Assembly: GCF_900096585.1 (NCBI RefSeq)
Contig: NZ_FMYH01000003.1
Span: 310,001 to 374,000, forward strand
From: Sanguibacter gelidistatuariae
Lineage (GTDB): Bacteria > Actinomycetota > Actinomycetes > Actinomycetales > Cellulomonadaceae
DNA: 64,000 nucleotides
Reading direction: 5' to 3'
In this document: in pieces, positions 1 to 64,000 of the stretch
Layout of the letters: every line of letters starts with the position of its first letter
Numbering within the stretch: the stretch's first letter is position 1
Notes under the pieces: generated by a model
Seen by the model: the letters and a program-made list of their open reading frames with translations, nothing else
What the model was told of the DNA's origin: nothing
Database searches by the model: none
Program-made: the position numbers and the translations under genes

Positions 1-1
1 C

Positions 2-1279
2 CCGACGCTGGACCGCGTCCGGGACGTGTGCGAGCTGCTGGGCGATCCGCAGAAGGCGTACCGGACCATCCACATCACCGGGACCAACGGCAAGACCTCC
101 ACCTCGCGCATGCTCGAGGGCCTCGTCCGCGAGCACGGGCTGCGCACGGGCCGGTTCACCAGCCCGCACATGAGCTCGGTCACCGAGCGCATCGCGATCG
201 ACGGTCAGCCGATCAGCGCCGAGGGCTTCGTCGAGGTGTTCCGCGACGTCGAGCCGTACATCGAGATGATCGACGCCCGCTCCGAGGCTGCGGGCGGACC
301 GCGGTTGAGCTTCTTCGAGGTGCTCACCGTGATGGCCTTCGCCGCCTTCGCCGACGCCCCGATCGACGTCGCGATCGTCGAGGTCGGCATGGGCGGGCTG
401 TGGGACTCGACGAACGTCGTCGACGGTGAGATCGCGGTCGTCACCCCGATCTCCCTCGACCACCAGAAGTGGCTCGGGTACTCGATCGAGGAGATCGCGG
501 AGAACAAGGCGGGGATCATCAAGGACGGCGCGACGGTCGTGCTCGCCGAGCAGAACCCGATCGCCGAGGAGATCATCCTCGCCGAGGCGACCCGCCGCGG
601 CGCCCGGGTGCTGCGCGAGGGCGCCGACCTCGAGGTCGCCGAGCGCTTCCCGGCGGTGGGCGGTCAGCTTATGAGCCTGCGCACCCCGGCCGGCCTGTAC
701 ACCGAGATCTACCTGCCGCTCTACGGCGCGCACCAGGCGCACAACGCGCTGCTTGCCCTCGCGGCCACCGAGGCGCTCGTCTCGGGCGGTCGCGCGCTCG
801 ACGGCGACATCGTCGGCGCGGCCTTCGCCGCGGCGGACTCCCCGGGTCGCCTCGAGGTCGTGCGGTCCAGCCCGACGATCGTGCTCGACGCCGCGCACAA
901 CGGCGCGGGCGCGCAGGTGCTTGTGGACGCGATCGAGGAGTCCTTCGAGTTCACCCGGCTGATCGGCGTCGTCGGCATCCTGGAGGACAAGGACGCCGAG
1001 ACGATCCTGTCCCTTCTCGAGCCGATCCTCGCCGAGGTCGTCGTCACCCAGTCGAGCTCGGCGCGCTCCCATGACGTCGACGACCTCGAAGAGATCGCCG
1101 CCGAGATCTTCGGCGAGGATCGGGTGCACTCCGCGCCCCGGCTGGACGATGCGATCGACGTTGCCGCCGGCCTCGCCGAGAACGAGGACACGACGGGGGT
1201 CGGCACCGGCACCGGGGTCCTGGTGACCGGGTCGGTGGTCCTGGTCGCCGAGGCGCGGATGCTGCTCGGTCTCGGATGA
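2..1279 (+). CDS. folC: Folylpolyglutamate synthase (dihydrofolate synthase family), 5' end outside window
   Basis: Adds glutamate to folates (and usually to dihydropteroate) with ATP in the cytoplasm. The open frame runs in from the left edge, so the true start lies upstream; 425 residues are visible. The Mur-ligase-type P-loop ITGTNGKTSTSR is near the beginning, followed by SPHMSSVTERI and later the conserved LDAAHNGAGAQ segment of the C-terminal ligase domain. The internal GTG at 26 would start just before the P-loop and would cut off residues (PTLDRVRD) that look like normal FolC sequence, so it is not chosen. In many actinobacteria folC is followed directly by DUF4233 and ndk. Here a dha operon and an exporter pair lie between them. 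Confidence 0.93.
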   Translation, partial: PTLDRVRDVCELLGDPQKAYRTIHITGTNGKTSTSRMLEGLVREHGLRTGRFTSPHMSSVTERIAIDGQPISAEGFVEVFRDVEPYIEMIDARSEAAGGPRLSFFEVLTVMAFAAFADAPIDVAIVEVGMGGLWDSTNVVDGEIAVVTPISLDHQKWLGYSIEEIAENKAGIIKDGATVVLAEQNPIAEEIILAEATRRGARVLREGADLEVAERFPAVGGQLMSLRTPAGLYTEIYLPLYGAHQAHNALLALAATEALVSGGRALDGDIVGAAFAAADSPGRLEVVRSSPTIVLDAAHNGAGAQVLVDAIEESFEFTRLIGVVGILEDKDAETILSLLEPILAEVVVTQSSSARSHDVDDLEEIAAEIFGEDRVHSAPRLDDAIDVAAGLAENEDTTGVGTGTGVLVTGSVVLVAEARMLLGLG

Positions 1280-1343
1280 GCAGGCCCGCGTCCTCGGTGC
1301 TTCAATGGACGGACCTGGCTGGCGCGCGATGGAGGGCAACGTC

Positions 1344-2339
1344 ATGAAAAAGCTCATCAACGATCCCGAGCACGTGGTCGCAGAGTCCGTCGAAGGCTTC
1401 GGCTGGGCGCACTCCGACATCGTCGAGGTGCGCCTCGACCCGCTCCTGGTGCTGCGCCGCGGCGGCGCGGTTGCCGGAAAGGTCGGCCTGGTCTCCGGGG
1501 GCGGCGCCGGCCACGAGCCGCTGCACGCCGGCTTCGTCGGCGTCGGCATGCTCGACGCCGCGGTCCCGGGCGCGGTGTTCACCTCACCTACCCCCGACCA
1601 GATCCTCCCCGGCCTGACGGCCGCGGACAGCGGTAGCGGCGTGCTCGCCATCGTCAAGAACTACACCGGTGACGTGCTCAACTTCGAGACCGCGGTCGAG
1701 CTCGCCGAGGACGAGGGCGTGTCCGTCGCGGTCGTCGTCGTAGACGACGACGTGGCGGTCAAGGACTCCCTCTACACGGCCGGACGGCGCGGTGTGGCTG
1801 GGACGGTCGCGGTCGAGAAGATCGCCGGCGCCGCCGCGGAGCGCGGTGACGACCTGGCCTCGGTCGCGGCCATCGCGGCGCGGGTCAACGCGAACGTCCG
1901 CTCGATGGGCGTTGCGCTGACGGCCTGCACGGTGCCCCACGTGGGCCGCCCGAGCTTCGACCTGCCTGACGACGAGGTCGAGATCGGGATCGGGATCCAC
2001 GGCGAGCCGGGCCGACACCGCATCCCCGCGGCCTCGGCCGACGTCATCACCGGCATGCTTCTCGACCCGGTCCTCGAAGACCTCGAGGTTGCTCGCGGAG
2101 AAAATGTGTTGCTGTTCGTTAACGGAATGGGTGGCACGCCGCAGTCGGAGCTCTACGTGGTCTATCGTCAGGCACACCGACTCCTCGAAGAACGCGGCAT
2201 CATCGTGGCGCGTTCGCTCGTCGGGAACTACGTGACGTCGTTGGAGATGCAGGGTGCCTCGGTGACCGTGCTCCGCCTGGACGACGAGCTCACCGAGCTG
2301 TGGGACGCACCCGTCCACACCGCTGCGCTGCGCTGGTGA
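1344..2339 (+). CDS. dhaK: Dihydroxyacetone kinase subunit DhaK
   Basis: Substrate-binding subunit of the PTS-dependent dihydroxyacetone kinase. It holds dihydroxyacetone covalently while DhaL–ATP phosphorylates it. The 331-residue length is typical. The motif GIGIHGEPGRHR contains His219, matching the known hemiaminal-forming histidine. GKVGLVSGGGAGHEPLHAGFVG is the usual N-terminal DhaK block. ATG 1344 is preferred over the earlier in-frame ATG 1305 because GGAGGG at 1331–1336 is a well-placed ribosome site and MKKLINDP is the normal DhaK N-terminus. dhaL starts 57 bp downstream and dhaM overlaps dhaL, so the three form one operon. Confidence 0.95.
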   Translation: MKKLINDPEHVVAESVEGFGWAHSDIVEVRLDPLLVLRRGGAVAGKVGLVSGGGAGHEPLHAGFVGVGMLDAAVPGAVFTSPTPDQILPGLTAADSGSGVLAIVKNYTGDVLNFETAVELAEDEGVSVAVVVVDDDVAVKDSLYTAGRRGVAGTVAVEKIAGAAAERGDDLASVAAIAARVNANVRSMGVALTACTVPHVGRPSFDLPDDEVEIGIGIHGEPGRHRIPAASADVITGMLLDPVLEDLEVARGENVLLFVNGMGGTPQSELYVVYRQAHRLLEERGIIVARSLVGNYVTSLEMQGASVTVLRLDDELTELWDAPVHTAALRW

Positions 2340-2396
2340 CGACCGTGGTTCCTGCGGGAGCGGAACAGGTGCGTCTAGAGAGGGACTGAGGCAGGA

Positions 2397-3038
2397 ATGA
2401 CGTTGGACGTGGCATGGGCACAGCGATGGGCACGGGAAAGCGCAGCGGCGATCGCCGCTGCAAAGGACGAGCTGGTCGAGCTCGACCGGCAGATCGGTGA
2501 CGGCGACCACGGGGAGAACCTCAACCGAGGGTTCCAGGCGGTCGTTCTCAAGCTCGACTTGATCCCGGACGCACCCCCACTGATCGGCGACGTGCTCAAG
2601 ACCGTCGCCACGACCTTGATGTCGTCGGTGGGCGGCGCCTCCGGGCCGCTCTACGGCACGGCATTCCTGCGGGCCGCGAAGGTCAGCGGTCTCGCCGAGC
2701 TGGACGCCCACGCCGTCGTCGCCCTGCTCGAGGGGGCCCTCGAGGGCATCACCGCGCGTGGCAAGGCACAGGTGGGCGAGAAGACGATGGTCGATGCATG
2801 GTCGCCGGCTGTGGACGCGGCGGTCCTCGCTGCGGACGCCGGCGCGAGTCCCGAGGACGTGCTCGTCGCCGCAGAGAGCGCGGCAGCCGCAGGCGCGGAG
2901 GCGACGATCGCCCTCGTCGCGACGAAGGGCCGGGCGAGCTACCTCGGGGAGCGCAGCATCGGCCACAAGGACCCGGGTGCGGCATCGAGCGTGATCCTGC
3001 TGCAGGCAGCGGTCCGCGCGTGCGGAGCGCCGGCATGA
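2397..3038 (+). CDS. dhaL: Dihydroxyacetone kinase ADP-binding subunit DhaL
   Basis: DhaL carries a tightly bound ADP that is rephosphorylated by DhaM and then phosphorylates DhaK-bound dihydroxyacetone. The protein is 213 residues, the usual size. The Mg-ADP-binding aspartate motif IGDGDHGENLNRGF is at about residues 38–51, and SSVGGASGPLYGTAFLRA follows as in the family. Its stop codon overlaps the dhaM start in an ATGA arrangement, which implies translational coupling. Confidence 0.95.
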   Translation: MTLDVAWAQRWARESAAAIAAAKDELVELDRQIGDGDHGENLNRGFQAVVLKLDLIPDAPPLIGDVLKTVATTLMSSVGGASGPLYGTAFLRAAKVSGLAELDAHAVVALLEGALEGITARGKAQVGEKTMVDAWSPAVDAAVLAADAGASPEDVLVAAESAAAAGAEATIALVATKGRASYLGERSIGHKDPGAASSVILLQAAVRACGAPA

Positions 3039-3760
3039 GGGCCCGGGTGGCGCTCGTCCTGGTCTCGCACTCCGAACGCCTCGCGCAGGGCACGGTCGAG
3101 CTCGCTCAGCAGATGGCGCCCCAGGTGCTGCTGCTCGCCGCGGGCGGGATGACCGACGGCGGGCTGGGCACCAGCTACGACCGCGTCTTCGACGCGGTCT
3201 CGCAGGGACTGGCCGCGGCGGACGGCGTGGTCGTCCTCGCCGACCTCGGGTCCGCGATCCTCACCGTGGAGTCAGTGCTCGAGGTGTTGTCCGACGACGC
3301 CGAACGTGTGGTGCTCGCGGACGCGCCCTTCGTCGAGGGCTCCGTTGCCGCGGCGGTGACCGCCCACGGTGGCGGCACGGTCGCGGAGGTCCTGGAGTCC
3401 GCCGAGCATGCCGGCAGCACATTTGCGGTGCGCAACGGCGGGCTGGGTGACGGGTCCGCCCCTGCTGGCGAGACTGCTCGGGACGTCGTCGTGAGCGATC
3501 CGGACGCCTGCGAGCGGACCGTCGTCGTGCGCAACCCGCTGGGGCTGCACGCGCGCCCGGCGGCCGTGCTGGCGCGGCTCATCGCCGGATTCGACGCCAA
3601 GGTCACCGTCAACGGGGTCAACGGGGCGAGCGTGCTCGAGCTCATGAAGCTCGGCGCGACCGGGGGACAGGGGCTGGTCCTCTCCGCCACCGGGCCGCAG
3701 GCACGCGAGGCCGTGGCCGCGGTCGCCGACGCGATCGAGGGCGGCTTCGGCGAGGTCTGA
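3035..3760 (+). CDS. dhaM: Dihydroxyacetone kinase phosphotransfer subunit DhaM (EIIA–HPr fusion)
   Basis: Relays phosphate from the PTS to DhaL-bound ADP. The 241 residues hold two domains: an EIIA-mannose-like fold (about 1–130) with the predicted phospho-histidine His12 in LVSHSERLAQG, and an HPr domain (about 160–241) with His172 in NPLGLHARPA. The EI-like third domain of the E. coli protein is absent, so phosphate must come from the cell's general EI. The start is ATG 3035, overlapping the dhaL stop by 4 bases. The last gene of the dha operon; the next gene has its own promoter and operator. Confidence 0.93.
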   Translation: MRARVALVLVSHSERLAQGTVELAQQMAPQVLLLAAGGMTDGGLGTSYDRVFDAVSQGLAAADGVVVLADLGSAILTVESVLEVLSDDAERVVLADAPFVEGSVAAAVTAHGGGTVAEVLESAEHAGSTFAVRNGGLGDGSAPAGETARDVVVSDPDACERTVVVRNPLGLHARPAAVLARLIAGFDAKVTVNGVNGASVLELMKLGATGGQGLVLSATGPQAREAVAAVADAIEGGFGEV

Positions 3761-3809
3761 GGCCGCACGCTCGATGCTGTGACGCGGGCCACGCTCGCCC
3801 CGCACAATA

Positions 3810-3850
3810 TTGCATTGACTGCAAAACTGCGGTGAGTGTATTTTCTTCAG
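3810..3850 (+). promoter_or_regulatory. Promoter and likely auto-operator of the TetR gene
   Basis: A 15-bp inverted repeat, TTGCA-N5-TGCAA, spans 3810–3824 and covers a −35-like TTGACT (3815–3820). A −10-like TATTTT (3839–3844) follows after 18 bp. Transcription would then begin near 3851, which is also a GTG start codon, so the mRNA may be leaderless. Overlap of a palindrome with the −35 is the usual position for a TetR autoregulatory site. Binding by the adjacent repressor is inferred. Confidence 0.55.
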
Positions 3851-6236
<2,386 letters not shown>

Positions 6237-6240
6237 GACC

Positions 6241-6693
6241 GTGAGTTCATCAGAGTTGCCTGCGCAGTCCGGTCCCCTCCGGGACCCCTCGGACGCGTCG
6301 CCTGCGACGCCGAGGATCGTGAGGAAGAAGGCTGCGAAGCCACAGTTCACCTCCACGATGCTGATCTTGGAAGCCTTCGTGGTGTTCTTTGCAACTCTGG
6401 TCGCGGACAAGCTCGTCGACGCTCCGTCGTCGAAGGTGTGGCTTGCCGGGGGAGTGCTCGCCGTCGTGCTCATCGTGCTGAGCAGGATGGTGGGCACCCC
6501 CGGCGGCTACGTCGCCGGGTCCGTGGTGCAGATCCCACTCCTGGCCACCGGCTTTGTCGTCCCGCTGATGTTCCCGGTCGCGATCGTGTTCGTCGCGCTA
6601 TGGGTGGTGTCGCTCAGACTGGGTGCGAAGATCGACCGGGAGCGCGCCGCCTACGACGCCGCGCACCCGGACAAGGCCCCGAACGTCACCTGA
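6241..6693 (+). CDS. DUF4233 family membrane protein
   Basis: Small membrane protein of 150 residues with a polar N-terminus (about 1–35) and three to four hydrophobic helices, including TMLILEAFVVFFATLVADKL and a GGYVAGSVVQIPLLATGFV segment. DUF4233 proteins are typically encoded between folC and ndk in actinobacteria, which supports the assignment; their function is unknown. GTG 6241 follows the MFS stop by 4 bases. An earlier GTG (6193) would overlap the MFS gene and add a non-matching Arg-rich segment. No good ribosome site is seen. Confidence 0.78.
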   Translation: MSSSELPAQSGPLRDPSDASPATPRIVRKKAAKPQFTSTMLILEAFVVFFATLVADKLVDAPSSKVWLAGGVLAVVLIVLSRMVGTPGGYVAGSVVQIPLLATGFVVPLMFPVAIVFVALWVVSLRLGAKIDRERAAYDAAHPDKAPNVT

Positions 6694-6735
6694 GCGGTCC
6701 TGTCTGGGCCGGGGCCTCGGTCCTGGGCCTGAGCA

Positions 6736-6776
6736 GGGCGCCGGGGCGCCCGGCCGCACCGGTTAGGGTTTGAGGC
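6736..6776 (+). promoter_or_regulatory. GC hairpin and ndk −10 box (candidate leaderless start)
   Basis: A perfect palindrome GGGCGCC-GG-GGCGCCC (6736–6751) could terminate the upstream transcript. It is followed by TAGGGT (6764–6769), which fits an actinobacterial −10 box. Seven bases separate this box from the ndk ATG at 6777, so transcription would start at or next to the start codon. Confidence 0.45.
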
Positions 6777-7214
6777 ATGACCACCACCTCCTCAGCAGTG
6801 TCCCGCACCCTGATCCTCGTCAAGCCGGACGGCGTCCGCCGCGGCCTGAGCGGCGAGGTCCTGCGGCGGATCGAAGCCAAGGGCTATGAGCTCGTGGCCG
6901 TCGAGCTGAAGAACGCCGACGACGCCCTCCTGGCCGCGCACTACGCCGAGCACGAGGGCAAGCCGTTCTACGCCCCGCTCGTCGACTTCATGAAGTCCGG
7001 CCCGGTCCTCGCGATCGTCGCCCAGGGCCAGAACGTCATCCCCGGCTTCCGCTCCCTCGCCGGGACGACCGACCCCACGACCGCTGCCCCCGGCACGATC
7101 CGCGGCGACCTGGGCCGCGACTGGGGCCTCAAGGTCCAGCAGAACCTCGTCCACGGCTCCGACTCCGACGAGTCCGCCGCCCGCGAGATCGCCCTCTGGT
7201 TCCCGACCCTCTGA
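6777..7214 (+). CDS. ndk: Nucleoside diphosphate kinase
   Basis: Exchanges terminal phosphates between nucleoside tri- and diphosphates to balance NTP pools. It has 145 residues, close to the usual bacterial length. RTLILVKPDGVRRGLSGEV is the standard N-terminus, and His126 in NLVHGSDSDESA is the phospho-histidine. It starts at ATG 6777 with no Shine–Dalgarno sequence; the −10 box lies directly upstream. Confidence 0.96.
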   Translation: MTTTSSAVSRTLILVKPDGVRRGLSGEVLRRIEAKGYELVAVELKNADDALLAAHYAEHEGKPFYAPLVDFMKSGPVLAIVAQGQNVIPGFRSLAGTTDPTTAAPGTIRGDLGRDWGLKVQQNLVHGSDSDESAAREIALWFPTL

Positions 7215-7247
7215 CCCACCCGTACCGGCCCACCCGCGGGGCGGCCG

Positions 7248-7293
7248 CCGCCGAGCGAATCTCCACCGAGCGAATCTCCGCCGAGCGAAATCT
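7248..7293. repeat. Three tandem copies of a 15-bp unit upstream of smc
   Basis: Units lie at 7248–7262, 7263–7277 and 7278–7293, with consensus CCGCCGAGCGAATCT. Copy 2 has one substitution and copy 3 has one extra A. The array ends exactly where the large inverted repeat at 7294–7360 begins. No coding potential is seen. Confidence 0.85.
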
Positions 7294-7360
7294 TCGCTGA
7301 GTGTGGAGGAATGGCTGCCCAAAACGGACATGGGGCAGCCATTTCCCCGCACTCAGCGAG
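7294..7360. repeat. Large imperfect inverted repeat between ndk and smc
   Basis: The left arm (7294–7320) and right arm (7334–7360) pair over about 27 bases with three non-Watson–Crick positions, two of which are G·U in RNA. The arms share the cores CGCTGAGTG/CACTCAGCG and ATGGCTGCCC/GGGCAGCCAT. It could act as the ndk terminator or be a dispersed palindromic repeat. It ends 30 bases before the smc −10 box. Confidence 0.8.
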
Positions 7361-7389
7361 GGGTGGGGTCGGTTGTGGGGTGCGGCTAC

Positions 7390-7402
7390 TAGTCTGTGGG
7401 AC
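7390..7402 (+). promoter_or_regulatory. smc −10 box with candidate leaderless start
   Basis: TAGTCT at 7390–7395 is separated by seven bases from the GTG start of smc at 7403. There is no purine-rich ribosome site before the start. The spacing equals that of ndk. Confidence 0.45.
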
Positions 7403-10400
7403 GTGCACCTCAAGACACTCACCCTGCGCGGGTTCAAGTCGTTCGCCTCGGCGACGACGCTGAGCTTCGAGCCCGGGGTGACCTGCGTCGTGGGCCCCAA
7501 CGGCTCGGGCAAGTCGAACGTCGTCGACGCCCTCGCCTGGGTCATGGGGGAGCAGGGTGCCAAGACCCTGCGCGGGGGCAAGATGGAGGACGTCATCTTC
7601 GCCGGCACCTCCGGGCGCCCGCCGCTCGGTCGCGCCGAGGTGTCCCTGACCATCGACAACACCGACGGCGCGCTGCCGATCGAGTACGCCGAGGTGACCA
7701 TCACCCGGACACTGTTCCGCAACGGTGGCTCGGAGTACGCGATCAATGGCTCCTCCTGCCGGCTGCTCGACATCCAGGACCTGCTCTCCGACTCCGGCCT
7801 GGGCCGGGAGATGCACGTCATCGTCGGCCAGGGCCAGCTCGACGCCGTGCTGCGCGCCACCCCCGAGGAACGTCGCGGCTTCATCGAGGAGGCGGCTGGC
7901 GTCCTCAAGCACCGCAAGCGCAAGGACAAGGCGCTGCGCAAGCTCGAGGCGATGTCCGGCAACCTCCTGCGCCTAGGAGACCTGACCGCCGAGCTGCGCC
8001 GCCAGCTCGGTCCGCTGGGCCGACAGGCGGAGATGGCCCGCAAGGCCGCCGTCGTGGCGGCCGACCTGCGCGACGCCAAGGCTCGGCTGCTCGCCGACGA
8101 CCTCGCCCAGCTCACCGCGAGCCTCGACCAGGAGATCGCCGACGAGAGCGCCCTGCGCGCCCGGGCCGCAGAGGCAGAGGCCACGCTTGCCGGCCGCCGT
8201 ACCGAGCTGGACGTCGTCGAGCACCAGATCACCACGGCCGGACCCGCGGTCGCTGAGGCCAACGCCACCTGGTACGCCCTGGGGTCGCTGCGCGACCGGC
8301 TGACCGGCACCCGGACTCTCGCCGCCGAACGGCTGCGCCTGCTGTCTGCCGAGGGTCCCCCGCACCAGGGCCAGGACCCGCGCGAGCTCGACGCACAGGC
8401 CGTCCGCGCCCGCGCGGCCGACGCCGAGCTCGCGATCGAGGTCGCGGGGCGGGTGGCGTGGCTCACCGAGCTCGCCGGCGCCCGGCTCGAGGCCGAGGCC
8501 GCGACCGCCGCCGCAGAGAAGGCGCTGGCCGCCGCGACGCGCGGGGTGGCCGACCGACGCGAAGGCCTGGCCCGGCTCGCCGGTCAGGTGGCGGCCCGGC
8601 GCTCGACGGCCGAGGCGACCGAGGCCGAGATCGGCCGGCTGCGCGCCTCTCTCGACGCCGCCCAGGAGCGCGGGGTCGCAGCTCGCGGCGAGTTCGAGGC
8701 TCTGGAGACCCAGGTCGCCGGGGCCGCCCAGGGCGAAGAAGACCTCGACGCTGACCACGAGGACGCCGTCGCTGCCCTGCACACAGCCACGGAATCCCTC
8801 CGCGAGGTGCTCGGCGAGCGTGAAGAGGCCGAACGGGACCGAGCCACCTGGCTCACTCGCGCCGAGACCCTCGACCTGAGCCTGACCCGCAAGGACGGCG
8901 CCGGCGCCCTGCTCGCCGCGGACTCGTTGACCGGCACCATCGGGTCGATGGCCGCCCTGCTGAGCATCGAGCCCGGGTACGCCGACGCGGTCGCCGCAGC
9001 CCTCGGTCCGCACGCCGACGCGGTCGCCGTGAACTCCGCCGACGCCGCCGTGGACGCCATCCGCCTCCTGCGCGCCGACGACGCCGGCCGGGCGAGCCTG
9101 GTCATCGGCGACAACAGTGCCGGAGCCAACAGCGCTCACGACGACAGTGCGCACGACGAGAGTGCCGACAACAGCAGCGGTCATGGCAGCCGCACCGGCG
9201 ACCACACGAGCGCCCACGGCGAATGGGCCTCGGCACCTGGTGTTATGCCGCCTGGCGTCGGTGTCCGCCTGCCCGACGGCGCGGTGTGGGCAGCGGCCGT
9301 CGTGCGGCCCGCAGCCTCGGTCCGGAGAGCCGTGGATCGCCTGCTCGCCGGCGTCGTCGTCGTCGACGACCTCGTAGCCGCGCAGCATCTCGTCGGGGAG
9401 CACCCCGAGCTGACTGCGGTCACCCGCACGGGGGACGTGCTCGGTGCGCACCGAGCCTGGGGCGGTTCGGCCGCAGCGCCGAGCGTCCTGCACCTGCAGG
9501 CAGCCCTCGACGAGGCCCGTGCAGCGCAGGCCGATGCCGAGCAGCGGTTGGCCCGCGCCCACGATGCGCGGGTGGCGGCTGTGGAGACCGAGGGCGCCGC
9601 GCGTCGCCGACATGACCTCACCGTGGCCCGGCTCAACGAGTCCGACGCCGCAATCGCCGCCGTCGCCGAGCAGCTTGGCGCGCTGGGCGCGACCACGCGG
9701 GCGGCGGTCGAGGAGTCCGTACGGATCCAAGACCGCCTCGACGCAGCCGAGCGGGCGCTCGCCCGGGAACGCGAAGGGCTCGCCGAGCTCACGGACCGGC
9801 TCGAGGTGGCCCAGACCGCGCCTGAGGAGTCAGAGGAGGCGGTCGCCCGCGGCACGGCCGACCGCGACCGGGCGAGCGAGCGCGCCGTCCAGGCCCGGTC
9901 GTTGGAGACCGAGGCGCGGCTGGCGTTGCGGACGAGCGAGGAACGCGCCCGGGCCGTCTCCGGCCGCGCCCAGGGGCTCGAGAGGGCGGCGGTGACCGAA
10001 CGCGCGGCACGCGAGCGGGCGGCGCAGCGCCAGACCCGACGGCTGCGCCAGACTGCTCGGGCCCGCGCCGTGCGCGAGGGCGCGGACGCGACCCTGACTC
10101 ACGTGGAGCAGTCGATCGCCCGGGCCGCGGCCCGCCGCGACGACGCCGAGGCGGCGCGGGTGGCCCGAGAAGCGCAACGGACAGCGCTGCGGGCCACCGT
10201 GGACGCCCTGACCGCCGACCTGCGCGAGCTGACCGACACGGCGCACCGAGACGAGGTGGCACGCGCGCAGCAGCAGCTGCGAGTCGAGACCCTCGAGGTG
10301 CGCGCCGTCGACGAGCTCGGGTTGGACCCGGTGACCCTGATCGAGGAGTTCGGCCCGCACCGGATGATCCCGGTGCTCGGCGCGGCGGACGACGAGCCCG

Positions 10401-11137
10401 GAGGACAGCCCGACGACCATTCCGGCGACAGTCCAGACTGCTACCCGACCGTCGAGCCGGCCGGTCGGCCCTACGTCCGCGCCGAGCAGGAGAAGCGCCT
10501 GCGGACCGCGGAGCGGGCCATGACCGCACTCGGCAAGGTCAACCCCCTCGCCCTGGAGGAGTTCGCCGCCCTCGAGGAGCGGCACAAGTTCCTCACCGAC
10601 CAGCTGAGCGACCTCAAGCGCTCGCGCGCCGACCTCATGGAGCTCGTCCGCGAGATCGACGAGCGAGTCGAGCAGGTGTTCAGCGAGGCTTACCGGGACA
10701 CCGAGGCGCAGTTCGCCGAAGTCTTCCCCCGGCTGTTCCCGGGAGGGGAGGGCCGGCTCGTGCTGACCGACCCGGGCAACATGCTCACGACCGGCATCGA
10801 GATCGAGGCCCGCCCGGCTGGCAAGAAGGTCAAGCGACTCTCCCTGCTCTCCGGCGGGGAACGGTCGCTGACCGCGATCGCGCTCCTCGTGTCGATCTTC
10901 AAGGCTCGGCCCAGCCCGTTCTATGTCATGGACGAGGTCGAGGCGGCTCTCGACGACACCAACCTCGGTCGGCTGCTGGACATCTTCATGGAGCTGCAGC
11001 AGGACAGCCAGCTCATCGTCATCACGCACCAGAAGCGCACGATGGAGATCGCCGACGCGCTCTACGGTGTGACGATGCGGGGGGACGGCGTGACGACGGT
11101 CATCAGCCAGCGGATGCGGGAGCCGTCGCAGGCGTGA
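7403..11137 (+). CDS. smc: Chromosome segregation protein SMC
   Basis: ATPase of the SMC–ScpAB condensin that compacts and separates chromosomes; 1,244 residues. The N-terminal head has Walker A GPNGSGKSN. Long Ala/Arg/Glu-rich coiled coils flank a hinge at about residues 510–660. The C-terminal head has the signature LSGGERSLTAIALL and Walker B FYVMDEVEAALDD. The hinge carries a low-complexity Asp/Ser/His/Asn-rich insertion at about residues 570–608, and a second acidic linker lies near residues 993–1022. GTG 7403 begins the canonical MHLKTLTLRGFKSF. Starts further upstream would translate the intergenic palindrome. Confidence 0.96.
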   Translation: MHLKTLTLRGFKSFASATTLSFEPGVTCVVGPNGSGKSNVVDALAWVMGEQGAKTLRGGKMEDVIFAGTSGRPPLGRAEVSLTIDNTDGALPIEYAEVTITRTLFRNGGSEYAINGSSCRLLDIQDLLSDSGLGREMHVIVGQGQLDAVLRATPEERRGFIEEAAGVLKHRKRKDKALRKLEAMSGNLLRLGDLTAELRRQLGPLGRQAEMARKAAVVAADLRDAKARLLADDLAQLTASLDQEIADESALRARAAEAEATLAGRRTELDVVEHQITTAGPAVAEANATWYALGSLRDRLTGTRTLAAERLRLLSAEGPPHQGQDPRELDAQAVRARAADAELAIEVAGRVAWLTELAGARLEAEAATAAAEKALAAATRGVADRREGLARLAGQVAARRSTAEATEAEIGRLRASLDAAQERGVAARGEFEALETQVAGAAQGEEDLDADHEDAVAALHTATESLREVLGEREEAERDRATWLTRAETLDLSLTRKDGAGALLAADSLTGTIGSMAALLSIEPGYADAVAAALGPHADAVAVNSADAAVDAIRLLRADDAGRASLVIGDNSAGANSAHDDSAHDESADNSSGHGSRTGDHTSAHGEWASAPGVMPPGVGVRLPDGAVWAAAVVRPAASVRRAVDRLLAGVVVVDDLVAAQHLVGEHPELTAVTRTGDVLGAHRAWGGSAAAPSVLHLQAALDEARAAQADAEQRLARAHDARVAAVETEGAARRRHDLTVARLNESDAAIAAVAEQLGALGATTRAAVEESVRIQDRLDAAERALAREREGLAELTDRLEVAQTAPEESEEAVARGTADRDRASERAVQARSLETEARLALRTSEERARAVSGRAQGLERAAVTERAARERAAQRQTRRLRQTARARAVREGADATLTHVEQSIARAAARRDDAEAARVAREAQRTALRATVDALTADLRELTDTAHRDEVARAQQQLRVETLEVRAVDELGLDPVTLIEEFGPHRMIPVLGAADDEPGGQPDDHSGDSPDCYPTVEPAGRPYVRAEQEKRLRTAERAMTALGKVNPLALEEFAALEERHKFLTDQLSDLKRSRADLMELVREIDERVEQVFSEAYRDTEAQFAEVFPRLFPGGEGRLVLTDPGNMLTTGIEIEARPAGKKVKRLSLLSGGERSLTAIALLVSIFKARPSPFYVMDEVEAALDDTNLGRLLDIFMELQQDSQLIVITHQKRTMEIADALYGVTMRGDGVTTVISQRMREPSQA

Positions 11138-11326
11138 GTCGGCGCTCGACCAGACCCTCCTGAGCCTCGACGCGGGAGCCGACGTGCTGCGTCGTCGACC
11201 CGTGTGCGACCCGTGTGCGGCCCGCGCGAGGTGACCCGTGGAGATTGGGTGCGGATGGGACGTGGACCTCGCGCACACGCCTCGCCGGTGGGGTGACTGC
11301 CGATAATGCGTGCTACGACTGGGGGC
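11138..11326. other. smc–membrane protein intergenic region
   Basis: 189 bases with no gene. A short direct repeat of GACCCGTGTGCG lies around 11200–11220. The segments GCGCGAGGT and ACCTCGCGC form an inverted repeat that might terminate smc. GATAAT at 11302–11307 resembles a −10 box, 19 bases before the next start. Confidence 0.4.
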
Positions 11327-11809
11327 ATGGTCGAGATGTATGTGTGGTTGCTGGTTGCGGTCGTCGTCGCGGTGGGTGTCCTGCTGCTCGCAGGGATCGT
11401 CTCTCCGGGAGACCCGGCCGACGGCGCCGAGGATGCAGGCGACCCAACCCCCGGATCGGCGTGGACGTCGCTGTGGCTGGACTTCCGCTCCGGCGTGTCG
11501 GCCCTGCGCGCCCGCCTGGATCGGCTGCGGCGCCGGGATGGATCAGGGTCGGCGCCCGACGGTGGCCCACGGCGGGTCTCCGTGCTCGCAGGCCCGCGCC
11601 CGTCCCAGGGCCGGTGGACCGGCAGGCGGCAGGCGAGCGGTGGCCGGGGCACCGCCGAGTCGAAAGACAGGGATCTGGTCGACGAGGAGCCGCACGCATC
11701 CGAGTCGAACACCTCCTTCGACGACTTCTTCGAGGCGACCGCGACCTCCGAGCCCGCCTACCTCGACACCGCCCAGCTGAGCGACGCCCTGCACCACCTG
11801 CGCCGCTGA
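11327..11809 (+). CDS. Single-pass membrane protein of unknown function
   Basis: 160 residues: one N-terminal transmembrane helix (MYVWLLVAVVVAVGVLLLAG, about residues 4–23), then a polar, Arg/Ser/Gly-rich cytoplasmic region and an acidic C-terminus ending AQLSDALHHLRR. No enzymatic motif is seen. Small membrane proteins of this shape are often found between smc and ftsY in this group of bacteria, but I cannot name a family. ATG 11327, preceded by GGGGGC, is preferred over the ATG at 11306 because it places the start next to the membrane helix. Confidence 0.65.
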   Translation: MVEMYVWLLVAVVVAVGVLLLAGIVSPGDPADGAEDAGDPTPGSAWTSLWLDFRSGVSALRARLDRLRRRDGSGSAPDGGPRRVSVLAGPRPSQGRWTGRRQASGGRGTAESKDRDLVDEEPHASESNTSFDDFFEATATSEPAYLDTAQLSDALHHLRR

Positions 11810-11924
11810 CCTGACCCGCCGCGCCCGGAGTCCGGACCTCATGCCCTCCCGAACCGATGCTCGCGCGGCACCCGACTGAGCGCCCGTGGTGCGGGGACAC
11901 GCCCTCGCCTGAGAGACTTCAGGC

Positions 11925-13115
11925 GTGAATGATCTGCTGCCGCTCTGGATAACACTCGCCGTCCTCGCCCTCGTGGGCCTGGGATTCCTGGGATTCTCGT
12001 CCTCGAAGCGGCGCAAGACGCCGCCGACGACGACGATCACGACCGACGGCGCCGCGGCGGGTGACGTCTCCGACGTCGCCGGGCGCGCGTCGTCGGCCAC
12101 GCTCGAGGACGGCCCCGCCACGGAGAGCGTCGACGACGCCCTCGCCGAGGTCGTCCCGGCCATCGAGGTTCCCGAGGCGCCGGCTGGGCGCCTCGCCCGG
12201 CTGCGCGACCGCCTCGCGCGGTCCGGTTCCCCGCTGGGGGCCAAGCTGCTCGCAGTGCTGTCCCGCGACCACCTGAGCGAGGACGACTGGGACGAGCTCG
12301 AGGAGACCCTGCTCCTCGCCGACGTCGGCGCTGGCCCCGCGGCCGAGCTCATCGACGCGCTGCGCACCGACGTCCGGGTGCAGGGTGTCAAGGACCCCGA
12401 GGGCGTGCGCGCCATGCTGCGGGCCGAGCTCGTGCGGCTCGTCGACCCCACGCTCGACCGCCGCCTGAATACCGCTCCCACGACGAACGAGGCGGGGGAG
12501 AAGGTTCCCGCCGTCGTGCTCGTCGTCGGCGTCAACGGAACCGGCAAGACGACGACTGTCGGCAAGCTCACCCGCGTCCTGGTGGCCGAGGGCAACGAGG
12601 TGATCCTCGGGGCAGCCGACACGTTCCGGGCGGCGGCCGCCGACCAGCTCACGACGTGGGGCGCGCGCGTGGGTGTGGAGACCATCCGCTCCTTCAAGGA
12701 CGGCGCCGACCCGGCGGCGGTCGCCTTCGACGCGGTTCGGACCGGGCGCCAGCGCGGCGTCGACGTGGTTCTGGTCGACACCGCCGGCCGGTTGCAGAAC
12801 AAGGCCGGTCTGATGGACGAGCTGGGCAAGATCAGCCGGGTCATCACGAAGGAGGCGCCGCTCTCGGAGGTGCTGCTCGTGCTCGACGCGACGACCGGGC
12901 AGAACGGGCTCAACCAGGCCCGGGTCTTCGCCGAGGTCGCCGGCGTCACCGGGATCGTGCTGACCAAGCTCGACGGGACCGCCAAGGGCGGCATCGTCGT
13001 CGCGGTCCAGCGCGAGCTCGGCGTCCCGGTCAAGCTCGTGGGTCTGGGCGAAGGCCCAGACGACCTCGCGCCCTTCGTCGCCGAGGACTTTGTCGACGGG
13101 CTGCTGCAGGGCTGA
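11925..13115 (+). CDS. ftsY: Signal recognition particle receptor FtsY
   Basis: GTPase that docks SRP–ribosome complexes at the membrane. It has 396 residues. Unlike E. coli FtsY it begins with a true membrane helix (LLPLWITLAVLALVGLGFLG, residues 4–23), common in actinobacteria, followed by a flexible Ala/Thr/Asp-rich linker. The NG domain contains G1 GVNGTGKTT, DTFRAAAADQL, DTAGRLQNK (G3) and TKLDGTAKGG (G4). It starts at GTG 11925, six bases after GAGACT (11913–11918), which may be a weak −10 box. Its partner ffh lies about 3.7 kb downstream. Confidence 0.94.
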   Translation: MNDLLPLWITLAVLALVGLGFLGFSSSKRRKTPPTTTITTDGAAAGDVSDVAGRASSATLEDGPATESVDDALAEVVPAIEVPEAPAGRLARLRDRLARSGSPLGAKLLAVLSRDHLSEDDWDELEETLLLADVGAGPAAELIDALRTDVRVQGVKDPEGVRAMLRAELVRLVDPTLDRRLNTAPTTNEAGEKVPAVVLVVGVNGTGKTTTVGKLTRVLVAEGNEVILGAADTFRAAAADQLTTWGARVGVETIRSFKDGADPAAVAFDAVRTGRQRGVDVVLVDTAGRLQNKAGLMDELGKISRVITKEAPLSEVLLVLDATTGQNGLNQARVFAEVAGVTGIVLTKLDGTAKGGIVVAVQRELGVPVKLVGLGEGPDDLAPFVAEDFVDGLLQG

Positions 13116-13124
13116 GCTGCCCGC

Positions 13125-13193
13125 GTAACACAACGTTTACCTGCGGAGCCATCTCGTCACCGGGCGGAAACGCGCGCGCACGGTCACCGTAAT
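13125..13193 (+). promoter_or_regulatory. Candidate GlnR site upstream of amtB
   Basis: GTCAC-N6-GAAAC at 13156–13171 matches the published actinobacterial GlnR half-site pattern (gTnAc-n6-GaAAc). A weaker element, GTAAC-N6-TTTAC, lies at 13125–13140. CGTAAT at 13188–13193 could serve as −10. The spacing between the two elements is not the ideal 22 bp, so the site is a candidate only. Nitrogen-responsive control of amtB by GlnR is known in Streptomyces and relatives. Confidence 0.45.
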
Positions 13194-13249
13194 CGGGCTC
13201 CATCACAGTTGTCTTCGACCGGCCGCCGGCTGGGATGGGAGATGATCCG

Positions 13250-14895
<1,646 letters not shown>

Positions 14896-14908
14896 GGGTA
14901 GCTCGCCC

Positions 14909-16729
14909 ATGCCAGACCAGCCACAGCCTCACCAGCGTGGCGAGCTCGAGTCGCAGGCCCCGTACCCGTCCGCGGTACGGGGCCTGCGGTCCCAGATGCT
15001 CGAGCTCGCAGCCCGACACAGCGGCCCCGCCCCCCGTGGCCCCGTGTCACCCGACCAGGGACGATCCAGGCGCGCGGCCCTGGTCGACCTCGTGGTCGCC
15101 GACCTCGCCGACCTCTGGGAAGGGGCCACTGCGGCGACGGATACGAGGGGGGTCGCTCTCGCCGCCGTCGGCAGCCTGGGCCGCGGTGACCTCGGGCCCA
15201 CGAGCGACCTCGACCTCGTCCTCATCCACGACGGTCGCAGCCATTCTGCGCAGCAGCTCCAGACCCTTGCTCAGAGCCTGTGGTACCCCATCTGGGACGC
15301 CGGCCTCGATCTCGACCACTCCGTGCGGTCCCTCGCTCAGTGCCGCCAGGTCGCCTCCAAGGACCTCCCCGCCGCGATCGGCATGCTCGACGTCCGCCCG
15401 ATCGCCGGGGACGTCGTCGTCGCGCACCGCGCCACCTCGGCGGTCCTGGGCGACTGGCGCGCGGCCTCCCGGCGGCGACTCCCCGAGCTGCTCGCCTCGA
15501 CGAAGGCTCGCGCGACGCGGCACGGTGAGCTCGCCTATCTCATCGAGCCGGACCTCAAGGAGGCCCGCGGAGGCATCCGCGACGCCGTGATCCTCACCGC
15601 GCTCGCCGCGACCTGGCTCACCGACCGTCCGCACGGCGCGGTGGACCGCGCCTACGCGCACCTGCTCGACGCCCGTGACGCGCTCCAGCTGACCACCCGC
15701 CGCCGCACCAACCGGCTGGGCCTGGCCGACCTCGACGAGGTCGCCGCGCTGTGCGGCTTCGCCGAGCCGGACGACTTCCTCGCGAGCCTCGCCGAGGCCG
15801 GCCGTGAGATCTCCTACGGCTTGGACACGACCGTGCGCCGGGCCCGGCAGGCGCTCCAGCGCCCGTCGATCCCCCGCCCGCTGATGATCCGGGGCCGGCG
15901 CGCCGCCCCGCGTCTGCGTTCGGTCGGAGACGGCCTCGTCGAGCACGACGGCGAGCTGGTGCTGGCGATCGCGGCGAACCCGGAGAGCGACCCGCTGCTC
16001 GCGCTGCGCGCGGCCGCGACGGCGGCCCGCACCGGCCTGGCCATCTCGCCCGTGTCGGTCGCCAGCCTGGCGCAGTGCCCGGCGCTGCCCGTGCCGTGGC
16101 CGCGCGCGGCGCGTTCGGCCCTGCTCACGGTGCTCGGCTCGGGGGCGTCCCAGATTCCGGTGTGGGAGGCCCTCGACCTCGCCGGCGTGGTCACCACCTG
16201 GATCCCGGAGTGGGCTGGGGTGCGCAACCGCCCCCAGCGGGCCGCAGCCCACCGGCACACGGTCGATCGCCACCTCATCGAGGTGGTCTCCCGGGCCCGA
16301 CAGTGGCACAAGAACGTCGAGCTGACCGACGTGCTGCTGCTCTCGGCCTTCCTGCACGACATCGGCAAGCGCGCCGGGGCGGTGGACCACTCGATCACCG
16401 GCGCCGAGCTCGCCCCGGCGATCCTGGGCCGGATGGGCTTCGAGCAGCACGTGGTCGACGACGTGGCGCGCATGGTCGCCCACCACCTGACCCTGTCCCG
16501 GCTCGCCGTCAGCCACGATCCCAATGACCCGGCCACGCTCGCGGAGCTGCTCCGCGCCGTCGACCACCGGCCCGACCTGCTCGAGGTGCTGCGCGCGCTC
16601 ACCGAGGCGGATGGGTCCTCGCTCGGGCCGACCACGTGGACGAGCTGGCGGGCGAGCCTCGTCGACGACCTGTTCCGGCGGGGGATCGCCGCGCTCGGCG
16701 GGGAACTGAGCGCGGGAGAGCCGCTGTGA
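14909..16729 (+). CDS. glnD: [Protein-PII] nucleotidyltransferase GlnD, short form without ACT domains
   Basis: Adds and removes a nucleotide on PII Tyr51. The nucleotidyltransferase motif [18 protein letters not shown] is near residues 87–104, and the HD hydrolase motif LHDIGKRAG near residue 483. The protein ends about 120 residues after the HD motif, at residue 606. The two C-terminal ACT domains that sense glutamine in the roughly 800–890 residue family members are missing. ATG 14909 (AGGGGTA upstream) is chosen. A strong hairpin lies within codons 15–27, so an alternative start at ATG 14996 is possible. A 20-bp tandem duplication creates the present stop. Confidence 0.88.
14953..14987 (+). 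terminator. Terminator-like hairpin inside the 5' end of glnD
   Basis: A perfect 14-bp stem (14953–14966 with 14974–14987) and a 7-base loop lie 58 bases after the glnK stop. There is no U-tract. Its position suggests attenuation between glnK and glnD, or that glnD begins downstream of it. Confidence 0.55.
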
Positions 16730-16745
16730 GCGCGGGCGAGCCGCT
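16707..16745. repeat. 20-bp tandem duplication at the glnD stop codon
   Basis: Copies at 16707–16725 and 16727–16745 differ at one base. The duplication shifts the frame and brings in the TGA at 16727–16729. Without it the protein would end a few residues later (…GEPLEPVV). Confidence 0.8.
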
Positions 16746-16753
16746 CGAGCCGG

Positions 16754-16759
16754 TAGTCT
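16754..16759 (+). promoter_or_regulatory. Candidate ffh −10 box
   Basis: TAGTCT, the same hexamer as upstream of smc and rimP. It lies 85 bases before the ffh start. No convincing −35 is visible. Confidence 0.4.
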
Positions 16760-16844
16760 GAGCGCTTCACGTCTAGACACGCGGTGGGTGGCCTACGGGC
16801 CGCGATCCGCGTGACATCACGAGCGAACGGTGAGGATTGCAACG

Positions 16845-18428
16845 GTGTTCGCCACTCTGTCGGATCGACTGACAACGACCTTTAAGAACCTGCGGACCAA
16901 AGGACGCCTGTCCGAGGCCGACATCGATGCGACCGTGCGGGAGATCCGCCGGGCCCTGCTCGATGCTGACGTCGCAGTCTCCGTGGTCCGCGAGTTCACC
17001 GGGACCGTGCGGGAGCGTGCGCTCTCCTCCGAGGTCTCGGGCGCGCTCAACCCCGCCCAGCAGGTCGTCAAGATCGTCAACGAGGAGCTCGTCGCGATCC
17101 TCGGCGGCGAGAGCCGCGGCCTGAACCTGGCGAAGAACCCGCCGAGCGTCATCATGCTCGCCGGCCTCCAGGGCGCCGGAAAGACCACGCTCGCCGGCAA
17201 GCTCGCACTGCACCTGCGCGAGCAGGGCCACACGCCGCTCCTCGTCGCCGCCGACCTGCAGCGCCCCAACGCAGTCACCCAGCTCAAGGTCGTGGGGGAG
17301 CGGGCCGGCGTGCCGGTCTATGCACCCAGCCCCGGCAACCAGGGCGCCGAGGGTGAGTCAGGCGTCTCCGCCGGCGACCCCGTCGCCGTCGCCCGCGCCG
17401 GCGTGGAGACCGCGAGGTCGCGCCAGCACGACATCGTCATCATCGACACCGCCGGCCGGCTCGGCGTCGACGCCGAGCTCATGCAGCAGGCCGCGGACAT
17501 CCGCGACGCGACCAGCCCGGACGAGATCCTCTTTGTCATCGACGCGATGATCGGCCAGGATGCGGTCGCAACCGCTCAGGCATTCGCCGAGGGCGTGAAC
17601 TTCACCGGGGTTGTGCTCACCAAGCTCGACGGCGACGCCCGCGGTGGTGCGGCGTTGTCCGTGGCCCGGGTCACCGGCCGCCCGATCCTCTTCGCCTCGA
17701 CCGGTGAGAAGCTCACCGACTTCGAGGCATTCCACCCCGACCGCATGGCCTCGCGCATCCTCGACATGGGTGATGTGCTCACCCTCATCGAGCAGGCCGA
17801 GAAGGCCTTCGATGCCGACCAGACCCAGGCCATGGCCGACAAGATGGCGTCGGGCAAGGACTTCACCCTCGCCGACTTCCTTGTCCAGATGCAGCAGATG
17901 CGCAACATGGGCTCGATGAAGAAGATGCTGGGCATGCTGCCGGGCATGGGGCAGATGCGCGAGGCGCTCGACAACTTCGACGAGCGTGAGGTCGACCGCG
18001 TCGAGGCCATCATCCGGTCCATGACACCGGCCGAGCGCGAGACGCCCAAGATCATCAACGGTTCGCGGCGCGCCCGTATCGCCAAGGGCTCCGGCGTCAC
18101 CACGACCGAGGTCAACCAGCTGCTCGACCGCTTCGTCGGCGCACAAAAGATGATGCGCCAGATGAGCCGGGGCGGCGGCATGGCCATGCCGGGCATGGGG
18201 AACCTGCCGGGTATGGGCGGCAAGAAGGCCCGGGGGCGCCAGCAGGCACCCGCCCAGCGCGGCAAGAAGAGCAAGTCCGGCAACCCTGCCAAGCGCGCCG
18301 CCGAGCAGCGGGCCGCGATCGACGCACCACCGGCCGCGCCGGGATCGTCCTTCGGCGTCGGGAAGCCGGCCGACTCGCAGGCACCCCTCGAGCTGCCACC
18401 AGGACTGGAGAAGTTCCTCGGTCGATGA
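16845..18428 (+). CDS. ffh: Signal recognition particle protein Ffh (SRP54)
   Basis: Binds signal peptides and 4.5S RNA and delivers ribosomes to FtsY. It has 527 residues: an N-terminal helical domain, a GTPase domain with G1 GLQGAGKTTLAGKLA, DTAGRLGVD and TKLDGDARGGAALS, and a Met-rich M domain (for example GSMKKMLGMLPGMGQM). The long basic/Ala-rich tail (about 445–527) is longer than in most bacteria. GTG 16845, preceded by GAGG (16832–16835), starts at MFATLSDRLTTTFKNLR. An upstream GTG (16830) adds only five residues. The Ffh RNA partner gene is not in this window. Confidence 0.95.
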   Translation: MFATLSDRLTTTFKNLRTKGRLSEADIDATVREIRRALLDADVAVSVVREFTGTVRERALSSEVSGALNPAQQVVKIVNEELVAILGGESRGLNLAKNPPSVIMLAGLQGAGKTTLAGKLALHLREQGHTPLLVAADLQRPNAVTQLKVVGERAGVPVYAPSPGNQGAEGESGVSAGDPVAVARAGVETARSRQHDIVIIDTAGRLGVDAELMQQAADIRDATSPDEILFVIDAMIGQDAVATAQAFAEGVNFTGVVLTKLDGDARGGAALSVARVTGRPILFASTGEKLTDFEAFHPDRMASRILDMGDVLTLIEQAEKAFDADQTQAMADKMASGKDFTLADFLVQMQQMRNMGSMKKMLGMLPGMGQMREALDNFDEREVDRVEAIIRSMTPAERETPKIINGSRRARIAKGSGVTTTEVNQLLDRFVGAQKMMRQMSRGGGMAMPGMGNLPGMGGKKARGRQQAPAQRGKKSKSGNPAKRAAEQRAAIDAPPAAPGSSFGVGKPADSQAPLELPPGLEKFLGR

Positions 18429-18458
18429 CCGCGGGACCGGATCCGGAAGGAGGGCAGG

Positions 18459-19565
18459 ATGAGCCAGCAGCCGGTTCTCCACATCCACGGCCACGTCACC
18501 CTCGGGGACGGTCGCGAGTTCGGTGACGTGTGGGTCGAGGATGGCGTGATCACCCTCACCCGGCCGTCCGGGCTCAGCGCCGAGACGGTCCACATCGAGG
18601 GCTTCGCCGTGCCGGGGCTCGTCGACGTGCACGCGCATGTCGGTCTGGGCCCCGGCGGCCCGGTCAGCGCCGAGGAGGCTCGCGCGCAGGCGATCGCCGA
18701 CCGCGACAGCGGCGTGCTCCTGGTGCGCGACGCCGGTTCCCCGATCGACACCCGGTGGATGGACGTGCGCGACGACCTGCCCCGGATCCTGCGGTGCGGC
18801 CAACACCTTGCGCGCCCCAAGCGGTACCTGCGCGGGTTCGGACGCGAGCTCGAGACCCCCGACGACCTGGCGGGCGCGGTGGCCGAGGAGGCCGCGGCAG
18901 GCGACGGCTGGGTGAAGATCGTCGCCGACTGGATCGACCGGGACGGGGGGGACCTTGCGCCGCTGTGGTCGACGGCGCAGCTCACCGCCGCGGTTGCGGC
19001 GGCTCACGCCGAGGCGGCCCGTGTTACCGCTCACACCTTCGCGACGGAGGCCATCGACGGGCTCCTCGCGGCGGGTGTCGACTGCCTGGAGCACGGGACC
19101 GGGCTGACCGATCCTCAGATCGACGAGGTCGTGCGGCGTGGTGTCGCGGTGACCCCGACCCTGCTGCAGGTGGGCCAGTTCGACGTCATCGCCGCCCAGG
19201 CGCTGGCGAAGTACCCCACCTATGCGGCGCGGATGCGACGGATGCACAGGCGTCGCTATCGGCACGTGGCCGCCCTGCACGAGGCCGGGGTCCGGCTGCT
19301 GGTCGGCACGGATGCCGGCGGGACGATCCGGCACGGGCAGATCGCGGCCGAGTGCGCGGAGCTTGTGACCGCGGGCGTGCCAGCGAGCGAGGTGGTCGCC
19401 GCCGCGAGCTGGCGGACCCGGTCGTACCTGGGCTTCGGCGAGCTCGTCGACGGTTCTGCGGCCGACCTCGTGGTCTACGCCGCGGACCCGCGGGTCAACA
19501 TCGCGGTCCTCCGCTCGCCGCTCGCGGTGATCTTGCGCGGCGCTGTCATCAGCCCTGCCGTCTGA
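18459..19565 (+). CDS. Amidohydrolase family protein (imidazolonepropionase-like)
   Basis: Metal-dependent hydrolase of 368 residues, probably cytoplasmic. It has the composite amidohydrolase architecture: a small beta domain, then VDVHAHVG (metal-binding HxH), WVKIVADW with the likely carbamylated or metal-bridging lysine, histidines in AHTFATEAI and CLEHGTGL, and GTDAGGTIRHG with the catalytic aspartate. The substrate cannot be deduced. ATG 18459 has a strong site (GGAAGGAGGGCAGG). It lies between ffh and rpsP. The stop codon sits in the 12-bp palindrome CTGACGCGTCAG (19562–19573). Confidence 0.85.
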   Translation: MSQQPVLHIHGHVTLGDGREFGDVWVEDGVITLTRPSGLSAETVHIEGFAVPGLVDVHAHVGLGPGGPVSAEEARAQAIADRDSGVLLVRDAGSPIDTRWMDVRDDLPRILRCGQHLARPKRYLRGFGRELETPDDLAGAVAEEAAAGDGWVKIVADWIDRDGGDLAPLWSTAQLTAAVAAAHAEAARVTAHTFATEAIDGLLAAGVDCLEHGTGLTDPQIDEVVRRGVAVTPTLLQVGQFDVIAAQALAKYPTYAARMRRMHRRRYRHVAALHEAGVRLLVGTDAGGTIRHGQIAAECAELVTAGVPASEVVAAASWRTRSYLGFGELVDGSAADLVVYAADPRVNIAVLRSPLAVILRGAVISPAV

Positions 19566-19627
19566 CGCGTCAGTGACTCGTGCGGTGACCGGTACGGTGG
19601 CTGTCGCGCGGCCCGTCATGGATCTGG

Positions 19628-19761
19628 CATAATAAGCCCCTGTACTCGGCTTGCCCGGCCCCTCTCACCGTGCATGGCCGTGTCCCGAACCACTCGTCGC
19701 CCCGCACCCCGCCGGGACGATGCACGGTTCACCCTCATCAGAACCAGGAGAGACCACCACT
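19628..19761 (+). promoter_or_regulatory. rpsP promoter and structured leader
   Basis: CATAAT at 19628–19633 is a good −10 candidate. The transcribed leader contains a nested hairpin: the outer stem ACCGTGCAT (19667–19675) pairs with ATGCACGGT (19720–19728), and the inner stem GTCCCG (19682–19687) pairs with CGGGAC (19713–19718). It may regulate rpsP translation; this is inferred from structure only. Confidence 0.45.
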
Positions 19762-20217
19762 GTGGCCACCAAGATTCGTCTGAAGCGTCTCGGCAAGATC
19801 CGCGCTCCGTACTACCGCATCGTCGTCGCTGACTCACGCACCAAGCGTGACGGCCGCTCGATCGAGGAGATCGGCAAGTACCACCCGACCGAAGAGCCGT
19901 CGTTCATCGAGATCGACTCCGAGCGCGCGCAGTACTGGCTCAGCGTCGGCGCACAGCCGACCGAGCAGGTCGCTGTGCTCCTCAAGATCACCGGTGACTG
20001 GCAGAAGTTCAAGGGCCTGCCGGGCGCCGAGGGCACCCTGCGCACCAAGGAAAGGCCGACTGCTGAGGCCGTTGCCGAGGCTGTCGCCGCTGCTGCGTCC
20101 GACGCCGAGAAGGCCAAGGCCAAGGCGTCCGAGGCGAAGGCTGCCGCTGCTGCGTCGGCTGCCGCTGACGCCGCGCCCGCCGCCGAGGCTGACGCTCCCG
20201 CGGAGGAGCAGGTCTGA
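19762..20217 (+). CDS. rpsP: 30S ribosomal protein S16
   Basis: Small-subunit assembly protein. The first ~95 residues are canonical S16 ([29 protein letters not shown]…). The remaining ~55 residues form an Ala/Lys/Glu-rich tail, making the protein 151 residues versus about 80–90 in E. coli. Such tails are common in actinobacteria. GTG 19762 follows CCAGGAGAGACC. First gene of the rpsP–khpA group; its TGA overlaps the khpA ATG by one base. Confidence 0.95.
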
Positions 20218-20456
20218 TGTTGGCTGACGCTCTCGAGCACCTGGTGCGCGGCATCGTGGACAACCCCGATGACGTGCAAGTGAACGCCAAGGCCTTGCGC
20301 CGGGGCGAGCTCCTCGAGGTCCGGGTTCATCCCGAGGACCTCGGCCGGGTGATCGGCCGAGGTGGTCGTACCGCGCGAGCGCTACGGACCGTCGTCGGCG
20401 CGCTGGCTGGGGACAACTCAGTTCGCGTAGACGTCGTTGACGTGGACCGTCGCTGA
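20217..20456 (+). CDS. khpA: KH-domain RNA-binding protein KhpA (YlqC family)
   Basis: 79-residue single KH-domain protein with the GxxG-type loop VIGRGGRTARALR. In other Gram-positives KhpA binds RNA and affects cell elongation and division. The start ATG overlaps the rpsP stop (TGATG), indicating coupling. The location between rpsP and rimM is the conserved one. Confidence 0.92.
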   Translation: MLADALEHLVRGIVDNPDDVQVNAKALRRGELLEVRVHPEDLGRVIGRGGRTARALRTVVGALAGDNSVRVDVVDVDRR

Positions 20457-20487
20457 GGCCGAACGGCTGATGCGACACAAGCATGAT

Positions 20488-20523
20488 CCGAGGCCCGGCC
20501 GCCGTGAGGCAGCCGGGCCTCGG
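20488..20523 (+). terminator. Terminator hairpin after khpA
   Basis: Perfect 12-bp GC-rich stem (20488–20499 with 20512–20523) with a 12-base loop, followed by TCTGTCTG. It separates rpsP–khpA from rimM–trmD. Confidence 0.75.
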
Positions 20524-20597
20524 TCTGTCTGCACGCCTGCCTGTCTTGCTCTACCTCACTGCACCGCCCGCTTGTACGGATCGCCCAAGGAGTCGTT

Positions 20598-21185
20598 ATG
20601 GAACTGACCGTCGCCAAGATCGGTCGCGCACACGGCCTGCGCGGAGAGGTCGCGCTCGACCTGAGGACCGACGATCCCGAGGAGCGATTCGCCGTCGGGC
20701 AGGTGCTGCGTGCGGTCCCGGCCGAGGTCGGGCCGTTCACGGTCGTGGCCAACCGGATCCAGAACGGGCGCTGGCACGTGACCTTCGCCGAGCTCAACGA
20801 CCGCACCGCGGCCGAGAACGCTCGCGGGATCGAGCTCGTCATCGACGCCGACGCCTCCGAGGAGGAGGACGCCTGGTACCCGCACGAGCTCAACGGCCTG
20901 CGCGCCGAGCTCACGGACGGGACGGTCGTCGGGACGATCATCGGCCTCGAGCACCTGCCCTCCGACGACATGCTCGTCCTGCGTGAGACCGACGGGACCC
21001 GGACTCTCGTGCCGTTCATCCGGCTCATGGTCCCGGTCGTCGACGTCCCCGGGGGCAGGGTTGTGCTCGACCCGCCCGGCGGCCTGCTGGCCCGGGACAA
21101 GGCCAACCTGGAGATCGCGCTCCCCGACGGCGTCGATGACGATGACGCCGACGAAGACGCCGGCGACGGTGACGGTGACCGCTAG
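20598..21185 (+). CDS. rimM: 16S rRNA processing/ribosome maturation factor RimM
   Basis: Assists 30S maturation by binding S19. It has 195 residues. The N-terminal RimM domain contains KIGRAHGLRGEVAL, and the PRC-barrel domain contains AWYPHELNGLRAEL. An acidic tail (DDDDADEDAGDGDGD) ends the protein. AAGGAG precedes ATG 20598. trmD begins immediately after its stop codon. Confidence 0.94.
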   Translation: MELTVAKIGRAHGLRGEVALDLRTDDPEERFAVGQVLRAVPAEVGPFTVVANRIQNGRWHVTFAELNDRTAAENARGIELVIDADASEEEDAWYPHELNGLRAELTDGTVVGTIIGLEHLPSDDMLVLRETDGTRTLVPFIRLMVPVVDVPGGRVVLDPPGGLLARDKANLEIALPDGVDDDDADEDAGDGDGDR

Positions 21186-21962
21186 ATGCGCATCGACGTC
21201 ATCTCCATCTTCCCGGACTACCTCGCACCGCTGAGCCTCTCCTTGGTCGGCAAGGCGGCCCAGTCCGGTCTGCTCGAGCTCGCCGTCCACGACCTGCGCA
21301 GCTGGACCACGGACCGCCACCGCACAGTCGACGACACGCCTTTTGGGGGAGGGGCCGGCATGGTCATGCGCCCGGACGTGTGGGGCGCGGCCCTGGATGA
21401 CGTCCTGCAGCCCGGTGGCACGCTCATCGTCCCGACCCCCTCGGGGGAGACATTCACCCAGCGGGTCGCGGAGTCGCTCGTCATCGAGTCCCAGCTGGTC
21501 TTCGCGTGCGGGCGCTACGAGGGCATCGACGCGCGCGTGGCCGAGCGTCACCGCCAGGGGGGTGGGACCGTGCGGGAGATGTCGATCGGGGACTATGTCC
21601 TGAACGGCGGGGAGGTCGCCTCCCTGGTGATGATCGAGGCCGTCGCCCGGCTGCTGCCCGGGGTCATCGGCAACCCGGCCTCGCTCGTGGAGGAGTCGCA
21701 CGGCGAGGCCGGGCTGCTCGAGTACCCCGTCTACACCAAGCCGCCGTCGTGGGCGGGGCTCGATGCCCCCGAGGTGCTGCTGAGCGGTCACCACGCGAAG
21801 ATCGTGCGCTGGCGCAGGGACCGGGCGATCGAGCGGACCCTCGACCGCCGACCGGACATGATCGAGGCGCTCGACCCGACCACCCTCGACAAGGCCGACC
21901 TGGCGCTGCTCGCCGGGCACGGCTGGTTCCCGGGTTCCGACGGGGCCCTGCGCCGGTCTTGA
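21186..21962 (+). CDS. trmD: tRNA (guanine37-N1)-methyltransferase TrmD
   Basis: SAM-dependent enzyme forming m1G37 in tRNA, which prevents +1 frameshifting. It has 258 residues of the SPOUT fold. Landmarks are [39 protein letters not shown] and [13 protein letters not shown] (the SAM-binding trefoil knot). Adjacent to rimM with no gap. Confidence 0.96.
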
Positions 21963-21987
21963 CGCTTGTCCCGGCCCCGGGATGTGG

Positions 21988-22186
21988 CAGAATGGCTCCT
22001 TGGTGTGTGCTGGACCGGACTCTGCCACAGGGGTGTCCACCTCAGCACGTGCACCTGCCTGACACGACGGACTCTCGAGCTCGCCGTTGTCACGGCCGGT
22101 GCGGATCCGACCTCATCTGCTGAATCGGCGGCGCTCTCGCGCGGCCCACAACACGTTCCTGACCTGTGGCAGGGCGGGGAGAACAC
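21988..22186 (+). promoter_or_regulatory. rplS promoter and long structured leader
   Basis: CAGAAT (21988–21993) is the likely −10. The leader of about 190 bases is closed by a perfect 10-bp long-range pairing: CTGCCACAGG (22022–22031) with CCTGTGGCAG (22163–22172). The right arm ends a few bases before the Shine–Dalgarno sequence. Inside is a bulged hairpin, TGACA/ACGG (22060–22070) with CCGT/TGTCA (22084–22092). The geometry suits autogenous control by L19. Confidence 0.55.
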
Positions 22187-22546
22187 ATGAAAACGCTTGA
22201 CAGCGTCGACGCAGCATCGCTGCGCAGCGACATCCCGGCCTTCCGTGCCGGCGACACCGTGAAGGTCAACGTCAAGGTCGTCGAGGGCACCCGCTCTCGC
22301 GTCCAGGCGTTCCAGGGCGTCGTCATCTCCCGCCACGGTGGCGGCGTGGGCGAGACGTTCAGCGTCCGCAAGATCAGCTTCGGTGTCGGTGTGGAGCGTA
22401 AGTTCCCCATCAACGTCCCCTCGATCGAGTCCATCGAGGTCATCAGCCGCGGTGACGTCCGTCGCGCGAAGCTGTACTACCTGCGCAAGCTCCGCGGCAA
22501 GAAGGCCAAGATCAAGGAAAAGCGCGACGCGTTCCCCTCGAAGTGA
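22187..22546 (+). CDS. rplS: 50S ribosomal protein L19
   Basis: Protein at the 30S/50S interface. It has 119 residues, the normal length, with the signature [23 protein letters not shown] and the basic C-terminus [25 protein letters not shown] 22187 follows GGGGAGA. It is transcribed from its own promoter, with a long leader and two terminators downstream. Confidence 0.96.
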
Positions 22547-22552
22547 CGTGGC

Positions 22553-22581
22553 GCCCGCGCACCGGTGACGGTTGCGCGGGC
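22553..22581 (+). terminator. First terminator hairpin after rplS
   Basis: 9-bp stem (22553–22561 with 22573–22581), starting six bases after the rplS stop. No U-run. Confidence 0.65.
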
Positions 22582-22636
22582 CCGCTGAGCTTCGCCGAGC
22601 GCGTCGGCTGACGCGCGGGGCAGGCCAAGCACGATC

Positions 22637-22675
22637 GACGACGGGCGGTCACCTTCTAGGTGACCGCCCGTCGTC
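22637..22675 (+). terminator. Second, very strong terminator after rplS
   Basis: Perfect 18-bp stem (22637–22654 with 22658–22675) and a 3-base loop. It isolates rplS from lepB. Confidence 0.85.
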
Positions 22676-22762
22676 GTCCCCGCGAAGGCGTGGCCGGGAC
22701 GACGACGGGATGGGCCGGAGCGGCCGGGTGCGTTCGATGAATGGGTCGAGAGGTGGCACAGT

Positions 22763-23482
22763 ATGCGGGTGACATCAGACGAACACGCAGCCGAGCATCG
22801 GGCGGTGCCGAAGCCGAAGAGAGGCTCCTTCCTCCGGGAGGTGCTCATCATCTTGGTCAGCGCGCTCGTGCTGTCCTGGATCATCAAGTCGTTCTTCGTC
22901 CAGGCGTTCTTCATCCCCAGCGGATCGATGGAGGACACCCTCGTCGAGGGAGACCGGATCCTCGTCTCCAAGATGGTGCCGGGCGTGTTTGACGTCCACC
23001 GCGGGGACGTCGTGGTGTTCAAGGATCCGGGGACCTGGCTGGCGGGCATGGCCACCCCCGACCGCACCCCGTTCCAGCAGGCGGTTACCAACGGTCTGAC
23101 TTTCATCGGGCTGCTGCCCCAGGACGCGGGCGAGCACCTGGTCAAGAGGGTCATCGGCGTGGGCGGGGACCACGTCGTGTGCTGCGACGCCGAGGGCCGG
23201 ATCAGCGTCAACGGCGAATCGATCGACGAGCCCTATCTCAAGCCCGGATCTGCGCCCTCTGTGATCGAGTTCGACCAGGTCGTCCCCGAAGACTTCCTCT
23301 GGGTGATGGGCGACAACCGTGCGCACTCGAGCGACTCCAGGTACAACGGCGGAAGCCCGGGCGGCGGGTTCGTCCCCCTCGACAACGTCGTGGGAACTGC
23401 CTTCGTGAAGGTCTGGCCGCTGAGCAGCGTCGGCTGGCTCCGCAACCCCGGCGAGACCTTCAAGGACGTCCCAGAGCCGTGA
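22763..23482 (+). CDS. lepB: Signal peptidase I
   Basis: Membrane serine protease (S26) that removes signal peptides after export. It has 239 residues: a cytoplasmic N-terminus, one transmembrane helix (EVLIILVSALVLSWIIKSFFV), then the catalytic region with Ser55 in IPSGSMEDTL and the general-base Lys128 in LVKRVIGVGGD. WVMGDNRAHSSDSR is the conserved box E. It starts at ATG 22763 (GAGAGG upstream). Its stop overlaps the rnhB start (GTGA). Confidence 0.95.
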   Translation: MRVTSDEHAAEHRAVPKPKRGSFLREVLIILVSALVLSWIIKSFFVQAFFIPSGSMEDTLVEGDRILVSKMVPGVFDVHRGDVVVFKDPGTWLAGMATPDRTPFQQAVTNGLTFIGLLPQDAGEHLVKRVIGVGGDHVVCCDAEGRISVNGESIDEPYLKPGSAPSVIEFDQVVPEDFLWVMGDNRAHSSDSRYNGGSPGGGFVPLDNVVGTAFVKVWPLSSVGWLRNPGETFKDVPEP

Positions 23483-24219
23483 CCAAGCGCGTCAAGATTC
23501 CCCCGGTCTTTGCCGACCTCGCCCACGAGAGCGAGCTGCTGAGCACGGGCGCCCAGCTGGTCGCGGGGATGGATGAGGTCGGTCGCGGAGCCCTCGCCGG
23601 TCCGGTGAGCGTCGGCGTCTGCGTGGTCGACGCCGGCACGGGCGTGTGCCCGGTCGGGCTGACCGACTCCAAGGTGCTCACCGCCCGAGCCCGGACCGAG
23701 TACCTCCCGCTGATCGACGACTGGGCACTGGCCTACGCGGTCGGGTCCGCGTCGTCGGCCGAGATCGACGCCCTCGGGATCATCCGTGCGCTGCGCCTCG
23801 CCGGCCAACGGGCCCTGACCGAGGTGGCCCTGGCGGTCGGGCCGGTCGACGTCGTCCTGCTGGACGGCTCGCACGACTGGCTGACCGAGCCGGAACCGGA
23901 CCTGCTGAGCTTCCTCGAGGCCCCCGAGGTCCCGGCTCCCGAGGGCTACCGTGCCCCGACCGTCCACACCCGCGTCAAGGCCGACCTGAGCTGTGCCTCG
24001 GTCGCAGCGGCGAGCGTCGTCGCCAAGTGCGCGCGGGACGCCGAGATGACGTCGCTGGCTAAGATGCACCCCGAGTACGGCTGGGTCGCCAACAAGGGAT
24101 ACGGCTCGTCCATGCACATCGCCGCGCTCACCAAGGGCGGCCCCAGCCCGCTGCACCGGCTCAGCTGGAAGCTCCCCGGCGTGGTCGGTGCCGACCGGCA
24201 GGGCGTGGATGGTCCATGA
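23479..24219 (+). CDS. rnhB: Ribonuclease HII
   Basis: Removes RNA from RNA–DNA hybrids and misincorporated ribonucleotides. It has 246 residues with the catalytic GMDEVGRGALAGPV, then LTDSKVLTARAR, VLLDGSHDW and VKADLSCASVAAASVVAK. GTG 23479 overlaps the lepB stop by four bases. The extended open frame upstream of this start lies inside lepB and is not coding. Confidence 0.94.
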   Translation: MTKRVKIPPVFADLAHESELLSTGAQLVAGMDEVGRGALAGPVSVGVCVVDAGTGVCPVGLTDSKVLTARARTEYLPLIDDWALAYAVGSASSAEIDALGIIRALRLAGQRALTEVALAVGPVDVVLLDGSHDWLTEPEPDLLSFLEAPEVPAPEGYRAPTVHTRVKADLSCASVAAASVVAKCARDAEMTSLAKMHPEYGWVANKGYGSSMHIAALTKGGPSPLHRLSWKLPGVVGADRQGVDGP

Positions 24220-24226
24220 TGGTCCA

Positions 24227-24526
24227 GTGAGCGCTGAGGACCTAGAGAACTACGAGACCGACATGGAGCTCGCGCTGTACCGCGAGTACCGCGATGTGGT
24301 GCGGCTGTTCGCCTACGTGGTGGAGACCGAGCGACGGTTCTACCTCGCGAACAACGTCGACCTGCAGGTGCGGTCCGCGGCGGGCGAGGTGTACTTCGAG
24401 CTGAGCCTGAGCGACGCCTGGGTCTGGGACGTGTACCGCTCGAAGCGGTTCGTGAAGTCCGTGCGCGTCGTGACGTTCAAGGATGTGAACGTCGAGGAGC
24501 TCGTCCAGGCCGAGCTTGAGCTCTGA
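24227..24526 (+). CDS. DUF2469 family protein
   Basis: 99-residue soluble protein, nearly invariant across actinobacteria and always next to rnhB. It begins SAEDLENYETDMELALYREYRDVVRLFAYVVETERRFYLAN. Function unknown; very strong conservation is known for the family. GTG 24227 is used. Six bases upstream lies CATGAT (24215–24220), within a 10-bp tandem repeat of GATGGTCCA. Confidence 0.9.
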   Translation: MSAEDLENYETDMELALYREYRDVVRLFAYVVETERRFYLANNVDLQVRSAAGEVYFELSLSDAWVWDVYRSKRFVKSVRVVTFKDVNVEELVQAELEL

Positions 24527-24569
24527 CGACGCCTGAGCTCCGACGACCCAGGCACCGGAAGGTGAACAG

Positions 24570-24586
24570 CCCGCCCACAGGGCGGG
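24570..24586 (+). terminator. Small hairpin between DUF2469 and yraN
   Basis: CCCGCCC-ACA-GGGCGGG, a 7-bp stem with a 3-base loop. The rest of this 143-base gap shows nothing clear. Confidence 0.5.
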
Positions 24587-24669
24587 TCAGCGCGGCGGCA
24601 TCCACCGCGGCCGCTCCCCAGCGGTGACCTGACCCCGCGCCGACGCACAGTGGTCGTCGGAGGTGGGTC

Positions 24670-25029
24670 ATGACGGACAGCAGAGCAGCGGTCGGACGCC
24701 GAGGGGAAGACATCGCGGCGACCTTCCTCGTCGACGCCGGGTACGTCCTGATCGAGCGGAACTGGCGGGGGACCCGAGGCGAGCTCGACATCGTCGCGTG
24801 GCACGGCGAGGAGATTGTCGTCGTCGAGGTCAAGACCCGCACAGGGCTGGGCTTCGGCCATCCCGCCGAGGCGATCACGGCCGACAAGCTCGCCCGCCTC
24901 AAGCGCCTGGCCGGGCAGTGGCTCACCGAGCACGCGCCCCGGGCCGCATCCATCCGTATCGATGTGCTGGCCGTGATCCTGGATCCGACCGGCGCGGCCC
25001 GCGTCGAGCACATCACGGGGATCAGCTGA
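24670..25029 (+). CDS. YraN/UPF0102 endonuclease-like protein
   Basis: 119 residues with the Holliday-junction-resolvase-like nuclease core: GRRGEDIAATFLVDAGYVLIERN, then GELDIVAWHGEEIVVVEVKTRT, where the Asp, Glu and Lys residues match the predicted PD-(D/E)xK site. Its role in the cell is not established. Commonly encoded next to yifB/comM and dprA, as here. TGATG overlap with the next gene. Confidence 0.9.
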   Translation: MTDSRAAVGRRGEDIAATFLVDAGYVLIERNWRGTRGELDIVAWHGEEIVVVEVKTRTGLGFGHPAEAITADKLARLKRLAGQWLTEHAPRAASIRIDVLAVILDPTGAARVEHITGIS

Positions 25030-26564
25030 TGGCGCTCGGCCGCACGCTCGCGGTAGCCCTCCTCGGCCTGCGCGGGTACGTCATCGAGGTCGAGGCGCAC
25101 CTGGCAGCTTCCGTGCCCGGCTTCTCCCTCGTGGGCCTGCCCGACGCCGCACTGGCCGAGTCCCGCGACAGGGTCCGGGCGGCGCTGTCCTCGGCCGGCC
25201 TCGTGCTACCGCAACGCAAGGTCACCGTCAACCTCTCGCCCGCCTCGCTCCCCAAGTCCGGATCCGGCTACGACCTGGCGATCGCCGTCGCCATGCTCGC
25301 CGGCGCCCGCCTGATCGACCCGGCCGCCCCCGCCGGGGTGGTCCACCTGGGCGAGCTCGGTCTCGACGGGCGGGTGCACTCCGTCCGGGGTGTGCTGCCT
25401 GCTGTCGTCGCTGGCCTGCGGCAAGGGGTGACGCGCTTCGTCGTGCCCGCCCAGGACGAGGCGGAGGCGCGACTGGTCCCGGGGGCGACGATCACCGCGG
25501 TGCACACCCTCGCCGAGATCGCCCACGCCTACGGAGCCTCGGTGCCGGTCCCGGCCGTCCCGGTCCGGTCTCACCGTCCGGGGCCCGTGCGGGAGCCGGA
25601 CGAGTGCGCGGACCTGCGTGACGTCGTCGGGCAGCTGCACGCCCGGGTCGCCCTCGAGGTGGCCGCGGCGGGCGGGCACCATCTGCTCATGGTCGGACCT
25701 CCGGGGACCGGCAAGACGATGCTCGCGGCGAGGCTGCCGGGGCTGCTGCCGGACCTCACCGAGGCGGAGGCGGTCGAGGTGACGTCGGTCCACTCGATCG
25801 CGGGGACCTTCGACCCGAGCGACGGTCTCATGACCCGGCCTCCCTTCGAGGACCCGCACCACACCGCGACCCCGGCCGCCGTGGTCGGTGGCGGTTCGGG
25901 TGTGCCGCGACCGGGTGCGGCGAGCCGCGCGCACCGCGGCGTGCTGTTCATGGATGAGGCACCGGAGTTCTCCCCCCGGGTGCTGCAGACCCTGCGCCAG
26001 CCCCTCGAGCACGGGGAGCTGGTCATCCAACGGGCAGCCGGCAGTGCCCGGTACCCGGCACGCTTCCAGCTGGTGCTCGCGGCCAACCCGTGCCCGTGCG
26101 GCCTGGCGATCGGCAAGGGCCTCGCCTGCACATGCACACCGATGGCACGCCGACGCTATTTCGCGCGACTGTCGGGGCCGTTGTTGGACCGGGTGGACCT
26201 GCAGGTCGAGGTGCACCCGGTGACCCGCTTGGACATGGCCAGCGAGGCGACGGGGGAGGGGACGGCCGTCGTGGCCGCTCGCGTGGCGCTCGCCCGACGG
26301 GCGGCGCGCGAACGACTCACCGCGACGCCGTGGACGACGAATGGCGAGGTTCCCGGGACGTGGCTGCGCGCCCGGCTGGGCGGGGACCGGTCGTTGCTGG
26401 GGGACCTGGACCGGGCCATGGAGAGAGGCGCGCTGAGCCTGCGCGGGGCGGACCGGGTGCTGCGGGTGGCCTGGACGCTCGCGGACCTCGCCGGCCAGGG
26501 GAGCCCCGGGCCCGATCAGATCGGGCAGGCGCTCCTGCTGCGCACCCGGGGGCAGGGGCTGTGA
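25029..26564 (+). CDS. YifB/ComM family Mg-chelatase-like AAA+ ATPase
   Basis: 511-residue AAA+ protein. The N-terminal ChlI-like domain contains VEAHLAASVPGFSLVGLPDAALAES (residues about 18–42). The AAA core contains Walker A GPPGTGKTMLAARLPGLLP near residue 223 and Walker B VLFMDEAPEFSPRVLQTLRQP. A zinc-like ANPCPCG…CTCTP segment follows. In Vibrio, ComM is a branch-migration helicase used in natural transformation. The gene overlaps yraN and dprA at its two ends, forming one operon. Confidence 0.92.
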   Translation: MALGRTLAVALLGLRGYVIEVEAHLAASVPGFSLVGLPDAALAESRDRVRAALSSAGLVLPQRKVTVNLSPASLPKSGSGYDLAIAVAMLAGARLIDPAAPAGVVHLGELGLDGRVHSVRGVLPAVVAGLRQGVTRFVVPAQDEAEARLVPGATITAVHTLAEIAHAYGASVPVPAVPVRSHRPGPVREPDECADLRDVVGQLHARVALEVAAAGGHHLLMVGPPGTGKTMLAARLPGLLPDLTEAEAVEVTSVHSIAGTFDPSDGLMTRPPFEDPHHTATPAAVVGGGSGVPRPGAASRAHRGVLFMDEAPEFSPRVLQTLRQPLEHGELVIQRAAGSARYPARFQLVLAANPCPCGLAIGKGLACTCTPMARRRYFARLSGPLLDRVDLQVEVHPVTRLDMASEATGEGTAVVAARVALARRAARERLTATPWTTNGEVPGTWLRARLGGDRSLLGDLDRAMERGALSLRGADRVLRVAWTLADLAGQGSPGPDQIGQALLLRTRGQGL

Positions 26565-27823
26565 GCGCGACAGGCGGCACAGCTCCGTCCGCTCCCGTCC
26601 CGGCCAGCCTCACACCGAGCGACCTCGAGGAGATTGCGCTGGCCCGGGCGGCATGGAGCAGGCTCGTGGAGCCCGGTGACGAGGTGGCCGGAGCGCTTGT
26701 CGCGGGGGTGGGCGCCGCGGCGGCGCTTCGTTGGCTCGCGGCGATGACGAGCGAGGCGAGCTCGATCGTGCACGGCGTCGGGAGGCTGTGCGCTCACCTC
26801 GGCGTGGACGACGCCGTCGCGCGCCGTCGCATCGAGCGCGCGGTCGCGCGATGGCAGCCGCGCCTGGAGGGCCTCGATCCACGCAGAGAGGTGTCCGTGC
26901 TGACCCGGCTCGGCGGTCGGCTGATCATCCCGGAGGGCGAGGAGTGGCCGCGGCGCTTCGCGGACCTGGGGCCGAGCGCCCCGATGTGCCTGTGGGTTCG
27001 CGGCGACGCCCCGGTCGGTCCCACGCTCGAGCGGGCGGTCGCCCTCGTCGGGGCGCGGGCGTGCACCGACTATGGGGAACGGGTTGCCGGAGAGTTCAGC
27101 ATGGGCCTGGGTGACCGCGGCTTCACGACGGTCTCGGGCGGCGCCTACGGCATCGATGCGGCCGTGCATCGGGGGTCTCTCGCGGGTGACGGACCGACGG
27201 TGGCGTTCCTTGCCGGCGGCATCGATCGCCTCTACCCGGCGGGGAACGCCGACCTGCTGCGGGCGGTGGCCGACGGCGGGGGCCTTGTCCTGAGCGAGGT
27301 GCCCCCCGGCTCGGTGCCCAGCCGGGTGCGCTTCCTCAAGCGGAACCGGCTGATCGCGGCCGCGGGCGCCGCGACCGTCGTGGTGGAGGCGGCGTGGCGG
27401 TCCGGATCGCTGGCAACAGCAGCCCTCGCCCTCGACCTGCTCCGGCCGGTCGGAGCGGTTCCGGGACCGGTGACGTCGATGGCCTCGGCCGGGTGCCACC
27501 GGCTGCTCCGCGAGGGGCGTGCGGTGTGCGTCACCGACCTCGCGGAGGTGTGCGAGCTGGCCAGCCCGCTGGGGGAGGACGGCTCGGGCGCGCAGGATCG
27601 GGAGCAAGCCCGGGAGGCGTCTGACCACCGTCCGCACGACGGACTCGACGCCGTGACCGCCCTCGTCTACGAGGCGTTGCCGGTGCGCCGTGGGGCGGGT
27701 CTGGAGGCGATCGGGCGGGCGGCCGGGGTGAGCCCGGCCGAGGCGATGGCCGGCGTCGGCAGGCTTGAGCTGGCCGGGCTCGCCGCACGCGATGGCATCG
27801 GCTGGAAGCGGACGATATCCTGA
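26561..27823 (+). CDS. dprA: DNA-processing protein DprA
   Basis: Binds single-stranded DNA and loads RecA in transforming bacteria; its role in most actinobacteria is unclear. It has 420 residues. The central Rossmann-like domain has VALVGARACTDYGERVA, VSGGAYGIDAAVHRG, GGIDRLYPAGN and KRNRLIAAAGAATVVVEA. The C-terminal winged-helix-like region (ALPVRRGAGLEAIGRAAGVSPAEAMAGVGRLELAGLA) is present. It starts at GTG 26561, overlapping the yifB stop. Confidence 0.93.
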   Translation: MSATGGTAPSAPVPASLTPSDLEEIALARAAWSRLVEPGDEVAGALVAGVGAAAALRWLAAMTSEASSIVHGVGRLCAHLGVDDAVARRRIERAVARWQPRLEGLDPRREVSVLTRLGGRLIIPEGEEWPRRFADLGPSAPMCLWVRGDAPVGPTLERAVALVGARACTDYGERVAGEFSMGLGDRGFTTVSGGAYGIDAAVHRGSLAGDGPTVAFLAGGIDRLYPAGNADLLRAVADGGGLVLSEVPPGSVPSRVRFLKRNRLIAAAGAATVVVEAAWRSGSLATAALALDLLRPVGAVPGPVTSMASAGCHRLLREGRAVCVTDLAEVCELASPLGEDGSGAQDREQAREASDHRPHDGLDAVTALVYEALPVRRGAGLEAIGRAAGVSPAEAMAGVGRLELAGLAARDGIGWKRTIS

Positions 27824-27982
27824 AAACGTAGATCACGAGAAATGTGTGTGGGTGAAGTTTGTTTGGATGCCTGCTGATTCGCTATCAGTTTTCACTGTAA
27901 AATCCGGCAAACCGGTCTGGTTTTGACGATTGGGAGCGTGTCGCATCTTGAATCCTGAGCGAACACACGCCACCGTAATGGC
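27824..27982. promoter_or_regulatory. AT-rich intergenic region upstream of the recombinase gene
   Basis: Its base composition is clearly lower in GC than the surroundings, especially at 27830–27910. It contains an inverted repeat CTGAT-N5-ATCAG (27874–27888), a good −10-like TAAAAT (27898–27903) and a TTGACG (27923–27928). It is probably the promoter region for the xerC–sigma pair. No open frame of note. Confidence 0.45.
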
Positions 27983-28915
27983 ATGCATTCGGTAGCAGAT
28001 GCTTTGCAGCGCACGGACGCGCCCGCCCTCCTAGCCGACTTTGCGCTGCACCTGAGCGCCCAGCGCGGCCTGTCTGCGCATACCGTCCGCGCCTACACCT
28101 CGGACCTTGAACAGCTCTTCTCCTTCGCCCGGAGCCGAGGCATCGACTCCTACGCTCAGATGGACCTCTCCACGCTGCGCGGATGGCTCGCCGAGATGGC
28201 CACCCGCGAGCTCTCTCGCTCGACGGTGGCCCGCCGCGGCGCGGCCGCCCGCACCTTCTTCGAGTGGGCCACCCGCACGGACCGGATCGAGCAGGACCCG
28301 GCCGCGCGTCTGGCCAGCCCGCGCCTGCACAAGGTCCTGCCCACCGTGCTCGCGGTCAACAGCGCGGCGACGCTCATGGACGCGGCCCGCGACCTTGCCA
28401 CCGAAGGTGGCCCGGTGGAACTGCGTACCTGGGCCTGTGTCGAGCTTCTCTACGCCACCGGGGCACGGGTGGGCGAGGTCGTCGACCTGGACATCCGTGA
28501 CATCGACCTGGACCAGCGCTCCGTGCGGGTACTGGGCAAGGGTGACAAGGAACGGGTGGTCCCGTTCGGCGTCCCGGCCGCCCACGCGGTCCGTGAGTGG
28601 CTCGAGCGTGGACGCCCGACGCTTGTCAACAGCTCCAGCACCGATGCGCTCTTCATCGGCCAGCGAGGTCAGCGCTGGGGCCAGCGTCAGGTGCGCGACG
28701 CCGTGCACCGTCTCTCGGCCGTCGCTGGCGTCGACGACGTGGCCCCGCACGATCTGCGCCACTCAGCCGCGACCCACCTGCTGCAGGGGGGATCAGACCT
28801 GCGCACCGTGCAGGAGGTCCTCGGTCACGCGACCCTTGCCACCACCCAGCGATACACGCACGTCTCCGCCGAACGTCTGCGGTCGTCCTATCAGCTCGCG
28901 CACCCACGCGCATGA
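27983..28915 (+). CDS. xerC: Tyrosine recombinase XerC
   Basis: Site-specific recombinase that resolves chromosome dimers at dif. It has 310 residues: an N-terminal SAM-like DNA-binding domain (FALHLSAQRGLSAHTVRAYTSDLEQ) and a catalytic domain with the Arg in TGARVGEVVDLD, the Lys in GKGDKERVVP, HDLRHSAATHLL, LGHATLATTQRYTHVS, and nucleophile Tyr291. A second, XerD-type paralogue is expected elsewhere. No clear ribosome site precedes ATG 27983. Its stop overlaps the sigma-factor start (ATGA). Confidence 0.9.
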   Translation: MHSVADALQRTDAPALLADFALHLSAQRGLSAHTVRAYTSDLEQLFSFARSRGIDSYAQMDLSTLRGWLAEMATRELSRSTVARRGAAARTFFEWATRTDRIEQDPAARLASPRLHKVLPTVLAVNSAATLMDAARDLATEGGPVELRTWACVELLYATGARVGEVVDLDIRDIDLDQRSVRVLGKGDKERVVPFGVPAAHAVREWLERGRPTLVNSSSTDALFIGQRGQRWGQRQVRDAVHRLSAVAGVDDVAPHDLRHSAATHLLQGGSDLRTVQEVLGHATLATTQRYTHVSAERLRSSYQLAHPRA

Positions 28916-29875
28916 GAGAGTCCGAGAGCACCATGACAGTACTGAGCGCCACCGCCGCACGCGACGAGCAGAGCGCTGCGCTGACGACGACTCGTCCGGC
29001 GCGGTCGGGCCTGCTGCACGAACGGCTCGATCAGGCCGCGCTCAAGGCCGTCGACGGACTCCCGCCCGCAGGGGGCGTCGCCGTCGACTCCGGTCGCCAG
29101 GAGGTCGCGCAGCGAGACGCCATCCTCGAGGTGTGGGGGCAGTACAAGGCGACGAAGGTGTCGGCCCTGCGTGAGTGCCTGATCCTGCACTACGCACCGC
29201 TCGTGGCGATGGTCGCCTCGCGGGTCGGCATGAAGCTGCCGAGCTCGGTCGAGCATGCCGACCTGGTGTCCTACGGGATGTTCGGCCTCATCGATGCGAT
29301 CGAGAAGTTCGAGATCGGCCGGGACGTGAAGTTCGAGACCTACGCGAACTCACGGATCCGCGGCGCGATCCTCGATGAGCTGCGGGCCGCCGACTGGATC
29401 CCCAGGTCGGTGCGGTCCAAGGCGAGGGCGGTCGACCGCGCTCACTCCGAGCTTGAGGGCAAGCTGCACCGCGTGCCGTCGAACGATGAGATCGCGGCGC
29501 ACATGGAGATCCCGGTGGCGGATCTGCGGGCCATCCAGAGCCAGGTCTCCACGGTGAACCTTGTTGCGCTCGACGAGGTCCTGGGCGGCGGAGAACGCAT
29601 GGACCAGGTGAGCTCGCTCGACTCCGTGCAGCGGTCCAAGATGCATGACCCGGCGGGGACCTTCGAGGCGAAGGAGACGAAGTTTCTGCTCTCCCGAGCG
29701 ATGGACCAGCTCGGAGAGCGCGAGAAGATCATGCTGGTGCTCTACTACTACGAGGGGAATGACCTTGGCCGAGATCGGCCGGGTGCTCGGCGTCACCGAG
29801 TCGCGGATCTCGCAGATGCATACCGCCGCGATGATCCGGCTGCGGGCCAAGCTCACCCGGAGCGAGAGTCACTGA
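28912..29875 (+). pseudogene. WhiG/FliA-family sigma factor, interrupted by a +1 frameshift
   Basis: Alternative sigma-28-type factor. Regions 2–3 are intact (HADLVSYGMFGLIDAIEKFE, VKFETYANSRIRGAILDELR). After YYYEG near 29757 the frame breaks. The region 4.2 helix-turn-helix, [32 protein letters not shown], continues one frame away up to the stop at 29873–29875. One base too many at GGGGAA (29754–29759) explains it. Unshifted, translation ends at 29961, inside the convergent peptidase gene. A restored product would be about 320 residues. It may be a real mutation, a sequence error or recoding. Starts at 28912 or 28933. Confidence 0.8.
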
Positions 29876-29897
29876 GACCGGTCGGCGCGCCCGCGAC

Positions 29898-30530
29898 CTA
29901 CCCCACCGGGAGCAGGATCACGGCCTCGACCGCTCCCAGCAGGATGAGCGGATCCACATAGTCCTCGCCCCGCCGCACGCCCCAGTGCAGGCACTGCGCC
30001 GGTGCGCAGTGCGTCGAGGGCTCGACGGCCAACGAGCCGATGCGCTCTCCCGCGCCGACCTGGGAACCGGTCGGTAGGTCGCTCGTCACGGGTTCGAGGG
30101 TGGACCGCAGGCCGTCAGCGTGGGTGATGACCACGAGCGGGCGGTCGACGACCACGCCCACGAAGGACACCGTGCCGGCCGCGGGTGCTACGACCGCGGT
30201 TCCGGCGCCCGCGGCCAGGTCGACCCCACGGTGGCCGGCGCCCCAGCGAGGCCCGGGGTCGACGAAGTCGCGGGTGAGCAGGCCCGAGTCGAGGAGCTCG
30301 GCCCGGGTGATCCGACCGAGCGGCGCGGGTGCCGGGATCGGCAGGATGTAGTCGGGACCGGAGGCCGCATCTGCCGGATCACCCCGAACCGCTTGATCGA
30401 CGACCGACGGGCTCCCCGCGGAGGCGAGGGCCGGAGTCGGAGACAGCGCCAGGAGAAGAGCCAGCAGCACGGCCGACGGCCCCGCCGGTGAAGGTCGGGG
30501 GAAGCCTTTCGCGGGGTGGCCGGAGTACAT
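29898..30530 (-). CDS. Secreted M23 family peptidase (LytM-like)
   Basis: Cell-wall endopeptidase or scaffold of 210 residues. A signal peptide is visible (AVLLALLLALSPTPALASAG). The mature part has the zinc-binding GHRGVDLAAG and, near the C-terminus, CLHWGVRRG, the two hallmark M23 motifs, so it may be catalytically active. ATG 30530 is chosen because it puts the hydrophobic core soon after the start; an earlier ATG at 30644 would run through the divergent rpsB promoter. Transcribed convergently to the sigma gene and divergently to rpsB. M23 genes are often found beside rpsB in actinobacteria. Confidence 0.87.
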   Translation of the reverse strand: MYSGHPAKGFPRPSPAGPSAVLLALLLALSPTPALASAGSPSVVDQAVRGDPADAASGPDYILPIPAPAPLGRITRAELLDSGLLTRDFVDPGPRWGAGHRGVDLAAGAGTAVVAPAAGTVSFVGVVVDRPLVVITHADGLRSTLEPVTSDLPTGSQVGAGERIGSLAVEPSTHCAPAQCLHWGVRRGEDYVDPLILLGAVEAVILLPVG

Positions 30531-30596
30531 GCTTCGATCGTGCCCGGACCTCTCGGTCGCCCGTGCGCGGGCCGGCGACGCCTGTGCGTAGCCCTG

Positions 30597-30626
30597 GACT
30601 TCCACAGGGGTGAAGTCGGGTAGACT
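30597..30626 (+). promoter_or_regulatory. rpsB promoter with overlapping palindrome
   Basis: TAGACT at 30621–30626 is a likely −10. Immediately upstream, GACTTC (30597–30602) and GAAGTC (30612–30617) form an inverted repeat that extends inward through CAC…GTG and covers the −35 area. No TTGACA-like −35 is present, so an activator or repressor may bind here. The site lies in the divergent gap with the M23 gene. Confidence 0.5.
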
Positions 30627-30884
30627 GATAGATGCGATCGTCATGTTCGTGCTGCCCTGGGTAACCAGGTGCAGTCGGCCCAGCGATCGACTTCACGCAC
30701 CAGTTGTCCGGTCTTGCCGGTCAGGTGCGACGGCAGAGGTCCGGGGAAACCCGGCGTCGTCGCCCTTGGTGCTAGGGACGTTCTCCGTCTCGGAGGCGTC
30801 ATCAACCGATATGCGGCCCGTGAGGGCCGCCACACATGCGTGCGATGTAGGGACTAGGTCCGGATCGCATCGAAAGGAAGTGCC
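30627..30884 (+). promoter_or_regulatory. Structured 5' leader of rpsB
   Basis: About 250 bases with several compact hairpins. CCGGG-GAAA-CCCGG (30741–30754) is enclosed by CGACG/CGTCG. CTCCG-TCT-CGGAG lies at 30783–30795, and GCGGCCC-GTGA-GGGCCGC at 30813–30830. GAAAGGAAG precedes the start codon. Together these suggest an RNA element that could bind S2 and repress translation. No protein-coding frame is supported in the 30531–30884 gap. Confidence 0.5.
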
Positions 30885-31862
<978 letters not shown>

Positions 31863-31874
31863 GCAGATCGTCCC

Positions 31875-31910
31875 GGGTGGCCGTCCGAGTTGACTCGGGC
31901 GGCCACCCGA
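31875..31910 (+). terminator. Hairpin between rpsB and tsf
   Basis: A 10-bp stem plus a 5-bp inner stem separated by a single T/G mismatch, with the loop TTGA. No U-tract follows. Probably a partial terminator (attenuator) that lowers tsf relative to rpsB. Confidence 0.65.
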
Positions 31911-31952
31911 TCTGTAGAACCCGCTATCTTCACGCAAAAGGACACTAAGACT

Positions 31953-32792
31953 ATGGCGAACTACACCGCCGCTGACATCAAGGCACTGCGCGAGCGCACC
32001 GGTGCCGGCATGCTCGACGTCAAGAAGGCTCTTGACGAGGCTGACGGCAACGCTGAGAAGGCACTCGAGATCATCCGCATCAAGGGTCTCAAGGGCGTCA
32101 GCAAGCGCGAGGGCAACACCACCTCCGAGGGCCTCGTCGCCCTGGTCGTGACCCCGACGGACGCGGGTGAGGTCGGCACGATGATCGAGCTCAACTCCGA
32201 GACCGACTTCGTCGCCAAGAGCGACAGCTTCATCGCCCTCGCCGAGCGCGTGCTCGCTGCCGTCGTCGCGAGCGGTGCCACCGAGACCGAGGCAGCCCTG
32301 GCCGCCGAGGCCGACGGTCAGACCCTGGCCGAGCTCATCAGCTCGACCGCAGCCACGCTCGGCGAGAAGATCGTCTTGCGTCGCGTCGCGAGCCTGTCGG
32401 CCCCCAAGGTCACGAGCTACCTGCACCGCACGAGCAAGGACCTCCCGCCCTCGATCGGTGTCCTGGTCGGCTCTGACGAGGCCGGCGCGGCCGTGGGCAA
32501 GGACGTCGCGCAGCACATCGCCGCGATGTCCCCGACGTTCCTGAGCCGCGAGGACGTCCCCGCCGAGACGGTCGTCAACGAGCGTCGCATCGCCGAGGAG
32601 ACGTCGCGCAACGAGGGCAAGCCCGAGGCGGCGCTTCCGAAGATCGTCGAGGGTCGCCTGGGCGGGTTCTTCAAGGACGTCGTCCTGCTCGAGCAGCCCC
32701 TCGCGAAGGACCCGAAGAAGACGGTCGCCAAGACCTTCGACGAGGTCGGCGGCTCCGCCACCGGCTTCGTGCGGTTCCGCGTCGGCGCCTGA
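31953..32792 (+). CDS. tsf: Translation elongation factor Ts
   Basis: Guanine nucleotide exchange factor for EF-Tu, 279 residues. It starts NYTAADIKALRERTGAGMLDVKKAL (UBA-like N-domain) and carries NSETDFVAKSDSF, the segment that contacts EF-Tu. The protein ends normally (GFVRFRVGA). AAAAGGACAC lies before ATG 31953. Confidence 0.96.
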   Translation: MANYTAADIKALRERTGAGMLDVKKALDEADGNAEKALEIIRIKGLKGVSKREGNTTSEGLVALVVTPTDAGEVGTMIELNSETDFVAKSDSFIALAERVLAAVVASGATETEAALAAEADGQTLAELISSTAATLGEKIVLRRVASLSAPKVTSYLHRTSKDLPPSIGVLVGSDEAGAAVGKDVAQHIAAMSPTFLSREDVPAETVVNERRIAEETSRNEGKPEAALPKIVEGRLGGFFKDVVLLEQPLAKDPKKTVAKTFDEVGGSATGFVRFRVGA

Positions 32793-32811
32793 GGACTCCT
32801 TTTGATCGGTC

Positions 32812-32840
32812 GCCCGGCTCGCAGCATCTGCGGGCCGGGC
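32812..32840 (+). terminator. Terminator hairpin after tsf
   Basis: Stem GCCCGGC (32812–32818) with GCCGGGC (32834–32840), continuing past one mismatch as CGCAG/CTGCG around the loop CAT. Separates rpsB–tsf from pyrH. Confidence 0.75.
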
Positions 32841-32918
32841 TTCCGCACACAGTGGCGCGGCTCGTGCGATCATCGCGGGAGGTCTCCGCTCGACGACGGC
32901 TTCGGCCAAGAACGCAGG

Positions 32919-33686
32919 ATGGGAACACAAGTGACTCAGGGCACGACTGACGCAACCACAGGCGAGACTTTCCCCGGCGAAGCCCGCCGGGTGCTGCTCA
33001 AGCTCTCGGGCGAAGCCTTCGGCGGTGGGCAGATCGGTCTGGCCTCGGACGTCGTACGCCGAGTCGCCGCCGAGATCGCCGAGGCCGTCGCGGCGGGCGT
33101 GCAGGTGGCGATCGTCGTCGGCGGGGGGAACTTCTTCCGCGGGGCCGAGCTCTCCCAGCAGGGCCTGGACCGCGCCCGCGCGGACTACATGGGCATGCTC
33201 GGGACGGTCATGAACTGCCTCGCGCTGCAGGACTTCCTCGAGCAGGCCGGTGTGAGCACCCGCGTGCAGACCGCGATCGCGATGGGCCAGGTGGCCGAGC
33301 CGTACATCCCGCTGCGGGCGATCCGCCACCTCGAGAAGGGCCGCGTGGTCATCTTCGGTGCCGGCGCCGGCATGCCGTACTTCTCGACCGACACGGTTGC
33401 CGCGCAGCGTTCCCTGGAGACGCACTGCCAGGAGGTGCTCATGGGCAAGAACGGTGTCGACGGCGTCTACTCGGCCGACCCCCGGACCAACCCGGACGCG
33501 ATCAAGCTCGACACGCTCACCTACACCGATGCCCTCGTCGAGGGCCTGGCTGTGATGGACGCCACCGCGCTGAGCCTGTGCCGGGACAACAACGTGCACA
33601 TGCGCGTGTTCGGGATGGACACGCCCGGGAACGTCACCCGCGCGCTCCTGGGTGAGAAGATCGGCACGCTGCTCACCGCAGACTGA
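32919..33686 (+). CDS. pyrH: Uridylate kinase (UMP kinase)
   Basis: Phosphorylates UMP to UDP in pyrimidine synthesis; a hexameric amino-acid-kinase fold. The P-loop-like [43 protein letters not shown] and the [11 protein letters not shown] nucleotide-binding region are present. ATG 32919 gives 255 residues. GTG 32931, with GGGA in front, is an equally possible start (251 residues). Stands before frr as usual. Confidence 0.93.
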
Positions 33687-33765
33687 AGCCAGACGGGCTG
33701 ACGAGCGTCAGCCGTGACCCTGCCACGCCGACCGTGTGGCGCTCAATCGTGATGAAGGAGTACCG

Positions 33766-34323
33766 GTGATCGACGAGACCCTCCTCGAGGCTGAAGAAAA
33801 GATGGACAAGGCGATCGAGGTCGCCAAGAACGACTTCGCGAGCATCCGCACCGGCCGGGCCAGTGCGTCGATGTTCAACCGGATCGTCGTGGAGTACTAC
33901 GGCGCACCCACTCCGTTGCAGCAGCTCGCATCCTTCAACACCCCCGAGGCGCGGACCATCCTCATCACGCCCTTCGACAAGACGGTGCTGGCGGGGATCG
34001 AGCGCGCGCTGCGCGATTCCGACCTCGGGGTCAACCCGAGCAACGACGGCAACGTCATCCGGATCGTGCTGCCGATGCTCACCCAGGAGCGTCGCAAGGA
34101 GTACGTCAAGCTCGCCAAGACCAAGTCGGAGGACGCCAAGGTCTCCGTCCGCAGCATCCGGCGCAAGGCCAAGGAGACCCTCGACCGCCTGGTCAAGGAC
34201 GGCGAGGCAGGCGAGGACGAGGGCGCCCGCGCCGAGAAGGAGCTCGAGATCCTCACCAAGCGTCACGTCGAGGCTGTCGACGTCATGCTGGTCAACAAGG
34301 AAGCCGAGCTGCTCGAAGTCTGA
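33766..34323 (+). CDS. frr: Ribosome recycling factor
   Basis: Works with EF-G to split post-termination ribosomes. It has 185 residues, standard for the family, with [24 protein letters not shown] near the N-terminus and the long helical [15 protein letters not shown] region. GTG 33766 is preceded by AAGGAG. Its stop overlaps the cdsA start by one base (TGATG). Confidence 0.96.
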
Positions 34324-35177
34324 TGACCGAGTCCGCATTCTCCGAGGCTGGCCCCGCTCCGTCGCGCGGGGGCAGGAACCTGCCGGTCGCGATCGCGGTC
34401 GGGGTCGGTCTGCTCGCCGTGGTCGGCGGGTCGTTGTACTTCCGCAAGGAGGTCTTCATCGGCTTCGCGATCCTGGCGATCGGCGCGGCGCTGTGGGAGC
34501 TCTCGCGCGCCCTCGGGCGCCGGGACGTGCGGATCCCGCTGCTGCCGCTGTGGGTCGGGACCGCGGGCATGCTCATCTCGACGTACACCGCGGGCGCCGA
34601 GGCGCTCATGGTGTCCTTCATCCTCACGGTCGCCGGGCTCGTCGTCTGGCGGGTCGTGGATGGCGGTGGAATCGCCGCGGTCCGGGACGCCGCGGCGGGC
34701 GTGTTTGCGGCGGCCTACCTGCCGCTCATGGCGGGTTTTGTGATGCTCATGCTGGCCGCGGACAACGGACGTGAGCAGGTGCTCCTGTTCATCCTCCTCG
34801 CGGTGGCCAACGACGTCGGCGGTTTCTTCGCCGGGGTGCGTTTTGGCAAGCATCCTCTTGCGCCGTCGGTCAGCCCGAAGAAGAGCTGGGAGGGCCTGGC
34901 CGGGTCCTTCGTGCTTGCCCTCGCGGTGGGCCTGGTCGGTGCCGTGCTCGTGCTCAAGATCAACCCGGTGATCGGCCTCACCCTCGGGTTCCTCGCCCCG
35001 CTGACTGCGACCCTGGGTGACCTCGCGGAGTCGATGATCAAGCGCGACCTAGAATTGAAGGACATGGGTTCCCTGCTCCCCGGGCACGGGGGAGTGCTGG
35101 ACCGGCTCGACTCGATGCTCCTGACCGCCCCGTTCGTCTACCTCCTCTTCTCGGTCGCCCCGAGCGTGGCGACCTGA
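34323..35177 (+). CDS. cdsA: Phosphatidate cytidylyltransferase
   Basis: Makes CDP-diacylglycerol, the precursor of phospholipids, at the membrane. It has 284 residues and about seven to eight hydrophobic helices. The C-terminal signature is complete: [13 protein letters not shown], then [20 protein letters not shown] ending [15 protein letters not shown], with the Mg-binding aspartates. Coupled to frr. Confidence 0.94.
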
Positions 35178-35275
35178 TCCCACGCAGTCGCCACCCACCT
35201 CGGCGGCCGCGCCGCGCTCACCGCACACCGGTGACCGCACCCGAACATCTCTCTGCAAGTGACTGGACTGTGAAC

Positions 35276-36448
35276 ATGGCTGGACAACAGACCGCGGCAA
35301 CGACTGGACTGACGGCTGCCCAGTCGGCAGGCCTGAAGACTCCGCTCGCCCTGACGATGGCAGCGCCCAAGCGCGGCAAGGCGCCGCGGCACTTCTCGGA
35401 CATGACCCCCGAAGAACGCGTCGAGGCAGTGACCGCGCTGGGGGAGAAGCCCTTCCGGGCCAAGCAGCTCGCCAACCACTACTTCACGCACCTCACAGCC
35501 GACCCCGCGGACATGCTCGACCTGCCCAAGGCCAGTCGAGACCACCTCGTCTCCCAGCTCTTCCCCGAGCTGCTGACCAAGGTCCGCACGATGGAGGCCG
35601 ACGGTGGGACCACCGTCAAGACGTTGTGGCACCTCCACGACAAGGTCAAGGTCGAGTCCGTGCTCATGCGGTACACCAACCGCTCGACGCTGTGCGTCTC
35701 GAGCCAGGTCGGCTGCGGCATGGCGTGCCCCTTCTGCGCGACCGGTCAGCTGGGCCTGACCCGGAACCTGTCGACCGCAGAGATTGTCGAACAGGTCCGC
35801 CTCGCGGCGAAGTCCCTCGCCGACGGCGAGATTCCCGGTGGGCCGACCCGGTTGAACAACCTCGTCTTCATGGGCATGGGCGAGCCGATGGCCAACTACA
35901 AGGCCGTCATGGGCACCGTGCGCCAGGCGATCGCGCCGACCCCGGACGGGTTCGGCATGTCCGCCCGGAACATCACTGTCTCGACCGTGGGCCTCGTTCC
36001 GGCCATGCTCAAGCTCGCCAAGGAGGGCATCCCGGTCACCCTCGCGCTGTCCTTGCATGCCCCTGACGACGAGCTGCGCAGCGACCTCGTGCCGATCAAC
36101 ACCCGGTGGTCCGTCGACGAGGTCCTCGACGCCGCGCGCAACTACTTCGAGGTCACCGGACGGCGCGTGAGCATCGAGTACGCCCTCATCCGGGACATGA
36201 ACGACCATGCCTGGCGCGCCGACCTGCTGGGCGAGAAGCTCACCGCACGCGGGCGGGGCTGGGTGCACGTCAACCCGATCCCGCTCAACCCCACGCCGGG
36301 GTCGATCTGGACCGCGAGCGATCCGGCGGTCGAGGCGGAGTTTGTGGCACGCTTGCGCGGACACGGGATCCCAACGACGGTCCGTGACACCCGCGGCAGC
36401 GACATCGACGGTGCGTGCGGGCAGCTCGCGGCGGAAGAAGCGTCATGA
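35276..36448 (+). CDS. rlmN: Dual-specificity 23S rRNA/tRNA adenine-C2 methyltransferase RlmN
   Basis: Radical SAM enzyme that methylates A2503 of 23S rRNA and A37 of some tRNAs. It has 390 residues. The cluster-binding cysteines are Cys147, Cys151 and Cys154 in [28 protein letters not shown] and [10 protein letters not shown] follow. The start is uncertain: ATG 35276 lies six bases after TGGACT, a near match to the −10 box seen elsewhere, and GTG 35231 is the alternative. Its stop overlaps the next start. Confidence 0.93.
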
Positions 36449-36996
36449 CGAAGGTCTTTTCAACGGTCTCCAAGCTGCGAGTCGGCTACGACACCGACGA
36501 GGTCGACGAGTTCTTCGACCATGCCCGCGAGGTCTACGAGGGGGCCGTGACCGAACCGCTGACCAGTCGCGACATCCAGACCTGCGCCTTCGACCTGACA
36601 CACGGCGGATACTCCACGGCCGAGGTCGACGCCGCGCTGGCGCGGCTCGAGAGCGCCTTCGTCGCCCGCCAGCGGCACGAGTTCACAGTGACCCGCGGGC
36701 CGGACGCGTGGATGGCCGACCTGGCCGAGCGCGCGCAATCGCTCTACGGGCGCCTGGGGCGCCCGGACGGTGAGCGGTTCGCCCGCGCCGACCGTGGCGA
36801 GCCGGCCTACGACACCGACGACGTCGACGACCTGTGCGAGCGGCTCGTCGCCTACTTCGACCGCACCTCCGCCCTCGCGGCCCAGGACGTGCGCAGTGCC
36901 GTCTTCCGGCGCCGCAAGGGCCGCGGCGGTTACGCCGAGGCCCCCGTCGACGCGTTCTTCGCCCGAACGGTCGAGGTCCTGCTCGGTGTCGAGTAG
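36445..36996 (+). CDS. DivIVA-domain repeat protein
   Basis: 183 residues built of four copies of a short DivIVA-like motif: [45 protein letters not shown] and [15 protein letters not shown]. Motifs of this kind mark the membrane-targeting head of DivIVA/Wag31, but no long coiled coil follows, so this is not Wag31 itself. It may contribute to polar growth or division; that is inferred. ATG 36445 overlaps the rlmN stop. dxr begins inside its last codons. Confidence 0.82.
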
Positions 36997-38206
36997 CGCC
37001 GTGTCCAGCACTTCTGTCTCTGGCGACCCGCGCAGCGTCGCCCTCCTGGGCTCGACCGGATCGATCGGCACGCAGGCCCTCGACGTGATCTCTCGCCACC
37101 GCGACCGGTTCCAGGTCGCCTCGCTCAGCGCGGGCGGGGCCAACCTCGCCCTGCTCGCCGAGCAGGTCGTCGCCTTCGACGTGCCGCTCGTCGCAATCGC
37201 CGACGACGCGCGACGCACCGAGCTCGCCCGGCACATCGCCCTCCGCCAGGGGGAGTCGGGTCGCCCCGTGCGTCCCGTGGAGATCCTCGCCGGTCCCGAG
37301 GCCGCGACCGCCCTTGCCGGCGCGGGCGCCGACGTCGTGCTCAACGGGATCACGGGGTCGGTGGGCCTGGGCCCCACCCTCGCTGCCCTGGCGGCTGGAT
37401 CCTCCCTGGCGCTGGCCAACAAGGAGTCGCTCGTCGTGGGTGGCTCGCTGGTCAAGGCGGCCCAGCGTCGCGGCGACCAGATCGTCCCGGTGGACTCCGA
37501 GCACTCCGCGATCGCGCAGTGCCTGCGCTCGGGCGAGCACCGCGAGGTGCGCCGCCTCATCCTCACCGCCTCCGGCGGCCCCTTCCGCGGTTGGGCGAGG
37601 GACGACGTCAAGACCGTCACGCCCGACGCTGCGCTCGCGCACCCCACGTGGTCCATGGGACCGGTCGTGACCATCAATTCCGCGACGCTCATGAACAAGG
37701 GGCTCGAGCTCATCGAGGCGCACCTGCTCTTCGACGTGCCGGTCCGCGACATCACGGTCGTGGTGCACCCGCAGTCGGTGGTCCACTCCATGGTCGAGTT
37801 CGTCGACGGCTCGACGATCGCCCAGGCCTCGCCCCCCGATATGCGCCTGCCCATCGCGCTCGGCCTGAGCTGGCCCGAGCGGCTCTCGGATGTCGCGACC
37901 CCGTGCCGCTGGACCGACCCGACGTCGTGGACCTTCGAGGCACTGGACGAGGAGCTCTTCGGAGCGGTGCGTCTCGCCCGCGAGGTGGCGGAGGCATCCG
38001 GTACCTACCCGGCCGTCTACAACGCCGCGAACGAGGAATGCGTCGCGGCATTCCTGGCTGGGCGGATCGGCTTCCTCGACATCGTCGAGACGGTCGAGCG
38101 CGTGGTCGCCGAGCACGTGTCCTCGCCCGCGCTCACCCTCGAGGCGGTGCTCGCCGCCGAGGGCTGGGCCCGCCGTCGGGCCCAGGAGATGCTCTCGCGG
38201 CGGTAG
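36986..38206 (+). CDS. dxr: 1-deoxy-D-xylulose 5-phosphate reductoisomerase
   Basis: Second step of the MEP isoprenoid pathway: NADPH-dependent conversion of DXP to MEP. The N-terminal NADPH site [16 protein letters not shown] is clear. [24 protein letters not shown] and [10 protein letters not shown] are active-site segments, and [19 protein letters not shown] lies near the metal site. GTG 36986 (GAGG at 36973–36976) gives 406 residues; GTG 37001 is an alternative. ispG of the same pathway lies two genes downstream. Confidence 0.95.
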
Positions 38207-38303
38207 CCGGTCGGCCCCCTGGACCTGCAGGCTCTCGGCAAGCTCCCAGAAAAACCCGGCATCATGAGGTTGTCCGGACTCTCACCCAGCATCAGGAGAA
38301 CAG

Positions 38304-39620
38304 ATGGCCTACCTCGTGGGCGTGCTTGTGCTCGTCGTCGGCGTCCTCGTCTCGATCGCCCTGCACGAGGTCGGGCACATGGTCCCGGCGAAGAAGTTCG
38401 GCGTGCGGGTCAGCCAGTACATGGTCGGCTTCGGACCGACCCTGTGGTCGCGTACCCGCGGTGAGACCGAGTACGGCATCAAGGCCATTCCGTTGGGCGG
38501 CTACGTCCGCCTCGTCGGGATGTACCCCCCGGGCGACCCGCGGCGCGCCGCGAAGACCGGCCGCATCGCCGAGCTCATCCAGTCCGCCCGCGACGCGAGC
38601 ACCGAGGAGATCTACCCGGGCGAGGAGGACCGCGCCTTCTACAACCTCTCCGCACCCAAGAAGCTCGTCGTCATGCTCGGCGGACCGTTCGTGAACCTGG
38701 CCATCGCGGTCGTCCTGTTCACGTGTGTGGTCGTCGGATTCGGCACCATGGGGCCGACCACCACGCTGGCAACCGTCTCCCAGTGCGTGCTCGCCGCAGA
38801 CGCCCCGGCCGACGCCACCTGCTCGGCCGGCGACACGCTCGCGCCGGCCGCCGCGGCCGGCCTGCTGCCGGGCGACACGATCGTCGAGTTCGACGGCAAG
38901 TCCGTCGGCTCCTGGGACGAGCTCGCCTCGTTGATCGCCACGACGGGCGGGGAGCCCGCGACCGTCGTGGTCGAGCGTGGCGGGCAGCGCGTCGAGACGA
39001 CTGTCACACCGGTCGTCGCCGACCGGCCCGTGACCGACGACGCCGGGCAGGTCGTGTACGACACAGCCGGGAAGATCGTCACCGAGCCGATGGGATTCCT
39101 GGGCATCGGTCCCACCCAGGACCTCGTGCGCCAGTCCGCGACCGTCGTGCCGGGGATGATCGGGGAGCAGCTGCAGCAGACGGCGAAGGTCATCGTCACC
39201 CTGCCGCAACGTCTCGTCGACGTCGCACAGGCGGCCTTCGGCTCGGAAGAGCGGGACGCGACCTCGGTCGTCGGGGTGGTGGGGATCGGGCGCTTCGCCG
39301 GCGAGATCGCCTCGGCACACGTCGACGGCTACGACCTGTCCATGCGGGTGGCCAACCTCGTGATGATCGTCGCGGGCCTGAACATCGCGCTCTTTGCCTT
39401 CAACCTCATCCCGCTGCTACCCCTCGATGGCGGGCACGTGGTCGGTGCACTCTACGAGGGCGGAAGGCGCCAGGTCGCCCGGTGGCGCGGGCGCCCCCGC
39501 CCGCTGCCGGCCGACACCGCGCGGATGATGCCGCTCGCCTACGGGGTGTTCGTGCTTCTCGCGGGGATGGGCGCGCTGCTCATCTATGCCGACATCGTCA
39601 AACCGATCCAGATCATGTGA
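38304..39620 (+). CDS. Site-2 protease family zinc metalloprotease (M50, RseP/Rip-like)
   Basis: Intramembrane protease of 438 residues. The zinc motif HEVGH (His21, Glu22, His25) lies in the first transmembrane helix. A PDZ domain (about 190–260, [20 protein letters not shown]) follows, and the third zinc ligand is in [17 protein letters not shown]. Related actinobacterial proteins (Rip1 in Mycobacterium) cut anti-sigma factors. The gene normally stands between dxr and ispG. ATG 38304 has CAGGAGAAC upstream. Confidence 0.93.
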
Positions 39621-39679
39621 GGAGTGGGGCGATCCTGTATGTGTCGGGCGCTGATGTCCTCCGACGCCCGGGGGAGGGG

Positions 39680-39691
39680 GATACTGGTTCC
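39680..39691 (+). promoter_or_regulatory. Candidate −10 box of ispG (leaderless layout)
   Basis: GATACT at 39680–39685 lies six bases before the ispG GTG. It matches the consensus TAnnnT at the second and last positions. Confidence 0.35.
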
Positions 39692-40849
39692 GTGAGCCTT
39701 CCGATCAGCCTTGGTATGCCAGAAGCCCCTCCGCCCGTGCTCGCACCGCGACGCCCGACCCGCAGGATCAAGGTGGGCAAGGTCGATGTCGGCGGCGGCG
39801 CTCCGGTGAGCGTGCAGTCCATGACGACGACGCAGACGACCGACATCAACGGGACGCTCCAGCAGATCGCCGCGCTGACCGCTGCCGGTTGCGACATCGT
39901 CCGGGTGGCCGTCCCGACCACGGACGACGCGGTAGCCCTCAAGGCCATCGCCACGAAGTCGCAGATCCCGGTGATCGCCGACATCCACTTCCAGCCCAAG
40001 TACGTCTTTGCGGCGATCGACGCCGGCTGCGCCGCCGTGCGCGTCAACCCCGGGAACATCCGCAAGTTCGACGACCAGGTCAAGGAGATCGCCAACGCCG
40101 CGCGCGACGCCGGTGTGTCGATCCGGATCGGCGTCAACGCCGGATCCCTCGACCCGCGGCTGCTGGCCAAGTACGGCAAGGCCACCCCCGAGGCGCTCGT
40201 GGAGTCCGCGGTGTGGGAGGCCTCGCTCTTCGAGGAGCACGGCTTCCACGACTTCAAGATCTCGGTCAAGCACAACGACCCCGTCATCATGGTCCGCGCC
40301 TATGAGCTGCTCTCCGAGCGGGGCGACTGGCCGCTGCACCTGGGCGTCACCGAGGCCGGACCGGCCTTCCAGGGCACCATCAAGTCGGCGACCGCCTTCG
40401 GGGCGCTGCTGTCCAAGGGCATCGGCGACACGATCCGGGTCTCCCTGTCCGCGCCTCCGGTCGAGGAGGTCAAGGTCGGGATCCAGATCCTGCAGTCGCT
40501 CAACCTGCGCCCCCGCAAGCTCGAGATCGTCTCCTGCCCGTCGTGTGGGCGGGCCCAGGTCGATGTCTACAGCCTGGCTGAGCGGGTCACAGCGGGTCTG
40601 GAGGGCCTCGATGTCCCCCTACGCGTCGCCGTCATGGGGTGCGTCGTCAACGGCCCTGGGGAGGCCCGTGAGGCCGACCTGGGCGTCGCCTCCGGCAACG
40701 GCAAGGGACAGATCTTCGTCAAGGGTGAGATCGTCAAGACCGTCCCCGAGGCGATGATCGTGGAGACGCTCATCGAAGAGGCCCTGCGGATCGCCGCGAC
40801 GATGGAGAAGACCTCTGAGGGTGGCGGCGCGACCGTGACGGTCGGCTGA
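39692..40849 (+). CDS. ispG: 4-hydroxy-3-methylbut-2-enyl diphosphate synthase (flavodoxin)
   Basis: Iron–sulfur enzyme of the MEP pathway, 385 residues. The TIM-barrel part has [26 protein letters not shown] and ADIHFQPKY. The cluster domain has the cysteines in [12 protein letters not shown] and [24 protein letters not shown] 39692 is chosen because it follows a −10-like box by six bases and begins just before the conserved [12 protein letters not shown]; the open frame further upstream overlaps the M50 gene. Confidence 0.94.
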
Positions 40850-40902
40850 GCCGGTGTGATCGCCGGACGCCGGTAGCCGGCGTCCATGGGAGAGGAGGCG
40901 TC

Positions 40903-41781
40903 ATGAAGTCGCTACGGCTGGCGCCCCGGCGCTCACCCGCCGTGCGTGTGCTCGACGACGCGGAGCTGCCCGCAGCCCTCGCCGTCTGCTCCCAGGACCC
41001 GGTCGCCTCGGTCCTGGCCGCGACCCGGATCGAGGCAAGCATGACCGATCCGACCCTGCGCAGCTCGGGTCAGGTCTGGGGATTTCCTGCGACGGGCCCG
41101 CTCGAGGCCGTGTGCTGGGCGGGCGCCAACCTCGTCCCGGTCGTGCCCACCCCCGCCGCGGAGATCCTCGACGCATTCGCCCACCAGGGGCGCCTGCAGG
41201 GGCGCCGGTGCTCCTCGATCGTGGGACCGGCCGACGTCGCGCTGGGCCTGTGGCGTCGTCTCGAGCACGCGTGGACCCCGGCCCGTGAGGTGCGCCCGGA
41301 CCAGCCGTCCCTGCAGATCGTGGGCGACCCCCTGGTCGAGCCGGATCCCACCGTGCGTCACGCCACCCTCGACGACCTCGACGATCTGCTGCCTGCGTGC
41401 GTGGCCATGTTCGAGGAAGAGGTCGGGTACTCACCGATCACCTACTCCGGGCGCGCCTACACCGAGCGCGTGCGCGGCCTGGTCCTCGCCCGTCATGCCT
41501 TTGTCGCTCGCGCGCCGAGCGCCGAGGCGGAGATCGTCTTCAAGGCCGAGCTCGGTGCCGTGACGAGCGCCGTCGCTCAGGTGCAGGGCGTCTGGGTCCC
41601 CTCGAGGCATCGGGGCCGGGGACTCAGTGCGCCGGGGATGGCGGCCGTCGTGGCGGCGGCCCGCCGGGACGTGGCGCCGACCGTGTCGCTGTACGCCAAC
41701 TCCTACAACGCCCGCGCCTTGGCGACGTATCGTCGGGTCGGCTTCGAGCAGGTCGGGACGTTTGCCACGATCCTGTTCTAG
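40903..41781 (+). CDS. GNAT family N-acetyltransferase with DUF4081 domain
   Basis: 292 residues. The N-terminal half (about 1–135) resembles DUF4081. The C-terminal half is a GNAT fold with the acetyl-CoA loop VWVPSRHRGRGLSAPGMAAVV and LYANSYNARALATYRRVGFEQVG. The substrate is unknown. This gene type sits between ispG and proS in many actinobacteria. AGGAGG lies before ATG 40903. Its last codons form the first unit of a 20-bp repeat array. Confidence 0.85.
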   Translation: MKSLRLAPRRSPAVRVLDDAELPAALAVCSQDPVASVLAATRIEASMTDPTLRSSGQVWGFPATGPLEAVCWAGANLVPVVPTPAAEILDAFAHQGRLQGRRCSSIVGPADVALGLWRRLEHAWTPAREVRPDQPSLQIVGDPLVEPDPTVRHATLDDLDDLLPACVAMFEEEVGYSPITYSGRAYTERVRGLVLARHAFVARAPSAEAEIVFKAELGAVTSAVAQVQGVWVPSRHRGRGLSAPGMAAVVAAARRDVAPTVSLYANSYNARALATYRRVGFEQVGTFATILF

Positions 41782-41897
41782 AGCCGCAGGCTGCTTTTCT
41801 AGAGCCGCAGGCTGCTGTTCCAGCCCGGAGGGCGCTCTTCTGAGCCGAAGGGCGTTCTCCAAGCCGGAGGCTGTCTATCAAGCCGCAGGCCGCTGTT
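41776..41897. repeat. Degenerate minisatellite of about 20-bp units before proS
   Basis: About six units with a core AGCCGCAGGCTG (variants AGCCGAAGGGCG, AGCCGGAGGCTG). The first two units (41776–41796 and 41797–41817) are nearly identical; later ones are diverged. The first contains the stop codon of the GNAT gene. Each core is itself a small palindrome. Confidence 0.8.
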
Positions 41898-41919
41898 CTG
41901 GCGAGTTGTCCGCAGCGAC

Positions 41920-41931
41920 TAGGCTCAGGAC
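41920..41931 (+). promoter_or_regulatory. proS −10 box, candidate leaderless start
   Basis: TAGGCT at 41920–41925 is followed after six bases by the ATG of proS. No ribosome-binding sequence lies in between. Confidence 0.45.
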
Positions 41932-43707
41932 ATGCTGCTTCGCCTCTCCACACTGTTCGTCCGTACCCTTCGCGAGGACCCGGCTGACGCCGAGGTCGCC
42001 AGCCACCGCCTCCTGGTGCGTGCCGGCTACATCCGCCGTGCCGCGCCCGGCATCTACACCTGGCTGCCGCTGGGCCTGCGGGTCCTGGCCAAGGTCGAGG
42101 CCATCGTCCGCGAGGAGATGGAAGGCGTTGCTGCGCAGGAGGTGCACTTCCCGGCGCTGCTGCCGCGCGAGCCCTACGAGACGACAGGCCGCTGGACTGA
42201 GTACGGCCCCAACCTGTTCCGGCTCAAGGACCGCCGCGACGCCGAGTACCTGCTCGCCCCGACCCACGAGGAGATGTTCACCCTCCTGGTCAAGGACCTG
42301 TACTCCTCGTACAAGGACCTGCCGGTCACGCTCTTCCAGATCCAGACCAAGTACCGCGACGAGGCGCGCCCGCGTGCAGGCCTCATCCGTGGCCGCGAGT
42401 TCATCATGAAGGACGCGTACTCCTTCGACATCGACGACGCCGGGCTCGAGGCCTCCTACCTCGCCCAGCGTGGCGCCTACGAGCGGATCTTCACCCGCCT
42501 GGGCCTGGAGTACGTCATCGTCGCGGCCACCTCCGGCGCGATGGGCGGCTCGCGCAGCGAGGAGTTCCTCACCCCGACGCCGATCGGTGAGGACACCTTC
42601 GTCCGTTCGCCGGGTGGCTACGCGGCCAACGTCGAGGCCGTGGTGACCGTGGTCCCCGAGACGATCGACTTCACGGGCGCACCGGCCGCCCACGTCGAGG
42701 ACACCCCGGGCACCCCGACCATCGCGGCGCTCGTCGACCTCGCCAACGCCGACCACTCGCGCACCGACGGGCGTGAGTGGACGGCCGCGGACACCCTCAA
42801 GAACGTCGTTCTTGCGGTCACCCAGCCCGACGGCACCCGCGAGCTGCTCGTCGTCGGCCTCCCCGGCGACCGTGAGGTCGACCTCAAGCGCCTCGAGGCG
42901 GCCCTCGCGCCGGCCGAGGTCGAGCCGGCGGGCGAGTCAGACTTCGCCAAAAACCCCGTGCTGGTCAAGGGATACATCGGCCCGAAGTCCCTTGGACGGG
43001 TCGCCTCCGGAGACAAGAAGGCCATCCGCTACCTCCTGGACCCCCGGGTCGTGGAGGGCACCTCGTGGATCACGGGTGCCGACGAGGCCGGCAAGCACGT
43101 CTTCGACCTCGTGGCCGGTCGTGACTTCACGGCCGACGGGTTCATCGAGTGCGCCGAGGTGCGCGCTGGCGATCCCGCCCCCGACGGCTCCGGCCCGCTC
43201 GAGCTCGCCCGCGGGATCGAGATCGGCCACATCTTCCAGCTGGGCCGCAAGTACGCGGACGCGCTCGGCCTCAAGGTGCTCGACGTCAACGGCAAGCAGG
43301 TGACCGTGACGATGGGTTCCTACGGCATCGGCGTCACCCGTGCGCTGGCGGCCCTCGCCGAGGCCAACCACGACGACAAGGGCCTGGCGTGGCCGGCCCA
43401 CGTGGCTCCCGCGCAGGTGCACGTCGTGGCCACGGGCAAGGACCCGGCCGTCTTCGAGGCGGCCGAGTCGATCGCTCAGACGCTGTCCTCGCGCGGTTTC
43501 GAGGTGCTCTACGACGACCGGCCCAAGGTCTCACCCGGCGTGAAGTTCGCCGACGCCGAGCTGCTCGGTGTCCCGCTCGTCGTCGTTGTGGGCCGCGGCC
43601 TGGCCGACGGCGTCATCGAGGTCCGTCCGCGCGTGGGCGGGGAGTCCGAGCAGGTCCCGCTCGAGCAGGCCAGCGACCGGATTGCCGAGATCATCGAGGC
43701 CCTGTGA
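41932..43707 (+). CDS. proS: Prolyl-tRNA synthetase
   Basis: Class II aminoacyl-tRNA synthetase of the bacterial type, 591 residues. It contains an editing (INS) domain at about 225–390 ([24 protein letters not shown]…). Motif 2 is [21 protein letters not shown], and motif 3 is [16 protein letters not shown]. The anticodon-binding domain closes the protein. It ends in a very strong terminator. Confidence 0.96.
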
Positions 43708-43763
43708 GTCGAGGCCCTGTGACACCGGTCCGCGCCGCATGACACCTGGCTGAACCCAGCATC

Positions 43764-43803
43764 GACGGCTCTGCCGCGGCCCATGGGCCGCGGCAGAGTC
43801 GTC
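43764..43803 (+). terminator. Strong terminator after proS
   Basis: The core is a perfect 14-bp stem (43769–43782 with 43785–43798) around the two bases AT. It extends to 19 bp with one G·U pair. Followed by TCGTC. Confidence 0.85.
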
Positions 43804-43821
43804 TCGTCGATCTCGTGAGTC

Positions 43822-43910
43822 GTCCGCCGAACTCGTGAGCCACGTCCGTTCCGCTCGTCAGCTCGGCCGTGGTCCACGAGTTCGGCGACTGGCTCACGAG
43901 CTCGGCGGAC
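43822..43910. repeat. Intergenic inverted repeat with 21-bp arms
   Basis: Arms at 43822–43842 and 43890–43910 pair with one mismatch. Diverged copies of the same motif (core GCCGAACTCGTGAG) also occur between them and just upstream (near 43811 and 43874). It lies in the convergent gap between proS and the lipoprotein gene. The family is unknown. Confidence 0.75.
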
Positions 43911-43955
43911 GCGGGGGACGCGGGGGACCGGGGCGCGTAGGCGCGGACGGTGAGA

Positions 43956-45104
43956 TCAGGGGGTGGTGGCGGCCTGCTCGGGCATGCCCGGGAAGGCCAC
44001 GAGGGGTGCGCCCCAGGCCCGGGCCGCCGCCCGGGAGTCGACCAGCAGGTCAGCCATGGCGGCCCGGTTGTCCGCGTCGACCTCTCCCGTGAGGGTCGCG
44101 TAGGTCGTGGCGAGAGTGTCTTCGAGCTGGGCTGCCAGCGCAGCGATGGTCTCGTTCGTAGCGAGCGCCGACCCGCCGTCGGCCGCGGTCGGCAGCGTGT
44201 AGGCGACCTGGCGGGGGTCGGTCGAGGTCCCGTCGAGGGATGCGAGCTCGGCCCAGGTCTGCGCCCGCGCGCGGTGCACCCGAGCGCGTTCGGTCGCGAG
44301 GGTGCGGGCGTCGTCGGACAGGCGGGCGGCCATCACCTCGTAGGCGAAGCCGGTCGAGTCTTCGCTGCGCACGACCGTGGCGAGGTCGGAGGCGGAGAGG
44401 TTGAGCGGCAGCGTCGTCGGCATGGTGGTCGTGAACGCCTCCGGTGCGGTGAACTCCAGCCCCGCCTGCGCAGCGAGGTCGCGTGCGCTCTCGAACTGGC
44501 TCGTCGCGATCGATGCGTACAGCCGGGCGAGCAGCGGGTCGGTCGGGGTGACGAGCGATCCGCGGGCCCGTGCGGCGGACTGCGCCAGCAACGCCACGAC
44601 CTCGGCCGAGGACGCCGGAGCCGGTTCAGTCGTCGGCACCGGGGGAGCCGGGGTGACGCCGTCGGACGGGGAGACCGATCCCGGTTCGAGCTCGGTCTGC
44701 CCCTGGTCGGGCGCGCTGTCGTCGCCGGAGTGGTCGATCCCGGAGGCGTACACCCCGCCCAGGGCCGCGGAGTGCAGTGCGGAGAAGTCGATGATCTGGT
44801 TGAGTGAGGCCGCCTCGCTCGAGTCCGGTGCGACGACGGCGAGGGCGTCCTGAGCCCCGTCGTGGATAGCGGTCGCGTCGGCGACCATCGCCTGACGGGA
44901 GACCTCGTCGGCGTCGGGAACCGGCTCGGCGGGCGCCGGACCGTCCAGGCGTAGGCCGCAGCCGCTGAGCACGAGCAGGGTCAGCAATGTGCTGATCATC
45001 ACGCTCGTTCGCCGGGCGCGCTGGCGGGACGTGCGGTGGGCCAAGACCGGGAGAGATCCGCGGGTCCGTGCGGCGCAGGCGGGGGGGTGCGGTGCGGTGT
45101 TCAT
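43956..45104 (-). CDS. Ferritin-like (DUF4439) lipoprotein
   Basis: 382-residue exported lipoprotein. A basic N-terminal stretch (RTSRQRARR) precedes a hydrophobic segment and the lipobox LVLSGC. Then comes a disordered Pro/Ser/Thr/Glu-rich region. The C-terminal ~140 residues form a helical, ferritin-like domain (ASIATSQFESARDLAAQAG, AYEVMAARLSDDARTLATERARVHRARAQTWAEL). Function unknown. ATG 45104 gives a plausible signal; ATG 44999 would leave almost no n-region. Divergent from rimP. Confidence 0.78.
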   Translation of the reverse strand: MNTAPHPPACAARTRGSLPVLAHRTSRQRARRTSVMISTLLTLLVLSGCGLRLDGPAPAEPVPDADEVSRQAMVADATAIHDGAQDALAVVAPDSSEAASLNQIIDFSALHSAALGGVYASGIDHSGDDSAPDQGQTELEPGSVSPSDGVTPAPPVPTTEPAPASSAEVVALLAQSAARARGSLVTPTDPLLARLYASIATSQFESARDLAAQAGLEFTAPEAFTTTMPTTLPLNLSASDLATVVRSEDSTGFAYEVMAARLSDDARTLATERARVHRARAQTWAELASLDGTSTDPRQVAYTLPTAADGGSALATNETIAALAAQLEDTLATTYATLTGEVDADNRAAMADLLVDSRAAARAWGAPLVAFPGMPEQAATTP

Positions 45105-45202
45105 CGCCCCCGATGATGTCATGATCTGGTGCGCCAGGGTGAGAGCGGGGCCGGGGGCGGCGCGCCACGAGGGGGCGGTGCTGCGCCGGGTCACGGACTC
45201 GG

Positions 45203-45208
45203 TAGTCT
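45203..45208 (+). promoter_or_regulatory. Candidate −10 box of the rimP–nusA operon
   Basis: TAGTCT, 75 bases before rimP. The 178-base divergent gap has no other clear signal. Confidence 0.4.
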
Positions 45209-45282
45209 TGTCGTCTGTAGTGACAACAACACACCGGTCTGATCCATGCCCGGTGGGCCATGGAGCCGACGGGAGTGAACTG

Positions 45283-45819
45283 ATGGTGGCATCTTCTACC
45301 GCAGACAAGGTGGCGGAGGCGGTTCGCCCCGCTGTCGAGAACGCAGGTCTGGTTCTCGAAGAGGTCAAGGTCGCGCCCGCGGGCGCGCGCACCGTGGTCC
45401 GCGTGATCGTCGACCTCGGCGAGGACGAGTCCGGGGCGCTGAGCCTGGACCGGGTGGCCGAGGTCGCCCGCGAGATCTCCGACCTCCTTGACGTGCACCC
45501 CGCGCTGCCGGGTGCGTTCACCCTCGAGGTGTCGACCCCGGGCACCAGTCGCCCGCTGACCGAGCTGCGCCACTTCAAGCGCGCACGCACCCGGATGGTC
45601 GCGGTCAAGCTCAATGACGGCACGAACTTTACCCGTCGCCTCACCGCGGTCGAGGCAGACACGCTCGTCTTCGACGACGGCGCGCAGCGGGTCACCTTCG
45701 GCGACGTGGCCAGCGGCCTGGTCGAGGTCGAGCTCAAGCGCGCGAATGCGATCGATGAGAGTGAATTCGTAGATTTTGAAGGGTCGGACTCTTCCGACCA
45801 GATGGATGATGAGGTCTGA
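45283..45819 (+). CDS. rimP: Ribosome maturation factor RimP
   Basis: Helps early 30S assembly. It has 178 residues, with two domains marked by [23 protein letters not shown] and [24 protein letters not shown]. It ends in an acidic tail ([11 protein letters not shown]). ATG 45283 has CGGGAGTG upstream. nusA starts one base after its stop codon. Confidence 0.93.
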
Positions 45820-45820
45820 G

Positions 45821-46987
45821 ATGGACATCGACATGAGTACGCTCCGCCTCCTGGAGCGTGAGAAGGACATCAGCCTCGACGTGCTCATCTCGGCGATCGA
45901 GCAGGCGCTCGCACTCGCCTACCAGCGCACCCCCGACGCTCAGCACACAGCGCGCGTCGAGGTGGACCGCAAGTCCGGGCACGTCACGGTGTGGGCGCGC
46001 GAGGACTACGAGATCCAGGACCCGTCCTGGAGGCCCCCGGTTGCCGCGGACCCCGCAGACGCGGTTGATGCTGACGACGCCGAGAGCGACGACAGCGACG
46101 ACAGCGACGACGCAGCCGCGGAACAGGCCGAGGCCGACGCCGCCGCCGCGGCCGCCGCCCTCATTCCCCGGATGATCCGCACGCTCGGCCCCGAGTTCGA
46201 CGACACCCCGACCAACTTCGGGCGGATTGCGACCTCGACCGCACGCCAGGTCATCCTGCAGCGTCTGCGTGACGCGGAGGACGACCAGGTCCTGGGCCAG
46301 TTCCGGGACAAGGAGGGCGAGGTCATCGCCGGCGTCATCCAGCAGGGCAGCGACCCGCGGATGGTCCTGGTCGACGTGGGCGGGACCGAGGCTGTCCTCG
46401 GCGCGCACGAGCAGGTTCCGACCGAGAACTACGTCCACGGCGAGCGGCTGCGCGCCTATGTGCTCGACGTCTCGCGCGGGATGAAGGGGCCGCAGATCTC
46501 GCTGAGCCGCACGCACCCCAACCTCGTTCGCAAGCTCTTCGAACTTGAGGTTCCCGAGGTCGCCGACGGTTCGGTCGAGATCGTCGCGATCGCCCGCGAG
46601 GCCGGTCACCGGTCCAAGATGGCGGTCCGTGCCCGGGTGGCCGGCATCAACGCCAAGGGTGCCTGCATCGGCCCGATGGGCCAGCGGGTGCGCGCGGTCA
46701 TGGCCGAGCTGCACGGTGAGAAGATCGACATCGTCGACTTCAACGAGGACCCCGCGGCCTTCGTGGCCAGCGCGCTCTCCCCGGCCACCGTGACGTCGGT
46801 GACCGTGGTCGACCTAGAGACGCGCTCGGCACGCGTGATCGTCCCGGACTTCCAGCTTTCCCTGGCGATCGGCAAGGAGGGGCAGAACGCCCGTCTCGCC
46901 GCCAAGCTCACGGGCTGGCGGATCGACATCCAGTCCGACGGCGGGGCACCGGCGGCGGGCGGCCCTGGCGCCTCCGACGAGGGATAG
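45821..46987 (+). CDS. nusA: Transcription termination/antitermination factor NusA
   Basis: RNA polymerase elongation factor, 388 residues. The N-domain is split by an acidic Asp/Ser/Ala insertion (about residues 77–115, [20 protein letters not shown]). An S1 domain follows ([21 protein letters not shown]), then two KH domains ([22 protein letters not shown] and [23 protein letters not shown]). The C-terminal acidic repeats of E. coli NusA are absent, as in other actinobacteria. Start at ATG 45821. Confidence 0.94.
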
Positions 46988-46997
46988 GTCACGCGCG

Positions 46998-47408
46998 GTG
47001 GGTCGGCGCGGTAGACTGTCGGAGTCTGGGTCACCAAACCCGACATCCTCTGGCGTATCCGCTCGGTCTGTTGATCCCTCGATCAGTTCTCTCGGGGGCC
47101 ACGGGCCGGTTCGCACATGCCTGGGATGCCGTCGACGTGACGACCAGGCGACGATGATCCGGTTCGTGACGGGTCGGAGCGAGGCCGACGGCACCCCAAC
47201 AGGCGTCGTGGCAGACCTCCGGCGCGTGCTGCCGGGACGTGGTGCTTGGTTGCACGCCTCCGCAGACTGCGGGGACCTGGCTCTCAGGCGCAAGGCGTTC
47301 CCTCGGGCGCTCCGTGCGTCGAAGGACATCGAACTGAGTGACTTGACCGAAGCGTTGGGATCCGTGTCCCACGTGAGCACGACACGTCGACAAGGAAGCG
47401 GGTTGTGA
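46998..47408 (+). CDS. YlxR family RNA/nucleoid-associated protein
   Basis: 136 residues. The core PVRTCLGCRRRDDQATMIRFV … GRGAWLHASADC is the YlxR fold, located between nusA and infB as in most Gram-positives. The family is reported to bind RNA or affect gene expression. Only GTG 46998 is available upstream of the core, giving a ~38-residue extension. It begins 10 bases after nusA. Confidence 0.85.
   Translation: MGRRGRLSESGSPNPTSSGVSARSVDPSISSLGGHGPVRTCLGCRRRDDQATMIRFVTGRSEADGTPTGVVADLRRVLPGRGAWLHASADCGDLALRRKAFPRALRASKDIELSDLTEALGSVSHVSTTRRQGSGL
47012..47017 (+). promoter_or_regulatory. Internal promoter −10 box for infB
   Basis: TAGACT inside the first codons of ylxR. A transcript from here could not make full YlxR and would mainly supply infB. 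Confidence 0.35.
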
Positions 47409-47499
47409 AGCCGATGGGCACCCGATGAGTACTCAGCGATGAGTTCCCAGTACTAACGACGGTCCTCCCTTGCCTTGGGTGGACCAAGACAGGAGAGTT

Positions 47500-50373
47500 G
47501 TGGCTAAGGTCCGCGTCTACGAGCTCGCAAAAGAGCTCGGGGTGGAAAGCAAGACAATCATGACCAAGCTGACCGAACTCGGTGAGTTCGTACGGTCAGC
47601 ATCATCAACCATCGAGCCACCGGTGGTTCGTAAGCTCCGCGACGCCTTCCCGGTGTCCGAGAGCGCAACCAAGCCTGAGGCGAGCAAGCCCGCGGGTCCC
47701 CGTCCGGCCAAGCCGGCCGCCGAGGCCTCTGCGGCCCCCGCGCCGGAGGCTGTCTCGAGCCCCGCTGCTGCGACCCCGGCTGCTCCGGCACCCGCCGCCG
47801 CGGCTCCGGCTGCGCCCGCGCCGTCGGCACCCGCCGCCGTCCCGGCAGCAACGCCCGGCCCCAAGCCTGCCGCCGCGGCACCCGCGCCGGCAGCCGAAGC
47901 GGGCGAGTCCGCGCCGGCCGCAGGGAGCGGTGCCTCGGCACCTCGCCCCGGCAGCCCGCGTCCGGGCAACAACCCCTTCGCGACGAGCCAGGGCATGCCC
48001 CGGTCCGGTGCACCCCGTACGGGCGCTCCGCGTCCGGGCAACAACCCCTTCGCTACCAGCCAGGGCATGCCTCGCCCCGGCCAGCGTCCGGAGCGCACCG
48101 ACAACAACGTCAACCCCGCAGCAGCGGCGACGAATACCGGCGAACGTACCGGTGGACCTCGTCCCCCCGCACCGCGTCCGGGTGGACCGCGCCCGAACCC
48201 GGGCATGATGCCCGGCCGCAGCGCGGCCGTGGGTCGTCCCGGTGAGCGTGCTCCCGCCGGCGGTGGCGCAGGCCGCCCCGGTGGCGGTGCAGGCGGCGGT
48301 CGTGGCGGATTCACCCGTCCCGGCGGCGGTGCCGGTGGTCCCGGTGGCGCAGCCGGCGGTCCCCCCGGAGCCGGTGGCGGTTTCGCCGGTCGTCCCGGCG
48401 GCGGCGGCGGTCGTCCCGGTGGGGCAGGGCGTGGCAGCACACAGGGCGCCTTCGGTCGCGCCGGTGGTCGTCCCGTTCGTGGACGGAAGTCGAAGCGGGC
48501 GAAGCGTCAAGAGTTCGAGCAGATGCAGGCACCGTCACTCGGTGGCGTGCAGGTTCCCCGTGGAAACGGCAAGACCGTCGTTCGTCTGCGTCACGGTTCC
48601 TCGCTCAACGACCTCGCCGACAAGATCGACGCGAACCCCGCGAGCCTGGTCACGGTCCTCTTCCACCTCGGTGAGATGGCGACCGCGACCCAGTCCCTCG
48701 ACGAGGACACGTTCAGCACGCTGGCCACTGAGCTCGGCTACGTCATCGAGATGGTCTCGGCCGAGGAAGAGGACCGCGAGCTTCTCGGCGGCTTCGACAT
48801 CGACCTCGACGCCGAGCTGGACGCCGAGGGCGACGACGAGCTCGAGGCACGTCCGCCGGTCGTGACCGTCATGGGTCACGTCGACCACGGTAAGACGCGA
48901 CTCCTCGATGCGATCCGCAAGACGGACGTCGTCTCGGGCGAGGCCGGTGGCATCACCCAGCACATCGGTGCCTACCAGGTCCACCACGAGCACGAGGGCA
49001 TCGACCGTGCGCTGACCTTCATCGACACCCCGGGTCACGAGGCGTTCACCGCCATGCGCGCCCGTGGTGCCCAGGTCACCGACATCGCGATCCTCGTGGT
49101 CGCGGCCGATGACGGCGTCATGCCGCAGACCATCGAGGCGCTCAACCACGCCCAGGCTGCCGGTGTGCCGATCGTCGTCGCGGTCAACAAGATCGACAAG
49201 GAGTCTGCGAACCCGGACAAGATCCGTCAGCAGCTCACCGAGTACAACCTCGTGGCGGAGGAGTACGGCGGCGACACCATGTTCGTCGACGTCTCTGCAC
49301 GTGAGGGCCTGAACATCGACGAGCTGCTCGGCGCGGTCCTGCTCACCGCAGACGCCTCGCTCGACCTGCGTGCGAACCCGAACAAGGACGCCCGCGGTGT
49401 TGCCATCGAGGCGAACCTGGACAAGGGACGTGGTGCGGTCGCGACCGTGCTCGTGCAGTCCGGAACGCTTCACGTCGGTGACTCGATCGTCGCTGGGACG
49501 GCCTACGGCCGCGTCCGTGCGATGTTCGACGAGCACGGCGACCCGGTTCTGGCCGCTACGCCGGCACGCCCGGTCATGGTCCTGGGCCTGACCTCGGTGC
49601 CGCGCGCCGGTGACACGTTCCTCGTGGCTCCGGACGACCGCACGGCTCGCCAGATCGCCGAGAAGCGCGAAGCAGCCGAGCGGGCAGCCCTCCTGGCCAA
49701 GCGTCGCAAGCGCATCAGCCTCGAGGACTTCACCCAGGCACTCCAGCAGGGCAAGGTTGAGACCCTCAACCTCGTCCTCAAGGGTGATGTCTCCGGTGCC
49801 GTCGAGGCGCTCGAGGACGCTCTGCTCAAGATCGACGTGGGCGAAGAGGTCGAGCTGCGCGTGATCCACCGCGGTGTGGGTGCCATCACGCAGAACGATG
49901 TCAACCTCGCCACGGTCGACAACGCCGTGATCATCGGCTTCAACGTCAAGACCGGCGAGCGGGTGGCCGAGATGGCTGACCGCGAGGGTGTTGACATCAA
50001 GTTCTACTCGGTCATCTACCAGGCGATCGACGACGTCGAGGCTGCGCTCAAGGGCATGCTCAAGCCCGAGTACGAAGAGGCGCAGCTTGGCACCGCGGAG
50101 GTCCGCGAGGTCTTCCGTTCCTCGAAGTTCGGAAACATCGCGGGTTGCCTCGTGCGCTCCGGCACGATCCGTCGCAACACGAAGGCACGTGTCCTTCGTG
50201 GCGGGACGGTCGTCGAGGACAACCTCTCCGTCGAGTCGCTCAAGCGGTTCAAGGACGACGCGACCGAGGTCCGCGAGGGCTACGAGTGCGGTATCGGGCT
50301 CGGCTCCTTCAACGACCTGCGGGTCGACGACGTCATCGAGACCTTCGAGATGCGGGAGAAGCCGCGTTCCTGA
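47500..50373 (+). CDS. infB: Translation initiation factor IF-2
   Basis: GTPase that places initiator tRNA on the ribosome, 957 residues. It has an N-terminal IF2_N domain ([21 protein letters not shown]), then about 280 residues of Pro/Ala-rich and Gly/Arg/Pro-rich low-complexity sequence with a 24-codon direct repeat, and a second IF2_N. The GTPase domain starts with GHVDHGKT near residue 459, followed by [16 protein letters not shown] and NKIDKE. Domains II–IV complete it. GTG 47500 follows AGGAG. Confidence 0.96.
47959..48075 (+). repeat. In-frame 72-bp-spaced direct repeat in infB
   Basis: The segment encoding [15 protein letters not shown] occurs at 47959–48003 and again at 48031–48075. 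It lies in the disordered N-terminal region. Confidence 0.8.
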
Positions 50374-50383
50374 GTTCTCATCT

Positions 50384-50435
50384 GACGCCGGTCCTGGCGC
50401 GGCGCTCACCCGAGCGCCGCGCCAGGACCGGCGTC
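50384..50435 (+). terminator. Exceptionally long terminator hairpin between infB and rbfA
   Basis: Perfect 23-bp stem (50384–50406 with 50413–50435) with a 6-base loop, followed by GTCGTC. Confidence 0.85.
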
Positions 50436-50487
50436 GTCGTCTCCCGCCACGTGTCGACGACGCGTGTGCCCACGAAAGGAAGTTGTC

Positions 50488-50979
50488 ATGGTTGACCACC
50501 CCCGCGCGCGCAAGCTCGCCGAACGCATCCAGGTGATCGTGGCCCAGATGCTCGACACCCGGATCAAGGACCCCCGCCTCGGGTTCGTCACCGTCACGGA
50601 CGTGCGGGTGACCGGTGACCTGCAGAACGCGTCGGTCTTCTACACCGTCATGGGTGACGAGGAGGCACGTCAGGGCACGGCCGCGGCGCTCAACAGCGCC
50701 AAGGGCATGATCCGCTCCGAGGTCGGCAAGCAGACCGGCGTCCGGCTCACCCCGACCATCGAGTTCCACCTCGACTCGGTCCCCGAGACGGCCGAGAAGT
50801 TCGGCGAGCTGCTCCTGGAAGCCCGACGCCGCGACGCCGCGATCGCTGCGCTGCGCGAGAACGCCACCTACGCCGGCGACGAAGACCCGTACAAGAAGTC
50901 CGGGGACGAACCTGCCGACGACGAGCCAGCCGAGGCTGAGGTGCCCGACGACGTCGTTCCCGGTTCGCCCGCGCTCTGA
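50488..50979 (+). CDS. rbfA: Ribosome-binding factor A
   Basis: KH-fold 30S maturation factor, 163 residues. Core: [46 protein letters not shown]. The C-terminal ~40 residues are acidic ([13 protein letters not shown]). ATG 50488 is preceded by GAAAGGAAG. truB follows 25 bases later. Confidence 0.94.
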
Positions 50980-51004
50980 ACCCACCCCGAACAAGGAGTC
51001 TGGC

Positions 51005-52036
51005 ATGACCTCCTCCGACCCCCAGGGCGGCGCTGGATCGCAGGACGCTGCCGGCCGGCGGATTGCCGCGCATCCGCCAGGCAACCGGCAGCGCCAGACG
51101 CAGGGAGCGGCCCGCGAGCGGCGGGCCAGCGCCCCGGACGGCTTCGTCGTGGTCGACAAGCCCGCAGGCTGGACGAGCCACGACGTGGTCGCCCGGATGC
51201 GCGGGCTGGCTGCGACCCGCAAGGTCGGTCACGCCGGGACGCTCGACCCGATGGCCACCGGCGTGCTCGTCATCGGCGTCGGGCGGGCGACCCGCCTGCT
51301 GACCTACGTGGTCGGTGAGGACAAGGAGTACGCCACGACGATCCGGCTCGGCGTGGGCACCACGACGGACGATGCTGAGGGCGAGGCAACCACCACGGCC
51401 GGAGCGGGCGCCGTCGAGCAGGCCGCGCTGGCCCGCGGGGTCGCCTCGCTCACGGGGGACATCCTCCAGGTCCCGAGCTCCGTCTCGGCAATCAAGGTGG
51501 ACGGTCAGCGGGCCTACGCCCGGGTGCGCGCGGGGCAGTCCGTCGAGCTGGCCGCGCGTCCGGTGACCGTCAGCCGCTTCGAGGTGACCGCTCAGCGCAG
51601 CGCCGTCGTCGGCGGCACGGTGGTGCTCGACGTCGACGCGACCGTCGTATGCACCTCCGGGACGTACATCCGCGCCCTGGCCCGTGACCTCGGCGACATG
51701 CTCGGCACGGGCGGGCACCTGACCATGCTGCGCCGCACCCGGGTGGGCGGGTATCACCTGGACGCCGCCCAGAGCCTCGAGTCCCTCCAGGCGCAGGTCA
51801 CCGAGAACGGGGTCATCGACGTGATGGCGCTGTCCGACGCGGCCCGTGCGACCTTCCCGGTCCGTGACCTCAGCGACGCTGAGGTCACGGCGCTCGGCTA
51901 CGGCAAGCGGCTCGTGCCGATCGGTGACGCCCGGGGCATGCACGCCGGGATCAGCTCCTCGAACGAGCTCATCGCGTTGCTCGAGGAGTCCGAGGAACGC
52001 TCTCAGCCGGTCGTGGTGTTCGCGCCCGCCGTATGA
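51005..52036 (+). CDS. truB: tRNA pseudouridine-55 synthase TruB
   Basis: Makes pseudouridine 55 in the T-loop of tRNA. It has 343 residues, with a ~45-residue basic, disordered N-terminal extension before GFVVVDKPAGWTSHDVV. The catalytic aspartate is Asp81 in GHAGTLDPMATGVL. ATG 51005 has CAAGGAG in front. The N-terminal extension could mean the real start is later, but there is no better ribosome site. Confidence 0.93.
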   Translation: MTSSDPQGGAGSQDAAGRRIAAHPPGNRQRQTQGAARERRASAPDGFVVVDKPAGWTSHDVVARMRGLAATRKVGHAGTLDPMATGVLVIGVGRATRLLTYVVGEDKEYATTIRLGVGTTTDDAEGEATTTAGAGAVEQAALARGVASLTGDILQVPSSVSAIKVDGQRAYARVRAGQSVELAARPVTVSRFEVTAQRSAVVGGTVVLDVDATVVCTSGTYIRALARDLGDMLGTGGHLTMLRRTRVGGYHLDAAQSLESLQAQVTENGVIDVMALSDAARATFPVRDLSDAEVTALGYGKRLVPIGDARGMHAGISSSNELIALLEESEERSQPVVVFAPAV

Positions 52037-52190
52037 GGCGCGTCCCCTCCGCCACGAGGCGCCCGTCACGCGGACGGTGAGGCGTGCGTCACCCCGGCTG
52101 TCCCAGTCCTGGACCATATTCCACCTCAGCGGGGTGGTCGTGGCAGGCTGGTCCCTGCGGTTCCCACCGCGTCGATCGTCAGGAGTTCGT

Positions 52191-53150
52191 GTGCAGCGTT
52201 GGAATGGTCTGAGCCAGGTCCCTGCGGGGGTCGGCCCCTCCGTGGTGACCATCGGCAACTTCGACGGCGTGCACCGTGGGCACGCGAAGGTCATCACGCG
52301 GCTCATCGAGCGCGCCCGCGAGCTGTCCGCGCGGTCGGTCGCGATCACCTTCGACCCGCACCCCGCCCAGGTGCACCGCCCCGCCGAGGCGCCGCCGCTC
52401 ATCTGCGGCCTGACGGACCGGCTCGACCTGCTCGAGGCTACCGGCCTGGACGCGGTCCTCGTGCTGCCCTACTCCCTCGACTTCGCCCAGCTCACCCCCC
52501 GCGACTTCGTCGCGGAGTACATCGTCGGTGCGCTCGGCGCGTGCACCGTGGCCGTCGGGCGGGACGTGCGCTTCGGCCTGAACAACTCCGGCACGCTGAC
52601 GACCATGATCGAGCTCGGTCAGGAGCTCGGCTTCACGGTCGAGGTGATCGACGACGTCGGCAACGACGCCGCTGCCCGCTGGTCTTCCTCCGCGGTGCGC
52701 GAGCTCTTGCTGGCGGGGCGTGTCACGGAGGCGGCGCGCGTGCTCGGCCGCCCGCACCGGCTGCGCGGCGTCGTCGTGCACGGGGACGCGCGCGGGCGTG
52801 AGCTCGGCTTCCCGACCGCGAACCTCAGCCAGGACGCCGAGGGCATGGTCCCGGCCGACGGCGTCTACGCCGGGTGGGTGCGCCGGCCGTCGTCCACGGA
52901 GGACGCCGTGCTGCCCGCCGCCATCTCGATCGGTACGAACCCGACCTTCGACGGGGTGCAGCGCCGGGTCGAGGCCTACGTCCTGGACCGTACCGACCTC
53001 GACCTGTACGGCGAGGAGATCCTCGTCGAGTTCGTCGAGCATCTGCGGCCCACGCTGCGCTTCGACGGCCTCGAGCCGCTCGTCATCCAGATGCACGACG
53101 ACGTCGTGCAAGCCCGGGAGATCCTGGCCGGCGGGCCGGCGGACAGGTAG
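52191..53150 (+). CDS. ribF: Bifunctional riboflavin kinase/FAD synthetase
   Basis: Converts riboflavin to FMN and FAD. It has 319 residues. The FAD synthetase half has VTIGNFDGVHRGHAKVI, TFDPHP and SSSAVRELL. The riboflavin kinase half has GRELGFPTANL and SIGTNPTFDG. GTG 52191 follows AGGAG with five bases between. The 154-base gap upstream has a CATATT that could be a −10 but no FMN riboswitch-like sequence that I recognise. Confidence 0.95.
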   Translation: MQRWNGLSQVPAGVGPSVVTIGNFDGVHRGHAKVITRLIERARELSARSVAITFDPHPAQVHRPAEAPPLICGLTDRLDLLEATGLDAVLVLPYSLDFAQLTPRDFVAEYIVGALGACTVAVGRDVRFGLNNSGTLTTMIELGQELGFTVEVIDDVGNDAAARWSSSAVRELLLAGRVTEAARVLGRPHRLRGVVVHGDARGRELGFPTANLSQDAEGMVPADGVYAGWVRRPSSTEDAVLPAAISIGTNPTFDGVQRRVEAYVLDRTDLDLYGEEILVEFVEHLRPTLRFDGLEPLVIQMHDDVVQAREILAGGPADR

Positions 53151-53157
53151 CGCGCCG

Positions 53158-53850
53158 GTGTCCGGTGAGTCCTCGGTGCTGCGCGCACGCGACCTGAGCG
53201 TCGGCTATGCCGGGACGCCCGTGTGCGCACCGGTCGACATCTCGGTCGGGGCCGGGCAGATGCTCGCGATCATCGGCGCGAACGGGAGCGGGAAGTCGAC
53301 GCTGCTGCGCGCATTCCTGGGCCTCTTGGAGCCCCTCGCCGGGACGGTCGAGGTGCTCGGCCGCGAGGTCGACGAACGCGAACGTTCCTTCCGCGCTCAG
53401 GTCGCGGGTGTCCTGGACGCCGACGCCTATTTTCCCGGCCTGACCACCCGTGAGCACCTCGTGCTCACGGCACGCGGGCACGCCGTGCGGGCCGCCGGAT
53501 CCGTCGTGGACGACCTGCTGGACCAGTTCGGCCTGACCGACCATGCGAACGCGTTCCCCGAGTCGCTGTCCTCGGGGCAGCGGCGGCGGCTGCTGCTCGC
53601 CGCGGGATTCGTCCGTCCCCGCCAGATCCTGGTCCTCGACGAACCCGAGCAGCGCCTGGACGTGCGCATGCGCCGCACCCTCGTGCAGATGTTGCGGGAG
53701 GACGCCGCCCGCGGCGTGAGCATCGTCTTCGCCACCCACGACGAGGAGCTCGTCCGGGGCACGGGAGCATCGGCGTTGCTCATGGCCGACGACGCGTGCT
53801 CTGTGCTCAGCCCGGCCGACGCCGTGGCCGCGCTGGCCCGAGGGCTGTGA
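53158..53850 (+). CDS. ABC transporter ATP-binding protein
   Basis: 230-residue ATPase. Walker A is IGANGSGKSTLL (near residue 40), the signature is LSSGQRRRLLLAAGF, Walker B is ILVLDEPEQRLD, and the switch is ATHDEE. The signature LSSGQ and the DEPEQ instead of DEPT/S are slightly unusual. It is coupled (TGATG) to the large membrane protein downstream, which is presumably its permease. It starts 7 bases after ribF, at GTG 53158; GTG 53176 is an alternative with a better ribosome site. Confidence 0.87.
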   Translation: MSGESSVLRARDLSVGYAGTPVCAPVDISVGAGQMLAIIGANGSGKSTLLRAFLGLLEPLAGTVEVLGREVDERERSFRAQVAGVLDADAYFPGLTTREHLVLTARGHAVRAAGSVVDDLLDQFGLTDHANAFPESLSSGQRRRLLLAAGFVRPRQILVLDEPEQRLDVRMRRTLVQMLREDAARGVSIVFATHDEELVRGTGASALLMADDACSVLSPADAVAALARGL

Positions 53851-55472
53851 TGCTGCCTCGGCTCGAGACCGACCCGGAGGAGGAGTTCACGGGCGCCGAG
53901 ATCCGGGACCTGACCGCCCGGGTGACGGCGTCGCACCGACGCTACGGGGTGGGCACGGTCGTCGCGGACATCGTCTCAGTGGTCGCCTCGGCCGCGATCG
54001 TGGTTGGTCTGGTGATCGGGGCCTCGGGCGTGGTCCGTGACCTGCTCGTCGCTCCGCCCAGCGGGCCCACGAGCCCTGATCTCTCGACGTCTGGTCTCTC
54101 CCTCGCCACGGTGCGGGTCCTCCTGCTGGTCGCGGGGGCCGCGCTGGCCACCGGGCTGGCCGCGCGCCTCGGGCCGCTTGCGGTGTCCGGGGCTGGCCTG
54201 CGGTGGTGGCTGCCGATGCCGGTGGACCGCAGAGGTCTGCTCACTCCGCGGTACGTTCAAGGGCTGCTCCTGTGGTCGGCCGCCGGTGCCGCCTTCGTCA
54301 TGGTCGTGACGACGTCGACCGGAGGGCCGGTCACGGCGGGGACCCTCGTGACGAGCGTCGCGACGGGGGCGGTGTGCGGGGCGCTGCTTGTCATGTCGGT
54401 CGGCCTCGTCCAGCGACGCCGAACGGTCGTGGCGGCGACTGTCGTCGCGAGCGATCTGATCTTCGCGCTGACGCCGGTCCTCGGCGTCGGGCTCCTGACG
54501 GTGGGCGCGACCGAGGTGGGCGGGGACGATGCCTGGTGGCGGGGCGTCACAGGGGAGGGGGGTGATGCGTGGTGGGGCGGTGCTTGGTGGTGGGGCGGTG
54601 GTGGGCCCGTGTGGACGGTGCTGGCCCTGCTCGGATCGGCCGCCGTGGCCGGTGCGTGGCGGTGGCACCGGAGCCTGGAGACGCTGGGCGCTGTCGCACT
54701 GACGCCCGCGGCCTCAGTGGTCGAGCGGGCGGGAGGCGCCGTGGTGTCGCTCGACCTGCGTGAGCTCGGCCGGGCACTGGATCGCCCGGGCGTACTGAGA
54801 TCGCCTCGACGGTCCCGTGACCAGAGGTGGGTGCGGGGGCCGGTGACGGCGCTGCTTGCCGCCGAGGCGGTGGCCGTGGCGCGGAATCCGACCGTGATCG
54901 CGCAGGTGCTGGGTCTCGGTGCATTGATCGTGGTCGCCCGGGAGGTCCCCGTGCTCAGCGGCGGCCTCGGGCTTGCCGTCGTGCTGCTGGTCGTGGGGAT
55001 CCGCAGCGCTCAGCTCGGGGCGCAGGGGGCGCGGTCGGCGGAGGTTTCGCCGGTGCTCGACTCACTGCTGCCGCTCAGTGCCCGGGCGACCCGGTTGGTG
55101 CGCGCCGTCGTGCCTGCCGTGGCGGTCTTCGTGAGCCTGGCCGTCGGCTGCGCTCCGCAGGTGGTGGAGGACCCGCGATGGCTCGCGCTCCTGGCTGCCG
55201 GGGCAGGGTGCTTCGGCGCGGCGGCCGTGCGCGGTGCCTATCGGCGAGCGCCCACCTGGTCCGCCCCGCTGCTGGCGACTCCAGCGGGCGCGGTGCCGAC
55301 CGGCGCGCTGTCCATGGTGACCACAGGACCCGACCTCGCGGCGCTAGGAGCGATCCCGCTGCTCGCCGCGGTCGTCACCGGCGCGCCTGGGTGGGGGACC
55401 GTGGCGCTGCAGGTGCTGTTCTCGGCCGCGGCGCTGGCCGTGTGCTCGCGGGTCCGGCGCGGGATCGCATGA
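53850..55472 (+). CDS. Multi-pass membrane protein (DUF6297-like), likely permease of the adjacent ATPase
   Basis: 540 residues with about 10–12 hydrophobic helices in two clusters joined by a cytoplasmic stretch (SLDLRELGRALDRPGVLRSPRRSRDQRW). A Trp/Gly-rich loop with three short Trp clusters (DDAWWRG, DAWWGGA, WWWGGGG) lies at about residues 229–253. Proteins of this shape following a small ATPase are classed as DUF6297 in actinobacteria; I am not certain of the family. The one-base overlap with the ATPase supports a shared complex. Substrate unknown. Confidence 0.7.
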   Translation: MLPRLETDPEEEFTGAEIRDLTARVTASHRRYGVGTVVADIVSVVASAAIVVGLVIGASGVVRDLLVAPPSGPTSPDLSTSGLSLATVRVLLLVAGAALATGLAARLGPLAVSGAGLRWWLPMPVDRRGLLTPRYVQGLLLWSAAGAAFVMVVTTSTGGPVTAGTLVTSVATGAVCGALLVMSVGLVQRRRTVVAATVVASDLIFALTPVLGVGLLTVGATEVGGDDAWWRGVTGEGGDAWWGGAWWWGGGGPVWTVLALLGSAAVAGAWRWHRSLETLGAVALTPAASVVERAGGAVVSLDLRELGRALDRPGVLRSPRRSRDQRWVRGPVTALLAAEAVAVARNPTVIAQVLGLGALIVVAREVPVLSGGLGLAVVLLVVGIRSAQLGAQGARSAEVSPVLDSLLPLSARATRLVRAVVPAVAVFVSLAVGCAPQVVEDPRWLALLAAGAGCFGAAAVRGAYRRAPTWSAPLLATPAGAVPTGALSMVTTGPDLAALGAIPLLAAVVTGAPGWGTVALQVLFSAAALAVCSRVRRGIA

Positions 55473-55493
55473 GGCGCCAGCAGACGGCGGGCG

Positions 55494-56021
55494 TCAGGAG
55501 TGCGGGCGAGTGACGTCCCACAGGTGGTGCGCGACGTCGTGCATGAGGTAGCGGGCGAGGGACTCGACCGTGAACCGGGAGCCGTCGCTGCGCAGGCCGG
55601 CGCGGTTCGCCGCAGCTGGGGGGATCGCCTCGAGCGCGGCCGCGAGGGCCTCACCCGCCGCGACCAGCTGGTCGGCGACGACGAGCGGATCTAGCTCGCC
55701 GTAGCGACCTGCGGTGGCCGCGGCGTCCTGGTCCCAGTCCTCCAGGAGCGGGTCGTCCTCGGTGATCATCCGGGCGAAGCGCCCGGAGAAGACCACGAAG
55801 ACGTCCCGGACGTGGGCCCCGTACTCCAGGACTGACCACGTGTGGTCGTCGGGCCGGGTGGCCACGTCGGCGCGGCCCAAGATCGCGGGCCAGCGCTCGA
55901 CGTCGGCCTGCAGCCGAGCCGGGATGTCGGCCAGCGCAGCGGCCGGAGCGTCGAATCCGCACTCCGGGCACGCCCGCTCGGTCACCCAGGTCCAGTTCTT
56001 CGTGTCCGGAGAGATGGTCAT
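55494..56021 (-). CDS. DinB-superfamily protein
   Basis: 175 residues, a four-helix DinB fold. WSVLEYGAHVRDVFVVFSGRFARMI and SLARYLMHDVAHHLWDV carry the histidines that bind metal in this family. The N-terminus has WVTERACPECGFD, a CPxCG motif resembling a zinc ribbon, common in this subgroup. The catalytic role is unknown; relatives act as thiol-dependent transferases. It lies 47 bases downstream of the ABC ATPase on the same strand and may be in its operon. Confidence 0.82.
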   Translation of the reverse strand: MTISPDTKNWTWVTERACPECGFDAPAAALADIPARLQADVERWPAILGRADVATRPDDHTWSVLEYGAHVRDVFVVFSGRFARMITEDDPLLEDWDQDAAATAGRYGELDPLVVADQLVAAGEALAAALEAIPPAAANRAGLRSDGSRFTVESLARYLMHDVAHHLWDVTRPHS

Positions 56022-56068
56022 GGCCGCAGCATATGCCCGCAGGTCGTGGCGGATCGCCTTGAGTCGGC

Positions 56069-56809
56069 TCAGGCCCGCGCCGGCTGAGCGGCAGGCGCCG
56101 ACGTGCCTGTAGTCCCCGCGGTCCGCGCGCTGATGCGCCCATCAACCAGGTGGACCCGGTCGGTGATCGACCCGAGGGTCGCCTCGTCATGGGTGACGAT
56201 GATCGTGGCCGCCCCGGACTCGCGGGTGAGCGCGGTGATCAGCTCGATGATCTGCAGACCTCGGTCGTGGTCGAGGGCCGACGTGGGCTCGTCGACGAGG
56301 AGAACCTCGGGGGAGTTCATCATCGCCCGAGCGATCGCCGTGCGCTGACGTTGCCCGCCCGAGAGCTGCGCGGGCCGCTTCGACGCCCACGGAGCCATCC
56401 CGACGGCGTCGAGCAGGTCCATCGCGCGGGTCCGCGCCGAGCGCGGTCGATTGCCGCGCAGGTGCGCCACGAGCTCGAGCTGCTCGACGGCGGTCAGGGA
56501 GTCGATGAGCTGCGGCTGCTGGAAGACGATGCCGATCCGTTCGCGTCGCAGCCGCGCGCTCGCGGCGTCGGACGTGGCCTCGGGGTGGTCGGCCGGGGCG
56601 TTGACGACGTCCGCGCCGATGCGCACGAGTCCCTTGGTCGGGCGGGTGAGCGTCGAGGCGACCGCGAGCAGGCTTGACTTGCCCGACCCGGACGGGCCGA
56701 GGATCGCGGTCGCGGTGCCGGGGGAGACGGTGAGGCTGACGTCGTCGACCGCCGTGAGGTCGTGGTCGCCGTCGGGGTAGGTCAGGGTGATGTGGTCCAG
56801 GGTGAGCAT
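56069..56809 (-). CDS. ABC transporter ATP-binding protein (MacB/LolD type)
   Basis: 246 residues. Walker A is LGPSGSGKSSLL, the Q-loop is GIVFQQPQLIDSLT, the signature is LSGGQRQRTAIARA, Walker B is VLLVDEPTSALD, and the switch histidine is in IIVTHDEATL. This class partners FtsX-like permeases such as the gene 41 bases upstream. The start is ATG 56809. It probably responds to the divergent two-component system, by analogy with antimicrobial-peptide or lipid-stress modules. Confidence 0.9.
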   Translation of the reverse strand: MLTLDHITLTYPDGDHDLTAVDDVSLTVSPGTATAILGPSGSGKSSLLAVASTLTRPTKGLVRIGADVVNAPADHPEATSDAASARLRRERIGIVFQQPQLIDSLTAVEQLELVAHLRGNRPRSARTRAMDLLDAVGMAPWASKRPAQLSGGQRQRTAIARAMMNSPEVLLVDEPTSALDHDRGLQIIELITALTRESGAATIIVTHDEATLGSITDRVHLVDGRISARTAGTTGTSAPAAQPARA

Positions 56810-56850
56810 GAGGAGACCTTTCTGTCGGTAGGGGTGCGGTTGGCCGGCAG

Positions 56851-57954
56851 CTAGCGGGCGGCGAGTGCGGCGTGCGGGTCGATCCGGGTGATCCGGACGA
56901 CCGCGAGCAGCGCGCCGACCAGGCCGAGCGCCGCGAGGAGCAGGGCCGGAACGACGATCGTGCTTGCGCCGATGACCACCGGCATGACCTGAGCGGCGAC
57001 CAGGCCGAGGCCCGCGGCGAGCAGCGCGCCGGCCCCGGTCCCGAGCGCCAGGACGATCAGCGCCTGACCGATCGCGTCCTTCAACAGGTACCGGTTGGAC
57101 GCGCCGAGGGCCTTGAGCACGGCGATGTCGCGGCCGCGGTTGATCGTCCAGACCGTGAAGAACGCGCCCACGACCAGCGCGGAGATCGCGACGAGGAAGG
57201 TCTGCATCATGGTCAGCGAGAGGTTCTCGGCCGCGAAGGAGCTGATCGCGGAGCGGGAGTCGCTGAGCCCCAGGGTCTGGGTCTTGAGGTCGGTGTCTGC
57301 CGCGGTGATGGCTCCGGAGGGTAGTGCCGAGCCGTCGGCGGTCTGGATCGCGACGACGGTGGCGACCAGGTCGGCGTCGGCGGTCGCGCCGCTCCCGCCG
57401 CGCGCACCCACAGACTGCCAGTCGGCGAGCGAGATCCAGACGACCGGGGTGTGGGCATACTCGGCATCGGATGAGGCGACGGCGTGCACGGTGAGCGTCT
57501 GCGAGCCGAGAGCGAGCGAGTCCCCGGCCTTCGCCCCGAGCGCCTCCGCAGCGCCCGAGGAGAGGATGACCGCGCCGTCGGCCACGGTCCCTGGCGCAAG
57601 TGGGGAACCAGGCACGACGCCGAAGGCCGTCACCGCCGCGGTCGTGTCGGCCACGCTGGCGCGGGTCTGGGCGACGCCGAGCGGCTCGGCGCTCGTGACC
57701 CCGGCGACCTGAGCCCAGCCTTCCCACTGTGCAGGGTCGACCTGGGACTCCGTGAAGCTCGGATCGGATCCGGCGGCCTGCGAGAAGGCCAGGTGGGTCG
57801 CGGGAAGGTCGACGATCCCGGAGGTGCTCGCCCGGCCAAGACCGGCCGTGAGGCTTGCGAGGAAGCCGACGAGCACAGTGATGAGGGCGATGACGGAAGT
57901 CATGAGGACGAAGCGGCCCTTGGCGAACCGCAGGTCTCTGAGTGCGACGAACAT
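56851..57954 (-). CDS. FtsX/MacB-like ABC transporter permease
   Basis: 367 residues. One N-terminal membrane helix (FVLMTSVIALITVLVGFLASL) is followed by an extracytoplasmic domain of about 190 residues, then three more helices with the FtsX motif (VVGAFFTVWTINRGRDIAVLKALGASNRYLLKD). This four-helix plan matches type VII ABC (MacB) transporters, which act mechanically rather than as conventional pores. First gene of the minus-strand operon; its promoter lies in the gap shared with the sensor kinase. Confidence 0.9.
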   Translation of the reverse strand: MFVALRDLRFAKGRFVLMTSVIALITVLVGFLASLTAGLGRASTSGIVDLPATHLAFSQAAGSDPSFTESQVDPAQWEGWAQVAGVTSAEPLGVAQTRASVADTTAAVTAFGVVPGSPLAPGTVADGAVILSSGAAEALGAKAGDSLALGSQTLTVHAVASSDAEYAHTPVVWISLADWQSVGARGGSGATADADLVATVVAIQTADGSALPSGAITAADTDLKTQTLGLSDSRSAISSFAAENLSLTMMQTFLVAISALVVGAFFTVWTINRGRDIAVLKALGASNRYLLKDAIGQALIVLALGTGAGALLAAGLGLVAAQVMPVVIGASTIVVPALLLAALGLVGALLAVVRITRIDPHAALAAR

Positions 57955-58008
57955 GGTGGTCCTCTCGTGGACGGGGATATGTGACTGCTCCCAGCCTGCC
58001 GCGGAGGA

Positions 58009-58025
58009 CCTGATCGCAGATCAGG
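58009..58025. promoter_or_regulatory. Perfect palindrome in the permease/kinase divergent gap
   Basis: CCTGATC-GCA-GATCAGG. Placed 55 bases from the permease start, it is a candidate operator for the response regulator. Its core equals the inverted repeat upstream of xerC. Confidence 0.5.
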
Positions 58026-58067
58026 CGGGTGGATGTTCCTGGCCTGCCACATGGTTGGTCCCCAGGT

Positions 58068-58115
58068 CAACCGTTTGGTTGATGCACCACGAGCTGGTGT
58101 CGGTACGGTGGAGCG
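58068..58115 (+). promoter_or_regulatory. Promoter of the two-component genes with inverted repeat
   Basis: CAACC-GTTT-GGTTG (58068–58081) overlaps a TTGATG −35-like sequence (58079–58084). TACGGT (58104–58109) would be the −10, six bases before the GTG start at 58116 (leaderless layout). TGGT-N6-ACCA lies at 58076–58089. Confidence 0.45.
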
Positions 58116-59378
58116 GTGAAACCCCTCAACGTCATCAAGGCCGCCCGTGGGCTCCAGGTCGGCCTCGATGTCCTCATCGGTGCGCTCCTCGTGCTGCTGG
58201 TCGCGACGTCGCTGGCCGACGGCGAGACGCATCGCGGTTGGCTGGCGCTCGGTGTGGTCGCCTTCGTGGGGGTCTACGTGGCTGGTCGGCTGACCGTCCA
58301 TGTCAGCGACTACTCGGTCGACGCCCCGCGTGGACAGCTGTGGCCGGGTGGCGCGTGGATGATCGCGCTCGGCGTCACCTGGGCCGGGCTGCTGCTCCTG
58401 GGCGACGCTGCGTTGTGGATGGCGTTCCCGCTGATGTTCCTGCAGATGCACGTGCTCGGCCCCCGGCGTGGGGTGCTGGCCGTGACCGGCACGACGGTGC
58501 TCGCCGTCGCGGGCGCGCTGCACAACGGGCTCACGCCCGTCGGCTCGGTCTTCGGTCCCGTGGTCGGAGCTGCGGTGGCCGTCGGGGTGGTGCTCGGGTT
58601 CGAGGGGGTCGTCCGGGAGTCCCAGCAGCGTCAGGCGGTCATCGCCGAGCTGACCCGCACGCGGACCGAGCTCGCGCGCGCCGAGCGGGAGCAGGCCACC
58701 GCGCACGAGCGGGAGCGCTTGGCGCGGGAGATCCACGACACCCTGGCCCAGGGCTTCTCTTCGATCAACCTCCTCCTGCGGGCGGCGGACAAGTCGCTCG
58801 AGGACGGCGACGTTGCCACGGCCCGGGAACGGATCGCCGTCGCGCGCGACGCCGCGCACGAGAACCTCGACGAGGCGCGCCGCGTGGTCAAGGCACTGGC
58901 CCCGTCCGGGCTCGAGGCCACTTCGCTCACCGGCGCGCTCGAGCGCCTCGCGGCGCAGTCGACCGCGCGGTCGGACATCACCTGGCACGTCAGCGTGAGC
59001 GGGGAGCCGCGTGAGCTCCCGCTCACGGTCGAGGCGACGCTGCTGCGGATTGCGCAGTCCGCGGCGGCGAACGTCGTCCAGCACTCGGGTGCTGCGCGCG
59101 CGGACCTGACGGTGACCTACCTGGACGGCGGCGTCGCGCTCGACGTCGTCGACGACGGGCACGGCTTCGATCCCGGGCGGCCGGCGGCGGGGGCAGGCGG
59201 TTTTGGGCTGCCGGCGATGCGGTCGAGGATCGCCGAGCTCGGCGGGACGCTGACCGTGGAGTCGGCTCCGGACGGGCGGTCGGGTACGGCGCTCGCGGTC
59301 TATGTGCCGCTCGTGGGGACCGCGGACGATACGGATGTGGCGACCGCGGACGAGCCGGAAGAGGAGAGGGCGTCATGA
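58116..59378 (+). CDS. Sensor histidine kinase (HisKA_3/NarL-partner type)
   Basis: 420 residues. Four to five N-terminal membrane helices with little extracytoplasmic sequence (so it may sense the membrane or a transporter, as LiaS/DesK types do), a coiled linker, the dimerisation domain with phospho-acceptor His207 in [20 protein letters not shown], and an ATPase domain with [11 protein letters not shown] and [17 protein letters not shown]. Its stop overlaps the response regulator start (ATGA). Divergent from the FtsX–ATPase operon. Confidence 0.92.
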
Positions 59379-60172
59379 CCGCAGCGGTGAGGAGTGGTGG
59401 AGAGATGCAGATCGGTGACGGTGCGGTGGTGACCAGCGGCATGGTGGTGACCAGCGGCATGGTGGTGACCGGTGACGGGCCTGTCAAGGACATGAACGTC
59501 AAGGACATGAACGGGGCGGCGAACGACGGCGACAGGAGCGCGACGCTCGCCGTGGTGCTGACCGACGACCACCCGATCGTGCGTGCGGGGTTGCGTGCGG
59601 TGATCGACGCAGAGCCGGACATGTCCGTGGTCGCGGAGTTCGCGACGGCCGAGGACCTGCTCGCCGCGGTCCGCGGCGGGCAGCACGCCGATGTCATCTG
59701 CCTGGACCTGCGGTTCGGCCCCGGCCGGATGACCGGGTCGCGGGCCGCCGCCGAGCTCAGTGCCATGGCAGGCCCGCCGGTGCTCATCCTGACCACGTAC
59801 GACTCCGACGCTGAGATTCTCTCTGCCGTCGAGGCGGGTGCGACGGGCTACCTGCTCAAGGACGCGCCGACCGAGGAGCTGACGACGGCGATCCGCGCGG
59901 CGGCGGCCGGCCAGGTCGCGCTCGGGCCGGCCGTGCAACGCAAGCTCTTGGGTCGGCTCCGCGCCCCGTCGGTGTCGCTGACCCGGCGAGAGCTCGAGGT
60001 GCTCGCGCTCGTGGCCGCCGGACGGTCCAACGACGAGGTCGCGGCGGAGCTGTTCCTGTCGCGGGCAACGGTCAAGACGCACCTGGTGCACATCTTCGAC
60101 AAGCTCGGGGTGCAGTCCCGCACTGCCGCGGTGGCGCGTGCGCGTGAGCGGGGAGTGTTGGCGGAGCAGTAG
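59375..60172 (+). CDS. NarL/LuxR family response regulator
   Basis: 265 residues. The receiver domain starts only near residue 58 ([20 protein letters not shown]), with the phospho-aspartate in [10 protein letters not shown]. The helix-turn-helix is [45 protein letters not shown]. The ~55 residues before the receiver consist of two short tandem repeats and look disordered, which is not normal for the family. Expected to regulate the adjacent ABC operon. Confidence 0.92.
59425..59512 (+). repeat. Tandem micro-repeats in the response regulator N-terminus
   Basis: An 18-bp unit (VVTSGM) at 59425–59442 and 59443–59460, with a third partial copy, and a 15-bp unit (VKDMN) at 59483–59497 and 59498–59512. 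Both are multiples of three and exact, so they probably arose recently by slippage. Confidence 0.85.
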
Positions 60173-60230
60173 GAAGGCTTGGGGGAGGGAGACCCCGCAC
60201 CCCCGTCTGCGGACCGCCCCGCCATGCTGT

Positions 60231-60324
60231 TAGACTTCATACGCCGTTAGATCGGCCGCGGATTCATAGTGCTCGGGTGGAAATGCCCCGGAGCGCCGCG
60301 CAACGATACACATCAAGGAGAGCC
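60231..60324 (+). promoter_or_regulatory. rpsO promoter and leader
   Basis: TAGACT (60231–60236) is the likely −10. The leader contains a bulged hairpin GCTC-GGG … CCC-GGAGC near 60269–60295, followed by AAGGAGAG. S15 is known to control its own mRNA in several bacteria; whether this hairpin does so is inferred. Confidence 0.4.
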
Positions 60325-60594
60325 GTGCCCCTCGACACTGCCACGAAGCAGTCCATCATGACCGAGTTCGCCACGACCGAGGGCGACACCGGTTCGCCTG
60401 AGGTTCAGGTTGCGATGCTCACGCAGCGCATCAAGGACCTCACCGAGCACCTCAAGGAGCACAAGCACGACCACCACAGCCGTCGTGGTCTGCTCCTCCT
60501 CGTTGGAAAGCGCCGTCGCCTCCTCGGGTACCTGCAGAAGGTTGACATCAACCGCTACCGCAGCCTGATCGAGCGTCTCGGTCTGCGTCGCTGA
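60325..60594 (+). CDS. rpsO: 30S ribosomal protein S15
   Basis: Primary binder of the central domain of 16S rRNA, 89 residues, standard length. It contains [36 protein letters not shown] and [12 protein letters not shown] 60325 has AAGGAG in front. The rpsO–pnp order is conserved, here separated by a terminator. Confidence 0.96.
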
Positions 60595-60606
60595 CAGCAT
60601 GTTTCA

Positions 60607-60640
60607 TAGCCCGGTCCCTCGCGTTTTAGGGGCCGGGCTA
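60607..60640 (+). terminator. Terminator between rpsO and pnp
   Basis: Stem TAGCCCGG with CCGGGCTA, extended inward to about 13 bp with one G·U pair; the loop contains TTTT. Between here and pnp, TATAAC near 60647 may be a −10 for pnp. Confidence 0.7.
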
Positions 60641-60827
60641 GTTCGGTATAACTGAGTTACGCCTGAACACGCTCCACCCACTCCGGTCCGTCTCGGATGC
60701 TCTCGTTCGGTCCTCGGTAGTGGTTCCCGGCAACAGTGCGCTCACGCGCCAGACCTGTTCCGTGAACCTCGATCGAAGACCGCCAGGGCACAGCGCGGCG
60801 GATCCTTCGTCAAAGAGGAGGGCACCC

Positions 60828-63053
<2,226 letters not shown>

Positions 63054-63054
63054 C

Positions 63055-64000
63055 GTGCCCTGGAACCTTCCGCTCGCCCCTGCCGGTTCGCCGGAGAACG
63101 AGCTGACCGCCGGGCAGGACGGTGCGACGATCCGTCGCTCCGTCCTGCCCGGCGGGGTTCGGGTGCTCACCGAGCACATGCCCGGCCTGCGTTCAGCGAC
63201 GGTCGGTGCCTGGGTGGGTGTTGGTTCGCGTGACGAGACCAGCGGCCACTACGGCTCGACCCACTTCCTTGAGCACCTGCTGTTCAAGGGGACCCAGCGC
63301 CGCACCGCGATGGACATCGCCGAGGCCTTCGACGCCGTCGGCGGCGAGGCCAACGCGGGCACCGGCAAAGAGCACACCGTGTACTACGCGCGGGTGCTCG
63401 ACTCCGACCTGCCCATGGCGGTCGACGTCATCACCGACATGGTCACCTCCGCCCGGATCGACGAGGCGGAGCTCGAGACCGAACGAGGAGTGATCCTCGA
63501 AGAGCTCGCCATGAACGACGACGACCCCTCCGACGTCGCGCACGAGGAGTTCGCTGCGGCCGTTCTGGCCGGGCATGCCCTTGGACGCCCCATCGGCGGC
63601 ACCCCAGATGCCATCAACGCCGTCCCGCGGGCGGCCGTCTGGGAGCACTACAAGTGGCACTACCGCCCGGAGACGCTAGTCATCTCCGCAGCGGGCGGCG
63701 TGGACCACGACGCCCTGTGCACCCAGGTGGAGGCCGCGCTGTCCGACGGCGGCTGGGACCTCGCCGACGGCGCCTCGCCTCGCGCGCGGCGCGATTCGAG
63801 CGACATCACCGGCGTGGGGGAGATCGGCACCGAGCTCACCATCCGGCGTAGCGTCGAACAGGCGAACGTCGTCATCGGCTCGACCGGGCTCTCTGCCACG
63901 GACGAGCGCCGCTTCATCATGTCGGTGCTCAGCGCCGTTCTTGGTGGTGGCATGTCTTCGCGGCTCTTCCAGGAGATCCGCGAGAAGCGTGGGCTAGCGT
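63055..64000 (+). CDS. M16 family zinc metallopeptidase, 3' end outside window
   Basis: Pitrilysin/processing-protease family. It starts at GTG 63055, one base after the pnp stop, and runs off the right edge; 315 residues are visible. The inverted zinc motif HFLEH starts at His70 (FLEHLLFKGT) with the downstream Glu in ELETERGVILEELAMNDDDPSD. SATVGAWVGVGSRDE is the usual N-terminal strand. The C-terminal half is missing here. Gene order pnp–M16 is common in actinobacteria. Confidence 0.92.
   Translation, partial: MPWNLPLAPAGSPENELTAGQDGATIRRSVLPGGVRVLTEHMPGLRSATVGAWVGVGSRDETSGHYGSTHFLEHLLFKGTQRRTAMDIAEAFDAVGGEANAGTGKEHTVYYARVLDSDLPMAVDVITDMVTSARIDEAELETERGVILEELAMNDDDPSDVAHEEFAAAVLAGHALGRPIGGTPDAINAVPRAAVWEHYKWHYRPETLVISAAGGVDHDALCTQVEAALSDGGWDLADGASPRARRDSSDITGVGEIGTELTIRRSVEQANVVIGSTGLSATDERRFIMSVLSAVLGGGMSSRLFQEIREKRGLA

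Follow-up and report, generated by a model that had tools for sequence, protein, structure and literature searches.

A covarying two-hairpin leader with a predicted kissing loop upstream of rplS in Actinomycetes, a probable feedback switch for ribosomal protein L19

Introduction

The leader that separates trmD from rplS in Sanguibacter gelidistatuariae raises the question whether the synthesis of L19 is governed by the structure of its own mRNA. In the window, i.e., the whole stretch of 64,000 nucleotides that was analyzed here, trmD ends at 21962 and is followed on the forward strand by rplS (22187–22546, start codon ATG at 22187). The latter encodes bL19, as indicated by a match to Pfam PF01245 (E 9.9e-47) that is the sole one in this genome. 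An initial annotation proposed that the leader is closed by a 10-bp pairing and that L19 binding would hide the start of rplS. In the available text of PMC10931766, the regulation of the rplS operon is described as unknown even in E. coli, and the available text of PMC8470358 calls r-protein control in Actinobacteria almost unstudied. A leader of this kind offers exactly defined pairs that could be disrupted and rebuilt in harmless laboratory actinobacteria. It is also a case in which the tertiary contact itself displays clear compensatory changes.

Sample of rplS Upstream Regions

The upstream regions of rplS were taken from the own genome and five other genomes of the same genus, from the best 80 loci of a genome-contig scan, from 60 loci obtained in two Pfam searches of the order and class samples, and from 80 fetched stretches. 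From the 198 order genomes 90 upstreams were used and from the 196 class genomes 50, chosen in listing order and then spread over families. Together with the window (L001), the 225 loci amounted to 226 upstreams, of which 221 were distinct; L222 was dropped, as no start was found. Two position matrices that are blind to pairing, one per arm, were trained iteratively from one seed each, and a score above 5 on both was required for acceptance. Both arms were accepted in 170 of the 221 upstreams, which are referred to as anchored leaders. The 51 others fell below this cut and were excluded from the covariation counts, some of them (e.g., Leucobacter loci) plainly carrying matching loops.

Anatomy of the Leader

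The arms CTGCCACAGG (22022–22031) and CCTGTGGCAG (22163–22172) are exact reverse complements, as the initial annotation had read them. Taken alone, this match is only mildly unusual, since, of 2000 dinucleotide shuffles made from the 191-nt leader, 37 contain complementary 10-mers that are separated by 20 nt or more. The fold of the single sequence has a z-score of -1.47 against shuffles, and its minimum-energy form contains the long 10-bp duplex.

Each arm lies largely in a hairpin loop. The first hairpin, P2, is formed by 22017–22023 and 22032–22038, with one U-U mismatch at 22021 in S. gelidistatuariae. It corresponds to the internal bulged hairpin that had been noticed before, and its loop takes up most of the first arm. 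This loop 1, GCCACAGG (22024–22031), consists of an unpaired G and a 7-nt kissing sequence (22025–22031). The second hairpin, P4, pairs 22157–22161 with 22170–22174 around loop 2, ACCUGUGG (22162–22169), in which an A is followed by the 7-nt partner of the first kissing sequence (22163–22169). The first base of loop 1 is G in all 165 aligned rows, while that of loop 2 is A in 153, G in nine and U in three of them. A duplex of the two 7-mers is predicted at -11.0 kcal/mol, so that the loops can pair unaided. P4 ends one base 5′ of the Shine–Dalgarno region GGGGAGA (22176–22182, read from the sequence), which bears out the earlier remark that the second arm adjoins the ribosome site.

A further helix, P1, is present in the consensus fold of five leaders from the same genus and in those obtained for two sets of relatives. 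Its 5′ strand (GGUGU and GUGCUG, 22002–22012) pairs with CAGCAC and GCACC at 22043–22055, around a two-base bulge at 22049–22050. Class-wide support for P1 is weak, as a P1-like helix is found in 130 of the 170 anchored leaders against a shuffled rate of 0.60. Upstream of P1 lies a putative promoter core, TGTGGCAGAAT (21983–21993), with the -10-like hexamer CAGAAT at 21988–21993 and a predicted transcript start near 22000. A generic sigma-70 scan reported no promoter at 21983–21993. The promoter core also contains TGTGGCAG, the same eight letters as in the second arm at 22165–22172. This repeat is probably a promoter feature, because similar promoter letters also occur in relatives that have no leader.

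Covariation of the Stems and the Loop–Loop Helix

Compensatory changes in the two arms, which had been named as a sign in favor of the leader, were found in many relatives when rplS upstreams were compared, and the pairing is kept in close relatives. For the helix between the arms (nine positions, 167 distinct rows), 98.3% of the cells are standard pairs, against 93.8% (SD 0.2) in shuffled rows. A double change is seen in 58 cells, whereas shuffled rows average 10 such cells and never exceed 18. Both stems covary as well. P2 is paired in 86.9% of cells versus 71.7% after shuffling, with 158 double-change cells versus a mean of 64 (maximum 81). P4 (nine pairs, 158 rows) is paired in 72.4% versus 56.7%, with 295 double-change cells versus a mean of 154 (maximum 181). 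The three helices were additionally scored jointly in an alignment of 83 rows picked for diversity. Here, 86.3% of 1743 cells are paired, against 42.5–53.5% in slid versions of the alignment, and double-change cells number 281 against 127; on each of five measures, all 500 shuffles score lower. The kissing pairs reach 98.6% in this alignment. A local hairpin inside the first arm, CUG-CCA-CAG, was tried and rejected, as its 88.8% of paired cells is no more than in shuffles and only three cells show a double change.

These results bear on one explanation of the arm match, i.e., chance complementarity in GC-rich DNA. The 37 shuffles with a match of equal length would agree with it, but covariation over many families refutes it, and its probability is negligible. 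The comparative evidence lifts the 10-nt match far beyond chance.

The same alignments show where the pairing stops. Over 165 rows, it ends at the loop edges: the next positions never pair, or do so in at most 53% of rows, with the exception of two positions whose pairing is dictated by the stems. The outer pair 22022:22172 is the one that is standard in just 53%, and the next two pairs of the 10-bp stem are accounted for by P2 and P4. The part of the original proposal that stands is thus the pairing of two 8-nt hairpin loops over 7 bp; the full 10-bp closing stem was rejected as the conserved unit. As judged from these comparisons, the conserved unit is a pair of hairpins, probably joined by a 7-bp kissing loop.

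A two-state switch, in which the arms form either the long 10-bp duplex or, as the alternative state, the two hairpins, so that the helices are mutually exclusive, has to be weighed at this point. Covariation of all helices would be equally expected from such a switch, and S. gelidistatuariae does have the 10-bp complementarity and shows the long duplex in its minimum-energy fold. However, beyond the seven loop pairs only positions fixed by the stems pair, and two 8-nt loops that each start with a 5′ purine followed by seven matching bases suit a kissing complex. We therefore regard a two-state switch as distinctly unlikely.

Variety of the Loop Sequences

All seven loop positions are paired in 157 of the 170 anchored leaders, in 139 of them by Watson–Crick pairs throughout, and ten different fully Watson–Crick pairs of loop 7-mers occur. 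The remaining 13 leaders have five or six loop pairs, mostly owing to a U-U at one column. When upstreams were scanned for hairpin, loop length and complementarity only, 131 of the 221 real sequences were found, against 30 of 1105 shuffled ones.

In one family, f4, a scan that is blind to loop sequence, at slightly looser settings, found quite different yet matching loops in 11 of 15 loci. The loop pairs are GCCGCAUA with AUAUGCGG (or GUAUGCGG), GCCGCAUG with AUGUGCGG, and GCCGCGCA with UUGCGCGG; their kissing 7-mers include CCGCAUA/UAUGCGG and CCGCGCA/UGCGCGG. In this family, loop positions that are fixed elsewhere have been altered in step.

The changes were also placed on trees. For the two variable loop columns, a TrmD plus L19 tree (86 rows) offers 4 and 8 supported independent cases of change, of which 4.0 and 5.4, respectively, run in the expected direction and none in the opposite one, and mismatched-column controls on this tree give about one in the expected direction. 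No single test on this tree reaches p 0.05 at its median, because few independent pairs are available. On a tree of L19 only (115 rows), the supported pairs were too few to tell.

Position of the Hairpins in the Transcript

The two hairpins differ in what they are held close to. Among the anchored leaders, the start codon follows the second arm at a distance of 9–24 nt (SD 2.5), whereas the loops are separated by anything from 40 to 187 nt (SD 26.3). A loose -10-like pattern is present in 160 of the 170, its end lying at a median of 25 nt (quartiles 24–26) 5′ of the P2 window. By these steady spacings, P4 is linked to the initiation of translation, and P2 to the predicted transcript start.

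Such a placement bears on transcription attenuation by the second hairpin, an explanation suggested by a hairpin located in the leader before the gene. It is very improbable, given that no terminator-like site was found in 21900–22700, that P4 is followed by the Shine–Dalgarno region and not by a U tract, and that P4 keeps a conserved spacing from the start codon.

A leader peptide was likewise considered. The leader in the window has no ATG before rplS, in agreement with the initial reading that it encodes no peptide. A GTG or ATG near the 5′ end occurs in 96 of the 170 anchored leaders, with frames relative to the loop divided as 43, 28 and 25. Since all three frames are used and none is common to the leaders, a conserved leader peptide was discarded.

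Distribution and Link to rplS

Within the order, the leader is present in 18 of the 19 sampled families (78 of 87 sequences). Other orders of the class are represented by 31 sampled families, of which 18 have it (23 of 49 sequences) and 13 do not. Among rows that carry no family code, i.e., the window, its genus and the best 80 loci of the contig scan, 69 of 85 have it. The leader is therefore not restricted to relatives of the Micrococcales type, among which the initial annotation had suggested a comparison.

Two groups of upstreams deviate from the common form. L046, L160, L162, L184 and L209 have a good loop 1 and no aligned loop 2, which is shifted or altered; they are possible degenerate or variant leaders. 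In four loci of family f21 (L121, L129, L130 and L136), no kissing leader is seen upstream of rplS. These share the blocks GAACCGG and CCAGGTTCCTCT, which are partly complementary and possibly belong to a different L19 leader.

To place the element in whole genomes, a covariance model (R1) was built from P2 and P4. It matched at E ≤ 0.1 in 84 of the 196 class genomes, once in each, under stricter filters by which weak matches are lost. All 84 matches lie directly upstream of rplS. This was established by tblastn of L19 in fetched loci for 31 (own genome included) and a further 20, and by coordinates for 33, which lie on the same contig and strand as the L19 match, 19–32 nt 5′ of it. The own genome has its best match at rplS, with a modest score of 37.6 bits (E 0.049); two weaker matches follow at E 4 and 6, and no L19 gene was found in their loci. 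In the phylum sample of 198 genomes, the 11 model matches all belong to the same order or class, as far as a model that may miss divergent copies can tell.

Proposed Mechanism

Loops that are kept complementary, together with a second hairpin set against the ribosome site, argue that the rplS leader probably acts as a feedback switch in L19 synthesis, of a kind that is not yet listed. We propose that transcription starts just 5′ of P1 and yields a 5′ domain that bears P2, followed some 130 nt further on by P4, directly before the Shine–Dalgarno region. A kissing contact over seven bases of the two 8-nt loops would lock P4 against the ribosome site and block loading of the 30S subunit. If this contact opens, the weak P4 stem would yield and translation could start. 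Free L19, when in excess over 23S rRNA, would bind and stabilize the kissing complex, thereby repressing its own synthesis.

The choice of L19 as the ligand is inferred by analogy with other r-leaders. Possibly the kissing structure governs translation or mRNA stability of rplS with something other than L19 as its ligand (another factor, Mg2+, temperature, or none), since what comparison establishes is the structure and its position, and the loops can pair by themselves at the energy given above. Nevertheless, the confinement of all 84 model matches to rplS is what product feedback would lead one to expect, and known r-leaders use such feedback, as far as the available text of PMC7247131 goes. 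Control of this kind without L19 is considered unlikely.

A copy of the motif in rRNA was also searched for. The 10-mer UGACCUGUGG, which comprises the P4 loop and a flank, is found at a single place in the 23S rRNA of this genome (L266). We know of no L19 contact at this site, and the match is probably a coincidence. No convincing copy of the motif was seen at any rRNA site known for L19.

Altogether, it is quite likely that the element is an L19 leader that acts by translational autoregulation through a kissing loop. The hairpins, the pairing of their loops, the spacing to the start codon and the link with rplS follow from comparison; repression at the level of translation, with L19 as the ligand, would complete the scheme by extension. 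The initial proposal of an L19 autoregulatory leader is thereby upheld as to a structured, covarying leader before rplS and revised as to its geometry, that of a 10-bp stem. A broader reading is more tentative, with chances slightly below even: the leaders may form an undescribed class of L19 leader across much of the class, in which L19 would recognize the shape of the loop–loop contact more than the letters in it. The loops could then have drifted into a dozen or more matching pairs without loss of the switch.

Comparison with Known Systems

In E. coli, the leaders of L20 (rpmI) and S4 (alpha operon) form pseudoknots near the ribosome site that are stabilized by the r-protein; they concern other genes and have other architectures than the rplS leader. 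For L19 itself, Rfam includes a family, L19_leader (RF00556). Its covariance model did not match the leader in the window or in 20 further loci. More generally, no Rfam family matched the region in the window at E up to 10, and these 20 loci gave only three unrelated weak matches at E up to 1. Elsewhere in the window, at 60706–60784, Rfam recognizes an Actino-pnp RNA (RF01688) with 59.5 bits, above the gathering score.

The L19 leader of this family is that of Firmicutes and Flavobacteria, the extension to Flavobacteria being stated in the available text of PMC7247131. Like the actinobacterial element, it precedes rplS and is predicted to serve L19 autoregulation. As far as that text goes, neither the 20 new motifs of the same paper nor its Table 1 include an L19 leader from actinobacteria. 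Table 1 does include leaders of L17 and L31 from actinobacteria, which are, like the rplS leader, predicted r-leaders of this phylum (PMC7247131). The words L19 and rplS are absent from the main text of PMC2864571 as available. In the open-licence literature no actinobacterial L19 leader was found, and a report in print elsewhere is possible.

A likeness also exists to the S15 (rpsO) leader of Actinomycetales, for which a kissing-loop pseudoknotted structure is described in the available text of PMC4137082. According to the accessible part of PMC8470358, mycobacterial S15 exerts feedback at translation for which the pseudoknot is required, and a kissing-loops form that hides the Shine–Dalgarno region has been proposed for the S15 leader of M. 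tuberculosis. The two systems differ in gene and ligand, and the S15 case is experimental whereas that of rplS is comparative only; they are likened here by description. The S15 leader thus provides a precedent for kissing loops in r-leaders.
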